From positions 1 to 62,016 of the forward strand of contig PMJR01000069.1 in assembly GCA_003158475.1 (NCBI GenBank): a stretch of DNA of 62,016 bases, read 5' to 3'. Below are positions 1 to 62,016 of the stretch, one piece after another (position 1 is the stretch's first letter; each line of letters opens with the position of its first letter). The notes under the pieces were generated by a model, which was not told the origin of the DNA, ran no database searches, and worked only from the letters and a program-made list of their open reading frames with translations. The stretch is from Ignavibacteriota bacterium. GTDB lineage: Bacteria; Bacteroidota; Ignavibacteria; UBA10030; UBA6906. The translations under genes were made by a program, and so were the position numbers.

Positions 1-120
1 GCCGTCCCCCAGGCGTTCCCCCCACCCTTCTCTGTTCGTATACCCATCCTTCGCTGAGCTTGCTTATCCCGCAATTCCTCGACTGGCAGCGGAAGAACTG
101 CATACGAGAAATACCCAAAT

Positions 121-138
121 CGTTAAACCGGTTTAACG
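121..138. promoter_or_regulatory. Perfect 18-bp palindrome CGTTAAACCGGTTTAACG, LacI-family-operator-like
   Basis: Sequence equals its own reverse complement; central CG flanked by AAAC/GTTT as in many LacI-family operators. Confidence 0.45.
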
Positions 139-409
139 GCTCGACATTCTCGGCCACCCCCTATCTTCTCCTTTCTCCTTGTTTTGGATTCTGCTGATAA
201 AATTTGGAAGCCGGAAGAACCCTCAGATGGACGCCGAAGGAAAGAACCAGCTCCCTTGCACCCGAAAAGACCCGGCAAGGAGTCGGGGAGAGGAACGGGT
301 GCTTCTTTTGTCTCGGATAAATTCGGGGGACCGGAGAGCCGCCGGCCCCCCTGGCGCGCGAATAGGAGCCCCGGTGGTACGGCCGGGGTGAACGCGCCAC
401 TTTCATTTA

Positions 410-784
410 CTATGAGCTCCGGCCGTTCAAACGAGCCTCATACTGAGCCCATGATTCACCGGGCCGGGCATCTTGAGGCATCCACGAGGCGGGGATTCGA
501 ATGTCATGTGTCGCGATTCGTGAGAGAACGTTACTGACGGCTTGGGCATCTGTGAGCAAGTCTTTCAGCTTCGGGTCAGTATACCGGTCCCGCGTGGCAC
601 GCTCCTGGGCATACAGAACGATTCTGTCCCTCGGCGGGAGGGTGGTGTTCTCTCTGGTTTGTGTCGGAATGATTTTCAGTTGCGGCATGATGACTTCCTT
701 TCCTTTGATAGAAAATTGTCGCGTTGATTCGTTGTGACACTGACAAACTTCTTGATAGCATCGGACGCATATTGTCGGCTGCAT
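410..784 (-). CDS. Small hypothetical protein of mobile element (actual start possibly internal, at MPQLKIIPTQ)
   Basis: ORF co-directional with neighbouring element genes. Confidence 0.5.
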   Translation of the reverse strand: MQPTICVRCYQEVCQCHNESTRQFSIKGKEVIMPQLKIIPTQTRENTTLPPRDRIVLYAQERATRDRYTDPKLKDLLTDAQAVSNVLSRIATHDIRIPASWMPQDARPGESWAQYEARLNGRSS

Positions 785-787
785 GAT

Positions 788-1285
788 TCAGTACCTCCTT
801 AACTGCTCAAGCACATTCTGCACGCCCGGTTGCCACGCCAGGACCTTCGCCAGCGACTGCTCTATCGCGTCCGCCGACGACTTGATGAGGACCGGAAGCT
901 GTATAAGACGACCCTGGAGCTCGTCCACCTCTCGCTGCGCTTCTTCCGCCTGCTTTGCGAGCTTCGCTGCTCGGGCAATCGCCGGCCCAATCTTGTCCTT
1001 GATGCCTTTGAATTCCGGGACGAGGGGCTTCCCCTCCGCAACGTCCCGAGCGTAGCTACTCATCCTGTTCGCAAGATCCGTGAAGAACGATGGGGGATAA
1101 ACCACCCGCCACTCTTTTGGGAATTCAACCTCGGGAGCCTCCGTCTTTGCGTTCTCAATCATTGCAATCGCGGCTTTGAATTCATCCTCGGCACGTTTCA
1201 CAATTCGCGCGTCGAATTCGTTCCGGTTCCTTTCGTCCTCTATCTGTTCCTCGGTTTTCTCTGTGTCCTCTTCTACGGGGTACAT
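788..1285 (-). CDS. Hypothetical charged/coiled-coil-like protein of mobile element (MYPVEEDTEKTEEQ...)
   Basis: ORF track 788..1630; internal ATG at 1285 gives a coherent hydrophilic protein spaced from the next ORF. Confidence 0.55.
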   Translation of the reverse strand: MYPVEEDTEKTEEQIEDERNRNEFDARIVKRAEDEFKAAIAMIENAKTEAPEVEFPKEWRVVYPPSFFTDLANRMSSYARDVAEGKPLVPEFKGIKDKIGPAIARAAKLAKQAEEAQREVDELQGRLIQLPVLIKSSADAIEQSLAKVLAWQPGVQNVLEQLRRY

Positions 1286-1329
1286 GCTGATTCTCCTTTT
1301 TGTGGTTTCTGATTGTGAAAGTTCGGTTT

Positions 1330-1842
1330 CTATATTGCGCTGACAACAACCTCGGGGGCCAACGGCTGATAGTCCAAATACCACGCAATCACGCCGCTGT
1401 TTGCCGCGGTCGAATTGAAAATCAAGGTGCCTATGGGAAGCAAGAACCGCGTATCGTCGGTCAGAACCGGATCTATCATTGCCGCGCCCGCTGCCAGTAG
1501 AGTAAGTGCGCCAGTGGCGCCAACAAAACGGATGGAAGTCCCCGCTGCCTTGCTCGCCATAGATACAGCGGTGCTCAGGTTTGTCGTCGTTCCGGGCGTC
1601 ACTGTCGAGTGTCGCAATTGACCATTGCAAGCTGTCCCTCCGGTCACTGTTGTAATGACGCCGCAGAGCCTTGCATAAACAGGACCGCCCTCAATCGTGA
1701 AGAGATTCTGAACGCCGTTCAAAAGGCCACCGTCGGCCTTGGCGACCCGCCTTTGTGCCGTCAAGAGAAAATCCGCCTCATGCACAAAGGGGAAATTCAT
1801 ATCGGGCATTCGGAAGTTTGGTTGTGTTGAAACTAGTGGCAT
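1330..1842 (-). CDS. Putative phage structural (head/tail-like) protein
   Basis: Gly/Thr/Ala-rich beta-type composition ending 'GTLIFNSTAANSGVIAWYLDYQPLAPEVVVSAI', reminiscent of phage structural proteins. Confidence 0.4.
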   Translation of the reverse strand: MPLVSTQPNFRMPDMNFPFVHEADFLLTAQRRVAKADGGLLNGVQNLFTIEGGPVYARLCGVITTVTGGTACNGQLRHSTVTPGTTTNLSTAVSMASKAAGTSIRFVGATGALTLLAAGAAMIDPVLTDDTRFLLPIGTLIFNSTAANSGVIAWYLDYQPLAPEVVVSAI

Positions 1843-1881
1843 TGTAAACCTCGTTATGATGTTGTGAATGGGAAATTGAAT

Positions 1882-2370
1882 TCAGAATCCCTTGCGGTCC
1901 AAAAACTCCCGGACTGTCTCCATTTGAGGAAAATCTGCTGACCCCTTGCGGTCGTTGATGGGGCGTGTCCCGTTTTCATCCCGAACGTACCGCGTTTGGC
2001 CGATCATAAAGTAAACGAGCTCCAGTTTGGGTTTCTCCGGTCGAACAATCTCCGAATCAACTATCCCCTGCATGTTCTCCGGCAACGGATAGTCCGAGAG
2101 CAGCGGGTTCTCATCTTCCTTCTTGCCGATCTCTGCGAGGCGCTTGCGCATCTCGGCCTCTTCGTCCATCCGTTTGTATTTAAGCTCCATTTCTGCCAAC
2201 CATGCCCGCTTCTCGGGGGACACATCAATAACGATCTCTTCCGCGCCAGGATCATGGACGAAGGGCTGTCCGTCCTCGGTCAGCCCGCCAATGATGATTT
2301 CAAAGGATTGTTTCTGCCTTGGTTTTAGGCGGTCTTCCACGCGTGAAACACGAAACCCAAGCCACGTCAT
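1882..2370 (-). CDS. Hypothetical protein of mobile element
   Basis: ORF; 4-bp overlap with the upstream ORF 2367..2840. Confidence 0.55.
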   Translation of the reverse strand: MTWLGFRVSRVEDRLKPRQKQSFEIIIGGLTEDGQPFVHDPGAEEIVIDVSPEKRAWLAEMELKYKRMDEEAEMRKRLAEIGKKEDENPLLSDYPLPENMQGIVDSEIVRPEKPKLELVYFMIGQTRYVRDENGTRPINDRKGSADFPQMETVREFLDRKGF

Positions 2371-2840
2371 GATTCCACCTCACTCATATTCGTCTGTTTG
2401 CGTCGGTTTTCTCCGTCAGGGGCAGCCAGGGGTAGAAACATACGGTTTCCCAAAAACGCCCCTATATCTTGTTTCGTTTCAATGGGTTGCAAGGCCGTTT
2501 TTGACTTTCTCAGGAACGCCGCAATCCTCCGCTCCGCGCTCTCGTCACACGCCTGTTGAACGTCGGGATTCTGAGCAAACACACGGCTGAGAATGTCTTC
2601 GTCTGAGTGCGGACCCCTGTCAACGGAAGCACGACGCTGCTCTCTGAGAGCCTGCCAGTCAGTACGAAGAACGCCCTGCGCGAATTTCAGGTCCGCAATA
2701 CAGTCAGGATGAACAGCAATCTCCGTCCCGGACAAGGTTCTGAATTGCTGTGATGGCCGATCCTCTGTGAATTTCCCGCCGCATGCAGCGCACCCGTTGA
2801 CGTTTCTGACCTGGCGATACCTTTTGATCCTTCTCATCAC
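2367..2840 (-). CDS. Hypothetical protein with N-terminal CxxC...HxxC zinc-ribbon-like motif
   Basis: CAACGGKF...VHPDC motif; overlaps the next ORF by 4 bp. Confidence 0.5.
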   Translation of the reverse strand: MMRRIKRYRQVRNVNGCAACGGKFTEDRPSQQFRTLSGTEIAVHPDCIADLKFAQGVLRTDWQALREQRRASVDRGPHSDEDILSRVFAQNPDVQQACDESAERRIAAFLRKSKTALQPIETKQDIGAFLGNRMFLPLAAPDGENRRKQTNMSEVES

Positions 2841-2865
2841 CTACCTCCCATTGATTCACATTAAC

Positions 2866-2911
2866 GCGGTGCCAGTACACCAAAGGCCGACACTAGCCTA
2901 TCTGGCACCGC
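2866..2911. repeat. Intergenic inverted repeat GCGGTGCCAG / CTGGCACCGC with nested AGGC/GCCT
   Basis: 10-bp perfect arms at 2866-2875 and 2902-2911. Confidence 0.6.
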
Positions 2912-3051
2912 CCGCGGACGGCAAAAGGGGAGCGCTCGTTCTCCCAGAACCGCCGTCCGGCGAGTATCATCAAGACAATTTCAATACAATGGCCCATTTG
3001 CTTCAATTTCGCGCCCGAATCAGCCACCAAAACGGTGGAAATACATCCCCC

Positions 3052-3363
3052 CTATTTCTTCCCCGGGAGGGTTTTCTCAAGTGCTGCCAGGCGCCGCTCC
3101 AATTCGCTGACCTCTATCGACTTCAAGAGAAGGTTGCTCGCGTAGCAATACTTGTAGCAATCCCCCGAATTGATCTTCCCCTGAACCGCCTGGCGAATCA
3201 CCCGGGCCTGAAATGCCCGCACGTGCTCAGCGGTCCGCAGCGGTACGCGGTGCCACGCGTCGGGGCGGTAAGTCGGCGCGGCCGGGGATGCGTTCACTTC
3301 TTTCCCATCATTCTGGGCGGGATTCAATCCTTTTCCCTCTTCCGTTTCGGTTTTCTTGCTCAC
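3052..3363 (-). CDS. Hypothetical protein of mobile element
   Basis: ORF in the same strand array. Confidence 0.45.
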   Translation of the reverse strand: MSKKTETEEGKGLNPAQNDGKEVNASPAAPTYRPDAWHRVPLRTAEHVRAFQARVIRQAVQGKINSGDCYKYCYASNLLLKSIEVSELERRLAALEKTLPGKK

Positions 3364-3524
3364 GTTTCAAAGTCCATTCTCGTAGATGATCGTACACCTC
3401 AAAGCGTTTTTCACTTGGTCTTTGAATCTGAGATCTCACCCTAGGGTTACTAGGGTTACTATCTCACCCCGTTTCCATATCCTTCAAACATTAGGGGCTC
3501 CTAAGAGAACTTTCAGGAAATGGG

Positions 3525-5249
3525 TCAAGATGATAACCCTAATAACCCATCATCGGCCTTGATCCCCAAATTCACCCAGAATTTCCGGTTTGCCTTTCCG
3601 GCTTTAAGCTTGAAGCCTTTTTCCCGGACGGCCTCGGTGAAGGCCCGTTGTCCAATCTGTCCGCCCCATTCCTTGAAAGCTTCGTGAAGATCCTTCGTGG
3701 AGGACTGTCCCGGGATAGTGCAACATTCATCCAAGAACTGTCCTACGGTGTCACTATCCTGGCGATATTCTTCCGTGGCCGATCGTACACAAACCGGGAC
3801 ATTTTTCAGCCCTTGCTTGCGGTACTCAGCCAGGCCGACAAGCGCCCAATTCAGAATTCCGGGCAGGTCCTTCCGCATCTCCTTCAAAATTTCACTTTGC
3901 TCCCGCTGCTCTTCTTCGGGGATGATAACCTGGAAGGGAATAAGCAAGATACGACGCCACACGGCCCAATCAGTACCGTAAATAACGGGCCGATGATTGC
4001 CATGCAGCCAGAACTTGAAAGTCGGAGCGAAGGAAAAAGATTCGTGGAAGAGGTGGCGGGCCGTGACCGTATCGCCACCGGTCAACTGTTTGGTTTTTGT
4101 CTCTGCAAGTCGCCGTCCCTGCTCGATCTCCGAAAGGACTACCATCCGGGCCCCGCGGAGTCTCGCCTTGTCAATTGGAATCGGATCTGTCTTTTGGTGC
4201 ATAATCATTTCCGAGGGCGCGGCCTGGTAGTAATCTCCGAAGAGCATCTTAAGAATCTCAAAAAACGTGCTCTTGCCGTTTGCACCCTGACCGTGACCGA
4301 AGAAAATCTTTTGAGCATCGACCGAGCCGGTGAGCGAGTATCCTACCCCCCTTTGGAGAAACGCCACGAGCTCCGGATTCCCCCGAAAGATCTTATTCAG
4401 GAATTCATCCCAATGTGGACACGTTGCACTTTCTTGGTATTCTACTCCCGCGGTTTTGGTGCAGAGTCTACGGTGATCGTGAGGGAGGAAATTCCCCGTC
4501 CGGAGATCTATCATTCCGTTCTGCAAATTCATGAGCCATGGGTCCCGGTCGAATTCGTCACCCTTCAGACTTATTGATGGGATGCTCTGAGCCGAAAGCA
4601 ATGCGTTCTTTTGGTAGTGATAACCTTCAGAGGCTAATGCCCACTTCCCAAGCTGCTCTCGTTTTTTGGTGTCGCTTTCAGCCTGTGCTTCAGTGTAGAT
4701 CCCCCGGGCGGCCTCCTTCATCATTTCCCGCGTCGTTCCGTTTTCATCATAACGCCACGCGGTCCCGTCCCATACCAACCATTTCTCCGCAGCGTTATCA
4801 TATCGTACATGGGAACCGAACCGGGCAACAAATCGCTGCGCGTTTCCCATGTCGGAGCATGAAAACTTGATTGCGTCGAATTTCGGATTAAGAAGCCTCT
4901 CCCCTGCTATGCTCCACGACCCATTGAGATATATTCCCGATGAAAGGATTTCATCTATGGCCTCCGGATATTTGCTTGCCGATGGATCAAATGTGTTTCC
5001 CTGAATGACCGCGACTTGAATCTCCTCATAGATGCTCCGGTATTTCGAGACTTGGAAAATCGCCGCGGTGTATCCTTCAAGCGCCGCAAGTGTCTGTTTG
5101 GCCGGGTCCTCTATGGTCGTTCTCAGCCAGTCCCTTTCGAGGGTCTCGCGGTCTGGAATACTTAGGATCTCTCCGATTGCAGTCATCTTACACCCGACAA
5201 ATAAAAAGCCTCGGCGCCGGGGGTCGAGGACCGGCACCAAGGCAAACAT
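3525..5249 (-). CDS. Phage/plasmid primase-helicase, D5/P4 family (DNA primase C-terminal plus SF3-like helicase)
   Basis: 'FFGHGQGANGKSTFFEILKMLFGDYY' Walker A-type motif; 'RGARMVVLSEIEQGRRLAETKTKQLTGGDTVTARHLFHESFSFAPTFKFWLHGNHRPVI', typical of the P4/D5 helicase C-terminus. Confidence 0.92.
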   Translation of the reverse strand: MFALVPVLDPRRRGFLFVGCKMTAIGEILSIPDRETLERDWLRTTIEDPAKQTLAALEGYTAAIFQVSKYRSIYEEIQVAVIQGNTFDPSASKYPEAIDEILSSGIYLNGSWSIAGERLLNPKFDAIKFSCSDMGNAQRFVARFGSHVRYDNAAEKWLVWDGTAWRYDENGTTREMMKEAARGIYTEAQAESDTKKREQLGKWALASEGYHYQKNALLSAQSIPSISLKGDEFDRDPWLMNLQNGMIDLRTGNFLPHDHRRLCTKTAGVEYQESATCPHWDEFLNKIFRGNPELVAFLQRGVGYSLTGSVDAQKIFFGHGQGANGKSTFFEILKMLFGDYYQAAPSEMIMHQKTDPIPIDKARLRGARMVVLSEIEQGRRLAETKTKQLTGGDTVTARHLFHESFSFAPTFKFWLHGNHRPVIYGTDWAVWRRILLIPFQVIIPEEEQREQSEILKEMRKDLPGILNWALVGLAEYRKQGLKNVPVCVRSATEEYRQDSDTVGQFLDECCTIPGQSSTKDLHEAFKEWGGQIGQRAFTEAVREKGFKLKAGKANRKFWVNLGIKADDGLLGLSS

Positions 5250-5278
5250 CCATTCTCGGCCCTGAATGTCTCATTTCG

Positions 5279-5536
5279 TCACTTCACCGGCGCGGACAAC
5301 ATCCACCGCGTCAATTGGCGTTTCGAGAAATACAATTTCTTCCGCGGCTTGCTACACGGGATTTCTTTCCGCGCCGTGAGCTGGTAGAGTGTGGCAACCG
5401 ATAGTCCGACAATCTCCGCCGCCCTGTCAATCCCGCAGATTTCGTCTGTGCCTTCCTGGGACAAGCGCCGAATCTCACCGAGTTCCTTGCCGACTGAATT
5501 TCTCACTAGCACCTCCATAGAAAACATAAGGACCAT
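5279..5536 (-). CDS. Small HTH DNA-binding protein (AlpA/excisionase-like or Hin-type HTH)
   Basis: 'ICGIDRAAEIVGLSVATLYQLTARKEIPCSKPRKKLYFSKRQLTRWM', typical HTH_17/excisionase-family motif. Confidence 0.8.
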   Translation of the reverse strand: MVLMFSMEVLVRNSVGKELGEIRRLSQEGTDEICGIDRAAEIVGLSVATLYQLTARKEIPCSKPRKKLYFSKRQLTRWMLSAPVK

Positions 5537-5551
5537 CGTCGTCGATGGTCC
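5530..5551. promoter_or_regulatory. Hairpin GGACCATCG-TCGT-CGATGGTCC over the start codon of the HTH gene
   Basis: 9-bp perfect arms, 4-nt loop; the CAT at 5534-5536 is the HTH gene start codon. Confidence 0.6.
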
Positions 5552-5613
5552 AATCTATTAAGAGATGCGTATTAGACTCAAGACAAAAAAACCAAATCGG
5601 GTAAGGTTGAACC

Positions 5614-6339
5614 TTACTCCTTTGAAGCTCGGACCTTTCTCATATATGCACGATACTGTTCCCTGAAAGGCATGAAAGGATAATGTTTCTCTTCCGCGAC
5701 CATCCTGAGGGCGGCCTCTTGCTTCATCCCCTCCTTCCAGAGTAGGTTCACAAGTTCGAAATCTTCCTCGGGGTATTTGGAATGCTTTCCGCTCACAGCG
5801 TCATATCCGCGCCGGAACCCCACCGCCTCTGCCTCGACAAGGGCGCGGACGATCATGGCGTCGAGATTGGCTAGCAGGTTGCGACTATCCGGGGCCACGG
5901 AGTCACTCAGTAGCTTCCGAATCTCCGGGTCGCTGCTCCGGCGCATACTTTTCCATAACTCTTCGATATAATCATGAACACGTGGGCCGTATTTATAATG
6001 TCGGAGTTCCGGCTCTGCTCCCCCGCGCAGAGTTCTCATCTCTTCTTTCGCCCGATCAATTGTCACTCGTTTTGATTCCCAGGAAAGAATGCTCAGATTG
6101 GTTCTCTCAACTAGTGCATCGTAGGTGCCTAGTTCGGGATGCTCTTCGAGATATTTCTTGAGATCTTCCTCGGCTTGTTTCCGCTTCACTTGGGCAGGGG
6201 ATAGTTTTCTCGGACGGCGTTCCTCTTTGACTCTAACCCAACGCCCTCGAACCCGGGCCCAAAGACCCGGACGCTCGGTTGTTCCGCGTTTGGTTGTCTC
6301 GCCTTTGGGTACCCAGCTCCTAGTCCCCTTGAGTATCAT
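5614..6339 (-). CDS. Hypothetical protein of mobile element
   Basis: Coherent 241-aa ORF whose 5' end overlaps the integrase 3' end. Confidence 0.6.
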   Translation of the reverse strand: MILKGTRSWVPKGETTKRGTTERPGLWARVRGRWVRVKEERRPRKLSPAQVKRKQAEEDLKKYLEEHPELGTYDALVERTNLSILSWESKRVTIDRAKEEMRTLRGGAEPELRHYKYGPRVHDYIEELWKSMRRSSDPEIRKLLSDSVAPDSRNLLANLDAMIVRALVEAEAVGFRRGYDAVSGKHSKYPEEDFELVNLLWKEGMKQEAALRMVAEEKHYPFMPFREQYRAYMRKVRASKE

Positions 6340-7421
6340 TTGTCACCTCCCAGGTCAAGCCGCGGGAGCATTTGAACCGCTGCGATCTTGGCCTTGTCGC
6401 TGACACTTGCATATATTTCCGTAGTCCGGATATTCGCATGGCCTAATAGTTTCGAGATTTCGTATACACTAACGCCGCTCCCGATCCCTAGCGTGGCGAA
6501 CGTGTGCCGGGCAACGTGTGTGCCGATTCGTTTGTCTAGTCCCGCCCTTTCTCCCCACTTCCCGAGCGTCCGGTCAATGCTAGGCGTGCGTGGCAGGGTA
6601 AAAACCTCACCCTGTCCGCCGGTAAGCTTCCTCTGTGCTTCGAGAATTTCAAGGGCAGATTGAGACAGGGGAAGGATCTCAGGAGCGCCGGTTTTCTTCT
6701 GAGTGAAGGTGATACAGTCGTTTCGGATCTTGTCCCAAGTCAATTGCCGGATATCGCTTATCCTCATTCCGGTGGCCACCTCGAAGAAGAAAGCGTTGCG
6801 GATATGAGGATTCGCAATTGGGGTCCGCGCGAGCTGGCTCACTTCTTCAAGGGAAAGATAAATCGGAGTTCTCTGGACTGTCTTTGCTGTGACGTAGGCG
6901 GCGGGATTGTCGGAGATCAAGTTTTCCCTTACGGCCTGTCCGAGTGCGGTCTTGATCCCTCCAAGGTAGTGATGGACGGTATTCGGATGGAGCTTTGGCT
7001 TTGCCTTTTCGAGGTGCTTTTTGAAGCCCTCGATCAGCGGCCGGTTTATGTCGGCGAATGAGATATCACCCCCAACGAATTCAGCAAAGTATGTTAGCGC
7101 ATGTTTGTAGGAATCTTTAGTGTTCCGCGTGGCCTTTGTCTCAATCAATTCCTGGACGAATTCGATAAATGACCCATCCTCGAATTGATCGGGTGAAGCG
7201 ATGCCCGTCTGCCTGGCGAATAGTCGGCGGGCATCTTTGAGCTTCTCTTGTGCCCGTTCTCGCGCTGCTGCGTCGTGCTTCTTGTCGCCGGTTAGGATCT
7301 CCCCGGTTTTCTTGATTCGCTGCTCCCACTTCCGTTCTCCCTGGGGCGTGCGTCGGTAGTAACTCAATACGAGCGACTTGCGCCCGGAAGGTAGCTGTCT
7401 TTCCCTGAGAATTACACCCAT
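6336..7421 (-). CDS. Tyrosine recombinase/phage integrase
   Basis: 'ATGMRISDIRQLTWDKI' box I Arg and 'HVARHTFATLGIGSGVSVYEISKLLGHANIRTTEIYA' HxxR...Y; probable ATG start at 7421 within ORF 6336..7484. Confidence 0.95.
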   Translation of the reverse strand: MGVILRERQLPSGRKSLVLSYYRRTPQGERKWEQRIKKTGEILTGDKKHDAAARERAQEKLKDARRLFARQTGIASPDQFEDGSFIEFVQELIETKATRNTKDSYKHALTYFAEFVGGDISFADINRPLIEGFKKHLEKAKPKLHPNTVHHYLGGIKTALGQAVRENLISDNPAAYVTAKTVQRTPIYLSLEEVSQLARTPIANPHIRNAFFFEVATGMRISDIRQLTWDKIRNDCITFTQKKTGAPEILPLSQSALEILEAQRKLTGGQGEVFTLPRTPSIDRTLGKWGERAGLDKRIGTHVARHTFATLGIGSGVSVYEISKLLGHANIRTTEIYASVSDKAKIAAVQMLPRLDLGGDK

Positions 7422-7581
7422 GATATTTCTCCTTGTTTGTTCCCCTTGTGTATTGAATATGTATTGAAAAGGGGAGAAAATCAAGAGAGAAACACTTAAT
7501 AACTAAAAATAAGTGGACAGGGGAATGTATTGACAGGAAGGCGGTTAGGTCGAAATAGCTAAGAATTAAGAGAGATTTATG

Positions 7582-8655
7582 CTATGGAAGAAAGTATCCT
7601 GCAAGTATTGTCCCGACGATATAGACGATAATCAATACTCCTATCCCGGTGAACAGCGGGCTCCTTAGCCCCTTTGCTGACCTCCGGTCCATGAACGGGA
7701 CAAGGGCCCAGAGGGCGATAAGTATCCCTACCGCTGCATTGACCAGCAGTTCCCCGTCAATGCTGAATACAGTCGCCGGGACCATCCTGAGCGTCTGGTA
7801 CAGGGGCAGAAAGTACCACTCGGGTTTCATGCCGGGCGGAGCAGATGCCATCGGATCCGCTTTATCCCCGAGCTCTCTCGGTATCAGCGTTGCCAGCACG
7901 AGGAGAGCTGCAAACCCCAGAAGCCAGGCAATGAGATCCCTGTAGGCGAAGTCCGGGAAGAACGGGATCGGACTCTTATTTGTAACGGTGCCGATGGGGG
8001 CCGAAACACCTGAAAACTGATTAACAAGGAGATGAAAAGAGACTACCAGCAAACCAGTTAAGGGCAGAATGATCACGTGAAGACTGTACATCCTCGTGAG
8101 CGTTTCCTCTCCGACGTATTCTGCACCCTTGACCAGGCTGACTCCCCAGCGGCCGAGCAGCGGAATTGATTTCGGGACTTCCGTACCGATCAGCGTAGCG
8201 AAGTATCCTTTTGTATCCCATGGGAGCAGGTATCCGGTGAACCCGAAACCGAGTACAAGCAGGAGCAGTGCCACCCCTGAGAGCCACATAAGCTCCCTGG
8301 GCCTCCTGTACGCCTTCATCAGGAAGACGCTGAACATGTGTATCAGCAGCATTCCGACCATCAGGTGGGCCGACCAGGCATGCAACGACCGTACGAGCCA
8401 CCCGTGCGGCGTGTCATTGACGATCGTTCGGATGCTCTCGTATGCATGCTCCGGAGCCGGCTGGTAGTAGAACGAAAGAAGTATTCCGGTGATGATCTGC
8501 ACGCAGAAGAAGAAAAGTGTCATCCCCCCGAAATAATACCAGAACGAATGTCTGTGTCTGGGGACTTCCTTTGAAGAAAGAAATGCCACGATTGCAGCGA
8601 GCGGTAACCGATCAAAGAGCCATTGTCGTACGCGGGGAGATCCCATTGGAGACAT
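7582..8655 (-). CDS. Cytochrome b (b6/subunit IV fused type) of bc complex
   Basis: 'VRSLHAWSAHLMVGMLLIHMFSVFL', 'GFGFTGYLLPWDTKGYFATLIGTEVPKSIPLLG', 'PPGMKPEWYFLPLYQTLR'. Confidence 0.95.
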   Translation of the reverse strand: MSPMGSPRVRQWLFDRLPLAAIVAFLSSKEVPRHRHSFWYYFGGMTLFFFCVQIITGILLSFYYQPAPEHAYESIRTIVNDTPHGWLVRSLHAWSAHLMVGMLLIHMFSVFLMKAYRRPRELMWLSGVALLLLVLGFGFTGYLLPWDTKGYFATLIGTEVPKSIPLLGRWGVSLVKGAEYVGEETLTRMYSLHVIILPLTGLLVVSFHLLVNQFSGVSAPIGTVTNKSPIPFFPDFAYRDLIAWLLGFAALLVLATLIPRELGDKADPMASAPPGMKPEWYFLPLYQTLRMVPATVFSIDGELLVNAAVGILIALWALVPFMDRRSAKGLRSPLFTGIGVLIIVYIVGTILAGYFLP

Positions 8656-8667
8656 GAGATGGATTTG

Positions 8668-9117
8668 CTAAATGCGTGTTAAGTATATGGATGGACCGTC
8701 CAGGATCACCCGATACGGAGGAAGCGGCTTCGGGGCCGGTCCCCACGTATTCACCCCGTTCATATCGAACTGGCTTCCGTGGCAGTTGCACCCGAAGTGC
8801 GGCACGGGCGACTCCTGGTACTGGACCACGCAGCCAAGATGCGTACAGCGCGCCGAGAGAGCTCTGAACTGGCCCGCAGGAGTATGTATCAGGAGCACGG
8901 GATCCTTGTTGACACGGACGATCTTCACCGTTCCCTGGGCAAAATCCCGCGTCTGTCCGACGAGGACGGACTCGCGAACGCCCAGCTTTGCTGCAACGGG
9001 CGAAATGTACTGAATGATCATCCCCAGAACAGGAGCAGTGCAGACGGCGCCCCAGACCCCGAGTGCGATCTTCAGAAAGTCGCGCCGTCCGTTCCCTCCT
9101 GCCGGATCTTTGTTCAT
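8668..9117 (-). CDS. Rieske [2Fe-2S] protein of bc complex
   Basis: CTHLGC ... CNCHGS cluster ligands; Tat-like N-terminus 'GRRDFLKIALG'. Confidence 0.95.
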   Translation of the reverse strand: MNKDPAGGNGRRDFLKIALGVWGAVCTAPVLGMIIQYISPVAAKLGVRESVLVGQTRDFAQGTVKIVRVNKDPVLLIHTPAGQFRALSARCTHLGCVVQYQESPVPHFGCNCHGSQFDMNGVNTWGPAPKPLPPYRVILDGPSIYLTRI

Positions 9118-10028
9118 TCGTGAGGTTCTGAAATCACCGTGAGCTGCGAATCGTGCAAGCCTATTTCGACCCGGCGGACATTTGCACCGACAATTTCGCC
9201 ATCTGCATGCACGTAGAAAGATTCATCGGCGGATATCGTCAACCGCTTTTCCTTGAAGAACTTAACTCCGGGGACACCATGATGCTTCCCGCGCATCACA
9301 CGGGGCATGAGACTGAGTATCTGGAGTATGTTCTTATGTTCGACCGAACAGATGTCGAGAAGACCGTCGTCGACTCTCGCCTCAGGCGTCAGATAGAACC
9401 CTCCCCCCGCGCATTTCCCGTTTCCAACTGCGATGAGCAGCCCTCGCGATTCGCGCGAAGAACCATCGAACTCAATCGTGAAGTTGGGGGGAACGTACCT
9501 TCCGAGAGTCTGGAGCACGGCAAGCACATACAGGGCCGTTCCGGAGAGGACCGGGATCTCCCGGGTCCGGGCGGCAACTGCAGCATCGAATCCGACCCCC
9601 ACACCGTTAACAAACAGTCGTGTCTCGAAGTTGCCTCCTCCCTCCCTGGCGGCAGAGCAACGGACGGTCCCGATATCGACAGGACGTGTTACGCCCTGGA
9701 GAAGAGTATGGAGCGCCTGGAGCGGTTTGCGGGGCACTCCGACCGATTTGATGAAGTCGTTGCCGGATCCGGCCGGTATGATGCCGAGAGTTCGTGTGCT
9801 CCCGGCCAGGCCATTGGCAATTTCATTGATCGTCCCGTCCCCGCCGACGCTGACGACGACAGGGGTAGCAGCGCTACGGGCCGCCTCGGTTGCGTGCCCC
9901 GGGGCCGTCGTCTCAACGACGTCGTAGGGGATGTCTCGCCCCTCGAGCTCTCCCCGGATGGAGGCGAACACATTTTTGCCGGCTCCCTTTCCGGCCACGG
10001 GATTGACAACAAACGTAAACAGCTTCAT
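9114..10028 (-). CDS. Diacylglycerol kinase/YegS-like lipid kinase family protein
   Basis: 'VNPVAGKG...', 'VVVSVGGDGTINEIANGLAGSTRTLGIIPAGSGNDF'; probable start at MKLFTFVVN (10028). Confidence 0.92.
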   Translation of the reverse strand: MKLFTFVVNPVAGKGAGKNVFASIRGELEGRDIPYDVVETTAPGHATEAARSAATPVVVSVGGDGTINEIANGLAGSTRTLGIIPAGSGNDFIKSVGVPRKPLQALHTLLQGVTRPVDIGTVRCSAAREGGGNFETRLFVNGVGVGFDAAVAARTREIPVLSGTALYVLAVLQTLGRYVPPNFTIEFDGSSRESRGLLIAVGNGKCAGGGFYLTPEARVDDGLLDICSVEHKNILQILSLMPRVMRGKHHGVPGVKFFKEKRLTISADESFYVHADGEIVGANVRRVEIGLHDSQLTVISEPHE

Positions 10029-10870
10029 GGAACGAGCCGGATTATGGATTCGCCTTCCTGGTATAACAGTGTTCCCTTGAAGAGCATATGAGCGCTTCCT
10101 TCGAGGAACACATCTGTCCATGCGCTTCCGGTTTTTCTGAAATGGACGAAGAGCTTTTCGCCGCTCCTGACTGCCACGCTCACAGGTGAGGAGAGGGCAA
10201 AAAGATCTGAAGCGATAAGCGCGGATGCGACCGAGCCTGTCCCGCAGGCGAGTGTCTCGGATTCAACACCCCGTTCATACGTGCGGAGTTCCACCGTGCT
10301 CCCGTCCCTGATGCGGACGAAATTGACATTCGTCCCGGCAGGACTGAACCGGGGATCATGACGAATCGCCCCTCCGAGTTCCATAACATCAAGACTCTCG
10401 AGCGCCTCCTCGAGTATGACGGCGTGCGGCGCCCCGGTGTCTATGAATGCCCCCTGCATCTGCTTCCCCCGGAAGGAGAATGAGAGACCCGGCCGGATAT
10501 CCACGGGGTCCTTCATATGGAGTCTGACCGACCCCTCCCCCACTTCAGCGTCATAGATATGATCCAGCGCCTCGAAGCGCTGGTTCCTCCCGGCGACCCC
10601 CTCCATAAGCGCAAACCGCGCAATGCACCTCCCCCCGTTGCCGCACATCCCCCCCGAGCTTCCGTCTGCGTTGTAGTAGAGCATCGTGAAATCCGCCCTG
10701 GTGCTTTTTCCGAGGACAAGGAGTCCGTCTCCTCCGACGCCGAAGTGTCTGTCGCAGACAGCGGAGGCAAAGCGGGCGAGGTCGATGCGGAGACCCCCCG
10801 TGAAGTTGTTGACGAGGACAAAATCGTTTCCGGCGCCGGAAGCTTTTGTGAATGAGATGGGAACGTTCAT
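10025..10870 (-). CDS. dapF: Diaminopimelate epimerase
   Basis: 'TKASGAGNDFVLVNN', 'NADGSSGGMCGNGGRCIARF', 'RGVESETLACGTGSVASA'. Confidence 0.96.
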   Translation of the reverse strand: MNVPISFTKASGAGNDFVLVNNFTGGLRIDLARFASAVCDRHFGVGGDGLLVLGKSTRADFTMLYYNADGSSGGMCGNGGRCIARFALMEGVAGRNQRFEALDHIYDAEVGEGSVRLHMKDPVDIRPGLSFSFRGKQMQGAFIDTGAPHAVILEEALESLDVMELGGAIRHDPRFSPAGTNVNFVRIRDGSTVELRTYERGVESETLACGTGSVASALIASDLFALSSPVSVAVRSGEKLFVHFRKTGSAWTDVFLEGSAHMLFKGTLLYQEGESIIRLVP

Positions 10871-10921
10871 CGGGTCCTCGAGAGCGAGAATTTCGCAGAG
10901 CTGCAATCAGTGCTTCATGCA

Positions 10922-10952
10922 GAAACGCCCCCCCGGCCATCGGGAGGGCGTT
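10922..10952 (-). terminator. Rho-independent-like terminator downstream of tmRNA
   Basis: Stem AACGCCCTCCCG/CGGGGGGGCGTT followed by a short T run on the minus strand. Confidence 0.6.
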
Positions 10953-10960
10953 GTGCATGT

Positions 10961-11332
10961 GGAGATGGCGGGAGTCGAACCCGCGTCCGAAGAAAGGACC
11001 ATCGAGATCACTACATACATAGTCAGTCTTTTGTGCTTCGCTCCGCCGCAACCGACAGACAGGTCGCTGGCGAAGTAACCCCGGGGGTCCGGGTTTTCAC
11101 CCGGATTCGCCCTCTTCCTCCGGGGGGAAAAGGGGGCTATCCTGCCGGAATTCGGCGCCTCTTTGGAGTCCGGCAGGCAGGGCTCCTGGAGACGGGCTAC
11201 CTAACGTTTAATCAGGCAGCCAGTGCGTAGTTGTAGTCTGCACTTAGGTTTTTCCGCTTTATTTACGTGCAACTCGGAGAGCACGGTATGCGATCTGGAC
11301 CATCCCTACCCCGTCGAATCCGGGTCATCCCC
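10961..11332 (-). ncRNA. ssrA: tmRNA
   Basis: Minus strand starts GGGGATGACCCGGATTCGACGGGG and ends GGACGCGGGTTCGACTCCCGCCATCTCCA; acceptor arms GGGGATG/CATCTCC pair; ORF GCA GAC TAC AAC TAC GCA CTG GCT GCC TGA = ADYNYALAA at 11212-11241. Confidence 0.95.
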
Positions 11333-11366
11333 TACCCTTGCAATCTATGCATTAGGTGAATGAATA

Positions 11367-12242
11367 TCAAGTCTCTTCCACGCTTTCAATGCCCTGTTGT
11401 GATGCCGTTTCGTCTTTCGTCAAATAGGTTGCGGTGAGAAACCCCTTGAGATACTTAAACGCTTCCTCCGGGGTTTCCATGAATCGGAAGAGCCGGAGAT
11501 CGTCCCGCGTGATCATCCCGTGTGCAACGAGTTCGTCGAAATCGATCACCTTTTTCCAGTATTCCTCCCCGTACATAACCACCGCGACCGGTTTCTTCAC
11601 TTTTTTTGTCTGGAGGAGCGTCAGGACCTCCATCAGCTCGTCCAGCGTCCCGAATCCTCCCGGGAATACAACAAGTGATTTCGCAAGGTAGACGAACCAT
11701 AATTTCCGCATGAAGAAATAGTGGAAATCAAAATTGAGTTCTTTCGTCACATAATCGTTGGCGTATTGTTCGAAGGGGAGACTGATGTTCAGGCCGATCG
11801 ACTCCCCTTTCGCCAGTGCCGCTCCCTTGTTGGCGGCCTCCATGATTCCGGGGCCGCCCCCCGTACAGACGACAAACCTTCGCGGGGTGGCGAATTTCTT
11901 TGCCCAGGCCGTGAGGAGCCGGGAGAGTTCGACTGCGTCTTCGTAATACCGCGACATCTCGACCTGAATCTCGGAGTCACGCAGGGAAGTGAGGAGATGC
12001 TTTGTCGGTCTCGGGCTCTTGCGGAGGGTGGCCTCCACCTTCCTGAGATCTGCGAGCGTCTCATTCCGTGGCCGGACCCTCGCGGACCCGAACATGACGA
12101 TCGTGTCCTTGATGCGGGCCTTCCGGAACCTGCTCTGCGGCTCCAGGAATTCGGATATCATCCGTACGATGCGCGCGTCCGGGCTGTTGAGGAATTCCAG
12201 GTCCTTGTACGCCTTCGGCGGCTTTGGAGAGTGGCGCTTCAT
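11367..12242 (-). CDS. LOG-family (TIGR00730-like) Rossmann-fold protein
   Basis: 'GGGPGIMEAANKGA', 'VFPGGFGTLDELMEVLTLLQT'. Confidence 0.92.
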   Translation of the reverse strand: MKRHSPKPPKAYKDLEFLNSPDARIVRMISEFLEPQSRFRKARIKDTIVMFGSARVRPRNETLADLRKVEATLRKSPRPTKHLLTSLRDSEIQVEMSRYYEDAVELSRLLTAWAKKFATPRRFVVCTGGGPGIMEAANKGAALAKGESIGLNISLPFEQYANDYVTKELNFDFHYFFMRKLWFVYLAKSLVVFPGGFGTLDELMEVLTLLQTKKVKKPVAVVMYGEEYWKKVIDFDELVAHGMITRDDLRLFRFMETPEEAFKYLKGFLTATYLTKDETASQQGIESVEET

Positions 12243-13102
12243 GAGTCCCTTTCGGTCAGACAGTAGTATCGATGGTCCTTCCCTTCGACCCGGATCCCCG
12301 TTGCGATGATTCCCTCCCGGACGAGCCGGCCGAGCGTGTGGAAGATGGATTGTCGTTCCCAGCGGAACAGGCGGGTGATCGTCGGGACGGAAGAAACGAG
12401 CTGGTTCCGGAAATACCGCGTGAGTATCCGTGCCCGGGCTGTTTCGGGGTTCAACCGGCGCGCCCTGCGTATCTGATCGGGAAACGTCTCCCGGAGCGGC
12501 GCCCAGACGAATGTGAACGGGTCGTCAAGCTCCGCAACCTTGACGATGAACATTTTCTCCTGGAGTTCCGCCATGGCGCGGTCGAAGTGGATACGCGAGC
12601 TCTTCCCATGATTGCCTGTCGCCAGCTTCAGCCCCCTGGTCGTCTGGGGGGAGGAATCGGCCAGAGCATCCATGACGGCATGTGCCGTCCCTGTGAGGCG
12701 TCCCTTGAAGAACTCCTTTTCGTACTCGGTCTTGAGACCGGTCCTGTGCGACAACACGTAGAAGCACGGCAGGTATTCCAGTGACACCATCATCGGCCGG
12801 CGCTTGAGAAGTTTGCCGTAGTAAATCTTCCCCTCGGCGGGCAGGACGTTCTTCATCTCCCAGACGAACGAGATTCCCGGGTCGTGGTGCGTATGCTTGG
12901 GCATCACCGGATCACGCGCGCCGCAGGCGGCGTGCCAGAGGCAGGGAAGCTCCGAATTCTCCGACTTGAACGCAAAGCAGAATCCGACTTCGTTCACAAA
13001 TGAAAGTGCCTGGCGCTTCGTCGCAACGGCGCGTGACGGCATCCGCCGGTGAACCCGGTCCCGCCACACCTCGATTTCCTCCAGCGTGTAGCTGAGTTTC
13101 AT
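12239..13102 (-). CDS. Conserved hypothetical protein with C-terminal winged-helix-like segment (possibly AlkZ-related)
   Basis: 'QLVSSVPTITRLFRWERQSIFHTLGRLVREGIIATGIRVEGKDHRYYCL'; ATGA overlap with the LOG gene. Confidence 0.5.
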   Translation of the reverse strand: MKLSYTLEEIEVWRDRVHRRMPSRAVATKRQALSFVNEVGFCFAFKSENSELPCLWHAACGARDPVMPKHTHHDPGISFVWEMKNVLPAEGKIYYGKLLKRRPMMVSLEYLPCFYVLSHRTGLKTEYEKEFFKGRLTGTAHAVMDALADSSPQTTRGLKLATGNHGKSSRIHFDRAMAELQEKMFIVKVAELDDPFTFVWAPLRETFPDQIRRARRLNPETARARILTRYFRNQLVSSVPTITRLFRWERQSIFHTLGRLVREGIIATGIRVEGKDHRYYCLTERDS

Positions 13103-13110
13103 CTGCCCCT

Positions 13111-14142
13111 TCAGTTGTCGGATGAATTGCCGGTGAGCAAAACGCTCACTCCGGTCCCGCCCGCGGCAAGCCAGTCTCCCGCAGCCGCAACGTCATTCCT
13201 GACGATTGCGAGTCCCAGGTATTTTCCGTCAAAAGGAATTTCTGTCATGCTCGTGAGCGTTCCGGCTTCCATACCATTGTTGGACAGGGGAAGCGGCGTC
13301 GTTCCGGGAATTGCCCGCGGGGACTCGACGCGGGCAAGATGCCGTCTGATTTTCCCGTAGGTGTCGAGGCGGGCGATCACCTCCTGCCCGATATAGCATC
13401 CCTTGGTGAAGCTTATGGAGTCGCGCAAATCGCATTCGAAGGGGTTGTATTCATCGTTGAGCTCTCCGGGAGAAGCGGAGATTCCCCTGGCGATCCTGAA
13501 ACCCTCGTATGCCCGTCCCCCTATCCAGCGTGCTCCCGGCAGCGAATCGAGCATCTCCAGCAAGCGGGGTGCGCTGTCCTTGTCGGTGATGATGTGCGCG
13601 ACATCGGACCTGGAATCCTTGCTGTGCACGACGAAGAGATTCGTCCCCTCTCGAGCGAGAAGGACGGAAGTGCTTTCGCCGGAGGGAGAATCAAGCATCG
13701 GAGAAAACATGGAAATCATCCGAGGTCCGATGAGTGAAGCCATTACAGTGTCGCCAGTTATAGTGTTAAGTCTGATATCTTCTGTAATAGTAAATTTTTC
13801 GATCCACTGTGTCAGAAGCTGTTCGGTACCGGGCGACGTTATGAGGACAAGGGAATCTTCCCGGGAGGAGACAATGACCCGGTCGACTATGCGCCCCTTG
13901 TCGGTGACGAAGACCGTCGAGACGACTCCCCCCGCCCGGAGTCCGATGAGTGAGTTTGTCGAGAGCCGGTGGAGTAGATCGAGTCGGTCATTTCCGGTGA
14001 CTTCTATCCGGCCGAACTTCGAATTATCGGTAATCCCCATCCCACTGCAGGCGGCCCGGAATTCGGCTTCGGGATCCCCGAATGAGAGTTCCGGTCCCCT
14101 GCACCCCGCTGGACTCAAATTTGGCATCGTAAAAGATAGCAT
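13111..14142 (-). CDS. YgfZ/GcvT-domain folate-binding protein
   Basis: 'DRLDLLHRLSTNSL', 'NPFECDLRDSISFTKGCYIGQEVIARLDTYGKIRRHLARV', the YgfZ K-GCYxGQE motif. Confidence 0.92.
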   Translation of the reverse strand: MLSFTMPNLSPAGCRGPELSFGDPEAEFRAACSGMGITDNSKFGRIEVTGNDRLDLLHRLSTNSLIGLRAGGVVSTVFVTDKGRIVDRVIVSSREDSLVLITSPGTEQLLTQWIEKFTITEDIRLNTITGDTVMASLIGPRMISMFSPMLDSPSGESTSVLLAREGTNLFVVHSKDSRSDVAHIITDKDSAPRLLEMLDSLPGARWIGGRAYEGFRIARGISASPGELNDEYNPFECDLRDSISFTKGCYIGQEVIARLDTYGKIRRHLARVESPRAIPGTTPLPLSNNGMEAGTLTSMTEIPFDGKYLGLAIVRNDVAAAGDWLAAGGTGVSVLLTGNSSDN

Positions 14143-14270
14143 CGCACCCTTTCAAAGTCAAACGGGGCCGCCCTCTGGTTATTTGAACAGTTGCCGAGCT
14201 TTTACTTGCAAAGAGGGCAACATTTGGACATATTGAACGTCACGCACACACAAGGATGGAGTATCCCCCG

Positions 14271-16499
14271 ATGAGATCAAAACTTTTTCTCTCCCTCTTC
14301 TTTTCGCTCCTCGCAGGTTGCGCAACATTCAAAGAACTTCAGCCGAAACCGGAACTCTCCCCCGCTGAGCGGGGCTATATCGAGCTGAGGAACGACAAGG
14401 AGGATTTTCAGCTTGACCAGGGAAAGCAGTATTTCATCCGATTCCCGCGTCCGCTGCACGACAATTTCGACATCGTTCTCACGACGAATGCCAAGTGGTA
14501 CATGGATACGTACCTGACCAGGACGTTTGATGACGGGAAGGGGCCGATAGTCCGCATACAGGATGAAGCGTCCAGGGAGGATTCCTCGAGCGTGTATGCC
14601 GTCGATCTCTCGAGCGGGACATATTTCTGGGTGATCGACACTGTCCGGCAGGACATCGGGTTGCACCTTCAGTACAGGTACGTCCCACGCTGGCGCCACA
14701 GGTTCGAAAACGAGTACGCCGGGTTCAAGCAGACGCTTTCCGGGAGCCTCGTCGATCGCTCCACCTACAGCTCCTCGCCGGGGGCGATCCCTATTGAATC
14801 CGTCGATTTCGCAGAGCGGCTCGGGTATGTCGGCAGCCGCACCTCGAAACTCAATGCCATGAACGAACAGTTGAAGAAGCTGGCAGACCTCTTCCCCCCC
14901 GACATCGCGGCGGCGAATGACACGGCGTACCGGAACTTCAAGACCCTCCGGGCGGCTGTGGAAGACGAGATCCAATTCCAGCAGAACTACGCGGCCGCAC
15001 TCTCGATTTTCCAGAAAGAAAAGAATGCCGGCAACAATACGGGATCGTTCCTCTCGGATGCCCTCGCGTATGCGGAGTTCCTCCGCCAGCATGACCGGTA
15101 CCCCGCCCTCATGGTAGAAAAGGCGAGGAAAACGATCATGCTCCGTCTCAATGATGCCGTTCCCTACTACGAACAGCAGCTCAGGAACAAGAAGGATGTG
15201 AAACCGATTGTTCTCGATCCCCCTCTGGAACCCGTGCAACAACTGTATGCCGCCTCGGGCAGGGGAATCCCCCCCGCGTTCGAAGCACTCCGGACGTTCG
15301 TGGAGAGGTTTAACCTCGAGGCTTCGGCCCTCCAAGCGGCGACTGTGCGCCTCAAGGAACTGCACGCGCTTGTGGACAAGACCATCTCCCCACCGGCCGC
15401 ATCGTTCTACGCAGGGATCGAAGCTTCCGCGCGTGACATACGCGCGGGGATCCCGCCCCCCCAGGCCGCATCGAGCGAACGGTACCGGGGTCTCGACGCA
15501 GCCTCTCTTCTCGCACTGGAGCTCGCGAGGGCGGCGGAACAGGCCGATGATTTTCAAGCCCTGTTCGGATCCGGCTCTCAGATCGCTGCGGACATCACGG
15601 CGCGCTCATGGTGGACCGCAGAATCGAAAACACGCGATCTGTACGTGGGGAAGGACGGGAGGACATTTGCCAGCGTCGAACGGCATCGGGAGAAGCTGGT
15701 CAGGTGGTTCGAGTCCGACATTTTCAACGGGGTCCGGAACGCAACACGCGAACGGCTGGACGCGTTCGTCAAGCTGCACGAATCAACGTACACGGACGTT
15801 CCCCGGCTCTATGCCGACTCTGCATTCCAGCCCGCCTACAACCTTTCCTTCAGCGCAGCCGGGCAGGGAGTGCTCGCGCAGAAGAAGGGTCAGATAGACG
15901 AGTATATCAATAAAGTGAGACATTTCCAGTTCCCCGAGGCGGCGATACGTGTGATCTACGCTGACTTCACGCGCGATATGAGTGCCCCGGACGGAGTCGA
16001 CCGGGCGCGGGCCGTCGTCGAACACGGAAAGGAATACAAGGGGAACGACAAACAGTTAACGGCGATCGTGAGCGAGTGCGATCCCGCTGCGGCGAAGTGG
16101 ATCGTCCACCCGAAAGAATACCGCCGTCTTCTCGCCCTGCCGGTGACAAGCAACAGGAAGGGATCCAATGACTATATGTTCCGGATACGGCTTCAGATCC
16201 CGTCCGACGCGCAGTTCCCGGTCTTTGACGTGAACATTAAACTCCCCAGAGAGCTCGCCGAAGGGGCCGGCCGGGAACAGTGGTACGATCTGATCACAAT
16301 CAACAACACGCCGATTAAGAACGAGGGACGGTTCCGTATCACATCCCCCACGTCGGACAACGGGTACGAATCGCAAATCACCCCCGTGCAGATGGACAAG
16401 GAGGGACGCAACATACTCGAAGTCCGTTTCAAGAAATCGTCGTACAGGGTGTATGAAATCAGCGCCATGGCGCAGGTCCCGATCATGAAAAAGAACTGA
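14271..16499 (+). CDS. Large lipoprotein, first gene of the divergent ABC operon
   Basis: Signal peptide with lipobox 'LFFSLLAGCATF'; no recognised domain; 13 bp upstream of the next gene. Confidence 0.75.
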   Translation: MRSKLFLSLFFSLLAGCATFKELQPKPELSPAERGYIELRNDKEDFQLDQGKQYFIRFPRPLHDNFDIVLTTNAKWYMDTYLTRTFDDGKGPIVRIQDEASREDSSSVYAVDLSSGTYFWVIDTVRQDIGLHLQYRYVPRWRHRFENEYAGFKQTLSGSLVDRSTYSSSPGAIPIESVDFAERLGYVGSRTSKLNAMNEQLKKLADLFPPDIAAANDTAYRNFKTLRAAVEDEIQFQQNYAAALSIFQKEKNAGNNTGSFLSDALAYAEFLRQHDRYPALMVEKARKTIMLRLNDAVPYYEQQLRNKKDVKPIVLDPPLEPVQQLYAASGRGIPPAFEALRTFVERFNLEASALQAATVRLKELHALVDKTISPPAASFYAGIEASARDIRAGIPPPQAASSERYRGLDAASLLALELARAAEQADDFQALFGSGSQIAADITARSWWTAESKTRDLYVGKDGRTFASVERHREKLVRWFESDIFNGVRNATRERLDAFVKLHESTYTDVPRLYADSAFQPAYNLSFSAAGQGVLAQKKGQIDEYINKVRHFQFPEAAIRVIYADFTRDMSAPDGVDRARAVVEHGKEYKGNDKQLTAIVSECDPAAAKWIVHPKEYRRLLALPVTSNRKGSNDYMFRIRLQIPSDAQFPVFDVNIKLPRELAEGAGREQWYDLITINNTPIKNEGRFRITSPTSDNGYESQITPVQMDKEGRNILEVRFKKSSYRVYEISAMAQVPIMKKN

Positions 16500-16511
16500 G
16501 GACGGCTCAGA

Positions 16512-18257
16512 ATGAAGAACAAACGGCTCGTTAGTATTCTCGGCGGGGTTGGGCTCGTCGTCATCGGCGTGGTTCTCTACCTCATTTTTCACCGTCCCGA
16601 TCTTTCGGAAAGCATCGTTCTTCCGTTCATCGCGCACCAGAAACCAGCGATCGACCCGCACCTTCCGGGACCGACGCCCCTGTCCGACAAGCTCGACGAG
16701 GTCCAATTTGACGGCCTGTTCGACCTCTCGGCGAACCCGAGCGGGATCGTGTACCAGGACGGGCTCGGCGAACTCGTCGGTGTGGACCAGGACAACGTGG
16801 TGACGGTCCGTCTGAAGCCGAACAAGCGGTGGAGCGACAGCTACCAGATCACCGTGAAGGACGACAAGTACACGATTGCGAAATCCCGCGATCACTTCTT
16901 CTCGGCCGTGGACCTTCAGTTTACGATACGGAGGATCATGACGCTCGGGAGCCTCTCCCCCGACTACATACTGCTGATCCAGGCGATGGAATCGCCGGGG
17001 TTCGAGGGGCCCGATGACCGCGGGGAGATCCGGTTCAGGTTCAGGCAGAACAGGATATGGAAGGAGGCGGACATCAAGGAGAGCCTGTCGTTCAAGATCC
17101 TCCCCGAAGGGTCCCCGATGAACGCCTTGAATTACACGGTGGGGACTGCGGCCTACATGCCGCTTCCGCCGAAGGAGGGTGTGTCGAACTACTTCAGGAC
17201 CCCGGATGGGGGTGCCGCCATCCCCGACCTTATTCTCGCGCCGTTCATCGACAACAGCACCTACACCACCGAACTGAGGAATGGTGCGATCAACGTTCTC
17301 CTGGAATCCCCCTTCGGGGCCCTCTCCCCGGTCCTGACGGACAGCAGAAAGTTCTTCACGAAATCGAATATCAGCACAACGATGTTTGCGGTGCTTTTCA
17401 ATACGGGGCGACTCTCCCGCGATCAACGGACGCAGCTCCGGAGGCTGCTCGACAGCAGGCTTATCGCGGACCGCTTCTTCAACGTCGGGACACCCCAGCA
17501 GCGCCACATACAGGATTACAAAGGGAACCGGGACAACTACGCTGACTATGTGAACCACAGCGTCTTCCCCACCTCGTCGTACTACATCGAGGAGAAAATC
17601 GTCGAACCGGCCCCGGCCCGTGATAACGCTCCGGCCGACCTCTCCCTTCTTCCGGACACGGTGCGGATCAAGGCATGCACGAACTTCGGCTTCCGTGAGG
17701 AATACTCGGAACTTGCCGACATACTGAACGATCCCGCGGTCACCAGGGGGAAGGTGAAAGTGACGATCGTCGGAAACGAAGAGATACAGCGGGGGAACTA
17801 CGACGCGGTCGTCGTTGCCTTTACAGGGTACAGGAGCAACTTCCTGTTCGATCTTTATGACATATTCCTGCGCCAGCCTGACCTCGTGACCTACCGGATC
17901 AATCTTGAGGTCTCGGACGACGCCCGGGGAGCACAGACAGTGTCTCCGGGGTCGTTCCGGAGAGAGAACAACTTCTTCGGCCTGGACGCAGGGGCGGATT
18001 CGCCGGACAAAGCCGACGTCAACCAGTTCCTCCAGTATGTGTACGGGTTCATGTCCACGCGCAACATCGGCGACAAGCAGGAATATTCCCGTCGCATCGA
18101 CCAGCTCGAACACGGGCTGAGCCTCGGTGCCTGGCTCTTTTCCGTCCCTTCCCTCGCCTATTTCAGCACGCAGTTTGACAGCACAAGCATAAGTCTCTAC
18201 GGCGTTGCCTCCCAACTTTCGACGATCAAGCAATGGCGGGAAACCCCGGACCGCTGA
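16512..18257 (+). CDS. Membrane-anchored family-5-like (Opp/Dpp) extracellular solute-binding protein
   Basis: N-terminal TM; 'VTVRLKPNKRWSD...FSAVDLQFTIRRIM', 'MFAVLFNTGRLSRDQRTQLRRLLDSRLIADRFFN', SBP_bac_5-like. Confidence 0.75.
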   Translation: MKNKRLVSILGGVGLVVIGVVLYLIFHRPDLSESIVLPFIAHQKPAIDPHLPGPTPLSDKLDEVQFDGLFDLSANPSGIVYQDGLGELVGVDQDNVVTVRLKPNKRWSDSYQITVKDDKYTIAKSRDHFFSAVDLQFTIRRIMTLGSLSPDYILLIQAMESPGFEGPDDRGEIRFRFRQNRIWKEADIKESLSFKILPEGSPMNALNYTVGTAAYMPLPPKEGVSNYFRTPDGGAAIPDLILAPFIDNSTYTTELRNGAINVLLESPFGALSPVLTDSRKFFTKSNISTTMFAVLFNTGRLSRDQRTQLRRLLDSRLIADRFFNVGTPQQRHIQDYKGNRDNYADYVNHSVFPTSSYYIEEKIVEPAPARDNAPADLSLLPDTVRIKACTNFGFREEYSELADILNDPAVTRGKVKVTIVGNEEIQRGNYDAVVVAFTGYRSNFLFDLYDIFLRQPDLVTYRINLEVSDDARGAQTVSPGSFRRENNFFGLDAGADSPDKADVNQFLQYVYGFMSTRNIGDKQEYSRRIDQLEHGLSLGAWLFSVPSLAYFSTQFDSTSISLYGVASQLSTIKQWRETPDR

Positions 18258-19138
18258 TCGGAAGGGAGTATGCGCTCAGGCCGGCGATGAGCGTCGCCGG
18301 CCTGGTTGTTGCCATCTGCGGTGCGCTGTGCGCCGAACAGCGCACGGGTGACGTCATGATAGTGGAACACCCGGAGAGGCTCGTGGTGTTCAGCAAATAC
18401 CAGCAGCGTCTGACCCCCGACGAGTACCGCCGGCTCCCCCCGTTCGCTCCCATGGTCCTCCAGCGCGAACATGATCATCTGGGTGACGGCTTCACCCCCT
18501 GCGCGGCCGTGGAGATCGGCCGCGAACCGTATTACATACTGAGGAATGAGGGGGGCGGCTTCTCCGCGCGGGGCGAACCGGGGAAAACGGAGATATTCAG
18601 GAATGTTCCACTCCTCAGCGACACCGTCGTGCTGCTCCGTGGCAGAGCACTCAGGCTGCGGCCGGCGGGAGACAGGGAAGAGGTCCTGCTGCCGCCGGGG
18701 ACACGCGTAGTGCGCATCTTTGAACATGAATCAGGGACATACGTGCGCCTCTCCTCCCCCGGGGGACGCTTCGGCTGGCTTTCGCTCCCAGGCTCCGCTC
18801 GCTCCTCGCAGTGGCGCGAGGTGGAGACTGCGTCACCCGCGGGGATTTCCTCCGGTGATCTCCTCCTCCGGGTCCGGCCCGTCGTCGACGGGGCGAACGA
18901 GTCTCTCCGGCGGATCTACGCCGCACTTTCCCCTGAAACCGGCAAAGGCCAGACGCCTCCCTCCTTCCGCCTCTCCCTGTCGCACGGGGAGATCAGGTGC
19001 ATTCTCGAACCGGCCGCACTCTCCGGTTCCTTCAGCGGCAGCATGAGGGCCTTGCTCGCCGGGCTCGAACGCGTCCTGGGAGGGACGGGGCTGCACCCGG
19101 AGATCTCGGACGGCGCGATTTTCATTCCACTCCAGTGA
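18233..19138 (+). CDS. Exported SH3-like-domain protein
   Basis: Hydrophobic N-terminus; 'LRLRPAGDREEVLLPPGTRVVRIFEHESGTYVRLSSPGGRFGWL' resembles bacterial SH3. Confidence 0.55.
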   Translation: MAGNPGPLIGREYALRPAMSVAGLVVAICGALCAEQRTGDVMIVEHPERLVVFSKYQQRLTPDEYRRLPPFAPMVLQREHDHLGDGFTPCAAVEIGREPYYILRNEGGGFSARGEPGKTEIFRNVPLLSDTVVLLRGRALRLRPAGDREEVLLPPGTRVVRIFEHESGTYVRLSSPGGRFGWLSLPGSARSSQWREVETASPAGISSGDLLLRVRPVVDGANESLRRIYAALSPETGKGQTPPSFRLSLSHGEIRCILEPAALSGSFSGSMRALLAGLERVLGGTGLHPEISDGAIFIPLQ

Positions 19139-19145
19139 CAGTGAC

Positions 19146-20261
19146 GTGCGTTCGCTCCCCGCAGTAGTCCTCGAACATCTCCCGGCCGTCCTCGTCGTCG
19201 GCCTGGCGCTTGTCGCCGTCTCCGCCCTCATGCGCCGGAACGAATCGGCTTCCCGCCCGCACGCCGATCCCCTGATCGAGCGGTATCTGGCGATCGATTC
19301 GGTCGATCTGGCGAACCCGCTCGACAGGGCGCTGTTCCGGGACGCACTCGGCGTCCTCCCCCCGCCGGGCGTGACGAACATCGACTCGCTCATGCATGTT
19401 CTCGAGGAGACCCGCCTGACCCGGTTCACCGATCCGTCGAGGAAAACCGGGGGAGGACGAGCGGTGCTGACATGGGAGACCGGGATGGCGATCGTCCCGA
19501 TGTATGCGGTGTTTCTCCTCGTCTACCTTGCCGTGATGGTGTGTACGTATTTTGCCGCACGTGCTCTGGCGGTCTGGAAATTCATCGCCTGGAAACAGGG
19601 ACGGGCCTCGTACCTCCGCCGCTACCTGGCCTCGGTCGAATCGAAGGGACTCGCGGGCGCGATCCGACGGGCAGACCTTCTTGTGATGTCCGCGCTCAGT
19701 GGGATCGCGTCACTCCTCCTGTTTGCACCTGCCTATGTGATCGCGTATTCCTTCAGGACAAGTCTCGACACCGAGAGCATCCTATTTCTGATCCCGCTTG
19801 CTGTCATGTCCAACGGAATCCTGATCAACGAGGCGAACCATCTCTACACGCTCCTCGTTGCGGAGAGCCGGAAGGGATACATCCAGACGGCGATCGTGAA
19901 AGGGCTGGCTTCTTCCTACGAATGGGACACCCCCGGCGGGCTTCGCCGCACGACTCTGTTGTTCCCGGTCCGTGGGGCCCGGGGACACGTGTTCAGGGAC
20001 ATCTACCTGAACGCGCGCCTGCAGTTCATCCCGTCGATGAAAGAGCATGCGGCGTTCGTCGTCACGGGGATCGTCATCATCGAGATGGCCCTGAATATCA
20101 AGGGGCACCTCTGTTACGCATTGCTCCAGCACATGCTCTTCCGGGAGTTCGACATCGCAATCGCGATCGTCTTCGCCATCTTTCTCACCGTGAAGCTGAC
20201 GGAGGCCTGTGTCGACCTCTGGCACTCTCTCGAAACAAGGAAATATGACAATGCAGGGTGA
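19146..20261 (+). CDS. ABC transporter permease, DppB/OppB-like
   Basis: 'ESRKGYIQTAIVKGL' EAA-like loop; C-terminal 'VTGIVIIEMALNIKGHLCYALLQHML...' typical of OppB. Confidence 0.75.
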   Translation: MRSLPAVVLEHLPAVLVVGLALVAVSALMRRNESASRPHADPLIERYLAIDSVDLANPLDRALFRDALGVLPPPGVTNIDSLMHVLEETRLTRFTDPSRKTGGGRAVLTWETGMAIVPMYAVFLLVYLAVMVCTYFAARALAVWKFIAWKQGRASYLRRYLASVESKGLAGAIRRADLLVMSALSGIASLLLFAPAYVIAYSFRTSLDTESILFLIPLAVMSNGILINEANHLYTLLVAESRKGYIQTAIVKGLASSYEWDTPGGLRRTTLLFPVRGARGHVFRDIYLNARLQFIPSMKEHAAFVVTGIVIIEMALNIKGHLCYALLQHMLFREFDIAIAIVFAIFLTVKLTEACVDLWHSLETRKYDNAG

Positions 20262-21138
20262 ACGCCCCGGTGTGCGCATTCCCCTCTCCGGACTCCTGGC
20301 GGAGAGGAAAGACCTGCTCTGGGGGATACTCTGGTTCGGGGGGCTGGCGCTGACATGGGTGTGGCTCGACGTCTACCTGAATGCCCCTGCCCGCATTCTC
20401 GTCGGCGCAGCGTGCATCCACACGTTTTCCGGTGCGGTCGCCGCGGTCGTGGTGGCCCTGGTGATCGGCTGGGGGACCGCCCTCTTCCTCCATTTTCTTG
20501 AATCCACCCGTCGCAGGGGTGCTTACCTGGCGGTCTCGTTCGCGCTGAATCTTCTCCGCTCCGTGCCGCAAATCGTCGGGATGCTCATCGGGTACGTGAT
20601 CGTCACCGGGCTGACGCTGAATGAAGCCCTCACCTCCGATACGTCCCTCATCCTCGCGACATCCCTTGTTACCGCCCTGTTTGTCTTTCAGGAAGTCGTG
20701 GACCTTATCCGCGAACGCATCCGCCACTTCGAATCACTGGAGTTTGTGAGCGCCCTCCTTGTCTGCGGGATCCCCTCACGCGTCATCATCAACAGGGAAA
20801 TACTCCTGAAGAACAGCATGCCATATCTGGTGCAGAAATCGGTGGCGCTGTTCGGACGAGCGATATTCCTCATCTGCAGCATCGACTTCATAGTCTCCGT
20901 CGGGCTCTCGGCGGAGGTCAGCCTCTCGAACCTCCCCGTCACGCTGGGGAGCATGCTCGCCAAGCTCGACAGCAAACAGGATATTCTCGCGATAGGAACG
21001 TCGTTCACCGACCTGCGGGTGGTCCCCACGCTCTTCGTCGAGCACCTGCAGGGGATCAGCGTCGCGTTTCTGATCGTCTATACGCTCCTGTGCGTGTACA
21101 GGATTGCCAACGGACTGATGGAACGGTACCGCCTGTGA
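20245..21138 (+). CDS. ABC transporter permease, DppC/OppC-like
   Basis: Multi-TM; 'RSVPQIVGMLIGYVI', 'GIPSRVIINREILLKNSMPYLVQKSVALFGRAIFLICSIDFI'; starts inside the preceding gene. Confidence 0.7.
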   Translation: MTMQGERPGVRIPLSGLLAERKDLLWGILWFGGLALTWVWLDVYLNAPARILVGAACIHTFSGAVAAVVVALVIGWGTALFLHFLESTRRRGAYLAVSFALNLLRSVPQIVGMLIGYVIVTGLTLNEALTSDTSLILATSLVTALFVFQEVVDLIRERIRHFESLEFVSALLVCGIPSRVIINREILLKNSMPYLVQKSVALFGRAIFLICSIDFIVSVGLSAEVSLSNLPVTLGSMLAKLDSKQDILAIGTSFTDLRVVPTLFVEHLQGISVAFLIVYTLLCVYRIANGLMERYRL

Positions 21139-22664
21139 CCCCGTCGCGGTTTGACATCAGCATATCCGCCGGTGAACGGCTCCTTGTGGATGTTCACGCC
21201 TTCCCGATCCAGGAGGGGGCGATCACGTTCCTTTTCGGCGAATCAGGGATCGGCAAATCACTGATCGGCAAGGCACTCTTCGGACTGCTCGACGAATCGG
21301 AATTCCGCGTACGGGTGAACGGAATGTCGTACGCGGAATACCGGGAATCGGCCGGGGCCCGCGCCGCGCGGGCTAACGGCTTTTTCATGTTTCAGGAACC
21401 CTCCTCCCACCTCAATCCTCTCCTGACACTCGAAGGACAGATGAAGGAGGGAACGCTCGCGAGGGCTCCGGATCCTCTCGGTGCCGCGCGGGAGCTCTGG
21501 CGCGACGGGGACCGGGGGACGCTCCCACGGATACTGCCAGTGTACCCGAAGGCGTATCGCCCGAGCGGTGGAGAAAAACAGCGCCTGCTGGCGGCGATGG
21601 CGTTTACAAGGATGGACATTGCGTTTGCCGATGCGGTGGATGCCTCCGGTGAGCCGGGCGCCCCCGGTCTCTTCGTGTTCGACGAACCAACCGGCAGTCT
21701 GGACCGGGAGGCCCGGGACAGGTTTCTCGACAGGCTTTTCGCGCGATTCCGACTCAGGCATGAGACAATCCTCCTGATCACGCACGATTACGGAATGATC
21801 TCCTATGTCCAGTCCCGCCACCGCGACATCGGGAAGGACTACCGCTTCATGGAATTGTTCGTGAGCGCCGGCAGCGCCCGTACGCGCGAGTTCGATCCGG
21901 CCCGTTTTCTCACGTGGCTCGGAGGCCTGCGTGCCGAGCCGGCCGTGACCGCAAAAAAACCCCTGCTCCGCGTGGAGGGCGAGATACGCGTATTCGGGCG
22001 TGTCCTCCGGTTTTCACAGCCGGGAGGGGGAACTGGCCGCGATGCTCTTGCAGTGCGGCCGGGGGAGCTGGTCTACCTCAAGGCGGGGAGCGGCATCGGA
22101 AAAACCACGGTGGCAAAAATTGTCATCGGTCTTCAGAACGCGGACCACTTCCGTCTCGAGATTGACGGCGTCAGGCTGGGGGATGTCTCGCCCCGGCAGT
22201 ACTGGCGGAGGCATCTGTGGGGAAAAAAGATGACCATGGCGTTCCAGCACGCGGACGAGTCGCTGAATCCCCGCGCAAGCGTTGACGACACCCTCCGGAT
22301 ACTCAACATGAAAACCATCCAGGACAGGAAGGGCGTTGCAATGGCGCTGGCGCGGCTCTTCGATACCGGGGAGATCCCGGGGCTCACGGGAAAAAAGGTG
22401 TGGCAACTCAGCGGCGGGCAGAAACAGCGGTTGAATCTTCTCCGCGCATTTGCTCTGGAGACTCCTCTCATCATACTCGATGAGCCGCTGAGTGCGCTCG
22501 ATTTCGAGAGTATTGATCGCGTCCTGGGTATCATGCGAGATGCCCGTGTGCGCGGACGCGCGATACTCCTGATCTCACATAACGAGGATATATTCGACAG
22601 GCTCGTCTCCCCTGAATCGGTCTATTCGCTTGAATCGGCCGACCCCTCGTTCTCCCCTTCTTGA
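21135..22664 (+). CDS. Fused double ABC ATPase (DppD-DppF-like)
   Basis: Two Walker A (GESGIGKS, GSGIGKTT), two signatures (PSGGEKQR, LSGGQKQR), two Walker B (LFVFDEPTGSL, LIILDEPLSAL); GTG start overlapping the permease stop. Confidence 0.9.
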   Translation: MTPSRFDISISAGERLLVDVHAFPIQEGAITFLFGESGIGKSLIGKALFGLLDESEFRVRVNGMSYAEYRESAGARAARANGFFMFQEPSSHLNPLLTLEGQMKEGTLARAPDPLGAARELWRDGDRGTLPRILPVYPKAYRPSGGEKQRLLAAMAFTRMDIAFADAVDASGEPGAPGLFVFDEPTGSLDREARDRFLDRLFARFRLRHETILLITHDYGMISYVQSRHRDIGKDYRFMELFVSAGSARTREFDPARFLTWLGGLRAEPAVTAKKPLLRVEGEIRVFGRVLRFSQPGGGTGRDALAVRPGELVYLKAGSGIGKTTVAKIVIGLQNADHFRLEIDGVRLGDVSPRQYWRRHLWGKKMTMAFQHADESLNPRASVDDTLRILNMKTIQDRKGVAMALARLFDTGEIPGLTGKKVWQLSGGQKQRLNLLRAFALETPLIILDEPLSALDFESIDRVLGIMRDARVRGRAILLISHNEDIFDRLVSPESVYSLESADPSFSPS

Positions 22665-22736
22665 CATTGACACGGGATTCGCTATGTTTCCACCAACCGG
22701 GCATCCGGTATCTCTCACCACCCACGGAGGCTGACT

Positions 22737-23105
22737 GTGCGATATATCACTCTTCTGAGCATCGTCGTTCTCATGGCAGGATGCGGCAAAAAACCTGTCA
22801 GTTTCAAGGAACAAATACAGCCCATACTCAACGCCCGGTGCACGCAATGTCACGGGACAGATATTCACCGGGGGAGGATCGCCATGGCGTCATATGCGAG
22901 TTTCATGAACTCGCACACCGTCTCGGGGAAAGAGCCTCTTGTGATCCCCGGGAGCCCGTACCAGAGCCGGCTCTACATCCTCTGTGAGACGAACCAGCCG
23001 CATTTCCGGATGCCGCCGGATACATCCAAAACCGTGACGCCTCTCCCCCCCGCCGAACTTGAGCTTCTCCGGCACTGGATCGCAGAGGGAGCGAAGGACA
23101 ATTGA
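22737..23105 (+). CDS. Monoheme c-type cytochrome lipoprotein (PSCyt1-like)
   Basis: Lipobox 'LMAGCGKK'; 'IQPILNARCTQCHG', 'PHFRMPP...ELELLRHWIAEGAKDN'. Confidence 0.85.
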   Translation: MRYITLLSIVVLMAGCGKKPVSFKEQIQPILNARCTQCHGTDIHRGRIAMASYASFMNSHTVSGKEPLVIPGSPYQSRLYILCETNQPHFRMPPDTSKTVTPLPPAELELLRHWIAEGAKDN

Positions 23106-23127
23106 AATCACCCGCACATCGGGTCTG

Positions 23128-23892
23128 TCACGTCTCACGCCTCAAGAAAACGAATGCGTGGTCCTCGAACGATGGCAGATCGGAAAACCTGCCGTGGTTC
23201 GCGTAGTACACCTCTTCGTAGCCGAGATTCTTCATCGTGACACGAAGCGCTTTGTCTGTGATCCCCCATTGGAAGATGTTGTGGATATCTCCCCACGGTT
23301 TTCCGTATGCCGGGTGGATTTCCGATTTGTGGTCAAAAACCCATCTGTAGATGTCGAGACGAAAATCCGGGACTAGCGCGACGTATTCGTTCAACGGTAA
23401 CTGCGTCAGCCGTACTGCATCTTCACCCCGGGTGAATTGTTGATTGTACACGACAATGCACGGAGAAACCTTTGAATAGAGGGCCAGCACCTCATCCCAG
23501 TGGGGATTCGCCTGATGCAAGAGAACGTCAAAGAAGTACACGACGTCGACGTCTCCCAGACCCTCCGCGTTCCCTCTCGATGCGAAGTCCCCTCGAATGA
23601 CCTCAAGCTGGGGGTAGGCCTTGAGTTTTTCCTCGAGTCCCCGAGGGAAGTCGGTGTCGACGAGAATGCCCCGTTCAATTCGGTGATGCCTGAGAGTGTG
23701 GACGGAGTATGCGCCGTTGACGTTCCAGACTCCACCAAGGTCTGCAAACGACTTTGCCCCTGGGACAATGGTGTTGAAGGTATGGTCAATCAGGCGAAGC
23801 TTGTCCCTGTTGACATAGAGGTTGTAACCGTAGAAGAGATTTGGCAGGCGCCGAATCCCTTTCGTGAATTGTCGCAATCGTCTCTTGTTCAT
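23128..23892 (-). CDS. SAM-dependent methyltransferase-like protein
   Basis: 'SFADLGGVWNVNGAYSVHTLRH', 'LGDVDVVYFFDVLLHQANPHWDEVLALY'; probable start MNKRRLRQF. Confidence 0.65.
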   Translation of the reverse strand: MNKRRLRQFTKGIRRLPNLFYGYNLYVNRDKLRLIDHTFNTIVPGAKSFADLGGVWNVNGAYSVHTLRHHRIERGILVDTDFPRGLEEKLKAYPQLEVIRGDFASRGNAEGLGDVDVVYFFDVLLHQANPHWDEVLALYSKVSPCIVVYNQQFTRGEDAVRLTQLPLNEYVALVPDFRLDIYRWVFDHKSEIHPAYGKPWGDIHNIFQWGITDKALRVTMKNLGYEEVYYANHGRFSDLPSFEDHAFVFLRRET

Positions 23893-24055
23893 CGAAGCAC
23901 GTGAAGGGGAACCGATGGTAGTATGTGGAATGAATATAGCGACAATGAGGTGTTTGCACCGGTCCGGTTCGGATGGCGAGGGTGCGTGAGACGACTGCAA
24001 GTCGGGTTATGTGCCGATGTGAAGAAGCCTTCTGCCGGGCCCTTCTCCTCCCTCC

Positions 24056-25543
24056 CTACTGCAATGTGAATATCTTCAGATTACGGAACCAGACGGGATG
24101 CCCGTGGTATTGCAGCCCGATGTTCCCGACCCTGGGCATCGCGCTGTAGGCGGTATTGAACTTGTTCGGGGTTCCGTCCGGATTCCTGTGCGCCTGGGTC
24201 CAGCGGTTGAGGTCCATGGCAATAATCCGGTGACCGTTCAGAACCACGGTGATCATGCTCCCCTTGCACCTGATCGTATAATGGTTCCACTCACCGGCCG
24301 GTTTGACCGCATTCATCGAGGGAGCCAGACAATCGAATATCGCGCCGCAGTCTTCCCGCGTGACTTCCTTCGTTCCGTAGGAGTCAAGAATTTGTACTTC
24401 GATCGCCGTATGGAGCCACTCTTTCACATCCCCGGTCCGGAGGAACACGCCGCTGTTGGTCTCCCTGGCAAGCTTGAACTCAAGATCGAGCACAAAATCG
24501 CCGTAGCGGTCTTTCGTCCAGATGTCGTCACCTCCCTCGGCGCTGAGGACTCCCTCCTTCATCACCCAGCTTCCCGGCTTGGTGATGCAGTTGGAGAGAT
24601 CGTCGGCGATCAGACTGCGCCAACCGTGCGGCTTGAGTGAAAGTGCAATTGCATTGAATGCCTCCTCGCACGCGCGCACTTCGGGGAGGGAGCTGTCCCA
24701 GTTGTATTCGTACTCGATGGAGAAGACCCCACGGTACTTCTGCCGGTCGAGTTCCCTGAGTAGCGCTTCGACTTTCGCGACACCGGTCCCCCAGACGACA
24801 TCATGCGCCCCGGGAGTGCCGAATTCATTGAGGTCCTTGAAATGCATCGTGAGCACGCGCGGCCCGAGGTTCCGTATCGCCTCCAGCGGCTGAATCCCCG
24901 AACGGATCCAGTGCCCTATGTCGCCGCATGAACCGATCCATGCGCTCCGTCCTTTGCATACCTCGAGGACTCTCTCCGGGTTCCAGTACGGGGAGGGTTT
25001 GGGATGGTTGTGCAGCGCGACCTTGATCCTGTACTCCTTGCAGAGACGCTCCACCAGGTCCAGCATTTCTTCCGGAGGTTCGGCCACGATGGTCTCAATC
25101 CCCATCTCGCGTGCAAAGTCAAAGACCTTCCGGCAGGAGGCTTCGTCCTTCCCCATGTCCACGACCCCGAAATTGACAAGCCGGACGCCGGCATCGGCGA
25201 GCATCTGCCTGAGTGAGGCGCGCTCCTCCGCTGAGAGGCCGGGACCCATTGCGACGCCCGTGACACCCGGGCGAAGCTGCTGCCCGGGATACGCTTCAAT
25301 CCATTTGATCCCCAGGCTTGCCGTCTTTTCCAGTGCTTCTGAGAATGTGAAGTGGTTGAACGTCCAGGCCTGCACCGCGAGGCGCCAGCCGTCGTATGCG
25401 TCAGTCACCGGATGCAGAGAATCCGCCGGGGATCCGGCGGGGACATCCGCCGGGGATCCGGCGGGGACATCCGCCGGGGATGCGGCGGAGACATCGAAGG
25501 CGAGGGCAAGAATTGGCAGGGCCATCGCGAGCATTCGATTCAT
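24056..25543 (-). CDS. Fusion: TIM-barrel sugar phosphate isomerase/epimerase + DUF1080 (3-keto-disaccharide hydrolase) domain
   Basis: N-terminal half 'LGIKWIEAYPGQ...VALHNHPKPSPYWNPERVLEV...MHFKDLNEFG'; C-terminal half 'WVMKEGVLSAEGGDDIWTKDRYGDFVLDLEFKLARETNSGVFLRTGD...EVQILDSYG...NHYTIRCKG'. Confidence 0.88.
   Translation of the reverse strand: MNRMLAMALPILALAFDVSAASPADVPAGSPADVPAGSPADSLHPVTDAYDGWRLAVQAWTFNHFTFSEALEKTASLGIKWIEAYPGQQLRPGVTGVAMGPGLSAEERASLRQMLADAGVRLVNFGVVDMGKDEASCRKVFDFAREMGIETIVAEPPEEMLDLVERLCKEYRIKVALHNHPKPSPYWNPERVLEVCKGRSAWIGSCGDIGHWIRSGIQPLEAIRNLGPRVLTMHFKDLNEFGTPGAHDVVWGTGVAKVEALLRELDRQKYRGVFSIEYEYNWDSSLPEVRACEEAFNAIALSLKPHGWRSLIADDLSNCITKPGSWVMKEGVLSAEGGDDIWTKDRYGDFVLDLEFKLARETNSGVFLRTGDVKEWLHTAIEVQILDSYGTKEVTREDCGAIFDCLAPSMNAVKPAGEWNHYTIRCKGSMITVVLNGHRIIAMDLNRWTQAHRNPDGTPNKFNTAYSAMPRVGNIGLQYHGHPVWFRNLKIFTLQ
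25422..25493. repeat. Three tandem copies of a 24-bp unit (tccgccggggatccggcggggaca), in-frame 8-aa repeat SPADVPAG
   Basis: Copies at 25422-25445, 25446-25469 and 25470-25493 (last one degenerate). Confidence 0.95.
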
Positions 25544-26895
25544 AGCGACCACCCCTCTCTGTAGGGCATATGGAGGTATTCATTTGCCGATTCGAGGTTT
25601 GTGATCCGCATTGCTGCGGAATCCCATTGGAGGATCACATTTTCCTTACCGGCACGGAGCGCGACATTCCCCAGAAGCATCATTTCCGTCAATGCAGATG
25701 CATAGCTGAAATCGGTCGTGGACTTCTTCCCGGACTTGATCGCCTCGATCCATTCCTGATGGATCCCCGGAGAGCGGGGGATCGTCTTTGCGGGGCGTTT
25801 GTACTCCTGCATCCGTGTCTCGGGGATCAGGCGGGGGCTGTCAGCATACGTCCCGTGCATCAGTTTCCCCTTCGTCCCGCAGTACATGACCCCACCGTCT
25901 CCGTCCCCCATCCGCCGGCCCGGCTCCAGTTCCTCCGGCCGCGAAGGCCTCAGGCCGCTGTCGTACCAGGTCAGCCTTACAGGCGGCTTCTTCCCGCGCG
26001 CAGGAAACTGGTAGCGCACGATGGACGACGAGGGATAGGTCTCTTTCTTCAGCTCCGTCGAGCTGGCTTCCACACTGGACGGGGCCCCGAGGTCAAGCGC
26101 CCAGAAAGGCTGGTCCACCAGGTGTGCCCCCATGTCTCCGATCGTCCCCGTGCCAAAGTCCAGCCAACCGCGCCATGAGAACGGGTGATACGCCGGATGG
26201 TACGGCCGCCAGGGCATCGGTCCGAGCCAGAGATTCCAGTCGAGCGTCGGCGGGACCGACGGGAGAGTCTCGGGTCGGTCGGTCCCCTGGGGCCAGACGG
26301 GGCGGTTCGTCCATGCGTGCACTTCCGTCACATCGCCTATGGCGCCGTCGGCGATCCATTCGTTGATGAGCCGGGCACCTTCGCTGGCATGCCCCTGGTT
26401 CCCCATCTGCGTGACAACGCCCGTCTCACGGGCGGCTTTGGCAAGCGCGCGGGCCTCATGGATCGTGTGCGTGAGCGGCTTCTGAACAAAGACATGCTTC
26501 CCCATCTTCATCGCCGTCATAGCGATAATGGCATGCGCGTGGTCCGGCGTGCTGACGGTGATGGCGTCGATTCCCTTTTCCTTCTCGAGCATCACACGGA
26601 AGTCCCGGTACTTCGCCGCCTTGAGGAGCTGCGGAGTTTTCACGCCGTCCTCCCTGAGGGTTTTTGCGATCCGGTCGTCATCCACATCGCAGAGCGCGAC
26701 GATGTTCTCGGTGCTGACGCTCTGGATGTCCGATTGTCCCTTCCCGTTCACCCCCACACAGGCGATGTTCAACTTGTCGCTTGGGGCGGTATATCCGGGT
26801 CCGCCGAGCACATGACGGGGGACGATCGTGAACGCGGCGGCGGCCGCTGTCGCCCCGAGAAACTTTCTCCGTGAAATGTTGTCCTGCTCGCTCAT
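25540..26895 (-). CDS. Tat-exported Gfo/Idh/MocA family oxidoreductase
   Basis: 'ISRRKFLGATAAAAAFTIVPRHVLGG' Tat signal; 'DAITVSTPDHAHAIIAMTAMKMGKHVFVQKPLTHTIHEARAL'. Confidence 0.93.
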   Translation of the reverse strand: MSEQDNISRRKFLGATAAAAAFTIVPRHVLGGPGYTAPSDKLNIACVGVNGKGQSDIQSVSTENIVALCDVDDDRIAKTLREDGVKTPQLLKAAKYRDFRVMLEKEKGIDAITVSTPDHAHAIIAMTAMKMGKHVFVQKPLTHTIHEARALAKAARETGVVTQMGNQGHASEGARLINEWIADGAIGDVTEVHAWTNRPVWPQGTDRPETLPSVPPTLDWNLWLGPMPWRPYHPAYHPFSWRGWLDFGTGTIGDMGAHLVDQPFWALDLGAPSSVEASSTELKKETYPSSSIVRYQFPARGKKPPVRLTWYDSGLRPSRPEELEPGRRMGDGDGGVMYCGTKGKLMHGTYADSPRLIPETRMQEYKRPAKTIPRSPGIHQEWIEAIKSGKKSTTDFSYASALTEMMLLGNVALRAGKENVILQWDSAAMRITNLESANEYLHMPYREGWSL

Positions 26896-27055
26896 AGGGT
26901 ATCAGTCTTTCTATAAAAGGTGGTGTTCGGGATTGCATCATGCGTGGGGAGGACATTCAACATTAGCGATTGCCGGCCGCAAATACAAGCGTCGGTCGCC
27001 GGAGATGTAAAGAACATATTGTAATAGTGAAGGCCGCTCCGTATACTCGGTTGCG

Positions 27056-27799
27056 ATGATCACGCTCAGCATAGTCATCCCCGCCTTCGACGAGGAGAAC
27101 AAAGTCACCCGCGACGTGCAGGCCGCCGCAGCGTTCCTCGTCTCGCATGAGATTGCGGGGGAAGTCCTCGTTGCCGACGACGGGAGCTCCGATCGGACGG
27201 CGGAGATTGCCGAACAGGCGGAAATCCCGGCATCCGTGCACCGTGCGGTGATCAGAAGCGACTCGCACCGTGGGAAAGGTGCGGCGATCCGAACCGGCAT
27301 TCTCTCATCCCGGGGGGAATATGTGCTGTTCGCCGACAGCGGTCTGACGGTCCCTTTCGAGAACGCGCTCACAGGACTCCGGGTGCTGCGCGAAGGAACT
27401 GCTGAACTGGCCCATGGATCGCGGGAACTCCCCGGGTGCATTATCCGCCGGGACCGGGACTGGGACCGGAAACTCATCTCACGTCTCTTCCACGTACTGG
27501 TCCTGCATTGGCTGCACGTCCCCCCCCATCTCACCGACACCCAGTGCGGGTTCAAGCTCTACCGGGGTGACGTCGCGCGGCAACTGTATGCGGAGTGCAC
27601 GACGGATGGGTTCATGTTCGATATCGAGATCATACTCCGCGCGCTGCAGCACGGGTTCCGCATTGCAGAGTTTCCGGTGGAATGGACCTGCGACCGGGAC
27701 AGCCGCCTCAGCATCCGCCGGAGTGCTGGGTCCGTCCTCAAGGACCTCCTCCGCCTCAGGCGGATCCTGGTTACACCGCTCCCCAAGGGCCGAACCTGA
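27056..27799 (+). CDS. Family 2 glycosyltransferase (dolichyl-phosphate glucosyltransferase-like)
   Basis: 'LSIVIPAFDEENKV...GEVLVADDGSSDRTAEIA', 'DTQCGFKLYRGDVARQL'. Confidence 0.92.
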   Translation: MITLSIVIPAFDEENKVTRDVQAAAAFLVSHEIAGEVLVADDGSSDRTAEIAEQAEIPASVHRAVIRSDSHRGKGAAIRTGILSSRGEYVLFADSGLTVPFENALTGLRVLREGTAELAHGSRELPGCIIRRDRDWDRKLISRLFHVLVLHWLHVPPHLTDTQCGFKLYRGDVARQLYAECTTDGFMFDIEIILRALQHGFRIAEFPVEWTCDRDSRLSIRRSAGSVLKDLLRLRRILVTPLPKGRT

Positions 27800-28685
27800 G
27801 GACGGCGGGAGGACGCTCCTCAACGATGATCGCCCTCAGTTCCCCGGAGCCTGCGACAAGTCCGGCGATTTCCTCGTGCGTCATGATCATGCATGCCGTG
27901 GAGAGGGCATCACTTCTGGTCGCCGACTGCGAGAGGACCCACGAGGCACGGCGCGATGCAACGGGAGCAGCGATGCGCGGATCTATGATATGCCTCCCTT
28001 GTGTGATGCCTGATCCTCCCAATCCCTGATCCTTCAGTCGGACCTTCTCGAGGACTTCAGACGGTTGGGCGGGATTGCTGAGCGTAACCGGCCAGCCCAC
28101 ATTCCCCGGATGGTCTCCAAACGCGTATACCGAACTGGTCCCCCCGTGCACGAACGCAGACCCCACCCCCCACTCCCTCAACAGCTCTGCGGCACGGTCC
28201 ACGGCAAAACCCTTTCCGATGGCTCCGAGATCAATAAGGGGAGCCGGGCCTCGAACGCGTACCGTCATATGCCCCTCATCAAGTTCGAGGCGGAACATAC
28301 CGCTCCGTGTCCTTGCGCGCTCGATCTCTTCGGCAGACGGAGACAGGAGCGACCTGTCCCTCCCCACCCAGCAGTCCTTCAACGCACCCGTCGCCACGTC
28401 GAAAGTCCCGCCGGTTTCCTCGTAGTATTGCATGCCGAGCCGGAGACACTCAAACGTGTCAGCACTGACACGGACAGCCTGGTCCGGCTGGAGATTGTTG
28501 ATCCGTGAGACATCGCTGTTCGGCAGATAGCGGCTGAAGTCCTGCTCCAGCCGGTCGATCTCTTCGAACGCCGCGTGCAGAGCGCCTGCGGCGAAGGCGC
28601 CATCCTCGTCTGCCACCATCAGCTCAAAAAGGGTTGCCATCGCACGGTGCTGAGACCGGAGGATTTCCCCGTTCGGCCCGCTCAT
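27771..28685 (-). CDS. FAD:protein FMN transferase (ApbE family)
   Basis: 'RAMATLFELMVAD', 'LIDLGAIGKGFAVDRAAELLREWGVGSAFVHGGTSSVYAFG', 'SATRSDALSTACMIM'; start at 28685. Confidence 0.92.
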   Translation of the reverse strand: MSGPNGEILRSQHRAMATLFELMVADEDGAFAAGALHAAFEEIDRLEQDFSRYLPNSDVSRINNLQPDQAVRVSADTFECLRLGMQYYEETGGTFDVATGALKDCWVGRDRSLLSPSAEEIERARTRSGMFRLELDEGHMTVRVRGPAPLIDLGAIGKGFAVDRAAELLREWGVGSAFVHGGTSSVYAFGDHPGNVGWPVTLSNPAQPSEVLEKVRLKDQGLGGSGITQGRHIIDPRIAAPVASRRASWVLSQSATRSDALSTACMIMTHEEIAGLVAGSGELRAIIVEERPPAVLRFGPWGAV

Positions 28686-30238
28686 GGTGATTTCTCCTCC
28701 AGCACGGCATTCCGGAGATCCAGCGTGACGTACCCCCGCAACTCCTTTCCGGGGCGGAGGAACATGGCCCTGTCGAAAAGCGGGACGTACAGTCTTCTCT
28801 CGCCCGGCGGGGGCATGTCGTACATCCTTTTCAGGAGTGCAGGCTCGAATTCGGGCGAAGCCAGTATCACATCCGTGGGGACGAAACCCTCCCCCAGGTC
28901 GCTCCACCAACCGACACGCGGCAGCGCGCGCAGGTACCAGGGGAGCGGCCAGTAATCATCACCCCCGCAGACCACCTGGATCGCCGCACCGTCACGTTGG
29001 ACCGCCCGTGTCACAGCAGCGGCAATAGTGCGGACGTCATCACCCGGATGCGAATAGACATACGGATTCACCGGATCATCATAGTAGCGAAAATCCCCCA
29101 TCCATGACTGCCAGGCGAGATGAAGGACCATGAGCACGGTGATGGCAATTCCCAAAGGGCGCAATCTCCGCCTCTCGAGCCATTTCAGGAATGCCGACAC
29201 ACCGGATCCCGCGAGTATGATGAGCGGCTGCAGCGCGCCCAGGACCAGCCAGGGCGTCTTGTAGGGGATTGCCGAAGAAACGGCGAGCATCATCAGCGCG
29301 TACAAGCCCAGAAACATGCGAAGATCTCTTCCCTCACGCACCTGCCCCGGTTTCTCTCTGAACGCGCTCCAGAATCCGGCAACGCCGAAGAAAACGATGC
29401 CGGCCTCGGTCCAGGCCGGGCCATGGTCCCCCCTGCTGTATGTCAACATCTCCAGGAAGTAATACCAGGGATGACCATGCCGGGCATTCTCTCCTGCCCG
29501 GGTAAAGTAACTTTCGTACGCCAGGAGAGAATCACGCACTCCCTCCCAATGTGTGAGAAACGAAGAGAAGAAGAGAACCCATACTGCACCAGCGCACGCC
29601 AGGGCGACGCCCACGCTTGTTGCATCGGGCACATGTCCGGGCCGCTTTTCGTGCCGCTGAATGATCCTCACTCCCAGCACCGCCATCCCCATCATGCCCA
29701 CGGAGATGATCCACGTCTCTTTTGTCGCACACATGAGGCCGGCGCAGACGCCCGCCATGACGGGCCAGGTTCTGCGGCCGCCCGGGCCAAGACGGGATGC
29801 GGCGACGATCAAGCCGAATGCAAAACAGACGAGCAACGTCTCCTGTATATAGTAGCGGCTGTAGAAGACCATCGCCGGGGACGCGGCACCGAGGATGACC
29901 GCGCAGGCAGATGCTGTCGGCCCGATGTCGGGGAGCAGGAGTATGAGGAGCAACAGGCAGAAACCGAAGAAGACGGGAACGATGCGCAGCGTTGTCTCGC
30001 TCACCCCGGCAAGTGTCTTCTCACCCGAGAGCCAGGCCGGCACCAGCGTGAAATAGTTGAGCGTAGGGCCATGGTACTCATTCCTGTCGTACCGGTACGT
30101 GCCGTGCTCAAGCAGAGCGCCGAATTTGATTGCGTGGACAGCCTCGTCTGTATGCATGGGGCGGAGATCCAGATCCGGAAGGCGCAGGGCAGCGCCTCCC
30201 ACCAGCGCCAGAACAAGCGCCGCCCGCTCCCACCTCAT
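28682..30238 (-). CDS. Membrane glycosyltransferase, TIGR03663-like/PMT-type
   Basis: 'LRLPDLDLRPMHTDEAVHAIKFGALLEHGTYRYDRNEYHGPTLNYFTL', multi-TM. Confidence 0.8.
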   Translation of the reverse strand: MRWERAALVLALVGGAALRLPDLDLRPMHTDEAVHAIKFGALLEHGTYRYDRNEYHGPTLNYFTLVPAWLSGEKTLAGVSETTLRIVPVFFGFCLLLLILLLPDIGPTASACAVILGAASPAMVFYSRYYIQETLLVCFAFGLIVAASRLGPGGRRTWPVMAGVCAGLMCATKETWIISVGMMGMAVLGVRIIQRHEKRPGHVPDATSVGVALACAGAVWVLFFSSFLTHWEGVRDSLLAYESYFTRAGENARHGHPWYYFLEMLTYSRGDHGPAWTEAGIVFFGVAGFWSAFREKPGQVREGRDLRMFLGLYALMMLAVSSAIPYKTPWLVLGALQPLIILAGSGVSAFLKWLERRRLRPLGIAITVLMVLHLAWQSWMGDFRYYDDPVNPYVYSHPGDDVRTIAAAVTRAVQRDGAAIQVVCGGDDYWPLPWYLRALPRVGWWSDLGEGFVPTDVILASPEFEPALLKRMYDMPPPGERRLYVPLFDRAMFLRPGKELRGYVTLDLRNAVLEEKSP

Positions 30239-31056
30239 TGCACAGCCTTGCCGTACACCTCGACTTCGATATAGTGATTCAGGTCATTTGCCGTATTGCC
30301 GCGGCTGTACAGCCGGACATAGCGCCCCTGGACCCCTCTCGTATCGATCAATTTTCCTTCCGCCGTCTCGACATAGCTCATGTCCTTCCCGACTCCTCTC
30401 CCCGCGGAGTTGTCGATGTCATTGTTGAAGACGGTCTGCACATTCGTAATGAAATCCTTATTATCGGCGACCTGAACAATGACATCGTGGTAAACGACCG
30501 CCTGCTTGTGGTAATGCCAGACGACGATGGCATAGATGGTATTCAGGCTCTTGAGGTCGATCGTGACATACTGCAGGCTCGGGCCGAGCTCGACAAAACT
30601 CCCCTCCGCCGCCTCCTTGTCACCGTCAGTGACCATCGAGAGTTCGCCGATGACCGGCTGCTCGTCGGAGCCGGTGACCGGCTTCTTGAACGCCACGTTC
30701 CTGGTCCCCGCCGGGACAAGGAATGGCTGCCGCGGCCGGCCGAGAGGCTTCTCGAGATTCGGCACGGCAATATTTGTCGGGGTCCCCACAAACATCGGCT
30801 TGGGAAGTTTGATTTCCAGCGGGACGAGCTGTCCCCCGGACGGCTTTGCCGGGGGAGCCACGGGGGTCGCCACCTGCGCGGGCTCCGGCCTTTCCTGTGA
30901 TTTGGGTGCGGCTGACTCGCCGCCCGGCGTGGCCGTCTGCGCCCCCTGTCCCTGTTCCGCCTTTTGTTGATCCTGTTGGGGGCCCTTCTGGCAGGAAGCC
31001 TGAAGGAGAAGAGAGGCGACAAGAAGCGGGAAGATCCTGCTGCGTGACGTTTTCAC
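30235..31056 (-). CDS. Lipoprotein with C-terminal discoidin-like domain
   Basis: Lipobox 'LLLQASCQK'; 'FVELGPSLQYVTIDLKSLNTIYAIVVWHYHKQAVVYHDVIVQVA...GRYVRLYS'. Confidence 0.65.
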   Translation of the reverse strand: MKTSRSRIFPLLVASLLLQASCQKGPQQDQQKAEQGQGAQTATPGGESAAPKSQERPEPAQVATPVAPPAKPSGGQLVPLEIKLPKPMFVGTPTNIAVPNLEKPLGRPRQPFLVPAGTRNVAFKKPVTGSDEQPVIGELSMVTDGDKEAAEGSFVELGPSLQYVTIDLKSLNTIYAIVVWHYHKQAVVYHDVIVQVADNKDFITNVQTVFNNDIDNSAGRGVGKDMSYVETAEGKLIDTRGVQGRYVRLYSRGNTANDLNHYIEVEVYGKAVQ

Positions 31057-31718
31057 TGGTTCTGCTCCTTCATAAGTTGTTCCGTGGAATGTTCATTGTA
31101 TGCGGTAATAAGGTAAAGCTCCCCGAGAGCGGTGATCATGAGGAGGAGCGCGCTGTAACCATGTAAACGGATGAGCAACGCTTCGCCGTCGGTTCCATAA
31201 AGGGGGAACAGGCCCAGTATCACCGTGAGCATGAGGGGGAGTGACAGGAGCAGGGCACTCCAGAATCCCACCTTCAAAGCAATTCGGACGAGCGCGTCCT
31301 TCCCGGGAGATTTCCGCCTCCCCACACCCTCCAGAATGCGCCAATCCGCTTCGTCGAAGCGAAGCCGGTGCGCCCAGAGGAGCGCAAGTGCGGAGAGCGC
31401 AATGCCAAAGACCGGTGCGATCGTTACATGGATCACAAGAAGCACACCGCTGACATGACTGCCGAGAAGGAGGACTGGCAGAAAACCGGTTACGGCAAGG
31501 CAGAAGAGCAGTGCGCTTGAGACGATCGTGACGATTCTCCGGACATTCTCGAGTCTGCCCGACTTTCCGCCTCTTCCTCCCTCCCGGGTCGCTCTTATTC
31601 GTCGGTGGAGAAGATTTCCTGCAGCCCTCCAGGTCTTCAGGCGCCGGTGAATGTCATATGCCATCCCCAGGAGAAGAACCGCGATGGAAAGGCCTGCTAT
31701 GATACGAAAGACCGTCAT
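31053..31718 (-). CDS. Membrane cytochrome-b-like protein
   Basis: Multi-TM with candidate heme His ('LVIHVTIAPVFG', 'LIRLHGYSALLLM'); ATGA overlap with the cytochrome c gene. Confidence 0.55.
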   Translation of the reverse strand: MTVFRIIAGLSIAVLLLGMAYDIHRRLKTWRAAGNLLHRRIRATREGGRGGKSGRLENVRRIVTIVSSALLFCLAVTGFLPVLLLGSHVSGVLLVIHVTIAPVFGIALSALALLWAHRLRFDEADWRILEGVGRRKSPGKDALVRIALKVGFWSALLLSLPLMLTVILGLFPLYGTDGEALLIRLHGYSALLLMITALGELYLITAYNEHSTEQLMKEQNQ

Positions 31719-33592
31719 TCCTCTTCCGAAGCGAGTTTTCGAATGATATGAGCAAGCCCCCCCAATGCCTGTATCAGCACCACCGAGGCGATGAGCAAAA
31801 ATGAGAGTATGATCAGCACCTTGAGGGCGGGGCGGAAGAGGAACGACTTTGAGAAGAGCCAGGCGGAGACGACGCTCACATCCTGGTAGTCCGTCATGCG
31901 GCTGAGCGAATCGCTCCCCACCACGTACGGGGAGGCGATCTTCACCATGCCGAAATGAAACGGTGCGTCGGTGGCATGGCAATCGGTGCACCCGCGGATC
32001 CCGAGCGACTGGGCTTTTGGACGGACGTCGTGGGCAATCGGCCAGCCATACGGCTCTGCCGCGTCGCTCTTGAGACGCGTCAATGTCCCGGCCGGTCCGA
32101 TCGCATACATCATCCCACCGCTCACATAGAGGGGATCCCCCGCCGTCGTGTCCCGTTCGCGCAACTGCTGCAGCACATCCAGGATCTCTGATTCACGGAG
32201 AACCGGCCACCGTCCGATTCGGCGAGTTGTGTCCCGGCTGAGAATCAAAGTCACCAGCGGCCGGATCCGATCGGGTCCGAGCGGCGCAATATACCCCTTT
32301 CTCCCGTAGCCCCAGAACGCGGGCCAGAGAAGATCGTGCGGAGCAAACGTGCCGTCGGCTTGTTTCGCAAAGACCGGTGTAGCGATCTGCGGGAGCGCGT
32401 CGTCCGCCTTGTCGGTCTTCGGGATTCCCAGGGCGTGTCCCCTCGAGGTTTTCACGGTGTAGGTGGTCCCCCCGGGCCATGGACCGCTATGACAGGCGGT
32501 GCATGCAAGTTTCTCGAAATGGACGGGTGGAAGGCCCAGGTGCTCCGGCCGGGGAGCACCCCGCCTTCCCTCCAACGGAACGGGTTCATCGCTGCTTCCC
32601 AGATGACACCCCCGACAGGTGAACGATGCGACGTGCGGCTGGCCTCTGAGCTCCGCTTCACCTTCATAACCGCGGATCATCTGGTGATCGATCCCATTCC
32701 GGTGGCAATCGACGCAGAGCATCCCCGAGGCTATATGGACGTCCTCTTCACCTTCCCAGCGCTCAGGACGCGTCGGGTCAATCACACGGGACGAATGGCA
32801 GAACGCACACTGTGTCGGTGGCATCCTCCGAGGGACATTAAACAGTACCCGTCCCGCCGCGTCCATGCGCGACGTGTTGTATGAGACCGTGGGGGGGAGG
32901 AGATTCGATGCTTCCGGCGGGACGGCCGTATACGTATCATAGTTGTCCGGCATTTCGCCGGCGGATCCCCGGACAGTGGCAAAGCCGCTGCTGGCAGCGG
33001 CGGCCCATCGGAAGTTCTGTCGCAGCACCTGCATGCCGAACTCCGCCTGACTCTGTCCCGCATCCGCGTTGTGGCAGCTTTGACAGTTCACCTCGAGCGT
33101 GCCGGAGACCTGCCAGCGCATGTAGTCTTTCAGCGCCCCGTCTTTCTCTCCCACGCCGCCGCCGGGGAGATGACGACCGAACGTCTTGAGAAAGTCGAGC
33201 GTTGAAAGACCCAGATCGGTCGGCCGGTACGTCCCCGTCCAATTTCTGTACGAAAGAGGAATCTGCGTCGCAGCCCCGGGATCGACGAGTATCCAGGGCT
33301 CTCCCCGTCGTCCCCCGCGTGCGCCGGAATCAGCCGCATTGAAATGCCATCCGTGCCGGATCTTCTCGTAGTCATGGCATTTGCGGCATGTTTGCTTCGG
33401 TGAGAATGGCATGAGCGGCCTGTCGTCCGGCCTGATCACATGATCGAACTCGTCATAGAGCTTGAGCAGGTGGACTGGGACCGACCGGTTCCCGTCCGGA
33501 GTATCTCCCACATCCTCCCGGGTCTGGGCGAGGGTTTCTCCACGGGCAAATGCGCAGAAAAGAAAAATGAGTATGATCCTTTTCATCTTCAT
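31715..33592 (-). CDS. Heptaheme c-type cytochrome with C-terminal TM anchor
   Basis: Seven CxxCH: CRKCH, CQSCH, CAFCH, CVDCH, CRGCH, CTACH, CTDCH. Confidence 0.93.
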   Translation of the reverse strand: MKMKRIILIFLFCAFARGETLAQTREDVGDTPDGNRSVPVHLLKLYDEFDHVIRPDDRPLMPFSPKQTCRKCHDYEKIRHGWHFNAADSGARGGRRGEPWILVDPGAATQIPLSYRNWTGTYRPTDLGLSTLDFLKTFGRHLPGGGVGEKDGALKDYMRWQVSGTLEVNCQSCHNADAGQSQAEFGMQVLRQNFRWAAAASSGFATVRGSAGEMPDNYDTYTAVPPEASNLLPPTVSYNTSRMDAAGRVLFNVPRRMPPTQCAFCHSSRVIDPTRPERWEGEEDVHIASGMLCVDCHRNGIDHQMIRGYEGEAELRGQPHVASFTCRGCHLGSSDEPVPLEGRRGAPRPEHLGLPPVHFEKLACTACHSGPWPGGTTYTVKTSRGHALGIPKTDKADDALPQIATPVFAKQADGTFAPHDLLWPAFWGYGRKGYIAPLGPDRIRPLVTLILSRDTTRRIGRWPVLRESEILDVLQQLRERDTTAGDPLYVSGGMMYAIGPAGTLTRLKSDAAEPYGWPIAHDVRPKAQSLGIRGCTDCHATDAPFHFGMVKIASPYVVGSDSLSRMTDYQDVSVVSAWLFSKSFLFRPALKVLIILSFLLIASVVLIQALGGLAHIIRKLASEEE

Positions 33593-34926
33593 GCCACAAA
33601 TTCGCGTGGATCGACGGTGATTTTCTTCCCGGACTCTGCAGCCTTATTCACCGTGAGCACCGTGACAGCGGTCTCGTAGCCTATTTCCGGAGGACAATTG
33701 AGTTTCTCCGTTCCCCGGACCGCGTTGAAGAAATTCTCCAGATGAGGCTTGTGATACGGGTCGTCGAACTTCACCGGGAGCTCGAACGAGGGGGGGGCGA
33801 GTGTCTCCCGCACATCAAGCACAGCGTCCGTTTGCGGTTTTGTCACTTCAGAGGCGGGTGCCTTGAGGTAGCCGAGTGACACCCACCTGTCCCACTCGGG
33901 GGCGGTTGGTTCCCGGTAGGCGGCCCCCCGGCTTGCGGATTCGGAAATCACCAGCGTCCCTTGATCCCCCATGAAACTCTCGGAGTACCCCTGGTTGCTG
34001 TTCGTCGAAATCGTCTGGTAGAAGGCGCGGACCTTCCCCTGAGGGGTTTCGTATTCGAACGTCGCAAGCACGCTGTCGAACCACTCGTGAGTCTTCCGGT
34101 CGTAGTAGTCGATCCCGCCGCTCGCGACGATCGTTCGCGGCTTCGTGTCAAGGAACCAGTTATAGATGTCGAGCTGGTGGGAGCCGAGGTCCACCACCGG
34201 CCCGCCGCCGAGGTGACGGTACCAGCGCCAGTTGCGGAACTCCTCCATCGTGCGGAAGCCGTACTTCCTCAGGATCGCGCCGTCGATGACGGCCCCTTTC
34301 GGCCAGGTGTTGTCAGGCTGGACGGCGCGGTTCCACTGCCCGTTCACTGTTGTGATACGCCCCAGGAGCTTCGCTTCCCGGATCAGCTTCCTGTAACAGT
34401 GGAGATAGCGCGGGTTGCTCCGCCGCTGATGACCGATCTGCAGCAGGTTTCCCGTCTGGCGCGCAGCACGGACCATCCTCCTGGCACCCTCGAGCGTATT
34501 GGACATCTCTTTCTCGCAGTAGACATGGAGTCCTGCAGAGAGGCAATCCACGGTCTGTGGCGCGTGCCAGAAGTCAGGCGTGGCAATGAGGACCGCGTCC
34601 AGCCCCTTCTCCTTCGCGATCATCTGCCGGTAATCTTCGTACGCGTTCACCTTCTGGCCGAACTTCTCCAGCATCCGCTGGGCCCGCCGCAGGTTGTACG
34701 CTTCCCAGATGTCACACACCGCCTGAAAGCGGACGCCGGGGATCTTCAGGCAGGAGTTCATCAGCACCTGCCCCTGCGCCCCCGAGCCGATCAGGGCGAT
34801 CCGCACTTCGCCTGATATCTTCTCCCGCTTCCCGGGAGCCCCCTCTCCGTGCGTTCGCGTCAGGAGAAGTCCCGCCCCCGCAGCGGCGGCGTAGCCCAGG
34901 AATTTCCGCCGATCAATGTGTGTCAT
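33589..34926 (-). CDS. Tat-exported Gfo/Idh/MocA family oxidoreductase
   Basis: 'IDRRKFLGYAAAAGAGLLL'; 'LDAVLIATPDFWHAPQTVDCLSAGLHVYCEKEMSNTLEGARRMV'. Confidence 0.93.
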   Translation of the reverse strand: MTHIDRRKFLGYAAAAGAGLLLTRTHGEGAPGKREKISGEVRIALIGSGAQGQVLMNSCLKIPGVRFQAVCDIWEAYNLRRAQRMLEKFGQKVNAYEDYRQMIAKEKGLDAVLIATPDFWHAPQTVDCLSAGLHVYCEKEMSNTLEGARRMVRAARQTGNLLQIGHQRRSNPRYLHCYRKLIREAKLLGRITTVNGQWNRAVQPDNTWPKGAVIDGAILRKYGFRTMEEFRNWRWYRHLGGGPVVDLGSHQLDIYNWFLDTKPRTIVASGGIDYYDRKTHEWFDSVLATFEYETPQGKVRAFYQTISTNSNQGYSESFMGDQGTLVISESASRGAAYREPTAPEWDRWVSLGYLKAPASEVTKPQTDAVLDVRETLAPPSFELPVKFDDPYHKPHLENFFNAVRGTEKLNCPPEIGYETAVTVLTVNKAAESGKKITVDPREFVA

Positions 34927-37900
34927 TCTCTTCTTTCCACGCAAGTTCCTTCAATGTGATATTGCGGTACTCCACTCTCCGTGTGTGGCTCTGAAGCCCG
35001 ATAAACCCCGAGCGTCTCTTGAGCCCCGGATGGGTCGATTCTTTGTCCATGTGGGAAGTGAGATCCGCATCGACGATCAGTTGATCGTTGAGCGTGACGG
35101 AGACATGGGGGCCAACGGCAACGATGTGATAGTGTTGCCACTCATGCGCCTTCTTACTGGCCCGGAGCGAAGGGGCCTGCACTCCGTAGATGCTCCCGCA
35201 ATTCTGCCAGGGCTGGAGACTTGCATACTCGTCTGCATAGTCATCGAGGACCTGTATCTCCATGCCGGTGTATGCCGGATCACCCTGCCGGGGTGAGCGG
35301 AGGAACACACCGCTGTTCCCCCCCTCCGACAGCCGGAAGTCGAGATCGAGCGAGAAATTGTCGTACTCACGCGCGGTCGAGAGCCAGCCTCCCCCGTCCC
35401 CGGTTGTGTAAAGCAGACCCTGTTCCACACCCCAGTTTCCGTCCTTCCCGTCGATGAGCTTCCACCCGGTGAGATCCAGCCCGTTAAAAAGGTTCCCGGT
35501 AAAGAGGGGTGAGCGAACGGGGATCTCCCGGATAAATATATTCCGGAAGCAGAGGGGACTGCTGTGTGATTGCAGTTCTATCTGGCCCGAAGAGAAGATA
35601 GGGATTGACCGGTCCCAGTAGTTTTCGAGAACGACGCTGTCGACAACCATGACGTTGTTGAGCCAGACGGTCACCCTCTCTCCGATCATCCGGATGCGAA
35701 ATCTGTTCCATTGGCCGACCGCCACGTCCGCACGAACGAGGGGTTTGCTCGGGTTCTTTTCATTATTGTAGAGACCCCCCGACCCCTCCGGCCATTGCGA
35801 GGGATCCCAGATCTGCACCTGGGGGGAGCCCCTGAGGTAGATCCCGCTGTCACCGTTCTTTTCGATTTTCCAGTCCACCATCAGTTCGAAATCTGTGTAG
35901 TCTGTGTCGGTGCAGATGTTCTCTCCTCTTCCGTCAAAAACGAGTATCCCGTCACTTGCCGACCAGTGTGCCTTCATCACCGAATCGGCCCTGGCCTGCG
36001 CAACAGCAAGTTGCTCCGGCGTCATATTCGCGCGCAGGACGGGATTCCCGGCAAGTCCCTTCCACCCGTCCAGGTTTCTCCCGCTGAAAAGTGCCTTGAA
36101 TCCTTCCGGCGGCTCCCCCATCCCCTCCGCCGCATCGAAATTATGCTCGACACGGCTCCGGAAACGGCCGGGGACCATCGACTCAATAAATGCCCTCGCA
36201 ACCTGTGCGGACCCGGGTCCATCCTTCTCGTCCGCCCTTCCCGATGCAATCGTGCCTGCCGCCATTGCCGCATCCAGCCCTAGGGAGTCGTCACTGATGT
36301 ACGGTATCACTTCCCTTAGCGCTTCACTCGTCCGGATGTTCGCCAGCGCTCCCAGTGCGAGGCGTTTTTCATCCGGCCGCACCGCCGCAGCGAGTGTCCG
36401 CGCGTGGTAGCGGACCGCTGCCGCCGGAGGGATTGGCGAATTTGCAACGAGTCGCACTGCGCCGCGCAACGCGAGAACCCGGAGGTTCAGATTGCCGTCG
36501 CTTCTGGCCACGACGAGAAGCGAATCAAAGGCATCAAGTGTCGGCCAATCGGCAAGAGCGCGGACCGCGGCATCGTGCAAATCCGGATCTTTGCTGCGTG
36601 TTTCCGCGCTGACAAGTGAGAGAGCCTTGCTGCCACCGAGCCGGCCCATCACCCGGAAGAGTCTTGCACGCTGGACCGGCGTAGCCGCTCGGTATGCCGC
36701 GAGGAGGCCGTCTGACCGGTTCTCAGGATCGGGGATCCGCCCGCAGAGTGAGACGAGGCTCTTCTCGGTCGCCGCACGTTCGGCCTCGCTCTCCGTTCCG
36801 AGGAGGAGCGCGATGAGCCGGGGCGCGTCAGCCTCTTTTCCGGCTGCGCCGAGCGCCCTCAATGCGGCCAACCGCACGGAGGGGACCGCGCTTTTGGTCA
36901 GTCCAATAAGCGGGCCGGAGAGTGTGTCTGCGAACCTCCCGAGATGATCGACGAGCATGACGCAGGCTGCGGGTGTCACCCGCGAAAGCGACGCGACGAC
37001 GGGAGGAATTACACGTTCCCGTGGGAGACTTTCCAGTGCCATCCGGACCGCCGTGATATCCGAAGCTTCACTGCTTCGTTCCAGGAGGGAGAGAAGCAGG
37101 GGAACGGACTCCTCTCCCTTGAGCCGGACAGCCGCGTCAACGGCAGCCTCCCGCACACCGGCATCCGCGTCCCCCATGAGAGAGATGACAGCCGGATATG
37201 CGCTCCCGTCCCCCCGGGTACCAAGCATGGAAACGATTTCGCGCCTGGTGGCGCCCCTTTCCGTCGCGGCAACCCACCGGCGTGTTGCCGTTGTCCCGGG
37301 TATGCGCGATGCAAGACGGAGGGCTGCGCTCCGGATTTGCCCGTTGGAATCCGCCATTGCCGCGATGAGATCATCTATGGCGCTCTCACTTTTGGACCGG
37401 ACGATCACTTCCAGCGCGGCCGCGCGGACCTGAACCCCCTCTGTTGCGGTGGGTCTGTCGTACAGCATCCGACCGATACTGAGCGCACCGGCTGCATCGC
37501 CCGTCTCGGCCTCGCGCCGTGCAAGAAGAAGGTAGCATGCGGTCACTTCCCCCCTTTCATTGGCCGGACCCTCCGCGGCGGCTTTCGCGAGAATGTCCCC
37601 GGTGCGGGAATCCCCGATGTTCGCAAGCGCATAGAGTGCGGCCAACCGGATCCGTGGATCCTGAGAGGCAACCTCGGTGCGGAGCGGGTCGAACGCCCCG
37701 GGACTCCGGAGATCACCGAGACTTTTGATGATCATGACCCGGACATTCCCGTGGGATGCCGCCAATGCCGCAAGAAGAGGGGCTTCGGCGCCGTCGCGGA
37801 TTGCCACCAGTGCCTGCGCCGCCGGTCCTGAGAGCCGCTCATCATCCAGGAATCGGGCGATGGGAGCGATCGATTCTCCCCTTCCCGCCACTTGAAGACG

Positions 37901-38284
37901 CCCAAGAATAAACGTCGATTGATCCGGAGGCCGCGCCACCTCGAGTGCTTTCGCCAGCGCACCGACGAACATCATCCGCTCGGTTTCTCTCCCCTCGGCG
38001 GTGACAAACGAAGCAAGGCCCTGCAGTGCAAATTCGGCCTGCGTGCTGGTTTCCGTAGCCGGCGGACCGAGCTTTTTGCATATTGCCATTACGGCATCCG
38101 GCCCCATACGGGTCATGGAAGAGTAGAGCCACAGTGCTTCGACCGTGTCGCGCGCCGGCATTGTTCCGAGAAGCTGATCGATGCTGATGGGAGGAGCGGG
38201 AGCCGTGGATGTTGTTGTTGAAGCGCAGCCGGAAATAATCAGCGCGGCAATCAGCGTCATCGATAGTGGGAGGAAATTGATCAT
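34913..38284 (-). CDS. HEAT-repeat lipoprotein with two C-terminal DUF1080 (3-keto-disaccharide hydrolase) domains
   Basis: Lipobox 'LIISGCAST'; repeated HEAT-like units; 'GFKALFSGRNLDGWKG...' and 'NLFNGLDLTGWKLID...GNSGVFLRSP'. Confidence 0.9.
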   Translation of the reverse strand: MINFLPLSMTLIAALIISGCASTTTSTAPAPPISIDQLLGTMPARDTVEALWLYSSMTRMGPDAVMAICKKLGPPATETSTQAEFALQGLASFVTAEGRETERMMFVGALAKALEVARPPDQSTFILGRLQVAGRGESIAPIARFLDDERLSGPAAQALVAIRDGAEAPLLAALAASHGNVRVMIIKSLGDLRSPGAFDPLRTEVASQDPRIRLAALYALANIGDSRTGDILAKAAAEGPANERGEVTACYLLLARREAETGDAAGALSIGRMLYDRPTATEGVQVRAAALEVIVRSKSESAIDDLIAAMADSNGQIRSAALRLASRIPGTTATRRWVAATERGATRREIVSMLGTRGDGSAYPAVISLMGDADAGVREAAVDAAVRLKGEESVPLLLSLLERSSEASDITAVRMALESLPRERVIPPVVASLSRVTPAACVMLVDHLGRFADTLSGPLIGLTKSAVPSVRLAALRALGAAGKEADAPRLIALLLGTESEAERAATEKSLVSLCGRIPDPENRSDGLLAAYRAATPVQRARLFRVMGRLGGSKALSLVSAETRSKDPDLHDAAVRALADWPTLDAFDSLLVVARSDGNLNLRVLALRGAVRLVANSPIPPAAAVRYHARTLAAAVRPDEKRLALGALANIRTSEALREVIPYISDDSLGLDAAMAAGTIASGRADEKDGPGSAQVARAFIESMVPGRFRSRVEHNFDAAEGMGEPPEGFKALFSGRNLDGWKGLAGNPVLRANMTPEQLAVAQARADSVMKAHWSASDGILVFDGRGENICTDTDYTDFELMVDWKIEKNGDSGIYLRGSPQVQIWDPSQWPEGSGGLYNNEKNPSKPLVRADVAVGQWNRFRIRMIGERVTVWLNNVMVVDSVVLENYWDRSIPIFSSGQIELQSHSSPLCFRNIFIREIPVRSPLFTGNLFNGLDLTGWKLIDGKDGNWGVEQGLLYTTGDGGGWLSTAREYDNFSLDLDFRLSEGGNSGVFLRSPRQGDPAYTGMEIQVLDDYADEYASLQPWQNCGSIYGVQAPSLRASKKAHEWQHYHIVAVGPHVSVTLNDQLIVDADLTSHMDKESTHPGLKRRSGFIGLQSHTRRVEYRNITLKELAWKEENDTH

Positions 38285-38298
38285 GCGAATTCCTTGTC

Positions 38299-39555
38299 TC
38301 ACGACAGGTGCCACGGGGCCCGCATGGGGGGATCGATAAGACGGTTGGCCGCCTCGTCATTTTTGCAGCGCTGTGTCGCCGGGTCGAAATGAACGGGCCG
38401 GCCGAGCTGCCAGGAGATTTTGCAGAGATTGACAAGCGTTGCCGAGCGGTGCGCGTTCGTCTCATTCAGCGCAAACTTCTTCCGCGTCCGGACCGACTCC
38501 ATGAAATCGGTGACAACGGACTCAGGTTCGGGGAGCTGGGCGATCTTCTCTTTCAGGTTCACTATGGTGGAGCGGAGGTCTTTGTACAGCTTCCCCTCCG
38601 GCCCTTCGATAAACGGGATATCATCCTTCTCCCGCTCTCCTTCAAGTATCACCCGGCACCCGTCCGCATAGGTGATGAGTATCCTTCGAAACGAACTGAC
38701 CGCCTCGGGATGCTGCGCAGGTGCGTCCGCCTCGACTGCAACCGGGCTCTCGTCATCCTTGCCCAGAATGTACTGGACAGGATCCAGGTAGTGCTGCCCC
38801 ATATCCCCCAGCCCCCCCCCGTCGTAATCCCAGTATCCACGGAAGGTGTAGTGGACCCGGTGAGGATGGTACGGTTTGTAGGGTGCGGGACCGAGCCAGA
38901 AATCGTAATCCAGTTGCGGCGGTATCCAGCGGGGGGTGAGGTCCGTTCTGCCGCTATGGTAGAATTTCCAGTTGAACCCGGTTGCAGCCCCGATGGTCAC
39001 CGTCACCGGCCAGCCGAGCAGTCCGCTCCGCATGAGCTTCCGGTACTGACGGGCCGTCCCCCCGCTGTCATAGAACAGATCACCGCTGAACCGGAACCAT
39101 GTGTTGACGCGGAACATGCGGCTGTATGCGCCGACGGCCTCCACCACTTTCTCCCCCTCCGCGATCGTCCTCGTCATCGGCTTCTCGCACCAGATGTCTT
39201 TTCCCGCCTTCGCCGCCGCAATCGAAATCAAGGCATGCCAGTGGGGCGGTGTCGCGATATGGACAACGTCGATGTCCTTCCTCTCCAGCAGCTCCCGGAA
39301 ATCGTGGTATCCCTTCACCCCGCCGATTCTCATCCCTTCCTGCAGATGCTCCTCGTCCACATCGCAGACGGCGACGAGCCTCTCCCCGGTATTCCCGAGA
39401 TGCCAGTGTCCCATCCCGCCTATGCCGATGACCCCTTTGGTCAGCTCGTCGCTCGGCGGCGTAAAGCCGGGTCCTCCCAGGACGCGCCTGGGAACGATCG
39501 TGAAGGCGCCCAGAGCCAGGGCCGACGTGATGAATGTGCGCCGCGTGAGTGCCAT
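38299..39555 (-). CDS. Tat-exported Gfo/Idh/MocA family oxidoreductase
   Basis: 'LTRRTFITSALALGAFTIVPRRVLGG', 'IDVVHIATPPHWHALISIAAAKAGKDIWCEKPMTRTIAEGEKVV'. Confidence 0.93.
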   Translation of the reverse strand: MALTRRTFITSALALGAFTIVPRRVLGGPGFTPPSDELTKGVIGIGGMGHWHLGNTGERLVAVCDVDEEHLQEGMRIGGVKGYHDFRELLERKDIDVVHIATPPHWHALISIAAAKAGKDIWCEKPMTRTIAEGEKVVEAVGAYSRMFRVNTWFRFSGDLFYDSGGTARQYRKLMRSGLLGWPVTVTIGAATGFNWKFYHSGRTDLTPRWIPPQLDYDFWLGPAPYKPYHPHRVHYTFRGYWDYDGGGLGDMGQHYLDPVQYILGKDDESPVAVEADAPAQHPEAVSSFRRILITYADGCRVILEGEREKDDIPFIEGPEGKLYKDLRSTIVNLKEKIAQLPEPESVVTDFMESVRTRKKFALNETNAHRSATLVNLCKISWQLGRPVHFDPATQRCKNDEAANRLIDPPMRAPWHLS

Positions 39556-39562
39556 CGTTCTC

Positions 39563-40789
39563 CTATGCCGCCTGTGGGGCCTTGACGGGTGCGGAGCGGA
39601 CGTCACGGAAGAGCATCAGGAAGACAACCACGACCACCGCGGCAATGACCGCAGGAATCGTCCAGAATGTCTGCCACTGAGCGGCAGCCTCGGGACCGGT
39701 CGAGGTCACAATGCTGTTGTGGAGCCACCCGGATATCTGCGCACCGATGAACATCCCTGCACCGTATGTCATGAGCACGAGGAACCCCTGGGCCTGTCCG
39801 CGGATTTCCTTTGTGGAGACCTTGTCGACGTAGATCTGCCCGGCGACAAAGAAGAAGTCGTAGCAGATGCCGTGCAATATGATCCCCCCCATGATCATCC
39901 AGAATATTGACGCAGGGGCCGCCAGCGCGAAAAGCGCGTACCGGAGCACCCAGGCCGCCATGCCGGTCAGAAGCATCCACTTGATGCCGAGAAAGCGGAA
40001 GAAGAACGGCATCAGCACGATGAAGAGCGCCTCTGACATCTGGCCGAATGACATCTTGAATCCCGGATTGACAATGCCGTTGAAATTCACATACACCGGG
40101 GCATACGCGTAATATGTCGAGAGGGGGATGCAGATGAGGAACGAGCTGATGATGAACACGAGGAACGACGGACTCTTGAGCTGTGCAAGAGCATCGAGCC
40201 CCAGGACCTGCCGCACCGTAACTTTTTCCCTCGCCGCGGGAGGGGTGTGGGGGAGCGAGTACGCGTACAACCCCATCACCACGCCGGCGATCCCGGCGAT
40301 GCGCAGTGGGACCCCCGTTTCATCTGCGCCGAGAACCGCGCTCACGAGCACACCGGCAATGATCCAGCCGATTGTGCCGAACACCCGGATTACCGGAAAA
40401 TACTTCTCCTGGTCGGTTATATGGTGGAACGCAAGGGCGTTGGCCAGCCCCACGGTCGGCATATAACAAAGCATGTGAACGAGAAGAAGGAGTATGAACC
40501 AGAGCGAAGCGCCCGATTCGGCCGCAAGGGGCGCCAGGAATAACGCCACGCCGCCGATCAGGTGCAGGCCGCCCAGCACCTTCTCGGTCGAAAAGAACCG
40601 GTCGGCGACCATTCCGAGGAAGAAAGGGGAAATAATCGCCCCGATGGGGCCCACCGCATACGCCCAGTAGACCAGGTTCGACATCCCTATCCGGGTCATG
40701 TAGTTCCCTACTGTGACGTACCATGCACCCCACACAAAGAACTCCAGAAACATCATCCCGCTGAGCTGAAGGTAGATCGATCGTTTCAT
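39563..40789 (-). CDS. MFS transporter, nucleoside:H+ symporter (NHS)-like
   Basis: 'LSGMMFLEFFVWGAWYVTVGNYM', 'IMGGIILHGICYDFFFVAGQIYVDKVSTKEIRGQAQGFLVLMTYGAGMFIG'. Confidence 0.88.
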   Translation of the reverse strand: MKRSIYLQLSGMMFLEFFVWGAWYVTVGNYMTRIGMSNLVYWAYAVGPIGAIISPFFLGMVADRFFSTEKVLGGLHLIGGVALFLAPLAAESGASLWFILLLLVHMLCYMPTVGLANALAFHHITDQEKYFPVIRVFGTIGWIIAGVLVSAVLGADETGVPLRIAGIAGVVMGLYAYSLPHTPPAAREKVTVRQVLGLDALAQLKSPSFLVFIISSFLICIPLSTYYAYAPVYVNFNGIVNPGFKMSFGQMSEALFIVLMPFFFRFLGIKWMLLTGMAAWVLRYALFALAAPASIFWMIMGGIILHGICYDFFFVAGQIYVDKVSTKEIRGQAQGFLVLMTYGAGMFIGAQISGWLHNSIVTSTGPEAAAQWQTFWTIPAVIAAVVVVVFLMLFRDVRSAPVKAPQAA

Positions 40790-40803
40790 AGGGTCCTCTC
40801 TTG

Positions 40804-41850
40804 TTACGTTAGGTGGATTACAGCGCCCGTGCGGACCGACTCATCGGCCGCAAGCACCACACGGAGACTGGTGACCGCATCGGTGAGATGCTCTCCCAGA
40901 TCGAGGTCCTTCTCGATGGCCTCCCGGAAGTATGCCTGCTCCCGCGTGCAGAGCTCCTGGTGGTCCGGCTCGTCGCTCGTGTCAATGCGGAGGTTTGTCA
41001 TCGATGCGGCGTCATGGCGGATAAGGCTCCCTGTCGTTGTGTGGGAACCGATGTCGGACGACCCGGCGCCGCCACCGGGTCCGCCGATGCTGATGCTCCC
41101 CTTCGGACCGATGACATCCTTCACGAAACAGGCGGTTTCGCTCATCATCGGTCCCCACCCTGCCTCATACCACCCGACCGAGCCGTCCTCGAAGACCACG
41201 TGGAGGTGGCCGTAGTTGTACATCGATTCGCCGATCTCTCCGCTCAGCCGTGCTCCGATCGCCTGCACGCGCACGGGGCGTGAACGGGTCATCTGGCACA
41301 TGACATCCACGTAGTGGACGCCGCAGTCGACAATGGGGGAGATCGATTGCATCAGCTTCTTGTGCACTTCCCACTCCGCGCCGCTGCTCTGCTGGTTCAG
41401 ATTCATACGCATGACAAGGGGCTTTCCCAGATTCCGCGCCTCCTCGATGAACCGCTGCCAAGCGGGATTCTGGCGGAGTATGTAGCCCACAACGACTTTC
41501 CTGCGGGCTTTTCCTGCTCTTCGCACGATCTCATCCGCCCCGGCGACGTCGGGGGCAAGCGGCTTTTCCACGAAGACGTGGAGGCGGGCTTCGAGCGCCT
41601 GGAGTGTCAGCGCACCATGGGTCTCCGGGTATGTGCAGATTGCAGCGGCGTCGGGACCCGCAGCGTTGATTGCCCCTTTGAGCGAATCATAGACGGGGAC
41701 TCCCCCGAGTTCCCGGGACAGGCGCTCCGCCTTCTCCCTCGAGTGGTCGACGAGACCGGCCAGCGTGAACCCCTCGAGTTTTGCATAGGCGCGGGCGTGC
41801 GATGATCCCATATTTCCACACCCGATGACGACAACGCGCAACGGCTTCAC
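40804..41850 (-). CDS. Cytoplasmic Gfo/Idh/MocA family oxidoreductase
   Basis: 'LRVVVIGCGNMGSSHARAYAKLEG', 'RLHVFVEKPLAPDVAGADEIVR'; no signal peptide. Confidence 0.92.
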   Translation of the reverse strand: MKPLRVVVIGCGNMGSSHARAYAKLEGFTLAGLVDHSREKAERLSRELGGVPVYDSLKGAINAAGPDAAAICTYPETHGALTLQALEARLHVFVEKPLAPDVAGADEIVRRAGKARRKVVVGYILRQNPAWQRFIEEARNLGKPLVMRMNLNQQSSGAEWEVHKKLMQSISPIVDCGVHYVDVMCQMTRSRPVRVQAIGARLSGEIGESMYNYGHLHVVFEDGSVGWYEAGWGPMMSETACFVKDVIGPKGSISIGGPGGGAGSSDIGSHTTTGSLIRHDAASMTNLRIDTSDEPDHQELCTREQAYFREAIEKDLDLGEHLTDAVTSLRVVLAADESVRTGAVIHLT

Positions 41851-41852
41851 GG

Positions 41853-42884
41853 TCAGTTTTTCAGCTCGACGATCCAGATATTCCGGTACTGCACCAGGTT
41901 GCCATGATCCTGCAACATGATCCCCCCGGGCGTCTTCTCATCCTCGTCGATGGCTCCCCCCGTGGGCCCCGGTATCGCGAGGTCCTGGTGAATCACCACG
42001 CCGTTGTGGACAACTGTCGCAACAGCGTCGTTCAGCTTTTTCCCTTCGCCGTCAAACCGCGGGGCGTGGAACGTGACGTCATATGTCTGCCACTGGCCGG
42101 GGGGGGCGCACATGTTGACAAGAGGGGCAGCCACCTTGTAGAAGCCGCCGCATTCGTTGTCCTCCCCCTTCAGTCCGTAACTGTCCAGGACCTGTATCTC
42201 ATAGCGCCCATGGAGGTAGACTCCGCTGTTGGCCCTGGCCTGTTCCCGCGCATCGGGCATGAAGGGGAGCCGGAACTCGACGTGCAACCGGAAGTCGGTG
42301 AATTTCTGTTTCGTAATGATGTCGCCGCTCCCCGGAGCGACCTCCGTGACACCCCCCTCGAGTATCTTCCAGCCGACCGGCGCGCCGCGCTGCTTCACAT
42401 CGCGCCGTTCCCATTCGCCCAGGCTGGTACCGTCGAAGAGGAGAAGGGATCCCTGCGGCGGCGCCGCGCCGAGGTTGGGTGAGAGGCGCACGACGCGCCT
42501 CAGCGTGTAATTCTCTGCGCCTTCCCGGGTGGTATGGCCCGTAAGCTCACCATTCACCAGGCTCATCTGCCAGCCTTGCCCGCTCAGCGGTACGATCCGG
42601 TCCCCTTCAAGTCTTCCTTCTGCCACAACAGCTCTCTCATCGTGTCTCTGATCGAATGCAGGCTGTATATTGAACCGGTACGTGGCCCCCCCGAGTGCGA
42701 TCACGCGAACAGCCACAGGCATCACCGTGCCGTCTCTGCCCACCTGGTTCCCCTGCCAGTCCCCCATGAGCGGATCGGGAGACGGGCCGTCCCCCCGTGT
42801 TGCGACAACCGAAGGGGCGCAGGAGGCGAGCACGATCGCCATGGCACACGCCACCCCACTCTGGAGGATTGCATATGTTTTCAT
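41853..42884 (-). CDS. DUF1080 (3-keto-disaccharide hydrolase-like) lipoprotein
   Basis: Lipobox 'IVLASCAPS'; 'LLFDGTSLGEWERRD...RANSGVYLHGRYEIQVLDSYG'. Confidence 0.9.
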   Translation of the reverse strand: MKTYAILQSGVACAMAIVLASCAPSVVATRGDGPSPDPLMGDWQGNQVGRDGTVMPVAVRVIALGGATYRFNIQPAFDQRHDERAVVAEGRLEGDRIVPLSGQGWQMSLVNGELTGHTTREGAENYTLRRVVRLSPNLGAAPPQGSLLLFDGTSLGEWERRDVKQRGAPVGWKILEGGVTEVAPGSGDIITKQKFTDFRLHVEFRLPFMPDAREQARANSGVYLHGRYEIQVLDSYGLKGEDNECGGFYKVAAPLVNMCAPPGQWQTYDVTFHAPRFDGEGKKLNDAVATVVHNGVVIHQDLAIPGPTGGAIDEDEKTPGGIMLQDHGNLVQYRNIWIVELKN

Positions 42885-42947
42885 ACTGCAGTGCCTTTCA
42901 TGTGAAGTCAATTCTGAGTTATTGAGACGCGTTTTCCTTCACGGCTC

Positions 42948-43940
42948 TCACCGTTCAAAGGCCGCATCGAATGCTATTCCTGACGGGGCAAAATCGATCT
43001 TGTGCACGAATGCGCACGATTCTTTCGCGCCCCGTTCCCTCTCCATGCCGCTGTCCTCCCATTCGACGGAGAGCGGACCGGTGTAGCCGACGGCATTAAG
43101 GGCGCGGATGATCTCCTCGAACCTGACGGACCCGTGACCGAGCGAGCGGAAGTCCCATCCCCGACCCCGCGCGCCAAAGTTCAGATGGGAGCCGAGGATG
43201 CCGGACTTCCCGTCGAGCTGCAGCGCGGCGTCCTTCATGTGGACGTGATAGATCCTGTCCGGGAACTCGTCGATGAACCTGGCCGGATCCACCATCTGCC
43301 AGTACAGGTGGCTCGGGTCGAAATTGAACCCGAACGTCTCCCTCCTGCCGATGGCTTCGAGAGTCCGGCGTGCCGTCACGATGTCAAAGGCGACCTCGGT
43401 GGGATGTACTTCGAGCGCGAATTTCACGCCGCACTGGTCATAGACGTCCAATATCGGGTTCCACATCTTTGCGAAGTACCTGTAGCCCTCCTCGATCATC
43501 TGATCGGAGACCGGGGGAAAACCATAGAGGAGATGCCAGAGCGAGGAACCGGTGAAACCGTTGACCACGTGTACGCCGAGATTACGGGCGGCGCGCGCGG
43601 CGTTCTTCATCGTCTCCACGGCCCAGGTCCGTTTTTTCTCCGGGTTCCCTGCGCACGAGACCGGGGCGAAGCCGTCGGATCTGCCGTCGTTGTTCGGGTC
43701 GCACACGAGTTGTCCGGCAAGGTGATGGCTAATCGCGTACAGGCTCAACCGGTTCTTTCGAAGGATGGCGCGCTGTCGTTTGCAATAGCTCTTGTCCACG
43801 GCGGCCTTCTGTACGTCGAGGTGGTCACCCCAGCACGCAAGTTCGAGTCCATCGTAGCCCCATGAGGCGGCTTTCCGTGCCAGCGTGGCAAGCGGGAGGT
43901 CGGCCCATTGGCCGGTAAAAAGTGTGACAGGTCTTGGCAT
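42948..43940 (-). CDS. TIM-barrel sugar phosphate isomerase/epimerase
   Basis: '[23 protein letters not shown]...[34 protein letters not shown]'. Confidence 0.92.
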
Positions 43941-43952
43941 CGTTCTTCTCCT

Positions 43953-45125
43953 TCAACTGAGCGTTGTCGTCCATTTATCCGAGCTTCTTGCGCTTGCGAG
44001 GACAGTCTCGATGAAGAGCATCCCCCGCAGTCCGTCGTCGACCCCGGGAAAATCCAGTGCCAGTGTGTCGGGCGTGGTTCCGGCGCGAGCGGCACGGACG
44101 GTGTCGGCGAAGTTACGATACACGTTGGCAAATGCCTCAATGAACCCCTCGGGATGTCCTGACGGGAGCCGCGAGGCACGGGCGGCAGCCGGGCTCCGTT
44201 GCGCCACATAGGGGTTTCCCCGCCTGTAGACATGCACGGGCCCGTCCGGCTCCTTCACATGCAGGAAGTTCGGATGCTCCTGGTGCCATTCCAGGCTTTC
44301 CTTCGTCCCGTAGATCCAGATGGCGATGTTGTTCTCTTCACCGATTGCGATCTGACTGATATGAAGGATCCCCTTTGCACCGTTCTCAAAGCGGAGAAGG
44401 CAGTTTGCATCGTCGTCCACCCGGCGCCCCTTCACGAACGAGGTGATGTCCGCACAGACGTGCGTGATCTTGAGGCCGGTGATGTATTCCGAGAGGTTCT
44501 CGCAATGCGTCCCTATGTCACCCAGTGCTCCGGCGGCACCACTCCGGGCCGGGTCCGTCCGCCAGAGTGCCTGCAGGCTCCCTGTATTCTCCAGCGGCGT
44601 GGCAAGCCACCCCTGCGGATACTGGAGAACGATTTTTCTGATTTCCCCCAGGTCCCCACCACGGACCATGTCCCGGGCGAGTTTCACCATCGGGTAGCCC
44701 GTGTAGTTATGCATGAGGCCGAAGACCTTCCCCGAAGATTTGACCAGTTTCCGAAGCTCGCGCGCCTCACCGACATTTATTGTCATCGGTTTTTCGCACA
44801 TCACGTGGAGACCGGATGCGAGAAGTGTTTTTGCAATCGGAAAGTGTGAGTCGTTGGGCGTGACGACGGCAACGAAGTCCACCCGTTGCTCCTCCGGCAG
44901 CCGGCGCTCCCTCTCAGCCAGCTCTTCGTAGCTGCTATAGGTCCGTGCCGGATCCAGGAGGAGCTTGCGCCCTGTTTCTTCGGATTTCCTCCTGTCGCGG
45001 CTGAAATTCCCCGCCACGATTTCGATCCCGCCGTCCATGCGTGCGGCCTTGCGATGCACTTCACCGATGAACGCACCGGGCCCTCCCCCTACCATGGCCA
45101 TGTGCAGCGTCCGTTCCAGTTGCAT
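43953..45125 (-). CDS. Gfo/Idh/MocA family oxidoreductase
   Basis: 'HMAMVGGGPGAFIGEVHRKAARMDGGIEIVAGNFS', 'GLHVMCEKPMTINVGEARELRK'. Confidence 0.92.
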   Translation of the reverse strand: MQLERTLHMAMVGGGPGAFIGEVHRKAARMDGGIEIVAGNFSRDRRKSEETGRKLLLDPARTYSSYEELAERERRLPEEQRVDFVAVVTPNDSHFPIAKTLLASGLHVMCEKPMTINVGEARELRKLVKSSGKVFGLMHNYTGYPMVKLARDMVRGGDLGEIRKIVLQYPQGWLATPLENTGSLQALWRTDPARSGAAGALGDIGTHCENLSEYITGLKITHVCADITSFVKGRRVDDDANCLLRFENGAKGILHISQIAIGEENNIAIWIYGTKESLEWHQEHPNFLHVKEPDGPVHVYRRGNPYVAQRSPAAARASRLPSGHPEGFIEAFANVYRNFADTVRAARAGTTPDTLALDFPGVDDGLRGMLFIETVLASARSSDKWTTTLS

Positions 45126-45407
45126 GGATCCTCCGGGAAATCTCGTGTCAGGGGGTGTGGCGAAACAGTTTGTCCAAAATCAGGCAAGGATAACAGAAAT
45201 GTGCGGCGGCACAGGTAAGTTACAAAGAGCCACGCATGGGGAAAAGTACGACATCAGGGGTGAATAGTCAAACTCGCGATCCCCCGTGCCAGGCTTGATA
45301 CGCTGTCCCCCGACACGCTCGTGACGGTTCATCGGGAGCTGATCGGTATCCCGCCCGTTTTCCGGCGACCAATCGGTTGGCGTCGCAGTACTTGTCCGGA
45401 TTCCGCG

Positions 45408-48038
45408 CTACGGCCTGACCTGCACGCGCACTGTTCCCCTGATATCCTTCGAGGATGAACCGATTTGCAGCTCGTACACCCCCGGGACTACTTCATAGCG
45501 ATTCTTCCTGTCGTTGTAGATCCGGAGATCCTTTGCGGCGACAGGGATCTCGACAGACCGTTTCTCCCCGCTCTTCACATGCGTCCGCAGAAAGCCCTTC
45601 AGGCTCTTGATCGGGTCTCCGCTCCTTCCGGCGGGGTGCCTGACGTACACCTGCACAACCTCATCCCCGTCGAATTTCCCCGTGTTTGAAAGTGAAAGCG
45701 TGACACGTATCGTGTCGATCGCGCGCACCGTGCCGCCGCGGACCCGCACATCGCCGTAGACGAAACTGGTGTAGCTGAGCCCGTAGCCAAACGGGTAAAG
45801 CGGCTCTCCCGTGAAATACCGGTAGGTTCGTCCTTCCATACTGTAGCTCTCGAACGACGGGAGGTCCTTTATCGACTTGTAGAAGGTCACGGGGAGGCGC
45901 CCGGCCGGGTTGTAATCACCGAAGAGGACATCCGCCACCGCGTTCCCTCCCTGTTGGCCGGGATACCACGCATCGATGATCGCAGGAATCTCCTCGTTTT
46001 CCCGGTTGAGTGCGAGCGCGCTCCCGTTTGTGAGGACGAGCGCCAGCGGCTTCCCGAGCCCGGCGAGAGCATTAAGAAGTTTCTCCTGCGTTGCGGGGAG
46101 GACGATGTCTGTCCGATCGCCGCCAAGGAATCCTTCGAGCTTCACCCCCATCTCTTCCCCCTCAAGCTGCGGGGAGATCCCCATCACGGCGATAATCTGA
46201 TCCGCATCCCGCGCAATTGCCATCGCCTCCGTGCCCGGGTCAATCAACGGCAGGCTCCATCCCAATGCCGCGACGGCATCCCCGCCATTCTGGTAGTACT
46301 CCATCCGGATGTCGTACTCTTTCCCTGCCTTCAGGTCGATGGCCCGCGACACGGCATGTGCACCATTGTCATTCCAGTCCTCAACCAGCAGCACGCTGTC
46401 GATGTAGAGACGGACTCCGTCATCGACTGTGGCGCCGATAACGTACCGTGCCGAGACCTCCGGCACGAGCTTCCCGGTCCACCGGACGGAGTAGCGCTCC
46501 GTGGGGAACCCCGGGGCAGGCCTGTCGGTCCCCCACTGAAAGTCCACGTTCCCGTCCACCCGCACGAAAGCCGGGGCCCCCTTCAACTCCATGTTGGTGA
46601 AGTATTCCCCCGTGAGCCCTTCCCTGCCTGAAGGTCCCGACATTGTCCTGAGGCAATGCGCGGGAATCGGATCGAGGTGGACAAGCCCTGCAGCAAGGTC
46701 GCACCCGCGGGAGTACGTCACCTTTGTTCCCGGGCCCACCTTTTCCCGGATCCCCCGGAGGATGGTAACCGGGTGCGAGGGGGTCCCGTTGTAATTGCCC
46801 ACAAGCACGTCCAGGTCGTCCGCGGTCGGTCCCACGACCGCGATGGATCTGATCTGTTTGCTCAGAGGGAGGGCTCCCTTCGCGTTCCTGAGGAGGACGA
46901 TGCTCTCCCTGGCAACCCGCAGTGCCAGCGCACTGTGTTCCGGCGAGTCATTTTCCGAGATTGGGATGCGGGTATACGGAACCATCGATGGCGGGTCGAA
47001 CATCCCGAGCTTGAACCGCGCGGTCATCAGGCGCGTCACCGAGAGATCGATCTCTTTCCCGGTGATCAGCCCCCTGTCGACCGCATCGCCAAGTGATTCG
47101 TATTCACCGCCGCACGACAGATCGCATCCGGCCTTGACGGCAAGGGCCGAGGCCTCCGCGGCATCGTGCGCGTATTTATGTCCGGCATGGATATCGGTGA
47201 TCGCCCCGCAGTCAGACACGACGTATCCTTTGAAGTTCCACGTCTTTCTCAAAAGGTCGCCGAGGAGGAGCTGGCTCGCGCAGCAGGGCGTACCATCGAA
47301 TCTGTTGTATGCTCCCATGATCGACCAGGCCCCCCCTTCCGTGATACAGGCCTCAAATGCCGGGAGGTACGTCTCATAAAGATCACGCGTGCGCGTCCGT
47401 GCGTCGAACATGTGCCTGAGCGGCTCCGGGCCGCTGTGGACCGCGTAGTGTTTCGGGGTCGAGATGACCTTGAAGTACTTCGGATCGTCCCCCTGGAGTC
47501 CCTTCACGAACGCGACTCCCACCCTTGATGTGAGAAATGGATCCTCGCCGTATGTCTCCTGGCCCCGCCCCCACCTGGGGTCCCTGAAAATGTTGATGTT
47601 GGGAGACCAGAAGTCGAGTCCCGGAAAGAATTCCCCCTTGTTCTGCCTGACGGCCTCATGGTGTTTGGCCCGGGCTTCGGTCCCGATCACATCGGCCTCT
47701 TCATGGATGAGCCGGGGGTCCCACGTGGCCGCCATGCCGATTGCCTGCGGAAAGACCGTGGCAAACCCGGCCCTCGCGACACCGTGAAGCGCTTCGCTCC
47801 ACCAGTCGTACTCCGGGACCCCAAGACGTTGAATGGCGGGGGCGTGGTTCTGCATCTGGCCTATTTTTTCGCTGAGCGTCATCCTCGATACGAGATCCCT
47901 GACCCGCTGCTCCAGCGGGATTGACGGGTCCTGGAATGGGAGTGGTCCCTGGGCGTGAAGGCAGGTGGAGAGGGGAATCAGAATGGTGATCGCAAGGAAG
48001 AGGAATCTCGGGTGTCGAATCATCGGGGTCTCCGACAT
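45408..48038 (-). CDS. Glycoside hydrolase family 3 with PA14 insert
   Basis: 'YVVSDCGAITDIHAGHKYA' catalytic region; PA14-like 'LTGEYFTNMELKG...VDFQWGTDRPAPGFPTERYSVRWTGKL'; C-terminal FnIII-like; signal peptide. Confidence 0.93.
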   Translation of the reverse strand: MSETPMIRHPRFLFLAITILIPLSTCLHAQGPLPFQDPSIPLEQRVRDLVSRMTLSEKIGQMQNHAPAIQRLGVPEYDWWSEALHGVARAGFATVFPQAIGMAATWDPRLIHEEADVIGTEARAKHHEAVRQNKGEFFPGLDFWSPNINIFRDPRWGRGQETYGEDPFLTSRVGVAFVKGLQGDDPKYFKVISTPKHYAVHSGPEPLRHMFDARTRTRDLYETYLPAFEACITEGGAWSIMGAYNRFDGTPCCASQLLLGDLLRKTWNFKGYVVSDCGAITDIHAGHKYAHDAAEASALAVKAGCDLSCGGEYESLGDAVDRGLITGKEIDLSVTRLMTARFKLGMFDPPSMVPYTRIPISENDSPEHSALALRVARESIVLLRNAKGALPLSKQIRSIAVVGPTADDLDVLVGNYNGTPSHPVTILRGIREKVGPGTKVTYSRGCDLAAGLVHLDPIPAHCLRTMSGPSGREGLTGEYFTNMELKGAPAFVRVDGNVDFQWGTDRPAPGFPTERYSVRWTGKLVPEVSARYVIGATVDDGVRLYIDSVLLVEDWNDNGAHAVSRAIDLKAGKEYDIRMEYYQNGGDAVAALGWSLPLIDPGTEAMAIARDADQIIAVMGISPQLEGEEMGVKLEGFLGGDRTDIVLPATQEKLLNALAGLGKPLALVLTNGSALALNRENEEIPAIIDAWYPGQQGGNAVADVLFGDYNPAGRLPVTFYKSIKDLPSFESYSMEGRTYRYFTGEPLYPFGYGLSYTSFVYGDVRVRGGTVRAIDTIRVTLSLSNTGKFDGDEVVQVYVRHPAGRSGDPIKSLKGFLRTHVKSGEKRSVEIPVAAKDLRIYNDRKNRYEVVPGVYELQIGSSSKDIRGTVRVQVRP

Positions 48039-48152
48039 GATTTGAATGAAGGGATGAACGGCGGGACCGCAATCCTGGTAGCCGGCGCCGGGAGACGGTC
48101 AACGCGGGAATGAACGCGCGGGCTCAATCGTGCGAAAAGGCCGCACGACTGA

Positions 48153-49988
48153 TCAAACTATCTCTGTGACGAGACACTCCATCCCGGGTGAGGGAATGAT
48201 CTGCTTCTGCAGTTCCAATTCCAGTTCCTGCAACTGCATCCGGATGATCTCCCGGTACCGCTCGGTCTCTTTCACCATCCTGGGGACAAGGGACCGGTAG
48301 TACTCGATCCCCTCCTGGAGGTTCCCCCGAAACGTCGTCAGATACCTCTGCTCGTTCGCCGTCAACGATCCCAGCTTTTTTCCGATCTCGTTCTTCAGGT
48401 AATCGACGTAGAGCCGCAGTTCGTTGATGAACAGGTTCGGCCGGTCGGAGGCGGTCATCAATTGTATCCGCCCGTAAATGTGACCCACCATATCCTCCAG
48501 CGTGGCAATGCGGGAGAAATATGCAAGGTTGGGACCCGGACAGACCGCAACTGCAGGACAGGCGCGTGTGTCTTCCGTCCCGTCGCCAAGACCTGGTGAC
48601 AGGGCAAGACCCTCACAGAGGCAGGCTTTATCCACAACCTTGCGGATCCGGCGCTCGATATCCTCCGCCGGCAGATCCAGGCCCTGAATCTGCTCGATCT
48701 TCAGCGCCTGGTACTGTCGCGACGCTGTGCAAATCGGCTCCTTCGTGAACTCGGTGTTGGAAACGAGATACTTTTTTATGCAGGGACTTCCGGGCCTTCC
48801 TTCATCCACACGCCGGCGTATCAGCTCTTCACTCGATGTACCCCGGAGATTGTTGAAAGCGATGCCAAGCGGGGATGCATCGCTGATGTAGAAATCTTCT
48901 TTGCCGGCCGCAGCGAGCCTGGCCCTGGTCTGCTCTTCGACGTTTGTCGCCTCGGGAACGAGGAGGAACGGGGATCCCCATCCCGTGCCGTCCATCTCGT
49001 AGAACTCACGGAGAAATTCATCCTCCGCAGCCGTCCCGATTCCTCCCTGGACCGTGATGCGCACCGGCCTGGGCTCCACCGGTGCGTTCCGCCCTCTCTC
49101 CCGCAGCGCGGTGCAGTAGAGCGCGTGCAATTCGCTGGTGAGCGCATTCCGTCCCTCCTTGAATTCCTGCAAAATGGGGCCCAGCAAAACGCCCTCTGTC
49201 GCAAAGGCGTGCCCGCCGCAATTCAGGCCTGATTCAATGCGAATCTCAGAAATCCATATCCCCTTTTTTGCCAGGATTCTTCCCTGGAGCAATGCGGACC
49301 GGTAGTCACTGACTTTGAGGGTCACTCTCTTCACCGATGTGCCGTCCGGCCCCGGAAGAAACTCCGGGCAACGCCCCATGTAGTTGAACAGACGCGGATT
49401 GAGGCCCGCGGAGAGGACGACGGACGAATTGAGTTCGCTGCGCACGAAGCCGCGGAGAGCGGCAACGGCATCTGATGAGTCCGGGAGCGGTTCCGATCCG
49501 GGCGAGGGGCGGTTGACCTTGTCCAGTTTCGTCATGATGTTCACATCGATTGCGCCCGGGACAATCAGGGCCCGGAGTTCGTTTTCGAGTTTCGCACGAT
49601 GATGCGCGTCGCGGGCGTCCGTAAGTCGACGGTACAGTGCTTTCAAGGGAGAGCGCTCGGCAAGCATTTCGAAGTACTTCACGATGTCGCTCCCCCTCTC
49701 GAACGGAGAGGCCGCGAGCTTCGCCCTCTGTTCGCGGACGATCTGGTTGACGAGATTGAGGTAGGCGGTGATCCTCCGGGCACGGTGATCTTCCTGTTTC
49801 TGATCGATGGCCGTGTACGGCTTGCCGTGAAGATTCGAGTAGTGCTCCCGCATCCGCTCGATGAGAATGTCGTCGACGATGGATATTACCGAGGCGATGC
49901 CATACCGCGCAACCCGCAGAGGAGTGTCCACGGAGAATGCGAGTCCGAGAACCGGAATGTGAAACGAGTGAACGCTCTGATTCTGCAC
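48153..49988 (-). CDS. Large uncharacterised protein (611 aa) with clustered cysteines; TIM-barrel/FMN-like features possible
   Basis: Long coherent ORF (GTG start); 'IRITVQGGIGTAAEDEFLREFYEMDGTGWGSPFLLVPEAT'-type segment; CLCEGLALS...CPAVAVCPGPN. Confidence 0.7.
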   Translation of the reverse strand: MQNQSVHSFHIPVLGLAFSVDTPLRVARYGIASVISIVDDILIERMREHYSNLHGKPYTAIDQKQEDHRARRITAYLNLVNQIVREQRAKLAASPFERGSDIVKYFEMLAERSPLKALYRRLTDARDAHHRAKLENELRALIVPGAIDVNIMTKLDKVNRPSPGSEPLPDSSDAVAALRGFVRSELNSSVVLSAGLNPRLFNYMGRCPEFLPGPDGTSVKRVTLKVSDYRSALLQGRILAKKGIWISEIRIESGLNCGGHAFATEGVLLGPILQEFKEGRNALTSELHALYCTALRERGRNAPVEPRPVRITVQGGIGTAAEDEFLREFYEMDGTGWGSPFLLVPEATNVEEQTRARLAAAGKEDFYISDASPLGIAFNNLRGTSSEELIRRRVDEGRPGSPCIKKYLVSNTEFTKEPICTASRQYQALKIEQIQGLDLPAEDIERRIRKVVDKACLCEGLALSPGLGDGTEDTRACPAVAVCPGPNLAYFSRIATLEDMVGHIYGRIQLMTASDRPNLFINELRLYVDYLKNEIGKKLGSLTANEQRYLTTFRGNLQEGIEYYRSLVPRMVKETERYREIIRMQLQELELELQKQIIPSPGMECLVTEIV

Positions 49989-50327
49989 GTGCAGTGCTCC
50001 GGGTGCTATTCAGACAAGTTGGGGTCGATGGCCCGCCCCTCTGCCCACGACGGATCCTTCCTCGACAGCCTCGTTTCTACAAATCTTCAAATGCCTCGTA
50101 ATATACTAAGTTTTTACTACACTTTCACAAAATCCGGGTGCAATCAGAGGCATTTCTCCCCCTTTAGGCACCGTTTCATTTCCCTCGTGTGATCGATGTT
50201 TGCGTCCCACCGGTCACGCGGTGATTCAGCAGGCACCACAAGAACGAAATCGGCCTCTCGACTGTTGCCTCGATAGTGGGTACGTGCGTATCTTCCCCTT
50301 GATCGGTCCAGGACGGGCGGAATCCCG

Positions 50328-52271
50328 GTGGCACCCAACAGTGAGGAAACTGCTTTGACGAAAACGTCCCTTCTTTCACTCAGCGCGTTTATGCTGACGA
50401 TGATTCCGCCTGTCACGTTATCCCAGATACACTTCACGGCGACCCTGAACGGAGGACAGGAAGTGCCGCCGGTGGTTACTCCGGCAACAGGGAGCGGCTC
50501 GTTCGAGTTGAGCGGGGATCTCACAGAGCTCAGGTACTTTGTGTCGTATCAGGGAATGACTGCGAGCGATGTGGGTCTTCATGGGGGCGCGACCGGGGCA
50601 AACGGCACGCTCATCAGAGGTCTGACATCGCCCACGTCGGCATCCGGGACATTCAGCGGCGTCTGGAAGAGCGACGACGCCGTGCCGCTGACGCCTGCTT
50701 CCGTGGATTCACTCCTGACCGGGAGGATGTACATCGAGCTGAACAGCGCCGATCCGCACGTCACAGGTGGGATCCGCGGGCAACTCGGTCTTTCAACCTC
50801 GCTTCATTTCGAAGCCGTCTTTGAAGGCGCCCAGGAGAATCCTCCCGTTCCGACAACCGCCGGTGGGACCGGCGTGTTCGTGCTGGATAAAACAAGGACA
50901 CAACTTGATTACTGGGTCACGTACCGTGGCCTCACCGGCACTTTGAGCTCCGCGGGTGACATCCGCGCGGCCGCTGCTCACACAACCGGCCCCGAAGTGC
51001 GCACGATTGCCTCTGCAGGAGGTCCTCCCTCGGCGACAATCATAGGATCGTGGAAATCAACAGACGTTCAGCCATTGACCGGTGCAATCGTCGATTCGCT
51101 CATCGGCGGCAGGATCTATTCCAATTTCTCGACCGCCGCAAATCCTGGAGGGGAGATTCGCGGCCAGCTCGTCCTGAGGGCCGGCATGGGGTTTGTCGCT
51201 TTCCTGGACAGCGCCGGGGAGAATCCGGCGACGACGACACACGCTTCCGGCACAGGTTCTTTTGTCCTGAACGACGCACGCAACCAACTGACGTACAATC
51301 TGACGTACATCGGGCTTTCGGGTAATATCTCCGGAGGTGGCCATATTCATCTGGGGGAATCCGGAAACACCGGGGTGATTGTTAAAACCCTCGCACCGGA
51401 CGGCGGGATGGCGGAAGGAACGATTTCGGGGATCTGGAGCGGGACTGACGTGACGCAGAACTTCTCGCCGGCGCTGGCGGAATCACTTATCAGCGGCAAG
51501 CTTTATACAGATCTTCACACAGCGTCAAACGGAGGGGGCGAGATTCGCGGCCAGGTCAACCTCACCACCGGCGTTGGCTTTACGTCGCAATTGTCAGCCA
51601 AAGAAAACGTGCCCCCGACTGTCCTGAGCAATGCGACAGGCACTGCGTCCGTGATCCTCAGTCCTGACCGTCAAAGAATATCGTACAACCTCACCTATCT
51701 CGGCATCAGCGACGGCATTTCAGCGTCCGGGGGACATTTTCATGCAGGCGCAAGGGGCCTCAGTGGAGAACTCCTGAAGTTGATTGTTCCCCCGTTTGCC
51801 CCCAATGCTTACACCGTTGTCGGCGAGTGGAGTACCTCTGATGCCGGATCGCAGCCGCTCACCTCAGCGATCGTTGACTCTCTCATCGCCGGACATATCT
51901 ACATAAACCTTCATAGCGGAGCGTATATCGGTGGCGAGATCCGCGGACAGGTGTCGCGCGATTTCGACGTGCTGACCTCGATTCGAGAACTGCCCCCGAT
52001 GGCCCCCGGGGAGTTCCGTCTCGAGCAAAACTATCCCAATCCGTTCAACCCGAGCACCACAATCCGATTTCAGGTTCCGCACGCCTCAAACGTGAGTCTT
52101 GTCATTTACAACGCCCTTGGACAGAAGGTAGCGACGCTCTTTCAGGGAGAGAAGGCCGCCGGCATATTTTCAGTGAAGTTCAGCGCATCTGATCTTGGCA
52201 GCGGCGTCTACTTTTGCAGGCTTCAGGCCGGGGAGCTTGTGCAGACGAAGAAAGTGCTCCTCGTGAAATAG
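50328..52271 (+). CDS. CHRD-domain protein with four repeats and T9SS C-terminal sorting domain (start uncertain)
   Basis: Repeated '(G)GEIRGQ' and 'SLIxGxxYxxLHT/S' units; C-terminus 'FRLEQNYPNPFNPSTTIRFQVP...GVYFCRLQAGELVQTKKVLLVK'. Confidence 0.9.
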   Translation: MAPNSEETALTKTSLLSLSAFMLTMIPPVTLSQIHFTATLNGGQEVPPVVTPATGSGSFELSGDLTELRYFVSYQGMTASDVGLHGGATGANGTLIRGLTSPTSASGTFSGVWKSDDAVPLTPASVDSLLTGRMYIELNSADPHVTGGIRGQLGLSTSLHFEAVFEGAQENPPVPTTAGGTGVFVLDKTRTQLDYWVTYRGLTGTLSSAGDIRAAAAHTTGPEVRTIASAGGPPSATIIGSWKSTDVQPLTGAIVDSLIGGRIYSNFSTAANPGGEIRGQLVLRAGMGFVAFLDSAGENPATTTHASGTGSFVLNDARNQLTYNLTYIGLSGNISGGGHIHLGESGNTGVIVKTLAPDGGMAEGTISGIWSGTDVTQNFSPALAESLISGKLYTDLHTASNGGGEIRGQVNLTTGVGFTSQLSAKENVPPTVLSNATGTASVILSPDRQRISYNLTYLGISDGISASGGHFHAGARGLSGELLKLIVPPFAPNAYTVVGEWSTSDAGSQPLTSAIVDSLIAGHIYINLHSGAYIGGEIRGQVSRDFDVLTSIRELPPMAPGEFRLEQNYPNPFNPSTTIRFQVPHASNVSLVIYNALGQKVATLFQGEKAAGIFSVKFSASDLGSGVYFCRLQAGELVQTKKVLLVK

Positions 52272-52562
52272 GCGCCAGGTTGACCACGCCGTGGAGATGC
52301 TCGGGCTGGAGATGGCTATACAGTTCGGTTACAATAGGTGATGGGTGACCCAGGAAAGGGACCAGCAATGTCACACCATCTGCATCCCCCACATCGACTA
52401 TTGTCGTCGGAGCGAGTCTGATTGTTGGGTCTTTTTGGTTTTGCAATAGAACAAGTATTCACTTCACTGGGTAGTTATTATTTCTTGCCGCAGGCAGTTT
52501 ATTCTGGACAAGTCTGATGTCGCAACCGGGTTCACTTGGAAACATGACACTGGAATTGGGTT

Positions 52563-53447
52563 TCAGGTGGATCTTCCCGCACTTCTGTGCGCAAGGTAGT
52601 CATAGATGGCCGAAAAATCTTCTTCGCCGTGGCCTTCGCGAATTGCGAAGTGGTAGATTTCCTTTGCAACGTTCGTTACGGGCATGGGCACACCGGTTTC
52701 GTAACCACTTACTGTGGCGAGTTGGAGATCTTTCTGCAACCACTGCAAAGGGAAATCCGCGTGTTTAAAATCTCCGTTTTCGATCCGCTCCCGCTTGACC
52801 GAAAGGAACGGGGCAGCCGCCGGCCCGCTCAACAAAGCCTCAAACAATGATTCACGTGAGAGACCGAGAGATTCACCGAGGACCAGCCCTTCGGCAAAAG
52901 CGGCCATCACCGTTCCCAGCAATTGGTTCATCACTATTTTCAGAGATGCGCCCATCCCTTGTCCGCCGCAGTGAATGATCTTGCTCCCGATGCATGCCAA
53001 CAGTGGCCGGCAGGCTTCCAAATCGCCCGCCTCACCTCCCACCAGAAAAGTGAGTTTTGCCGCCGCCGCCATGTCCTTGGAGCCACTGACCGGGGCACCG
53101 AGGAATCGAATGCCATGCGCCTGGGACTCCGCGGCCATTTTCCTGGAGAACGACGGGTTGACGGTGCTGCAGTCAATCCACATTCGGCCCGGTGCCAATC
53201 CTGAAAGAAATCCGGCCTGGCCCATCGATGCTTCCTCAACGGCTGCAGGATGCGCCAGCATTGTAAAGACTACCTCCACTTGTGACGCCAATTCGGCCGG
53301 GGAATCGGCCCACCGCACGCCTTCAGCCAACAAGGGCTCCGCCTTCTCTCGTGTACGGTTGAAGACGACCATGGAGTGGCCGCCTTTTTGCAGGTTTGCC
53401 GCCATGCGACTGCCCATGATGCCCAGACCGATGAACCCGATGGTCAT
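52563..53447 (-). CDS. NAD(P)-dependent beta-hydroxyacid dehydrogenase (3-hydroxyisobutyrate dehydrogenase family)
   Basis: 'IGFIGLGIMGSRMAANLQKGGHSMVVFNRT', 'FLGAPVSGSKDMAAAAKLTFLVGG'. Confidence 0.93.
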   Translation of the reverse strand: MTIGFIGLGIMGSRMAANLQKGGHSMVVFNRTREKAEPLLAEGVRWADSPAELASQVEVVFTMLAHPAAVEEASMGQAGFLSGLAPGRMWIDCSTVNPSFSRKMAAESQAHGIRFLGAPVSGSKDMAAAAKLTFLVGGEAGDLEACRPLLACIGSKIIHCGGQGMGASLKIVMNQLLGTVMAAFAEGLVLGESLGLSRESLFEALLSGPAAAPFLSVKRERIENGDFKHADFPLQWLQKDLQLATVSGYETGVPMPVTNVAKEIYHFAIREGHGEEDFSAIYDYLAHRSAGRST

Positions 53448-54415
53448 TTGCCCCCCCTGGCGAGTTCGTTGACCGATTCAATCTCCGTGAGGTCCGATTC
53501 TGTGAGATGAACATCCACCGCAACGACCATATCGTCCACCTGCTCCGGCTTCCGTGCGCCGACGATCGCAGCAGTCACTGCCGGGTGCCGCAGTGTCCAG
53601 GCAATCGCGACCGCACCAGGGGAACAGGAATGCCGTTCGCCAACCGCGCGCAACCGTTCGACCACGGCCAGATTGGCCGACAACCACGGCTCATTGAATT
53701 CAGGACTGCGTTTGCGCCAATCATCAGCGGGCATCTTGGCAATACGTTCCCGTGTCATGGCACCGGTCAACAGCCCGGAGGCCATGGGTGAATAAACGAT
53801 CGTGCCGATTTCTGACTGTTGGCAAAACGGCAGAATCTCCGGCCCCACTTCCGGATGAACCAGCGAGTAAGGTGGCTGCAAAGAGGTGATCGGTGCAATA
53901 GCCTGCGCCCGCTCCATCTGTTCGACATTGAAATTTGAAACGCCGATCCAACGCGCCTTGCCTTCACGCCGCAACTGCGCCATCGTGCTCCACCCTTCTT
54001 CCAGTTCGTTCACATCGTCCACCGGCCAATGGATTTGGTAGAGGTCAATAGTGTCCACCTTGAGCCGCCGCAGACTCTCCTCGCATTCCTGCCGGATGGA
54101 GGCAGCGGTTAAGTCGTGACGAGTCTGGCCTTGCGCGTCCCAACGGAGACCGCATTTGGTGAAGACATGCGGCTGCGGTCCGTGCCATGTCGCGAGCGCC
54201 CGAGAGACAATCTCTTCCGAGTGCCCCACGCCATACACCGCCGCCGTGTCAATCCAGTTCACGCCCAACTCCAGCGCGCGGTGAATCGCGGCGACGGAGT
54301 CGCTATCGTTTTGTTGTCCCCAGGCGAATTGCCAGCCCGCCCCCCCAATGGCCCAGGACCCGTAACCCACGGCTGTGATGGACAGATCTGAATTTCCAAG
54401 CCGTTTTGTTTTCAT
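53444..54415 (-). CDS. Aldo/keto reductase
   Basis: 'MKTKRLGNSDLSITAVGYGSWAIGG', 'GVNWIDTAAVYGVGHSEEIVSRAL'; probable start at 54415. Confidence 0.93.
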   Translation of the reverse strand: MKTKRLGNSDLSITAVGYGSWAIGGAGWQFAWGQQNDSDSVAAIHRALELGVNWIDTAAVYGVGHSEEIVSRALATWHGPQPHVFTKCGLRWDAQGQTRHDLTAASIRQECEESLRRLKVDTIDLYQIHWPVDDVNELEEGWSTMAQLRREGKARWIGVSNFNVEQMERAQAIAPITSLQPPYSLVHPEVGPEILPFCQQSEIGTIVYSPMASGLLTGAMTRERIAKMPADDWRKRSPEFNEPWLSANLAVVERLRAVGERHSCSPGAVAIAWTLRHPAVTAAIVGARKPEQVDDMVVAVDVHLTESDLTEIESVNELARGGK

Positions 54416-54786
54416 GTGCCCGGATGTTGTTGTTTCCATGATTCGTGAATACTGATAAACGTTGTGTTGACCACTTCTCGATCTTACAGCGGATCGATCC
54501 GAACAAGCGGTTGGCCCGCAGCGTGGCTCAGTGCAGTTTCTGTCTCCGACCGGGCTTGCGCAAAATCCCGTTGGCCACACCGTGCTGGCCACACAGCGGT
54601 TCGCTGGTATCGAAACGATCCCGCTGATACCAATGAAGCCCCTTTCCACCTTCAGAAGAGGCCTGTTCAAATGAACGTGTCTTCAATGTACTCCGCCTGT
54701 CGCGGATTGTCAATTCCATCTTTGGATCTCAAGAATCGTAACCTGGCGGGAATAAGTGTGTTACCATAAATCAGGAGGATTATAGA

Positions 54787-55158
54787 ATGGCCAAAGGTGA
54801 CGATATTCAGGAGAGGCTTGTGCTTCTCGGAGTTTCGTTGCTCCACATATGCGACAAACTGCCCGAATCAAAGACCTCGGGACATATTGCCTCGCAGTTG
54901 CTCCGGAGCGGAACCTCCCCGGCTTCGAACTACGCCGAGGCGCGCGGGGCGGAGAGCGACAACGACTTTGTGCATAAACTCAAAGTAGTTCTGAAGGAGC
55001 TGAATGAGTGCCTCGTGTGGCTGGCACTCATTGAACGGGGGAACCTGCTTTCAGGCGATTCCCTGAAGATAGCTCAGGAAGATTGCACGGTGGTCTGCAG
55101 AATCATCGCAGCCAGCATCAACACGGTGAAAGGGCGGATGAAAAAGGAGGCGGGATAG
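54787..55158 (+). CDS. Four-helix-bundle protein (23S rRNA IVS-encoded/S23 family)
   Basis: 'SGHIASQLLRSGTSPASNYAEARGAESDNDFVHKLKVVLKELNECLVWLALI', classic S23 motif. Confidence 0.92.
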   Translation: MAKGDDIQERLVLLGVSLLHICDKLPESKTSGHIASQLLRSGTSPASNYAEARGAESDNDFVHKLKVVLKELNECLVWLALIERGNLLSGDSLKIAQEDCTVVCRIIAASINTVKGRMKKEAG

Positions 55159-55182
55159 ACGGCTGGATCTACAGGGTTAATT

Positions 55183-55259
55183 GAAGATTGAGAATTGAAA
55201 CTCGAGAATCGAAAATTCATTTACAATCCTCGATCCTCAATTTTCCATTTTCAATCTTC
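55183..55259. repeat. AT-rich imperfect inverted repeat (GAAGATTGAGAATTGAAA ... TTTTCCATTTTCAATCTTC)
   Basis: Left arm matches the reverse complement of the right arm with a few mismatches. Confidence 0.75.
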
Positions 55260-55260
55260 G

Positions 55261-55333
55261 TGCACCCACCAGGACTCGAACCTGGAACCCACTGATTAAG
55301 AGTCAGTTGCTCTACCAATTGAGCCATGGGTGC
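55261..55333 (-). tRNA. tRNA-Lys (anticodon CTT)
   Basis: GCACCCA...TGGGTGC acceptor; anticodon arm ACTGA-CTCTTAA-TCAGT; GGTTCGAGTCC T arm; CCA not encoded. Confidence 0.95.
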
Positions 55334-55355
55334 GGAGATCGTGCCTCACGACCCC

Positions 55356-55727
55356 CTACTTCGGGGGTGTCGCGGGGACCGGCGAAGGGTTCGACTGCTC
55401 CGGCATGGTCACGGGGGCCTCGGCCGGCGGAAGCTGCGGTGTTACGGCAGTTCTTCCGCCCTTGGAAAGGACGCTTTCGACATTCCCGGAGCTCCTTGAA
55501 GGAAGGAAAAACACGTTGATCACGAGACTGAGAACGATGAACGCTGCGGCCAGCACCTGCGTGCCTCGGATGAGGAAGTCAGCGGTCCTCCGTACTCCAA
55601 AGACCATACCAACATTCCCCCCGCCGAATGTCCCGGCGAGCCCCCCTCCTTTGCTGGATTGCATCAGTATGACGACGATCAGAAGAAGACAGATGATGAT
55701 TTCAAGCGACATCAATAATGTAAACAT
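55356..55727 (-). CDS. secG: Preprotein translocase subunit SecG
   Basis: 'LLIVVILMQSSKGGGLAGTFGGGNVGMVFGVRRTADFLIRGT'. Confidence 0.93.
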   Translation of the reverse strand: MFTLLMSLEIIICLLLIVVILMQSSKGGGLAGTFGGGNVGMVFGVRRTADFLIRGTQVLAAAFIVLSLVINVFFLPSRSSGNVESVLSKGGRTAVTPQLPPAEAPVTMPEQSNPSPVPATPPK

Positions 55728-55801
55728 GGACGCACTCGCTGTGGAAGATACTCAATAATCGTTCTAAGATACGAAAAGATGCATAGTGAAGCAATAGTCC
55801 G

Positions 55802-56464
55802 CTAGATATTGTATCCCCAGGCCCTCAACTTTTCGGCAGTGAGCGGCTCGGGGACGGAAGCGCCTTTCTCCGACGTAACGAGTCTTTCGATGTATTTCCC
55901 TATGACGTCAAACTCCAGGTTTACCCGCATTCCCTTCCTGGCGTGAGAGAGCGTGGTTTTGCTGAGCGTGTGGGGTATGACAGCAACCGTAAACTCGTTC
56001 CCCCCCGCGGAGGCGACCGTGAGGCTGACACCATCGACGGCGATCGACCCGACAGGAATCACGTACTTCGCGAAGGGAGCCGGAAACGTGATGGTCACCA
56101 GATGACTGCTCTCTTTCACTTCGACGCCTGCAATCGTACCGACGCAGTCGACGTGACCGAGCACGAGGTGCCCCCCCAATCGTTCGTTCAGCCTGACCGG
56201 AAGTTCGAGGTTCACTTCAGTTCCCGCGCCGAACTCGCCGAGCGTCGTTTTGCTCAGGGTCTCCTCGACTGCCTGGACCGTGAATGTCCGTGTCGATTTG
56301 GCGATCACGGTCAGACACGCCCCGTTCAGCGAGATGCTGTCGTTCACGCGCAGCTCCGACGATGAAGCAGGCGCCTCCACCGTCATGCGAACTCCCCCTC
56401 CTTCACAAATGACGCCGCTCACGCGGCCGATCTCGCCTATGATACCGGTAAACACTACGGTCAT
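55802..56464 (-). CDS. ribE: Riboflavin synthase, alpha subunit
   Basis: 'VFTGIIGEIGRV', 'LNGACLTV', 'LGGHLVLGHVDCVGTI', 'IAVDGVSLTV'. Confidence 0.95.
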   Translation of the reverse strand: MTVVFTGIIGEIGRVSGVICEGGGVRMTVEAPASSSELRVNDSISLNGACLTVIAKSTRTFTVQAVEETLSKTTLGEFGAGTEVNLELPVRLNERLGGHLVLGHVDCVGTIAGVEVKESSHLVTITFPAPFAKYVIPVGSIAVDGVSLTVASAGGNEFTVAVIPHTLSKTTLSHARKGMRVNLEFDVIGKYIERLVTSEKGASVPEPLTAEKLRAWGYNI

Positions 56465-57594
56465 CTCCCCTGTCTGAACTGCGTTGTGAAAAGCACGTCC
56501 TTCCCAACGCGGCGGGTCTGGAACCCCGTGAAGCGTACGAAAGGCGATTTCCGCCGTCTCCCGCTCCCGAATACCGGGACCCCGGCGCCGAGCATCAACG
56601 GCGTGACGAATATGCTCAACTCGTCGGCAAGCCCCTCTCCCAGGAACTGTGTGAAAATGCTGCTCCCTCCTTCCACGAGCACGGATCCGACGGAGAACCT
56701 GTACAGCGCCGCGAGAACTTCACGGAGTCCCAGCACCCCCTTCGGGGCGGGAAAGCGGAGCACGAGAATCCCCCTTGCTTCGAGCCGCTGCACCTTGCTC
56801 TTTGCGGCTGCCGCGGCACGCTCGGAGACGCAGAGGAAAACGCCCCGACCTCTGTCACGCCGCAGGACGCTTGCATGCTCGGGGATCGACAGGCGTCCGT
56901 CTATCACCACCACATGCGGATCGTGTCCCCGGGAATGCCGGACAGTGAGGTGGGGGTTGTCGGCATGCACGGTGCCGGCCCCCACGAGCACCGCGTCGTG
57001 CTCCGCGCGCCATCTGTGCACCAGCCGGAGCGAGGGGCTCGAGGTGAGATACCTGGGGGCCCGCTCTCCCCCTATGAATCCGTCGATGCTCTGGGCAATC
57101 TTCACATGGACGTACGGCATCGCCCGGGCGATATGCTTCAGGAAGAACCTGTTCAACTGCCTTGCTTCAGCCTCGAGAAGACCGCACGACACGCGTATCC
57201 CGGCCCCACGCAGCGCCCGTATTCCTCTTCCCGCGACAAGCGGGTTGGGGTCCTTCATTGCGATCACCACGGACCCGATCCCGGAGGCGATGATCCTCTC
57301 CGTGCATGGTGGGGTCTTGCCGTAGTGTGCACACGGTTCCAGGTTGACGAACAGGGTGGTCCCTGCGAGATTGCCCCGGGCCAACCGGAGGCAATCGACC
57401 TCCGCGTGCGGGCCACCGAACCGACGGTGCCAGCCGCGGGCAATGATCCTGTTCCCGCGGACGAGAACCGCCCCCACGAGTGGGTTCGGGCTCACGCGTC
57501 CTTTCCCCCGAGATGCGAGCTTCATGCATTCCCGCATGAAACGTTCATCCGGCGCGACGGCGGCCCTGGCATGTCCCGGCTTGAGCGGGCTCAT
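56461..57594 (-). CDS. ribD: Bifunctional riboflavin deaminase/reductase
   Basis: 'MRECMKLASRGKGRVSPNPLVGAVLV', 'HAEVDCL...LFVNLEPCAHYGKTPPC', 'VLVEGGSSIFTQFL'. Confidence 0.95.
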   Translation of the reverse strand: MSPLKPGHARAAVAPDERFMRECMKLASRGKGRVSPNPLVGAVLVRGNRIIARGWHRRFGGPHAEVDCLRLARGNLAGTTLFVNLEPCAHYGKTPPCTERIIASGIGSVVIAMKDPNPLVAGRGIRALRGAGIRVSCGLLEAEARQLNRFFLKHIARAMPYVHVKIAQSIDGFIGGERAPRYLTSSPSLRLVHRWRAEHDAVLVGAGTVHADNPHLTVRHSRGHDPHVVVIDGRLSIPEHASVLRRDRGRGVFLCVSERAAAAAKSKVQRLEARGILVLRFPAPKGVLGLREVLAALYRFSVGSVLVEGGSSIFTQFLGEGLADELSIFVTPLMLGAGVPVFGSGRRRKSPFVRFTGFQTRRVGKDVLFTTQFRQGR

Positions 57595-57597
57595 TGC

Positions 57598-59040
57598 TCA
57601 GCGCCTGAGCGAGAACATGAACCTGCTTCCTTTGCCAACGATGCTCTCCACCCGGATTGTCCCTCCGTGGGCTTCGACGATATGCTTCACGATCGCAAGC
57701 CCCAGCCCTGTCCCCCCGACATCCCGGGAGCGGTCTTTGTCAACACGGTAGAACCGCTCGAAGATCCGTCCGAGATGCTGTCCGGGGATCCCGCTCCCGG
57801 TATCCGCCACCTCCACGCAGACCGCGTCCGTCCCCTCGCGCTTCGCGCTGACCGTGATTGATCCGCCGTCTTCCGTGTACTTGATGGCGTTGTCGAGGAG
57901 GTTGATCATAACCTGCTTCAGTCGTTCCCTGTCGGCATACACCTTGTCATCCGTGCATTCTCCCGTGGCCAGCGTCAGTCTGAGGTTTTTTTTTGCAGCC
58001 GCGGGGGCCATCTCGTCGCTCACCTCCCGCAGGAGGTCCGCCAGGGGCATGAAGCGGAAGCTCATCTTCATCTCACCGGATTCAATCCGGGAGATCTCGA
58101 TGAGATCGTTGAGCAGGGCGTTGAGCCGTCCGGCATGTTTGTGCGCTTTCTCCAGGAATTCCCTGTTGACCGCCGGATCATCCACCGCACCGTCGAGGAG
58201 CGTCTCGAGGAATCCCTGAAGCGAGAAAATCGGCGTGCGCAGTTCGTGAGAGACGTTCCCCAGGAACTCGCTTCTTACCCGCTCGAGCTTCTTCAACTGG
58301 GTGATGTCATTTCCAAGTTTTCCCGCCATGTCATTGATTGAGGAGGCGAGTGTCCCGATCTCATCCCTGGTCGTCACCGGGATTCGGCGCGAGAGCTCCC
58401 CTTCACGGATCGCGCGCGCGGCACTGGCGATCTCCAGTATGGGTCTCGTGATCCGCCTCGAGGCGCGGGAACTCACAACGGCGATGATGATGACGGAGAG
58501 GAGGCCGATTGCCCAGATGATGATCTGGACCTGGCGGTCGAGCGCCTGTATGTCGCTGAACGGGCGGGCGACGCGGACGTACAGAGTGTCGCTTCCGTGA
58601 AGGGTCTCCTGTACCACCATCGTCGCGGCGTACAGGAATTCTTCATGCACCGTGGCGCTTTCCCGCCGGTTCAGACCGAATGTGCCGGACCGGCTTCCCT
58701 CGATCTCGGGGCGATGGAGATGGTTTTCCACCGTCGGGAGAGAATCAGCGGGGATCTCGGAGTCGAGCAAAACCACGCCGTCCGCGCGAATGAAGGTCAG
58801 TCGGAGGTTGAGCGACCGCGCCATCCGGCGGATCGTCGTCTCGTGGTTCGCCAGAGAATCCGCCGGGAATTCCCCGCCGCGCACAAGGGCCGCAACCGCC
58901 TCCACGTGCGCGCAGAGTGCCGATTCGGCGCGGCGATCGAGGTAGCTCTTTATTTGCCACGAGGAGAATAGGCTGAAGACCGCCACTCCGGTGACGGTCA
59001 GTCCGATGTACGTGGCGAGGAGCTTCGCGCGGAGTGTCAC
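57598..59040 (-). CDS. PhoR-like sensor histidine kinase
   Basis: HAMP; 'FLGNVSHELRTPIFSLQGFLETLLDG'; 'DTGSGIPGQHLGRIFERFYRVDKDRSRDVGGTGLGLAIVKHIVEAHGG'; GTG start at 59040. Confidence 0.94.
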   Translation of the reverse strand: MTLRAKLLATYIGLTVTGVAVFSLFSSWQIKSYLDRRAESALCAHVEAVAALVRGGEFPADSLANHETTIRRMARSLNLRLTFIRADGVVLLDSEIPADSLPTVENHLHRPEIEGSRSGTFGLNRRESATVHEEFLYAATMVVQETLHGSDTLYVRVARPFSDIQALDRQVQIIIWAIGLLSVIIIAVVSSRASRRITRPILEIASAARAIREGELSRRIPVTTRDEIGTLASSINDMAGKLGNDITQLKKLERVRSEFLGNVSHELRTPIFSLQGFLETLLDGAVDDPAVNREFLEKAHKHAGRLNALLNDLIEISRIESGEMKMSFRFMPLADLLREVSDEMAPAAAKKNLRLTLATGECTDDKVYADRERLKQVMINLLDNAIKYTEDGGSITVSAKREGTDAVCVEVADTGSGIPGQHLGRIFERFYRVDKDRSRDVGGTGLGLAIVKHIVEAHGGTIRVESIVGKGSRFMFSLRR

Positions 59041-59044
59041 GTGC

Positions 59045-59731
59045 TCACTCCTTAAATTTGTACCCGACGCCCTTGATCGTCTCGATTGAGGAGGCATCCT
59101 CGCCGAGTTTTTCCCGGATCTTCCGGATATGGACGTCAATCGTACGGTCGATAACCACCACATCGGATCCCCAGATCGACTGCAGGAGCATCTCCCGCGA
59201 GAAGACTTTGCCCGGACTGGAAGCGAGGAGCGCGAGGAGCTCGAATTCCTTCCGGGGGAAGAATACCTCTTTTTTGCCGATCCGTACGGTAAACGAGGTG
59301 CGGCTGATTTCCAGGCGACCCGCTCTGATCACCGGGGGCTCCGCGACCTCGTCCTGGGAGAGACCCGACCTCCGGAGGACCGCCTTCACGCGGGCAACCA
59401 GCTTCCTGGGGCTGATGGGCTTCTGGATGTAGTCGTCGGCGCCCAGCTCGAGCCCGACCACTTCATCCACCTCGCTGGAGCTTGCCGTCAGAAAAAGGAC
59501 GGGGACAGAGGAAGTCCGGGGATCGCTCTTGAGTTTCTTGCAGGTCTCGAACCCGTCGAGCACGGGCATCATGACATCGAGAATGACGAGATCCGGGGGT
59601 GTCGAGGCCTTTTCGAGCGCCTCCTTGCCGTTGTAGGCGGAGACGACCTCGTAGCCTTCTTTGGCAAGGTTGTACCTGAGCAGATCAACAATATCCCGCT
59701 CGTCATCGACAACGAGGATTCTTTTTTTCAC
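59045..59731 (-). CDS. OmpR/PhoB-type response regulator
   Basis: 'ILVVDDERDIVDLLRYNL', 'DLVILDVMMPVLDGFETC', C-terminal winged helix 'VVIDRTIDVHIRKIREKLGEDASSIETIKGVGYKF'. Confidence 0.95.
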   Translation of the reverse strand: MKKRILVVDDERDIVDLLRYNLAKEGYEVVSAYNGKEALEKASTPPDLVILDVMMPVLDGFETCKKLKSDPRTSSVPVLFLTASSSEVDEVVGLELGADDYIQKPISPRKLVARVKAVLRRSGLSQDEVAEPPVIRAGRLEISRTSFTVRIGKKEVFFPRKEFELLALLASSPGKVFSREMLLQSIWGSDVVVIDRTIDVHIRKIREKLGEDASSIETIKGVGYKFKE

Positions 59732-59737
59732 GTGAGG

Positions 59738-60742
59738 TCAGGGAAACAGGACTTCTTTGCCGGTCCTGGCTGATTTGTACACGGCGTCGACGGTTTTCAT
59801 GCGCTGCACGGCCTCTTCGGCCGTCGAGATCACGGGGTGGATATTGCGCACGGCACCCAGGAAATGCTTCAGTTCGTTTTCGTACGACTGCTTGAACAGG
59901 TGCTGGGGCGGTTCCATTCTGGCCGGCGCCAGGTTGACCAGGCTGCCGTGAAGTTCCTTGTTCACCCGCAGCGGGTTGAGGCTCGCGGTACCCTCGGATC
60001 CGAACAGGTAGTAGTAGTACACATCGTCATCGATGATCATCGACCAGCTCACCTCGATGTTGACGAGCGAGCCGGTTTTCAGTGCGATGGTCACCAGGGA
60101 GGTGTCTTCGACCTGCTTCGTTTTGTGATGGAAATTCGTGGCGCTCACGCGACGCACGTCCGGGTATCCCATGAGCCACAGGGCGAGGTCGAGCATGACG
60201 ATCCCGAGGTCGATGAAGACCCCTCCTCCCGACTTTTCCTTCTGCGTCACCCAGGGGCTGACCGAACTCCGTCTCCTGAGCCACGCGGTCTTGGCGTAGA
60301 AGAGTTTTCCGAGTTCCTTCGATTCGATGAAACTTTTCAGCAGCATCGTGTCGGGACGAAACCGGTGATTCATGCCGACCATGAGATGCCGCTTCATCGC
60401 CTTCGCCGCCTCGCACATCTCCACCGCTTCGTCGTACCGCCTGGCGATGGGTTTCTCCACAAGGACGTCGCACCCCGCCTTCAGGGAGGAAAGCGCGGCC
60501 TCCCTGTGGGCGTCTGTCGATGTTGCCACGATGACGCAATCCAGGCCCTCGTTGGCGAGCATCTGTTCGGCATCGGCGTACGTCCTTTTGACGCCGAATT
60601 TCTCCCCGACGAGTTTCGCGCGCGACCGGTCACGGTCGCACACGGCGACAATTTCCGCGTCCGGCAGTTGCGAAAGTATGGGGAGGTGAACGACCTGCGC
60701 CACCCAGCCGAGCCCGATCACCCCGATCTTCACCTTGTCCAT
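59738..60742 (-). CDS. Gfo/Idh/MocA family oxidoreductase
   Basis: 'VKIGVIGLGWVAQVVHLPILSQLPDAEIVAVCDRD', 'GCDVLVEKPIARRYDEAVEM'; start at 60742. Confidence 0.93.
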   Translation of the reverse strand: MDKVKIGVIGLGWVAQVVHLPILSQLPDAEIVAVCDRDRSRAKLVGEKFGVKRTYADAEQMLANEGLDCVIVATSTDAHREAALSSLKAGCDVLVEKPIARRYDEAVEMCEAAKAMKRHLMVGMNHRFRPDTMLLKSFIESKELGKLFYAKTAWLRRRSSVSPWVTQKEKSGGGVFIDLGIVMLDLALWLMGYPDVRRVSATNFHHKTKQVEDTSLVTIALKTGSLVNIEVSWSMIIDDDVYYYYLFGSEGTASLNPLRVNKELHGSLVNLAPARMEPPQHLFKQSYENELKHFLGAVRNIHPVISTAEEAVQRMKTVDAVYKSARTGKEVLFP

Positions 60743-60758
60743 GGTTGAACCGGCGGCG

Positions 60759-62016
60759 TCATGACGTAATCCTCCGGGCGCCCGCAAGGAATGCCGTAAC
60801 AGAACGGGCGACCCCCGCGGGGTCGAGGCCGAGTTCGGCCTGGAGTTCCTGGGGCGTTCCGTGATCGATGAACCGATCCGGTATCCCCAGGGAAAGAAGA
60901 CGGACGCCGGTGATCCCCTCAGAGGCAAGGAATTCCGCCACCGCACTTCCGAAACCCCCTATCACAACGTTGTCCTCGAGCGTGACAAGGCGCGGGATGC
61001 GCAGTGCGACTCCCCGAAGGAGGTCACTGTCAAGGGGCTTGACGAACCGCATGTTGACAACCTCGGCCGTGATCCCCTCGTGTGATAGCAATTCCGCTGC
61101 GTTGATTGCAACGTTCGTCATCGTCCCGATTGCAAGCAACGCGACGTCGGTCCCGGTGCGCAGCGTCTCCCCTTTCCCGAACGGGATCAGGTCGAACCCT
61201 TCCTTCATCGGAACCCCCATGCCGTTCCCGCGGGGATACCGGAGGGCGATGGGACCGCCTTCGTACTGAACTGCCGTGTAGAGCATGTCGCGGAGTTCGC
61301 TCTCATCCTTCGGGGCCATGATCGCCATGCCGGGAATCATCCGGAGGTAGCTGAGATCGAACACGCCGTGATGCGTGGGCCCGTCCGCACCGACGAGACC
61401 CCCCCTGTCGAGCGCAAAGACAACATGGAGGTGCTGCAGGGATACGTCGTGGATGAGCTGGTCGAACGCCCTCTGGAGGAACGTCGAATATATCGCGACT
61501 ATCGGGACGGCTCCCTGCGTTGCGAGGCCTGCCGCGAAGGTCACACCGTGCTGTTCGGCGATCCCCACGTCATAGAATCGCTCAGGCATCTCCTTCTGAA
61601 GCTGATCCAGCCCCGTCCCGTCGGGCATCGCCGCGGTGAGCGCAACGATTTTCGGGTTCGTCCTGGCCAGCTGGAGCACGGCGGTGCCGAAGACCTTGGT
61701 GTAGGAGGGAGCGGACTCGGCCTTCTTCGGAGAGACCCCGGTCACCTTGTCAAAGGGGGTCACGCCGTGAAGCCTCTGCACGTCCACTTCCGCGGGTCTG
61801 TAGCCCTTCCCCTTCTGCGTTATCGTATGGACGAGTATCGGGCCGTTGTACCCTTTTACTTCCTGGAATATCCTGACAAGCTGGGCGATATTGTGGCCGT
61901 TGATCGGACCGAAGTAGCGAAAGCCGAGCGCTTCAAAAAGCATCCCGGGGGTCACGATGACCTTGATCCCTTCTTCCACGCGGGCGGCGACACGGCGAAG
62001 CCGGTCGCCCCACACA
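60759..62016 (-). CDS. dxs: 1-deoxy-D-xylulose-5-phosphate synthase (5' end truncated by window edge)
   Basis: 'FEALGFRYFGPINGHN', 'TQKGKGYRPAE', 'DVGIAEQHGVTFAAGLA', 'ALDRGGLVGADGPTHHGVFDLSYLRMIPGMAIMAPKDE'. Confidence 0.96.
   Translation of the reverse strand, partial: VWGDRLRRVAARVEEGIKVIVTPGMLFEALGFRYFGPINGHNIAQLVRIFQEVKGYNGPILVHTITQKGKGYRPAEVDVQRLHGVTPFDKVTGVSPKKAESAPSYTKVFGTAVLQLARTNPKIVALTAAMPDGTGLDQLQKEMPERFYDVGIAEQHGVTFAAGLATQGAVPIVAIYSTFLQRAFDQLIHDVSLQHLHVVFALDRGGLVGADGPTHHGVFDLSYLRMIPGMAIMAPKDESELRDMLYTAVQYEGGPIALRYPRGNGMGVPMKEGFDLIPFGKGETLRTGTDVALLAIGTMTNVAINAAELLSHEGITAEVVNMRFVKPLDSDLLRGVALRIPRLVTLEDNVVIGGFGSAVAEFLASEGITGVRLLSLGIPDRFIDHGTPQELQAELGLDPAGVARSVTAFLAGARRITS

Follow-up and report, generated by a model that had tools for sequence, protein, structure and literature searches.

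Importers of the Opp/Dpp/Yej clan are the described systems that come closest to the locus analyzed here. In Mycobacterium tuberculosis, OppABCD and DppABCD have an ATPase whose two cassettes are fused in a single chain, and their substrate-binding proteins (SBPs) are not known to be anchored by a transmembrane (TM) segment. In E. coli and Brucella, YejABEF is encoded by four genes and combines two permeases with one polypeptide that carries both ATPase cassettes (PMC10924461). Its binding protein, YejA, is soluble and periplasmic and has an N-terminal extension, and neither a lipoprotein nor an exported accessory subunit has been described for Yej. E. coli DppABCDF has two ATPases that are separate proteins and have 4Fe-4S domains at their C termini, and its permease DppB carries an RTA coupling helix (PMC12136057).

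We analyzed a window of 62,016 nucleotides (contig PMJR01000069.1) from the 3.75-Mb draft genome of an Ignavibacteriota bacterium. Six ORFs on the plus strand, which we term A to F (Table 1), fill positions 14271-22664. As the original prediction had it, they are co-directional, with overlaps or very short gaps: the start of C overlaps B by 25 bases, and the start of F overlaps the stop of E by 4 bases (GTGA). (Start codons were set from homologues and from the overlaps.) Across the 44 complete loci that we analyzed for gaps, motifs, and conservation, the median intergenic gaps from A to F are 27, 21, −4, −12.5, and −4 bases, which fits a single transcription unit. The exceptions to this tight spacing are a few loci with gaps of hundreds of bases or with genes inserted between B and C. 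The window also holds a tmRNA gene (10959-11332, minus strand, tag peptide ADYNYALAA, as identified by ARAGORN).

This operon differs from yejABEF in having six genes and a TM-anchored binding protein, and its products A and C have no counterparts in the M. tuberculosis systems. We found no closely matching characterized transporter in Pfam, NCBIfam, the PDB, or the literature that we searched, and the literature search returned no publication on this gene set. We propose, with moderate confidence, that the six genes encode an importer belonging to the Opp/Dpp/Yej clan, with a tethered SBP that works together with an outer-membrane lipoprotein.

Table 1. Genes A to F and their main features, in window coordinates.
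Feature	Position	Strand	Description or basis
A	14271..16499	+	742-aa lipoprotein, lipobox LLAGC, Cys17 codon at 14319-14321
B	16512..18257	+	581-aa SBP, SBP_5/cluster C fold (from model), one N-terminal TM segment
N-terminal TM anchor of B (residues 8-26)	16533..16589	+	Predicted from hydropathy over the alignment
C	18233..19138	+	301 aa, putatively exported (signal-like N terminus), no family match
D	19146..20261	+	371 aa, GTG start, probable DppB-like permease
Coupling-helix (EAA/RTA-type) loop of D, RKGYIQTAIVKGL	19869..19907	+	Loop conservation; RTA label from PMC12136057
E	20251..21138	+	295 aa, ATG start, probable DppC-like permease
EAA-type loop of E, FVSALLVCGIPSRVIINREILLKNS	20743..20817	+	Loop conservation
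F	21135..22664	+	509 aa, GTG start, fused two-cassette ABC ATPase, OppD/DppD type
First nucleotide-binding domain of F	21162..21812	+	Walker A GESGIGKS at 21237-21260
Second nucleotide-binding domain of F	22044..22610	+	Family matches and motifs

Families and folds of the six products

B had been described as a TM-anchored SBP_5-like protein, and it is indeed a divergent SBP_5 protein that lacks a lipobox and has a single TM segment at its N terminus. A fold search with B gave 147 PDB matches with E < 0.001. The closest among those listed are a Brucella protein (4ony) and YejA (8fsq), which are SBPs of similar size. The best 50 of the 147 either are SBP_5-type binding proteins or seem to be so from their names, and they include MppA and NikA/NikZ-type proteins. 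The model of B is of moderate quality (pLDDT of 70), and the TM-scores of the listed matches range from 0.30 to 0.44. In Pfam, SBP_bac_5 matches 13 of 20 members of the B family (best E-value 1e-8), and the window's own B, at 0.044, lies under the cut-off; in NCBIfam, B has no YejA match. As judged from its model, then, B has the Opp/Dpp/Yej (cluster C/SBP_5) binding-protein fold. In B, GYRSNF appears to take the place of the acidic loop with which DppA and YejA contact the ligand (aligned by eye), which argues against an ordinary peptide ligand with a free N terminus.

The two permeases had been called degenerate. D and E are probably permeases of the BPD_transp_1 type, and "divergent" describes them better, given how strongly their motif loops are conserved. 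BPD_transp_1 is found in 5 of 23 D members (best 9e-8) and 3 of 23 E members (best 8e-7), while in the window the family matches of B, D, and E are all under the Pfam cut-offs (D has no match). The best PDB match of the E profile is DppB from M. tuberculosis (E = 0.0044), and OppB is at 0.013. E has about 6 predicted TM segments, and D has a stretch of about 85 residues between TM1 and TM2 that may be an enlarged scoop region. By eye, a conserved loop of D (GYV/IxTAxVKN/GL) resembles the RTA coupling helix of DppB, and another stretch of D, IIIEMALNIQGHL, reads like a DppB motif; in E, an AMxxCGxxxxRIIN loop is conserved, and a VGLS...LGSLLAKxDSKQDIL loop is similar to the FLGLG...WG motif of DppC (PMC12136057). 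In profile-profile comparisons with the genome's canonical Dpp proteins, the shallow profiles of D, E, and B gave nothing significant, so the link to Opp/Dpp rests on the Pfam matches of some members, the fold search, and the motifs. Membership of D and E in the BPD permease family is probable rather than proven.

F is a single polypeptide with two complete ABC cassettes, as anticipated: across the 44 loci, each half keeps its Walker A, signature, Walker B, and H motifs. These motifs indicate two OppD/OppF-type nucleotide-binding domains with both ATPase sites intact. This arrangement is not unusual, as the best PDB matches of F, OppD (Rv1281c) and DppD from M. tuberculosis, are likewise two-cassette single chains, and so is YejF (PMC10924461). 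In contrast to the E. coli Dpp ATPases, F terminates 17 residues past its second cassette match, and no Pfam domain for a C-terminal oligopeptide or 4Fe-4S ATPase extension was found in it. To our knowledge, this extension is not universal in the Opp/Dpp/Yej clan. Overall, the families and folds of B, D, E, and F bear out the prediction of a divergent Opp/Dpp-type ABC machine.

A is the lipoprotein of about 740 residues that had been predicted. Its Cys17 is invariant in a 19-member alignment, and none of the recognizable lipoboxes displayed has Asp at position +2, which by the E. coli +2 rule would place A in the outer membrane. The AlphaFold model of A (pLDDT of 89, pTM of 0.60) has an N-terminal beta-sandwich, a helical region of about 460 residues, and a C-terminal beta domain. 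A matched no family in Pfam or NCBIfam and no PDB fold with E < 0.001. Weaker matches to the beta-sandwiches of PliG and of an enterotoxin C-terminal domain and to Munc13 rods (E of 0.02 to 0.07) look like chance or generic folds. A designed filament matched with E = 9e-5 overall, but no single stretch of the match was significant, and we disregarded it as an effect of helical composition.

C is predicted to be exported because of its signal-like N-terminus. It had been labeled SH3-like from a motif reading only, and this label found no support: 0 of 23 members of the C family match any SH3 model or any other family in Pfam, and C has no match among PDB sequences. A and C would be two undescribed protein families added to a well-studied transporter clan.

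Distribution of the six genes

Among 98 genomes of the source order, B is present in 21, A in 22, and both in 20 (Fisher test, P = 1e-17; counts of 20, 2, 1, and 75, uncorrected for relatedness). In the three genomes with A or B alone, the gene is at or near a contig end or on a small contig. Searching GTDB species with a profile of B gave 78 loci, from Bacteroidota (mostly Ignavibacteria), Calditrichota, Fibrobacterota (including Raymondbacteria), Zixibacteria, and Latescibacterota. The order A-B-C-D-E-F is repeated in Ignavibacteria and other Bacteroidota, Calditrichota, Fibrobacterota, and Zixibacteria (where F was not resolved as a separate match), and in a Latescibacterota genome the genes form two blocks, of which A-B lies at the end of one contig and C-D-E on a different one. 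With the same order in dozens of genomes, the six-gene arrangement is far beyond chance. The idea that the lipoprotein and the exported protein belong to the system implied that their genes would co-occur with the ABC genes, and they do: A and C are kept with the ABC genes across phyla.

A adjoins B in 65 of the 66 loci with enough upstream sequence. In the exception (L157, on the same contig as L073, from the window's genus), A and B are fragmented yet still side by side. In L073 and L157, A, B, and E are broken, and part of E seems to be fused to F in one frame; these may be assembly frameshifts or a decaying copy. In a separate case, the B matches of two Calditrichota genomes (G398:C192:8519-10255 and G399:C29:19198-20934) each contain one in-frame TAA, which may simply be the stop codon at the end of the gene, included in the range of the match.

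The B profile matches 30 of 41 Calditrichota species genomes, with one copy each (one of them, G718, also has a short second fragment). In a sample of 396 genomes from the same phylum as the window, it has matches in 12. A-B is present in a single-contig Calditrichota genome of 4,978,541 bases (G701), and the cultivated Caldithrix abyssi probably has the system, at least A and B. B is single-copy in almost all of the genomes searched and was not matched on plasmids.

In some genomes, A-B is present without D-E-F directly behind it. A search with the E profile found E in 12 of 12 such genomes, and D is present in 5 of the 5 that were searched with the D profile (all of these genomes having been chosen for carrying A-B). 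In most of the 12, the parts are found on different contigs or at a long distance from each other; L133 differs in that its six genes are all present in order, with an insertion (see below). Three Calditrichota genomes (G398-G400) have three blocks, namely A-B, D (with C alongside in the two that were inspected), and E-F, and in three other loci (L084, L087, and L088), C remains with A-B and D-E-F are elsewhere. That the parts survive separation implies that they share a function.

The system could be a sensor, in which a ligand on B is read out via D-E-F without net transport. The tethering of the SBP and its single copy in almost all genomes searched would suit a sensor, but when flanking genes were clustered, no family was a constant neighbor and the neighbors had no common function; in particular, no regulator or kinase is a constant neighbor. 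(Near 17 loci there is a response-regulator/kinase cluster, but it represents a broad family and has no fixed position.) Also, both ATPase sites of F are intact. We consider a sensor very improbable.

Some loci have other genes within or beside the operon. In L133, from Calditrichia, all six genes keep their order, but B and C are separated by two further genes (11809-14318). These lie on the same strand and encode a protein of 490 aa that by eye is an MBOAT-like acyltransferase, together with a partner of 339 aa. This is a single case, and it possibly links envelope acylation to the operon. In L107, from Fibrobacteres, the insert between B and C (11872-14127) is on the opposite strand and encodes a 751-aa exported protein that looks beta-rich by eye. 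Finally, in six Caldithrix-like loci (L101, L110, L127, L128, L245, and L247), A is divergent from an upstream gene of about 510 aa that reads like a fusion of a flavin-binding split barrel with a UbiA/MenA-type prenyltransferase.

Proposed role of the tethered binding protein

In the importer that we propose, A to F would form one ATP-driven machine at the inner membrane, of the kind formed by the type I ABC importers of the Opp/Dpp/Yej clan. D and E would form the channel and F would be its fused ATPase, while B would be kept beside the channel by its N-terminal membrane helix instead of diffusing. A would act directly with B, either by passing the ligand over or by holding B in place, and C would be an exported accessory component. 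The ligand is probably not a variable nutrient but a conserved molecule derived from the envelope (a peptide, glycopeptide, or similar); the original prediction had suggested peptides or peptidoglycan fragments. If A bridges the periplasm, molecules of the envelope would reach an ABC importer through it, by a kind of handover that we know from no other system. The system is present in most of the Calditrichota genomes examined and in many uncultured lineages. It is possible, if doubtful, that an importer-type core drives a long outer-membrane lipoprotein via an SBP tethered to the inner membrane, which would make this a new class of envelope-spanning ABC machine with a near-core role in the envelopes of Calditrichota and several other phyla.

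Our reading of the ligand draws on the conservation of B, which in 96% of the genome pairs from the 44 loci is better conserved than any other subunit. The mean pairwise identity is 0.57 for B, 0.49 for E, 0.46 for F, 0.40 for D, 0.38 for A, and 0.23 for C, the fastest-evolving subunit. Binding proteins can normally adapt freely, but in this Opp/Dpp-like system no part is under more constraint than B. An SBP less variable than the channel that it serves is more easily explained by a fixed ligand or a fixed partner than by a nutrient that varies.

The main alternative, which we think is unlikely, is a repurposed machine that does not import. The ATPase cycle of D-E-F would then move B and, through B, lipoprotein A; the work of such a machine at the outer membrane or cell wall could be assembly, extraction, or enzyme control, in the manner of FtsEX-EnvC. 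FtsEX-EnvC is an analogue in mechanism only: it pairs an ABC ATPase with a dedicated extracytoplasmic partner, but it is a different ABC type and has no SBP, and we do not claim homology. Besides the conservation of B, which is the opposite of what variable nutrient binding would give, a repurposed machine would account for the membrane tether of B, the persistence of A next to B where D-E-F sit elsewhere, the single copy in almost all genomes searched (including the 30 of 41 Calditrichota), and the long helical body of A, for which no solved fold was matched. However, B, D, E, and F are all importer-like, the coupling loops and the DppC-type loop are retained, and no partner enzyme is evident in the flanking genes.

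The locus could also encode an ordinary Opp/Dpp/Yej importer of peptides or nutrients that gained two accessory genes in one lineage, with no new mechanism. The four core components do match the family, and a fused ATPase is also found in Yej (PMC10924461). Nevertheless, an ordinary importer seems quite improbable to us, first because A and C are retained across several phyla (A in all but one of the testable loci) and because B, D, and E from the window do not reach the Pfam cut-offs. Second, the conservation pattern of B is unlike that of the SBP in the genome's own canonical system. As a control, we took the ordinary SBP_5-dependent importer on contig C25 of the same genome (G000:C25:9084-14772, with an SBP, two permeases, and ATPase cassettes nearby) and followed it in the same relatives. 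In three of them (G057, G058, and G062), the control SBP is 58, 58, and 60% identical and the control permease is 57, 56, and 55% identical, whereas B is 63, 64, and 65% identical and E is about 45-51% identical. The control is not uniform, as in a fourth relative (G084) its SBP is 8 points above its permease (50% versus 42%, the latter from a partial match). Even there, the difference between SBP and permease is smaller in the control than between B (61%) and E (48%).
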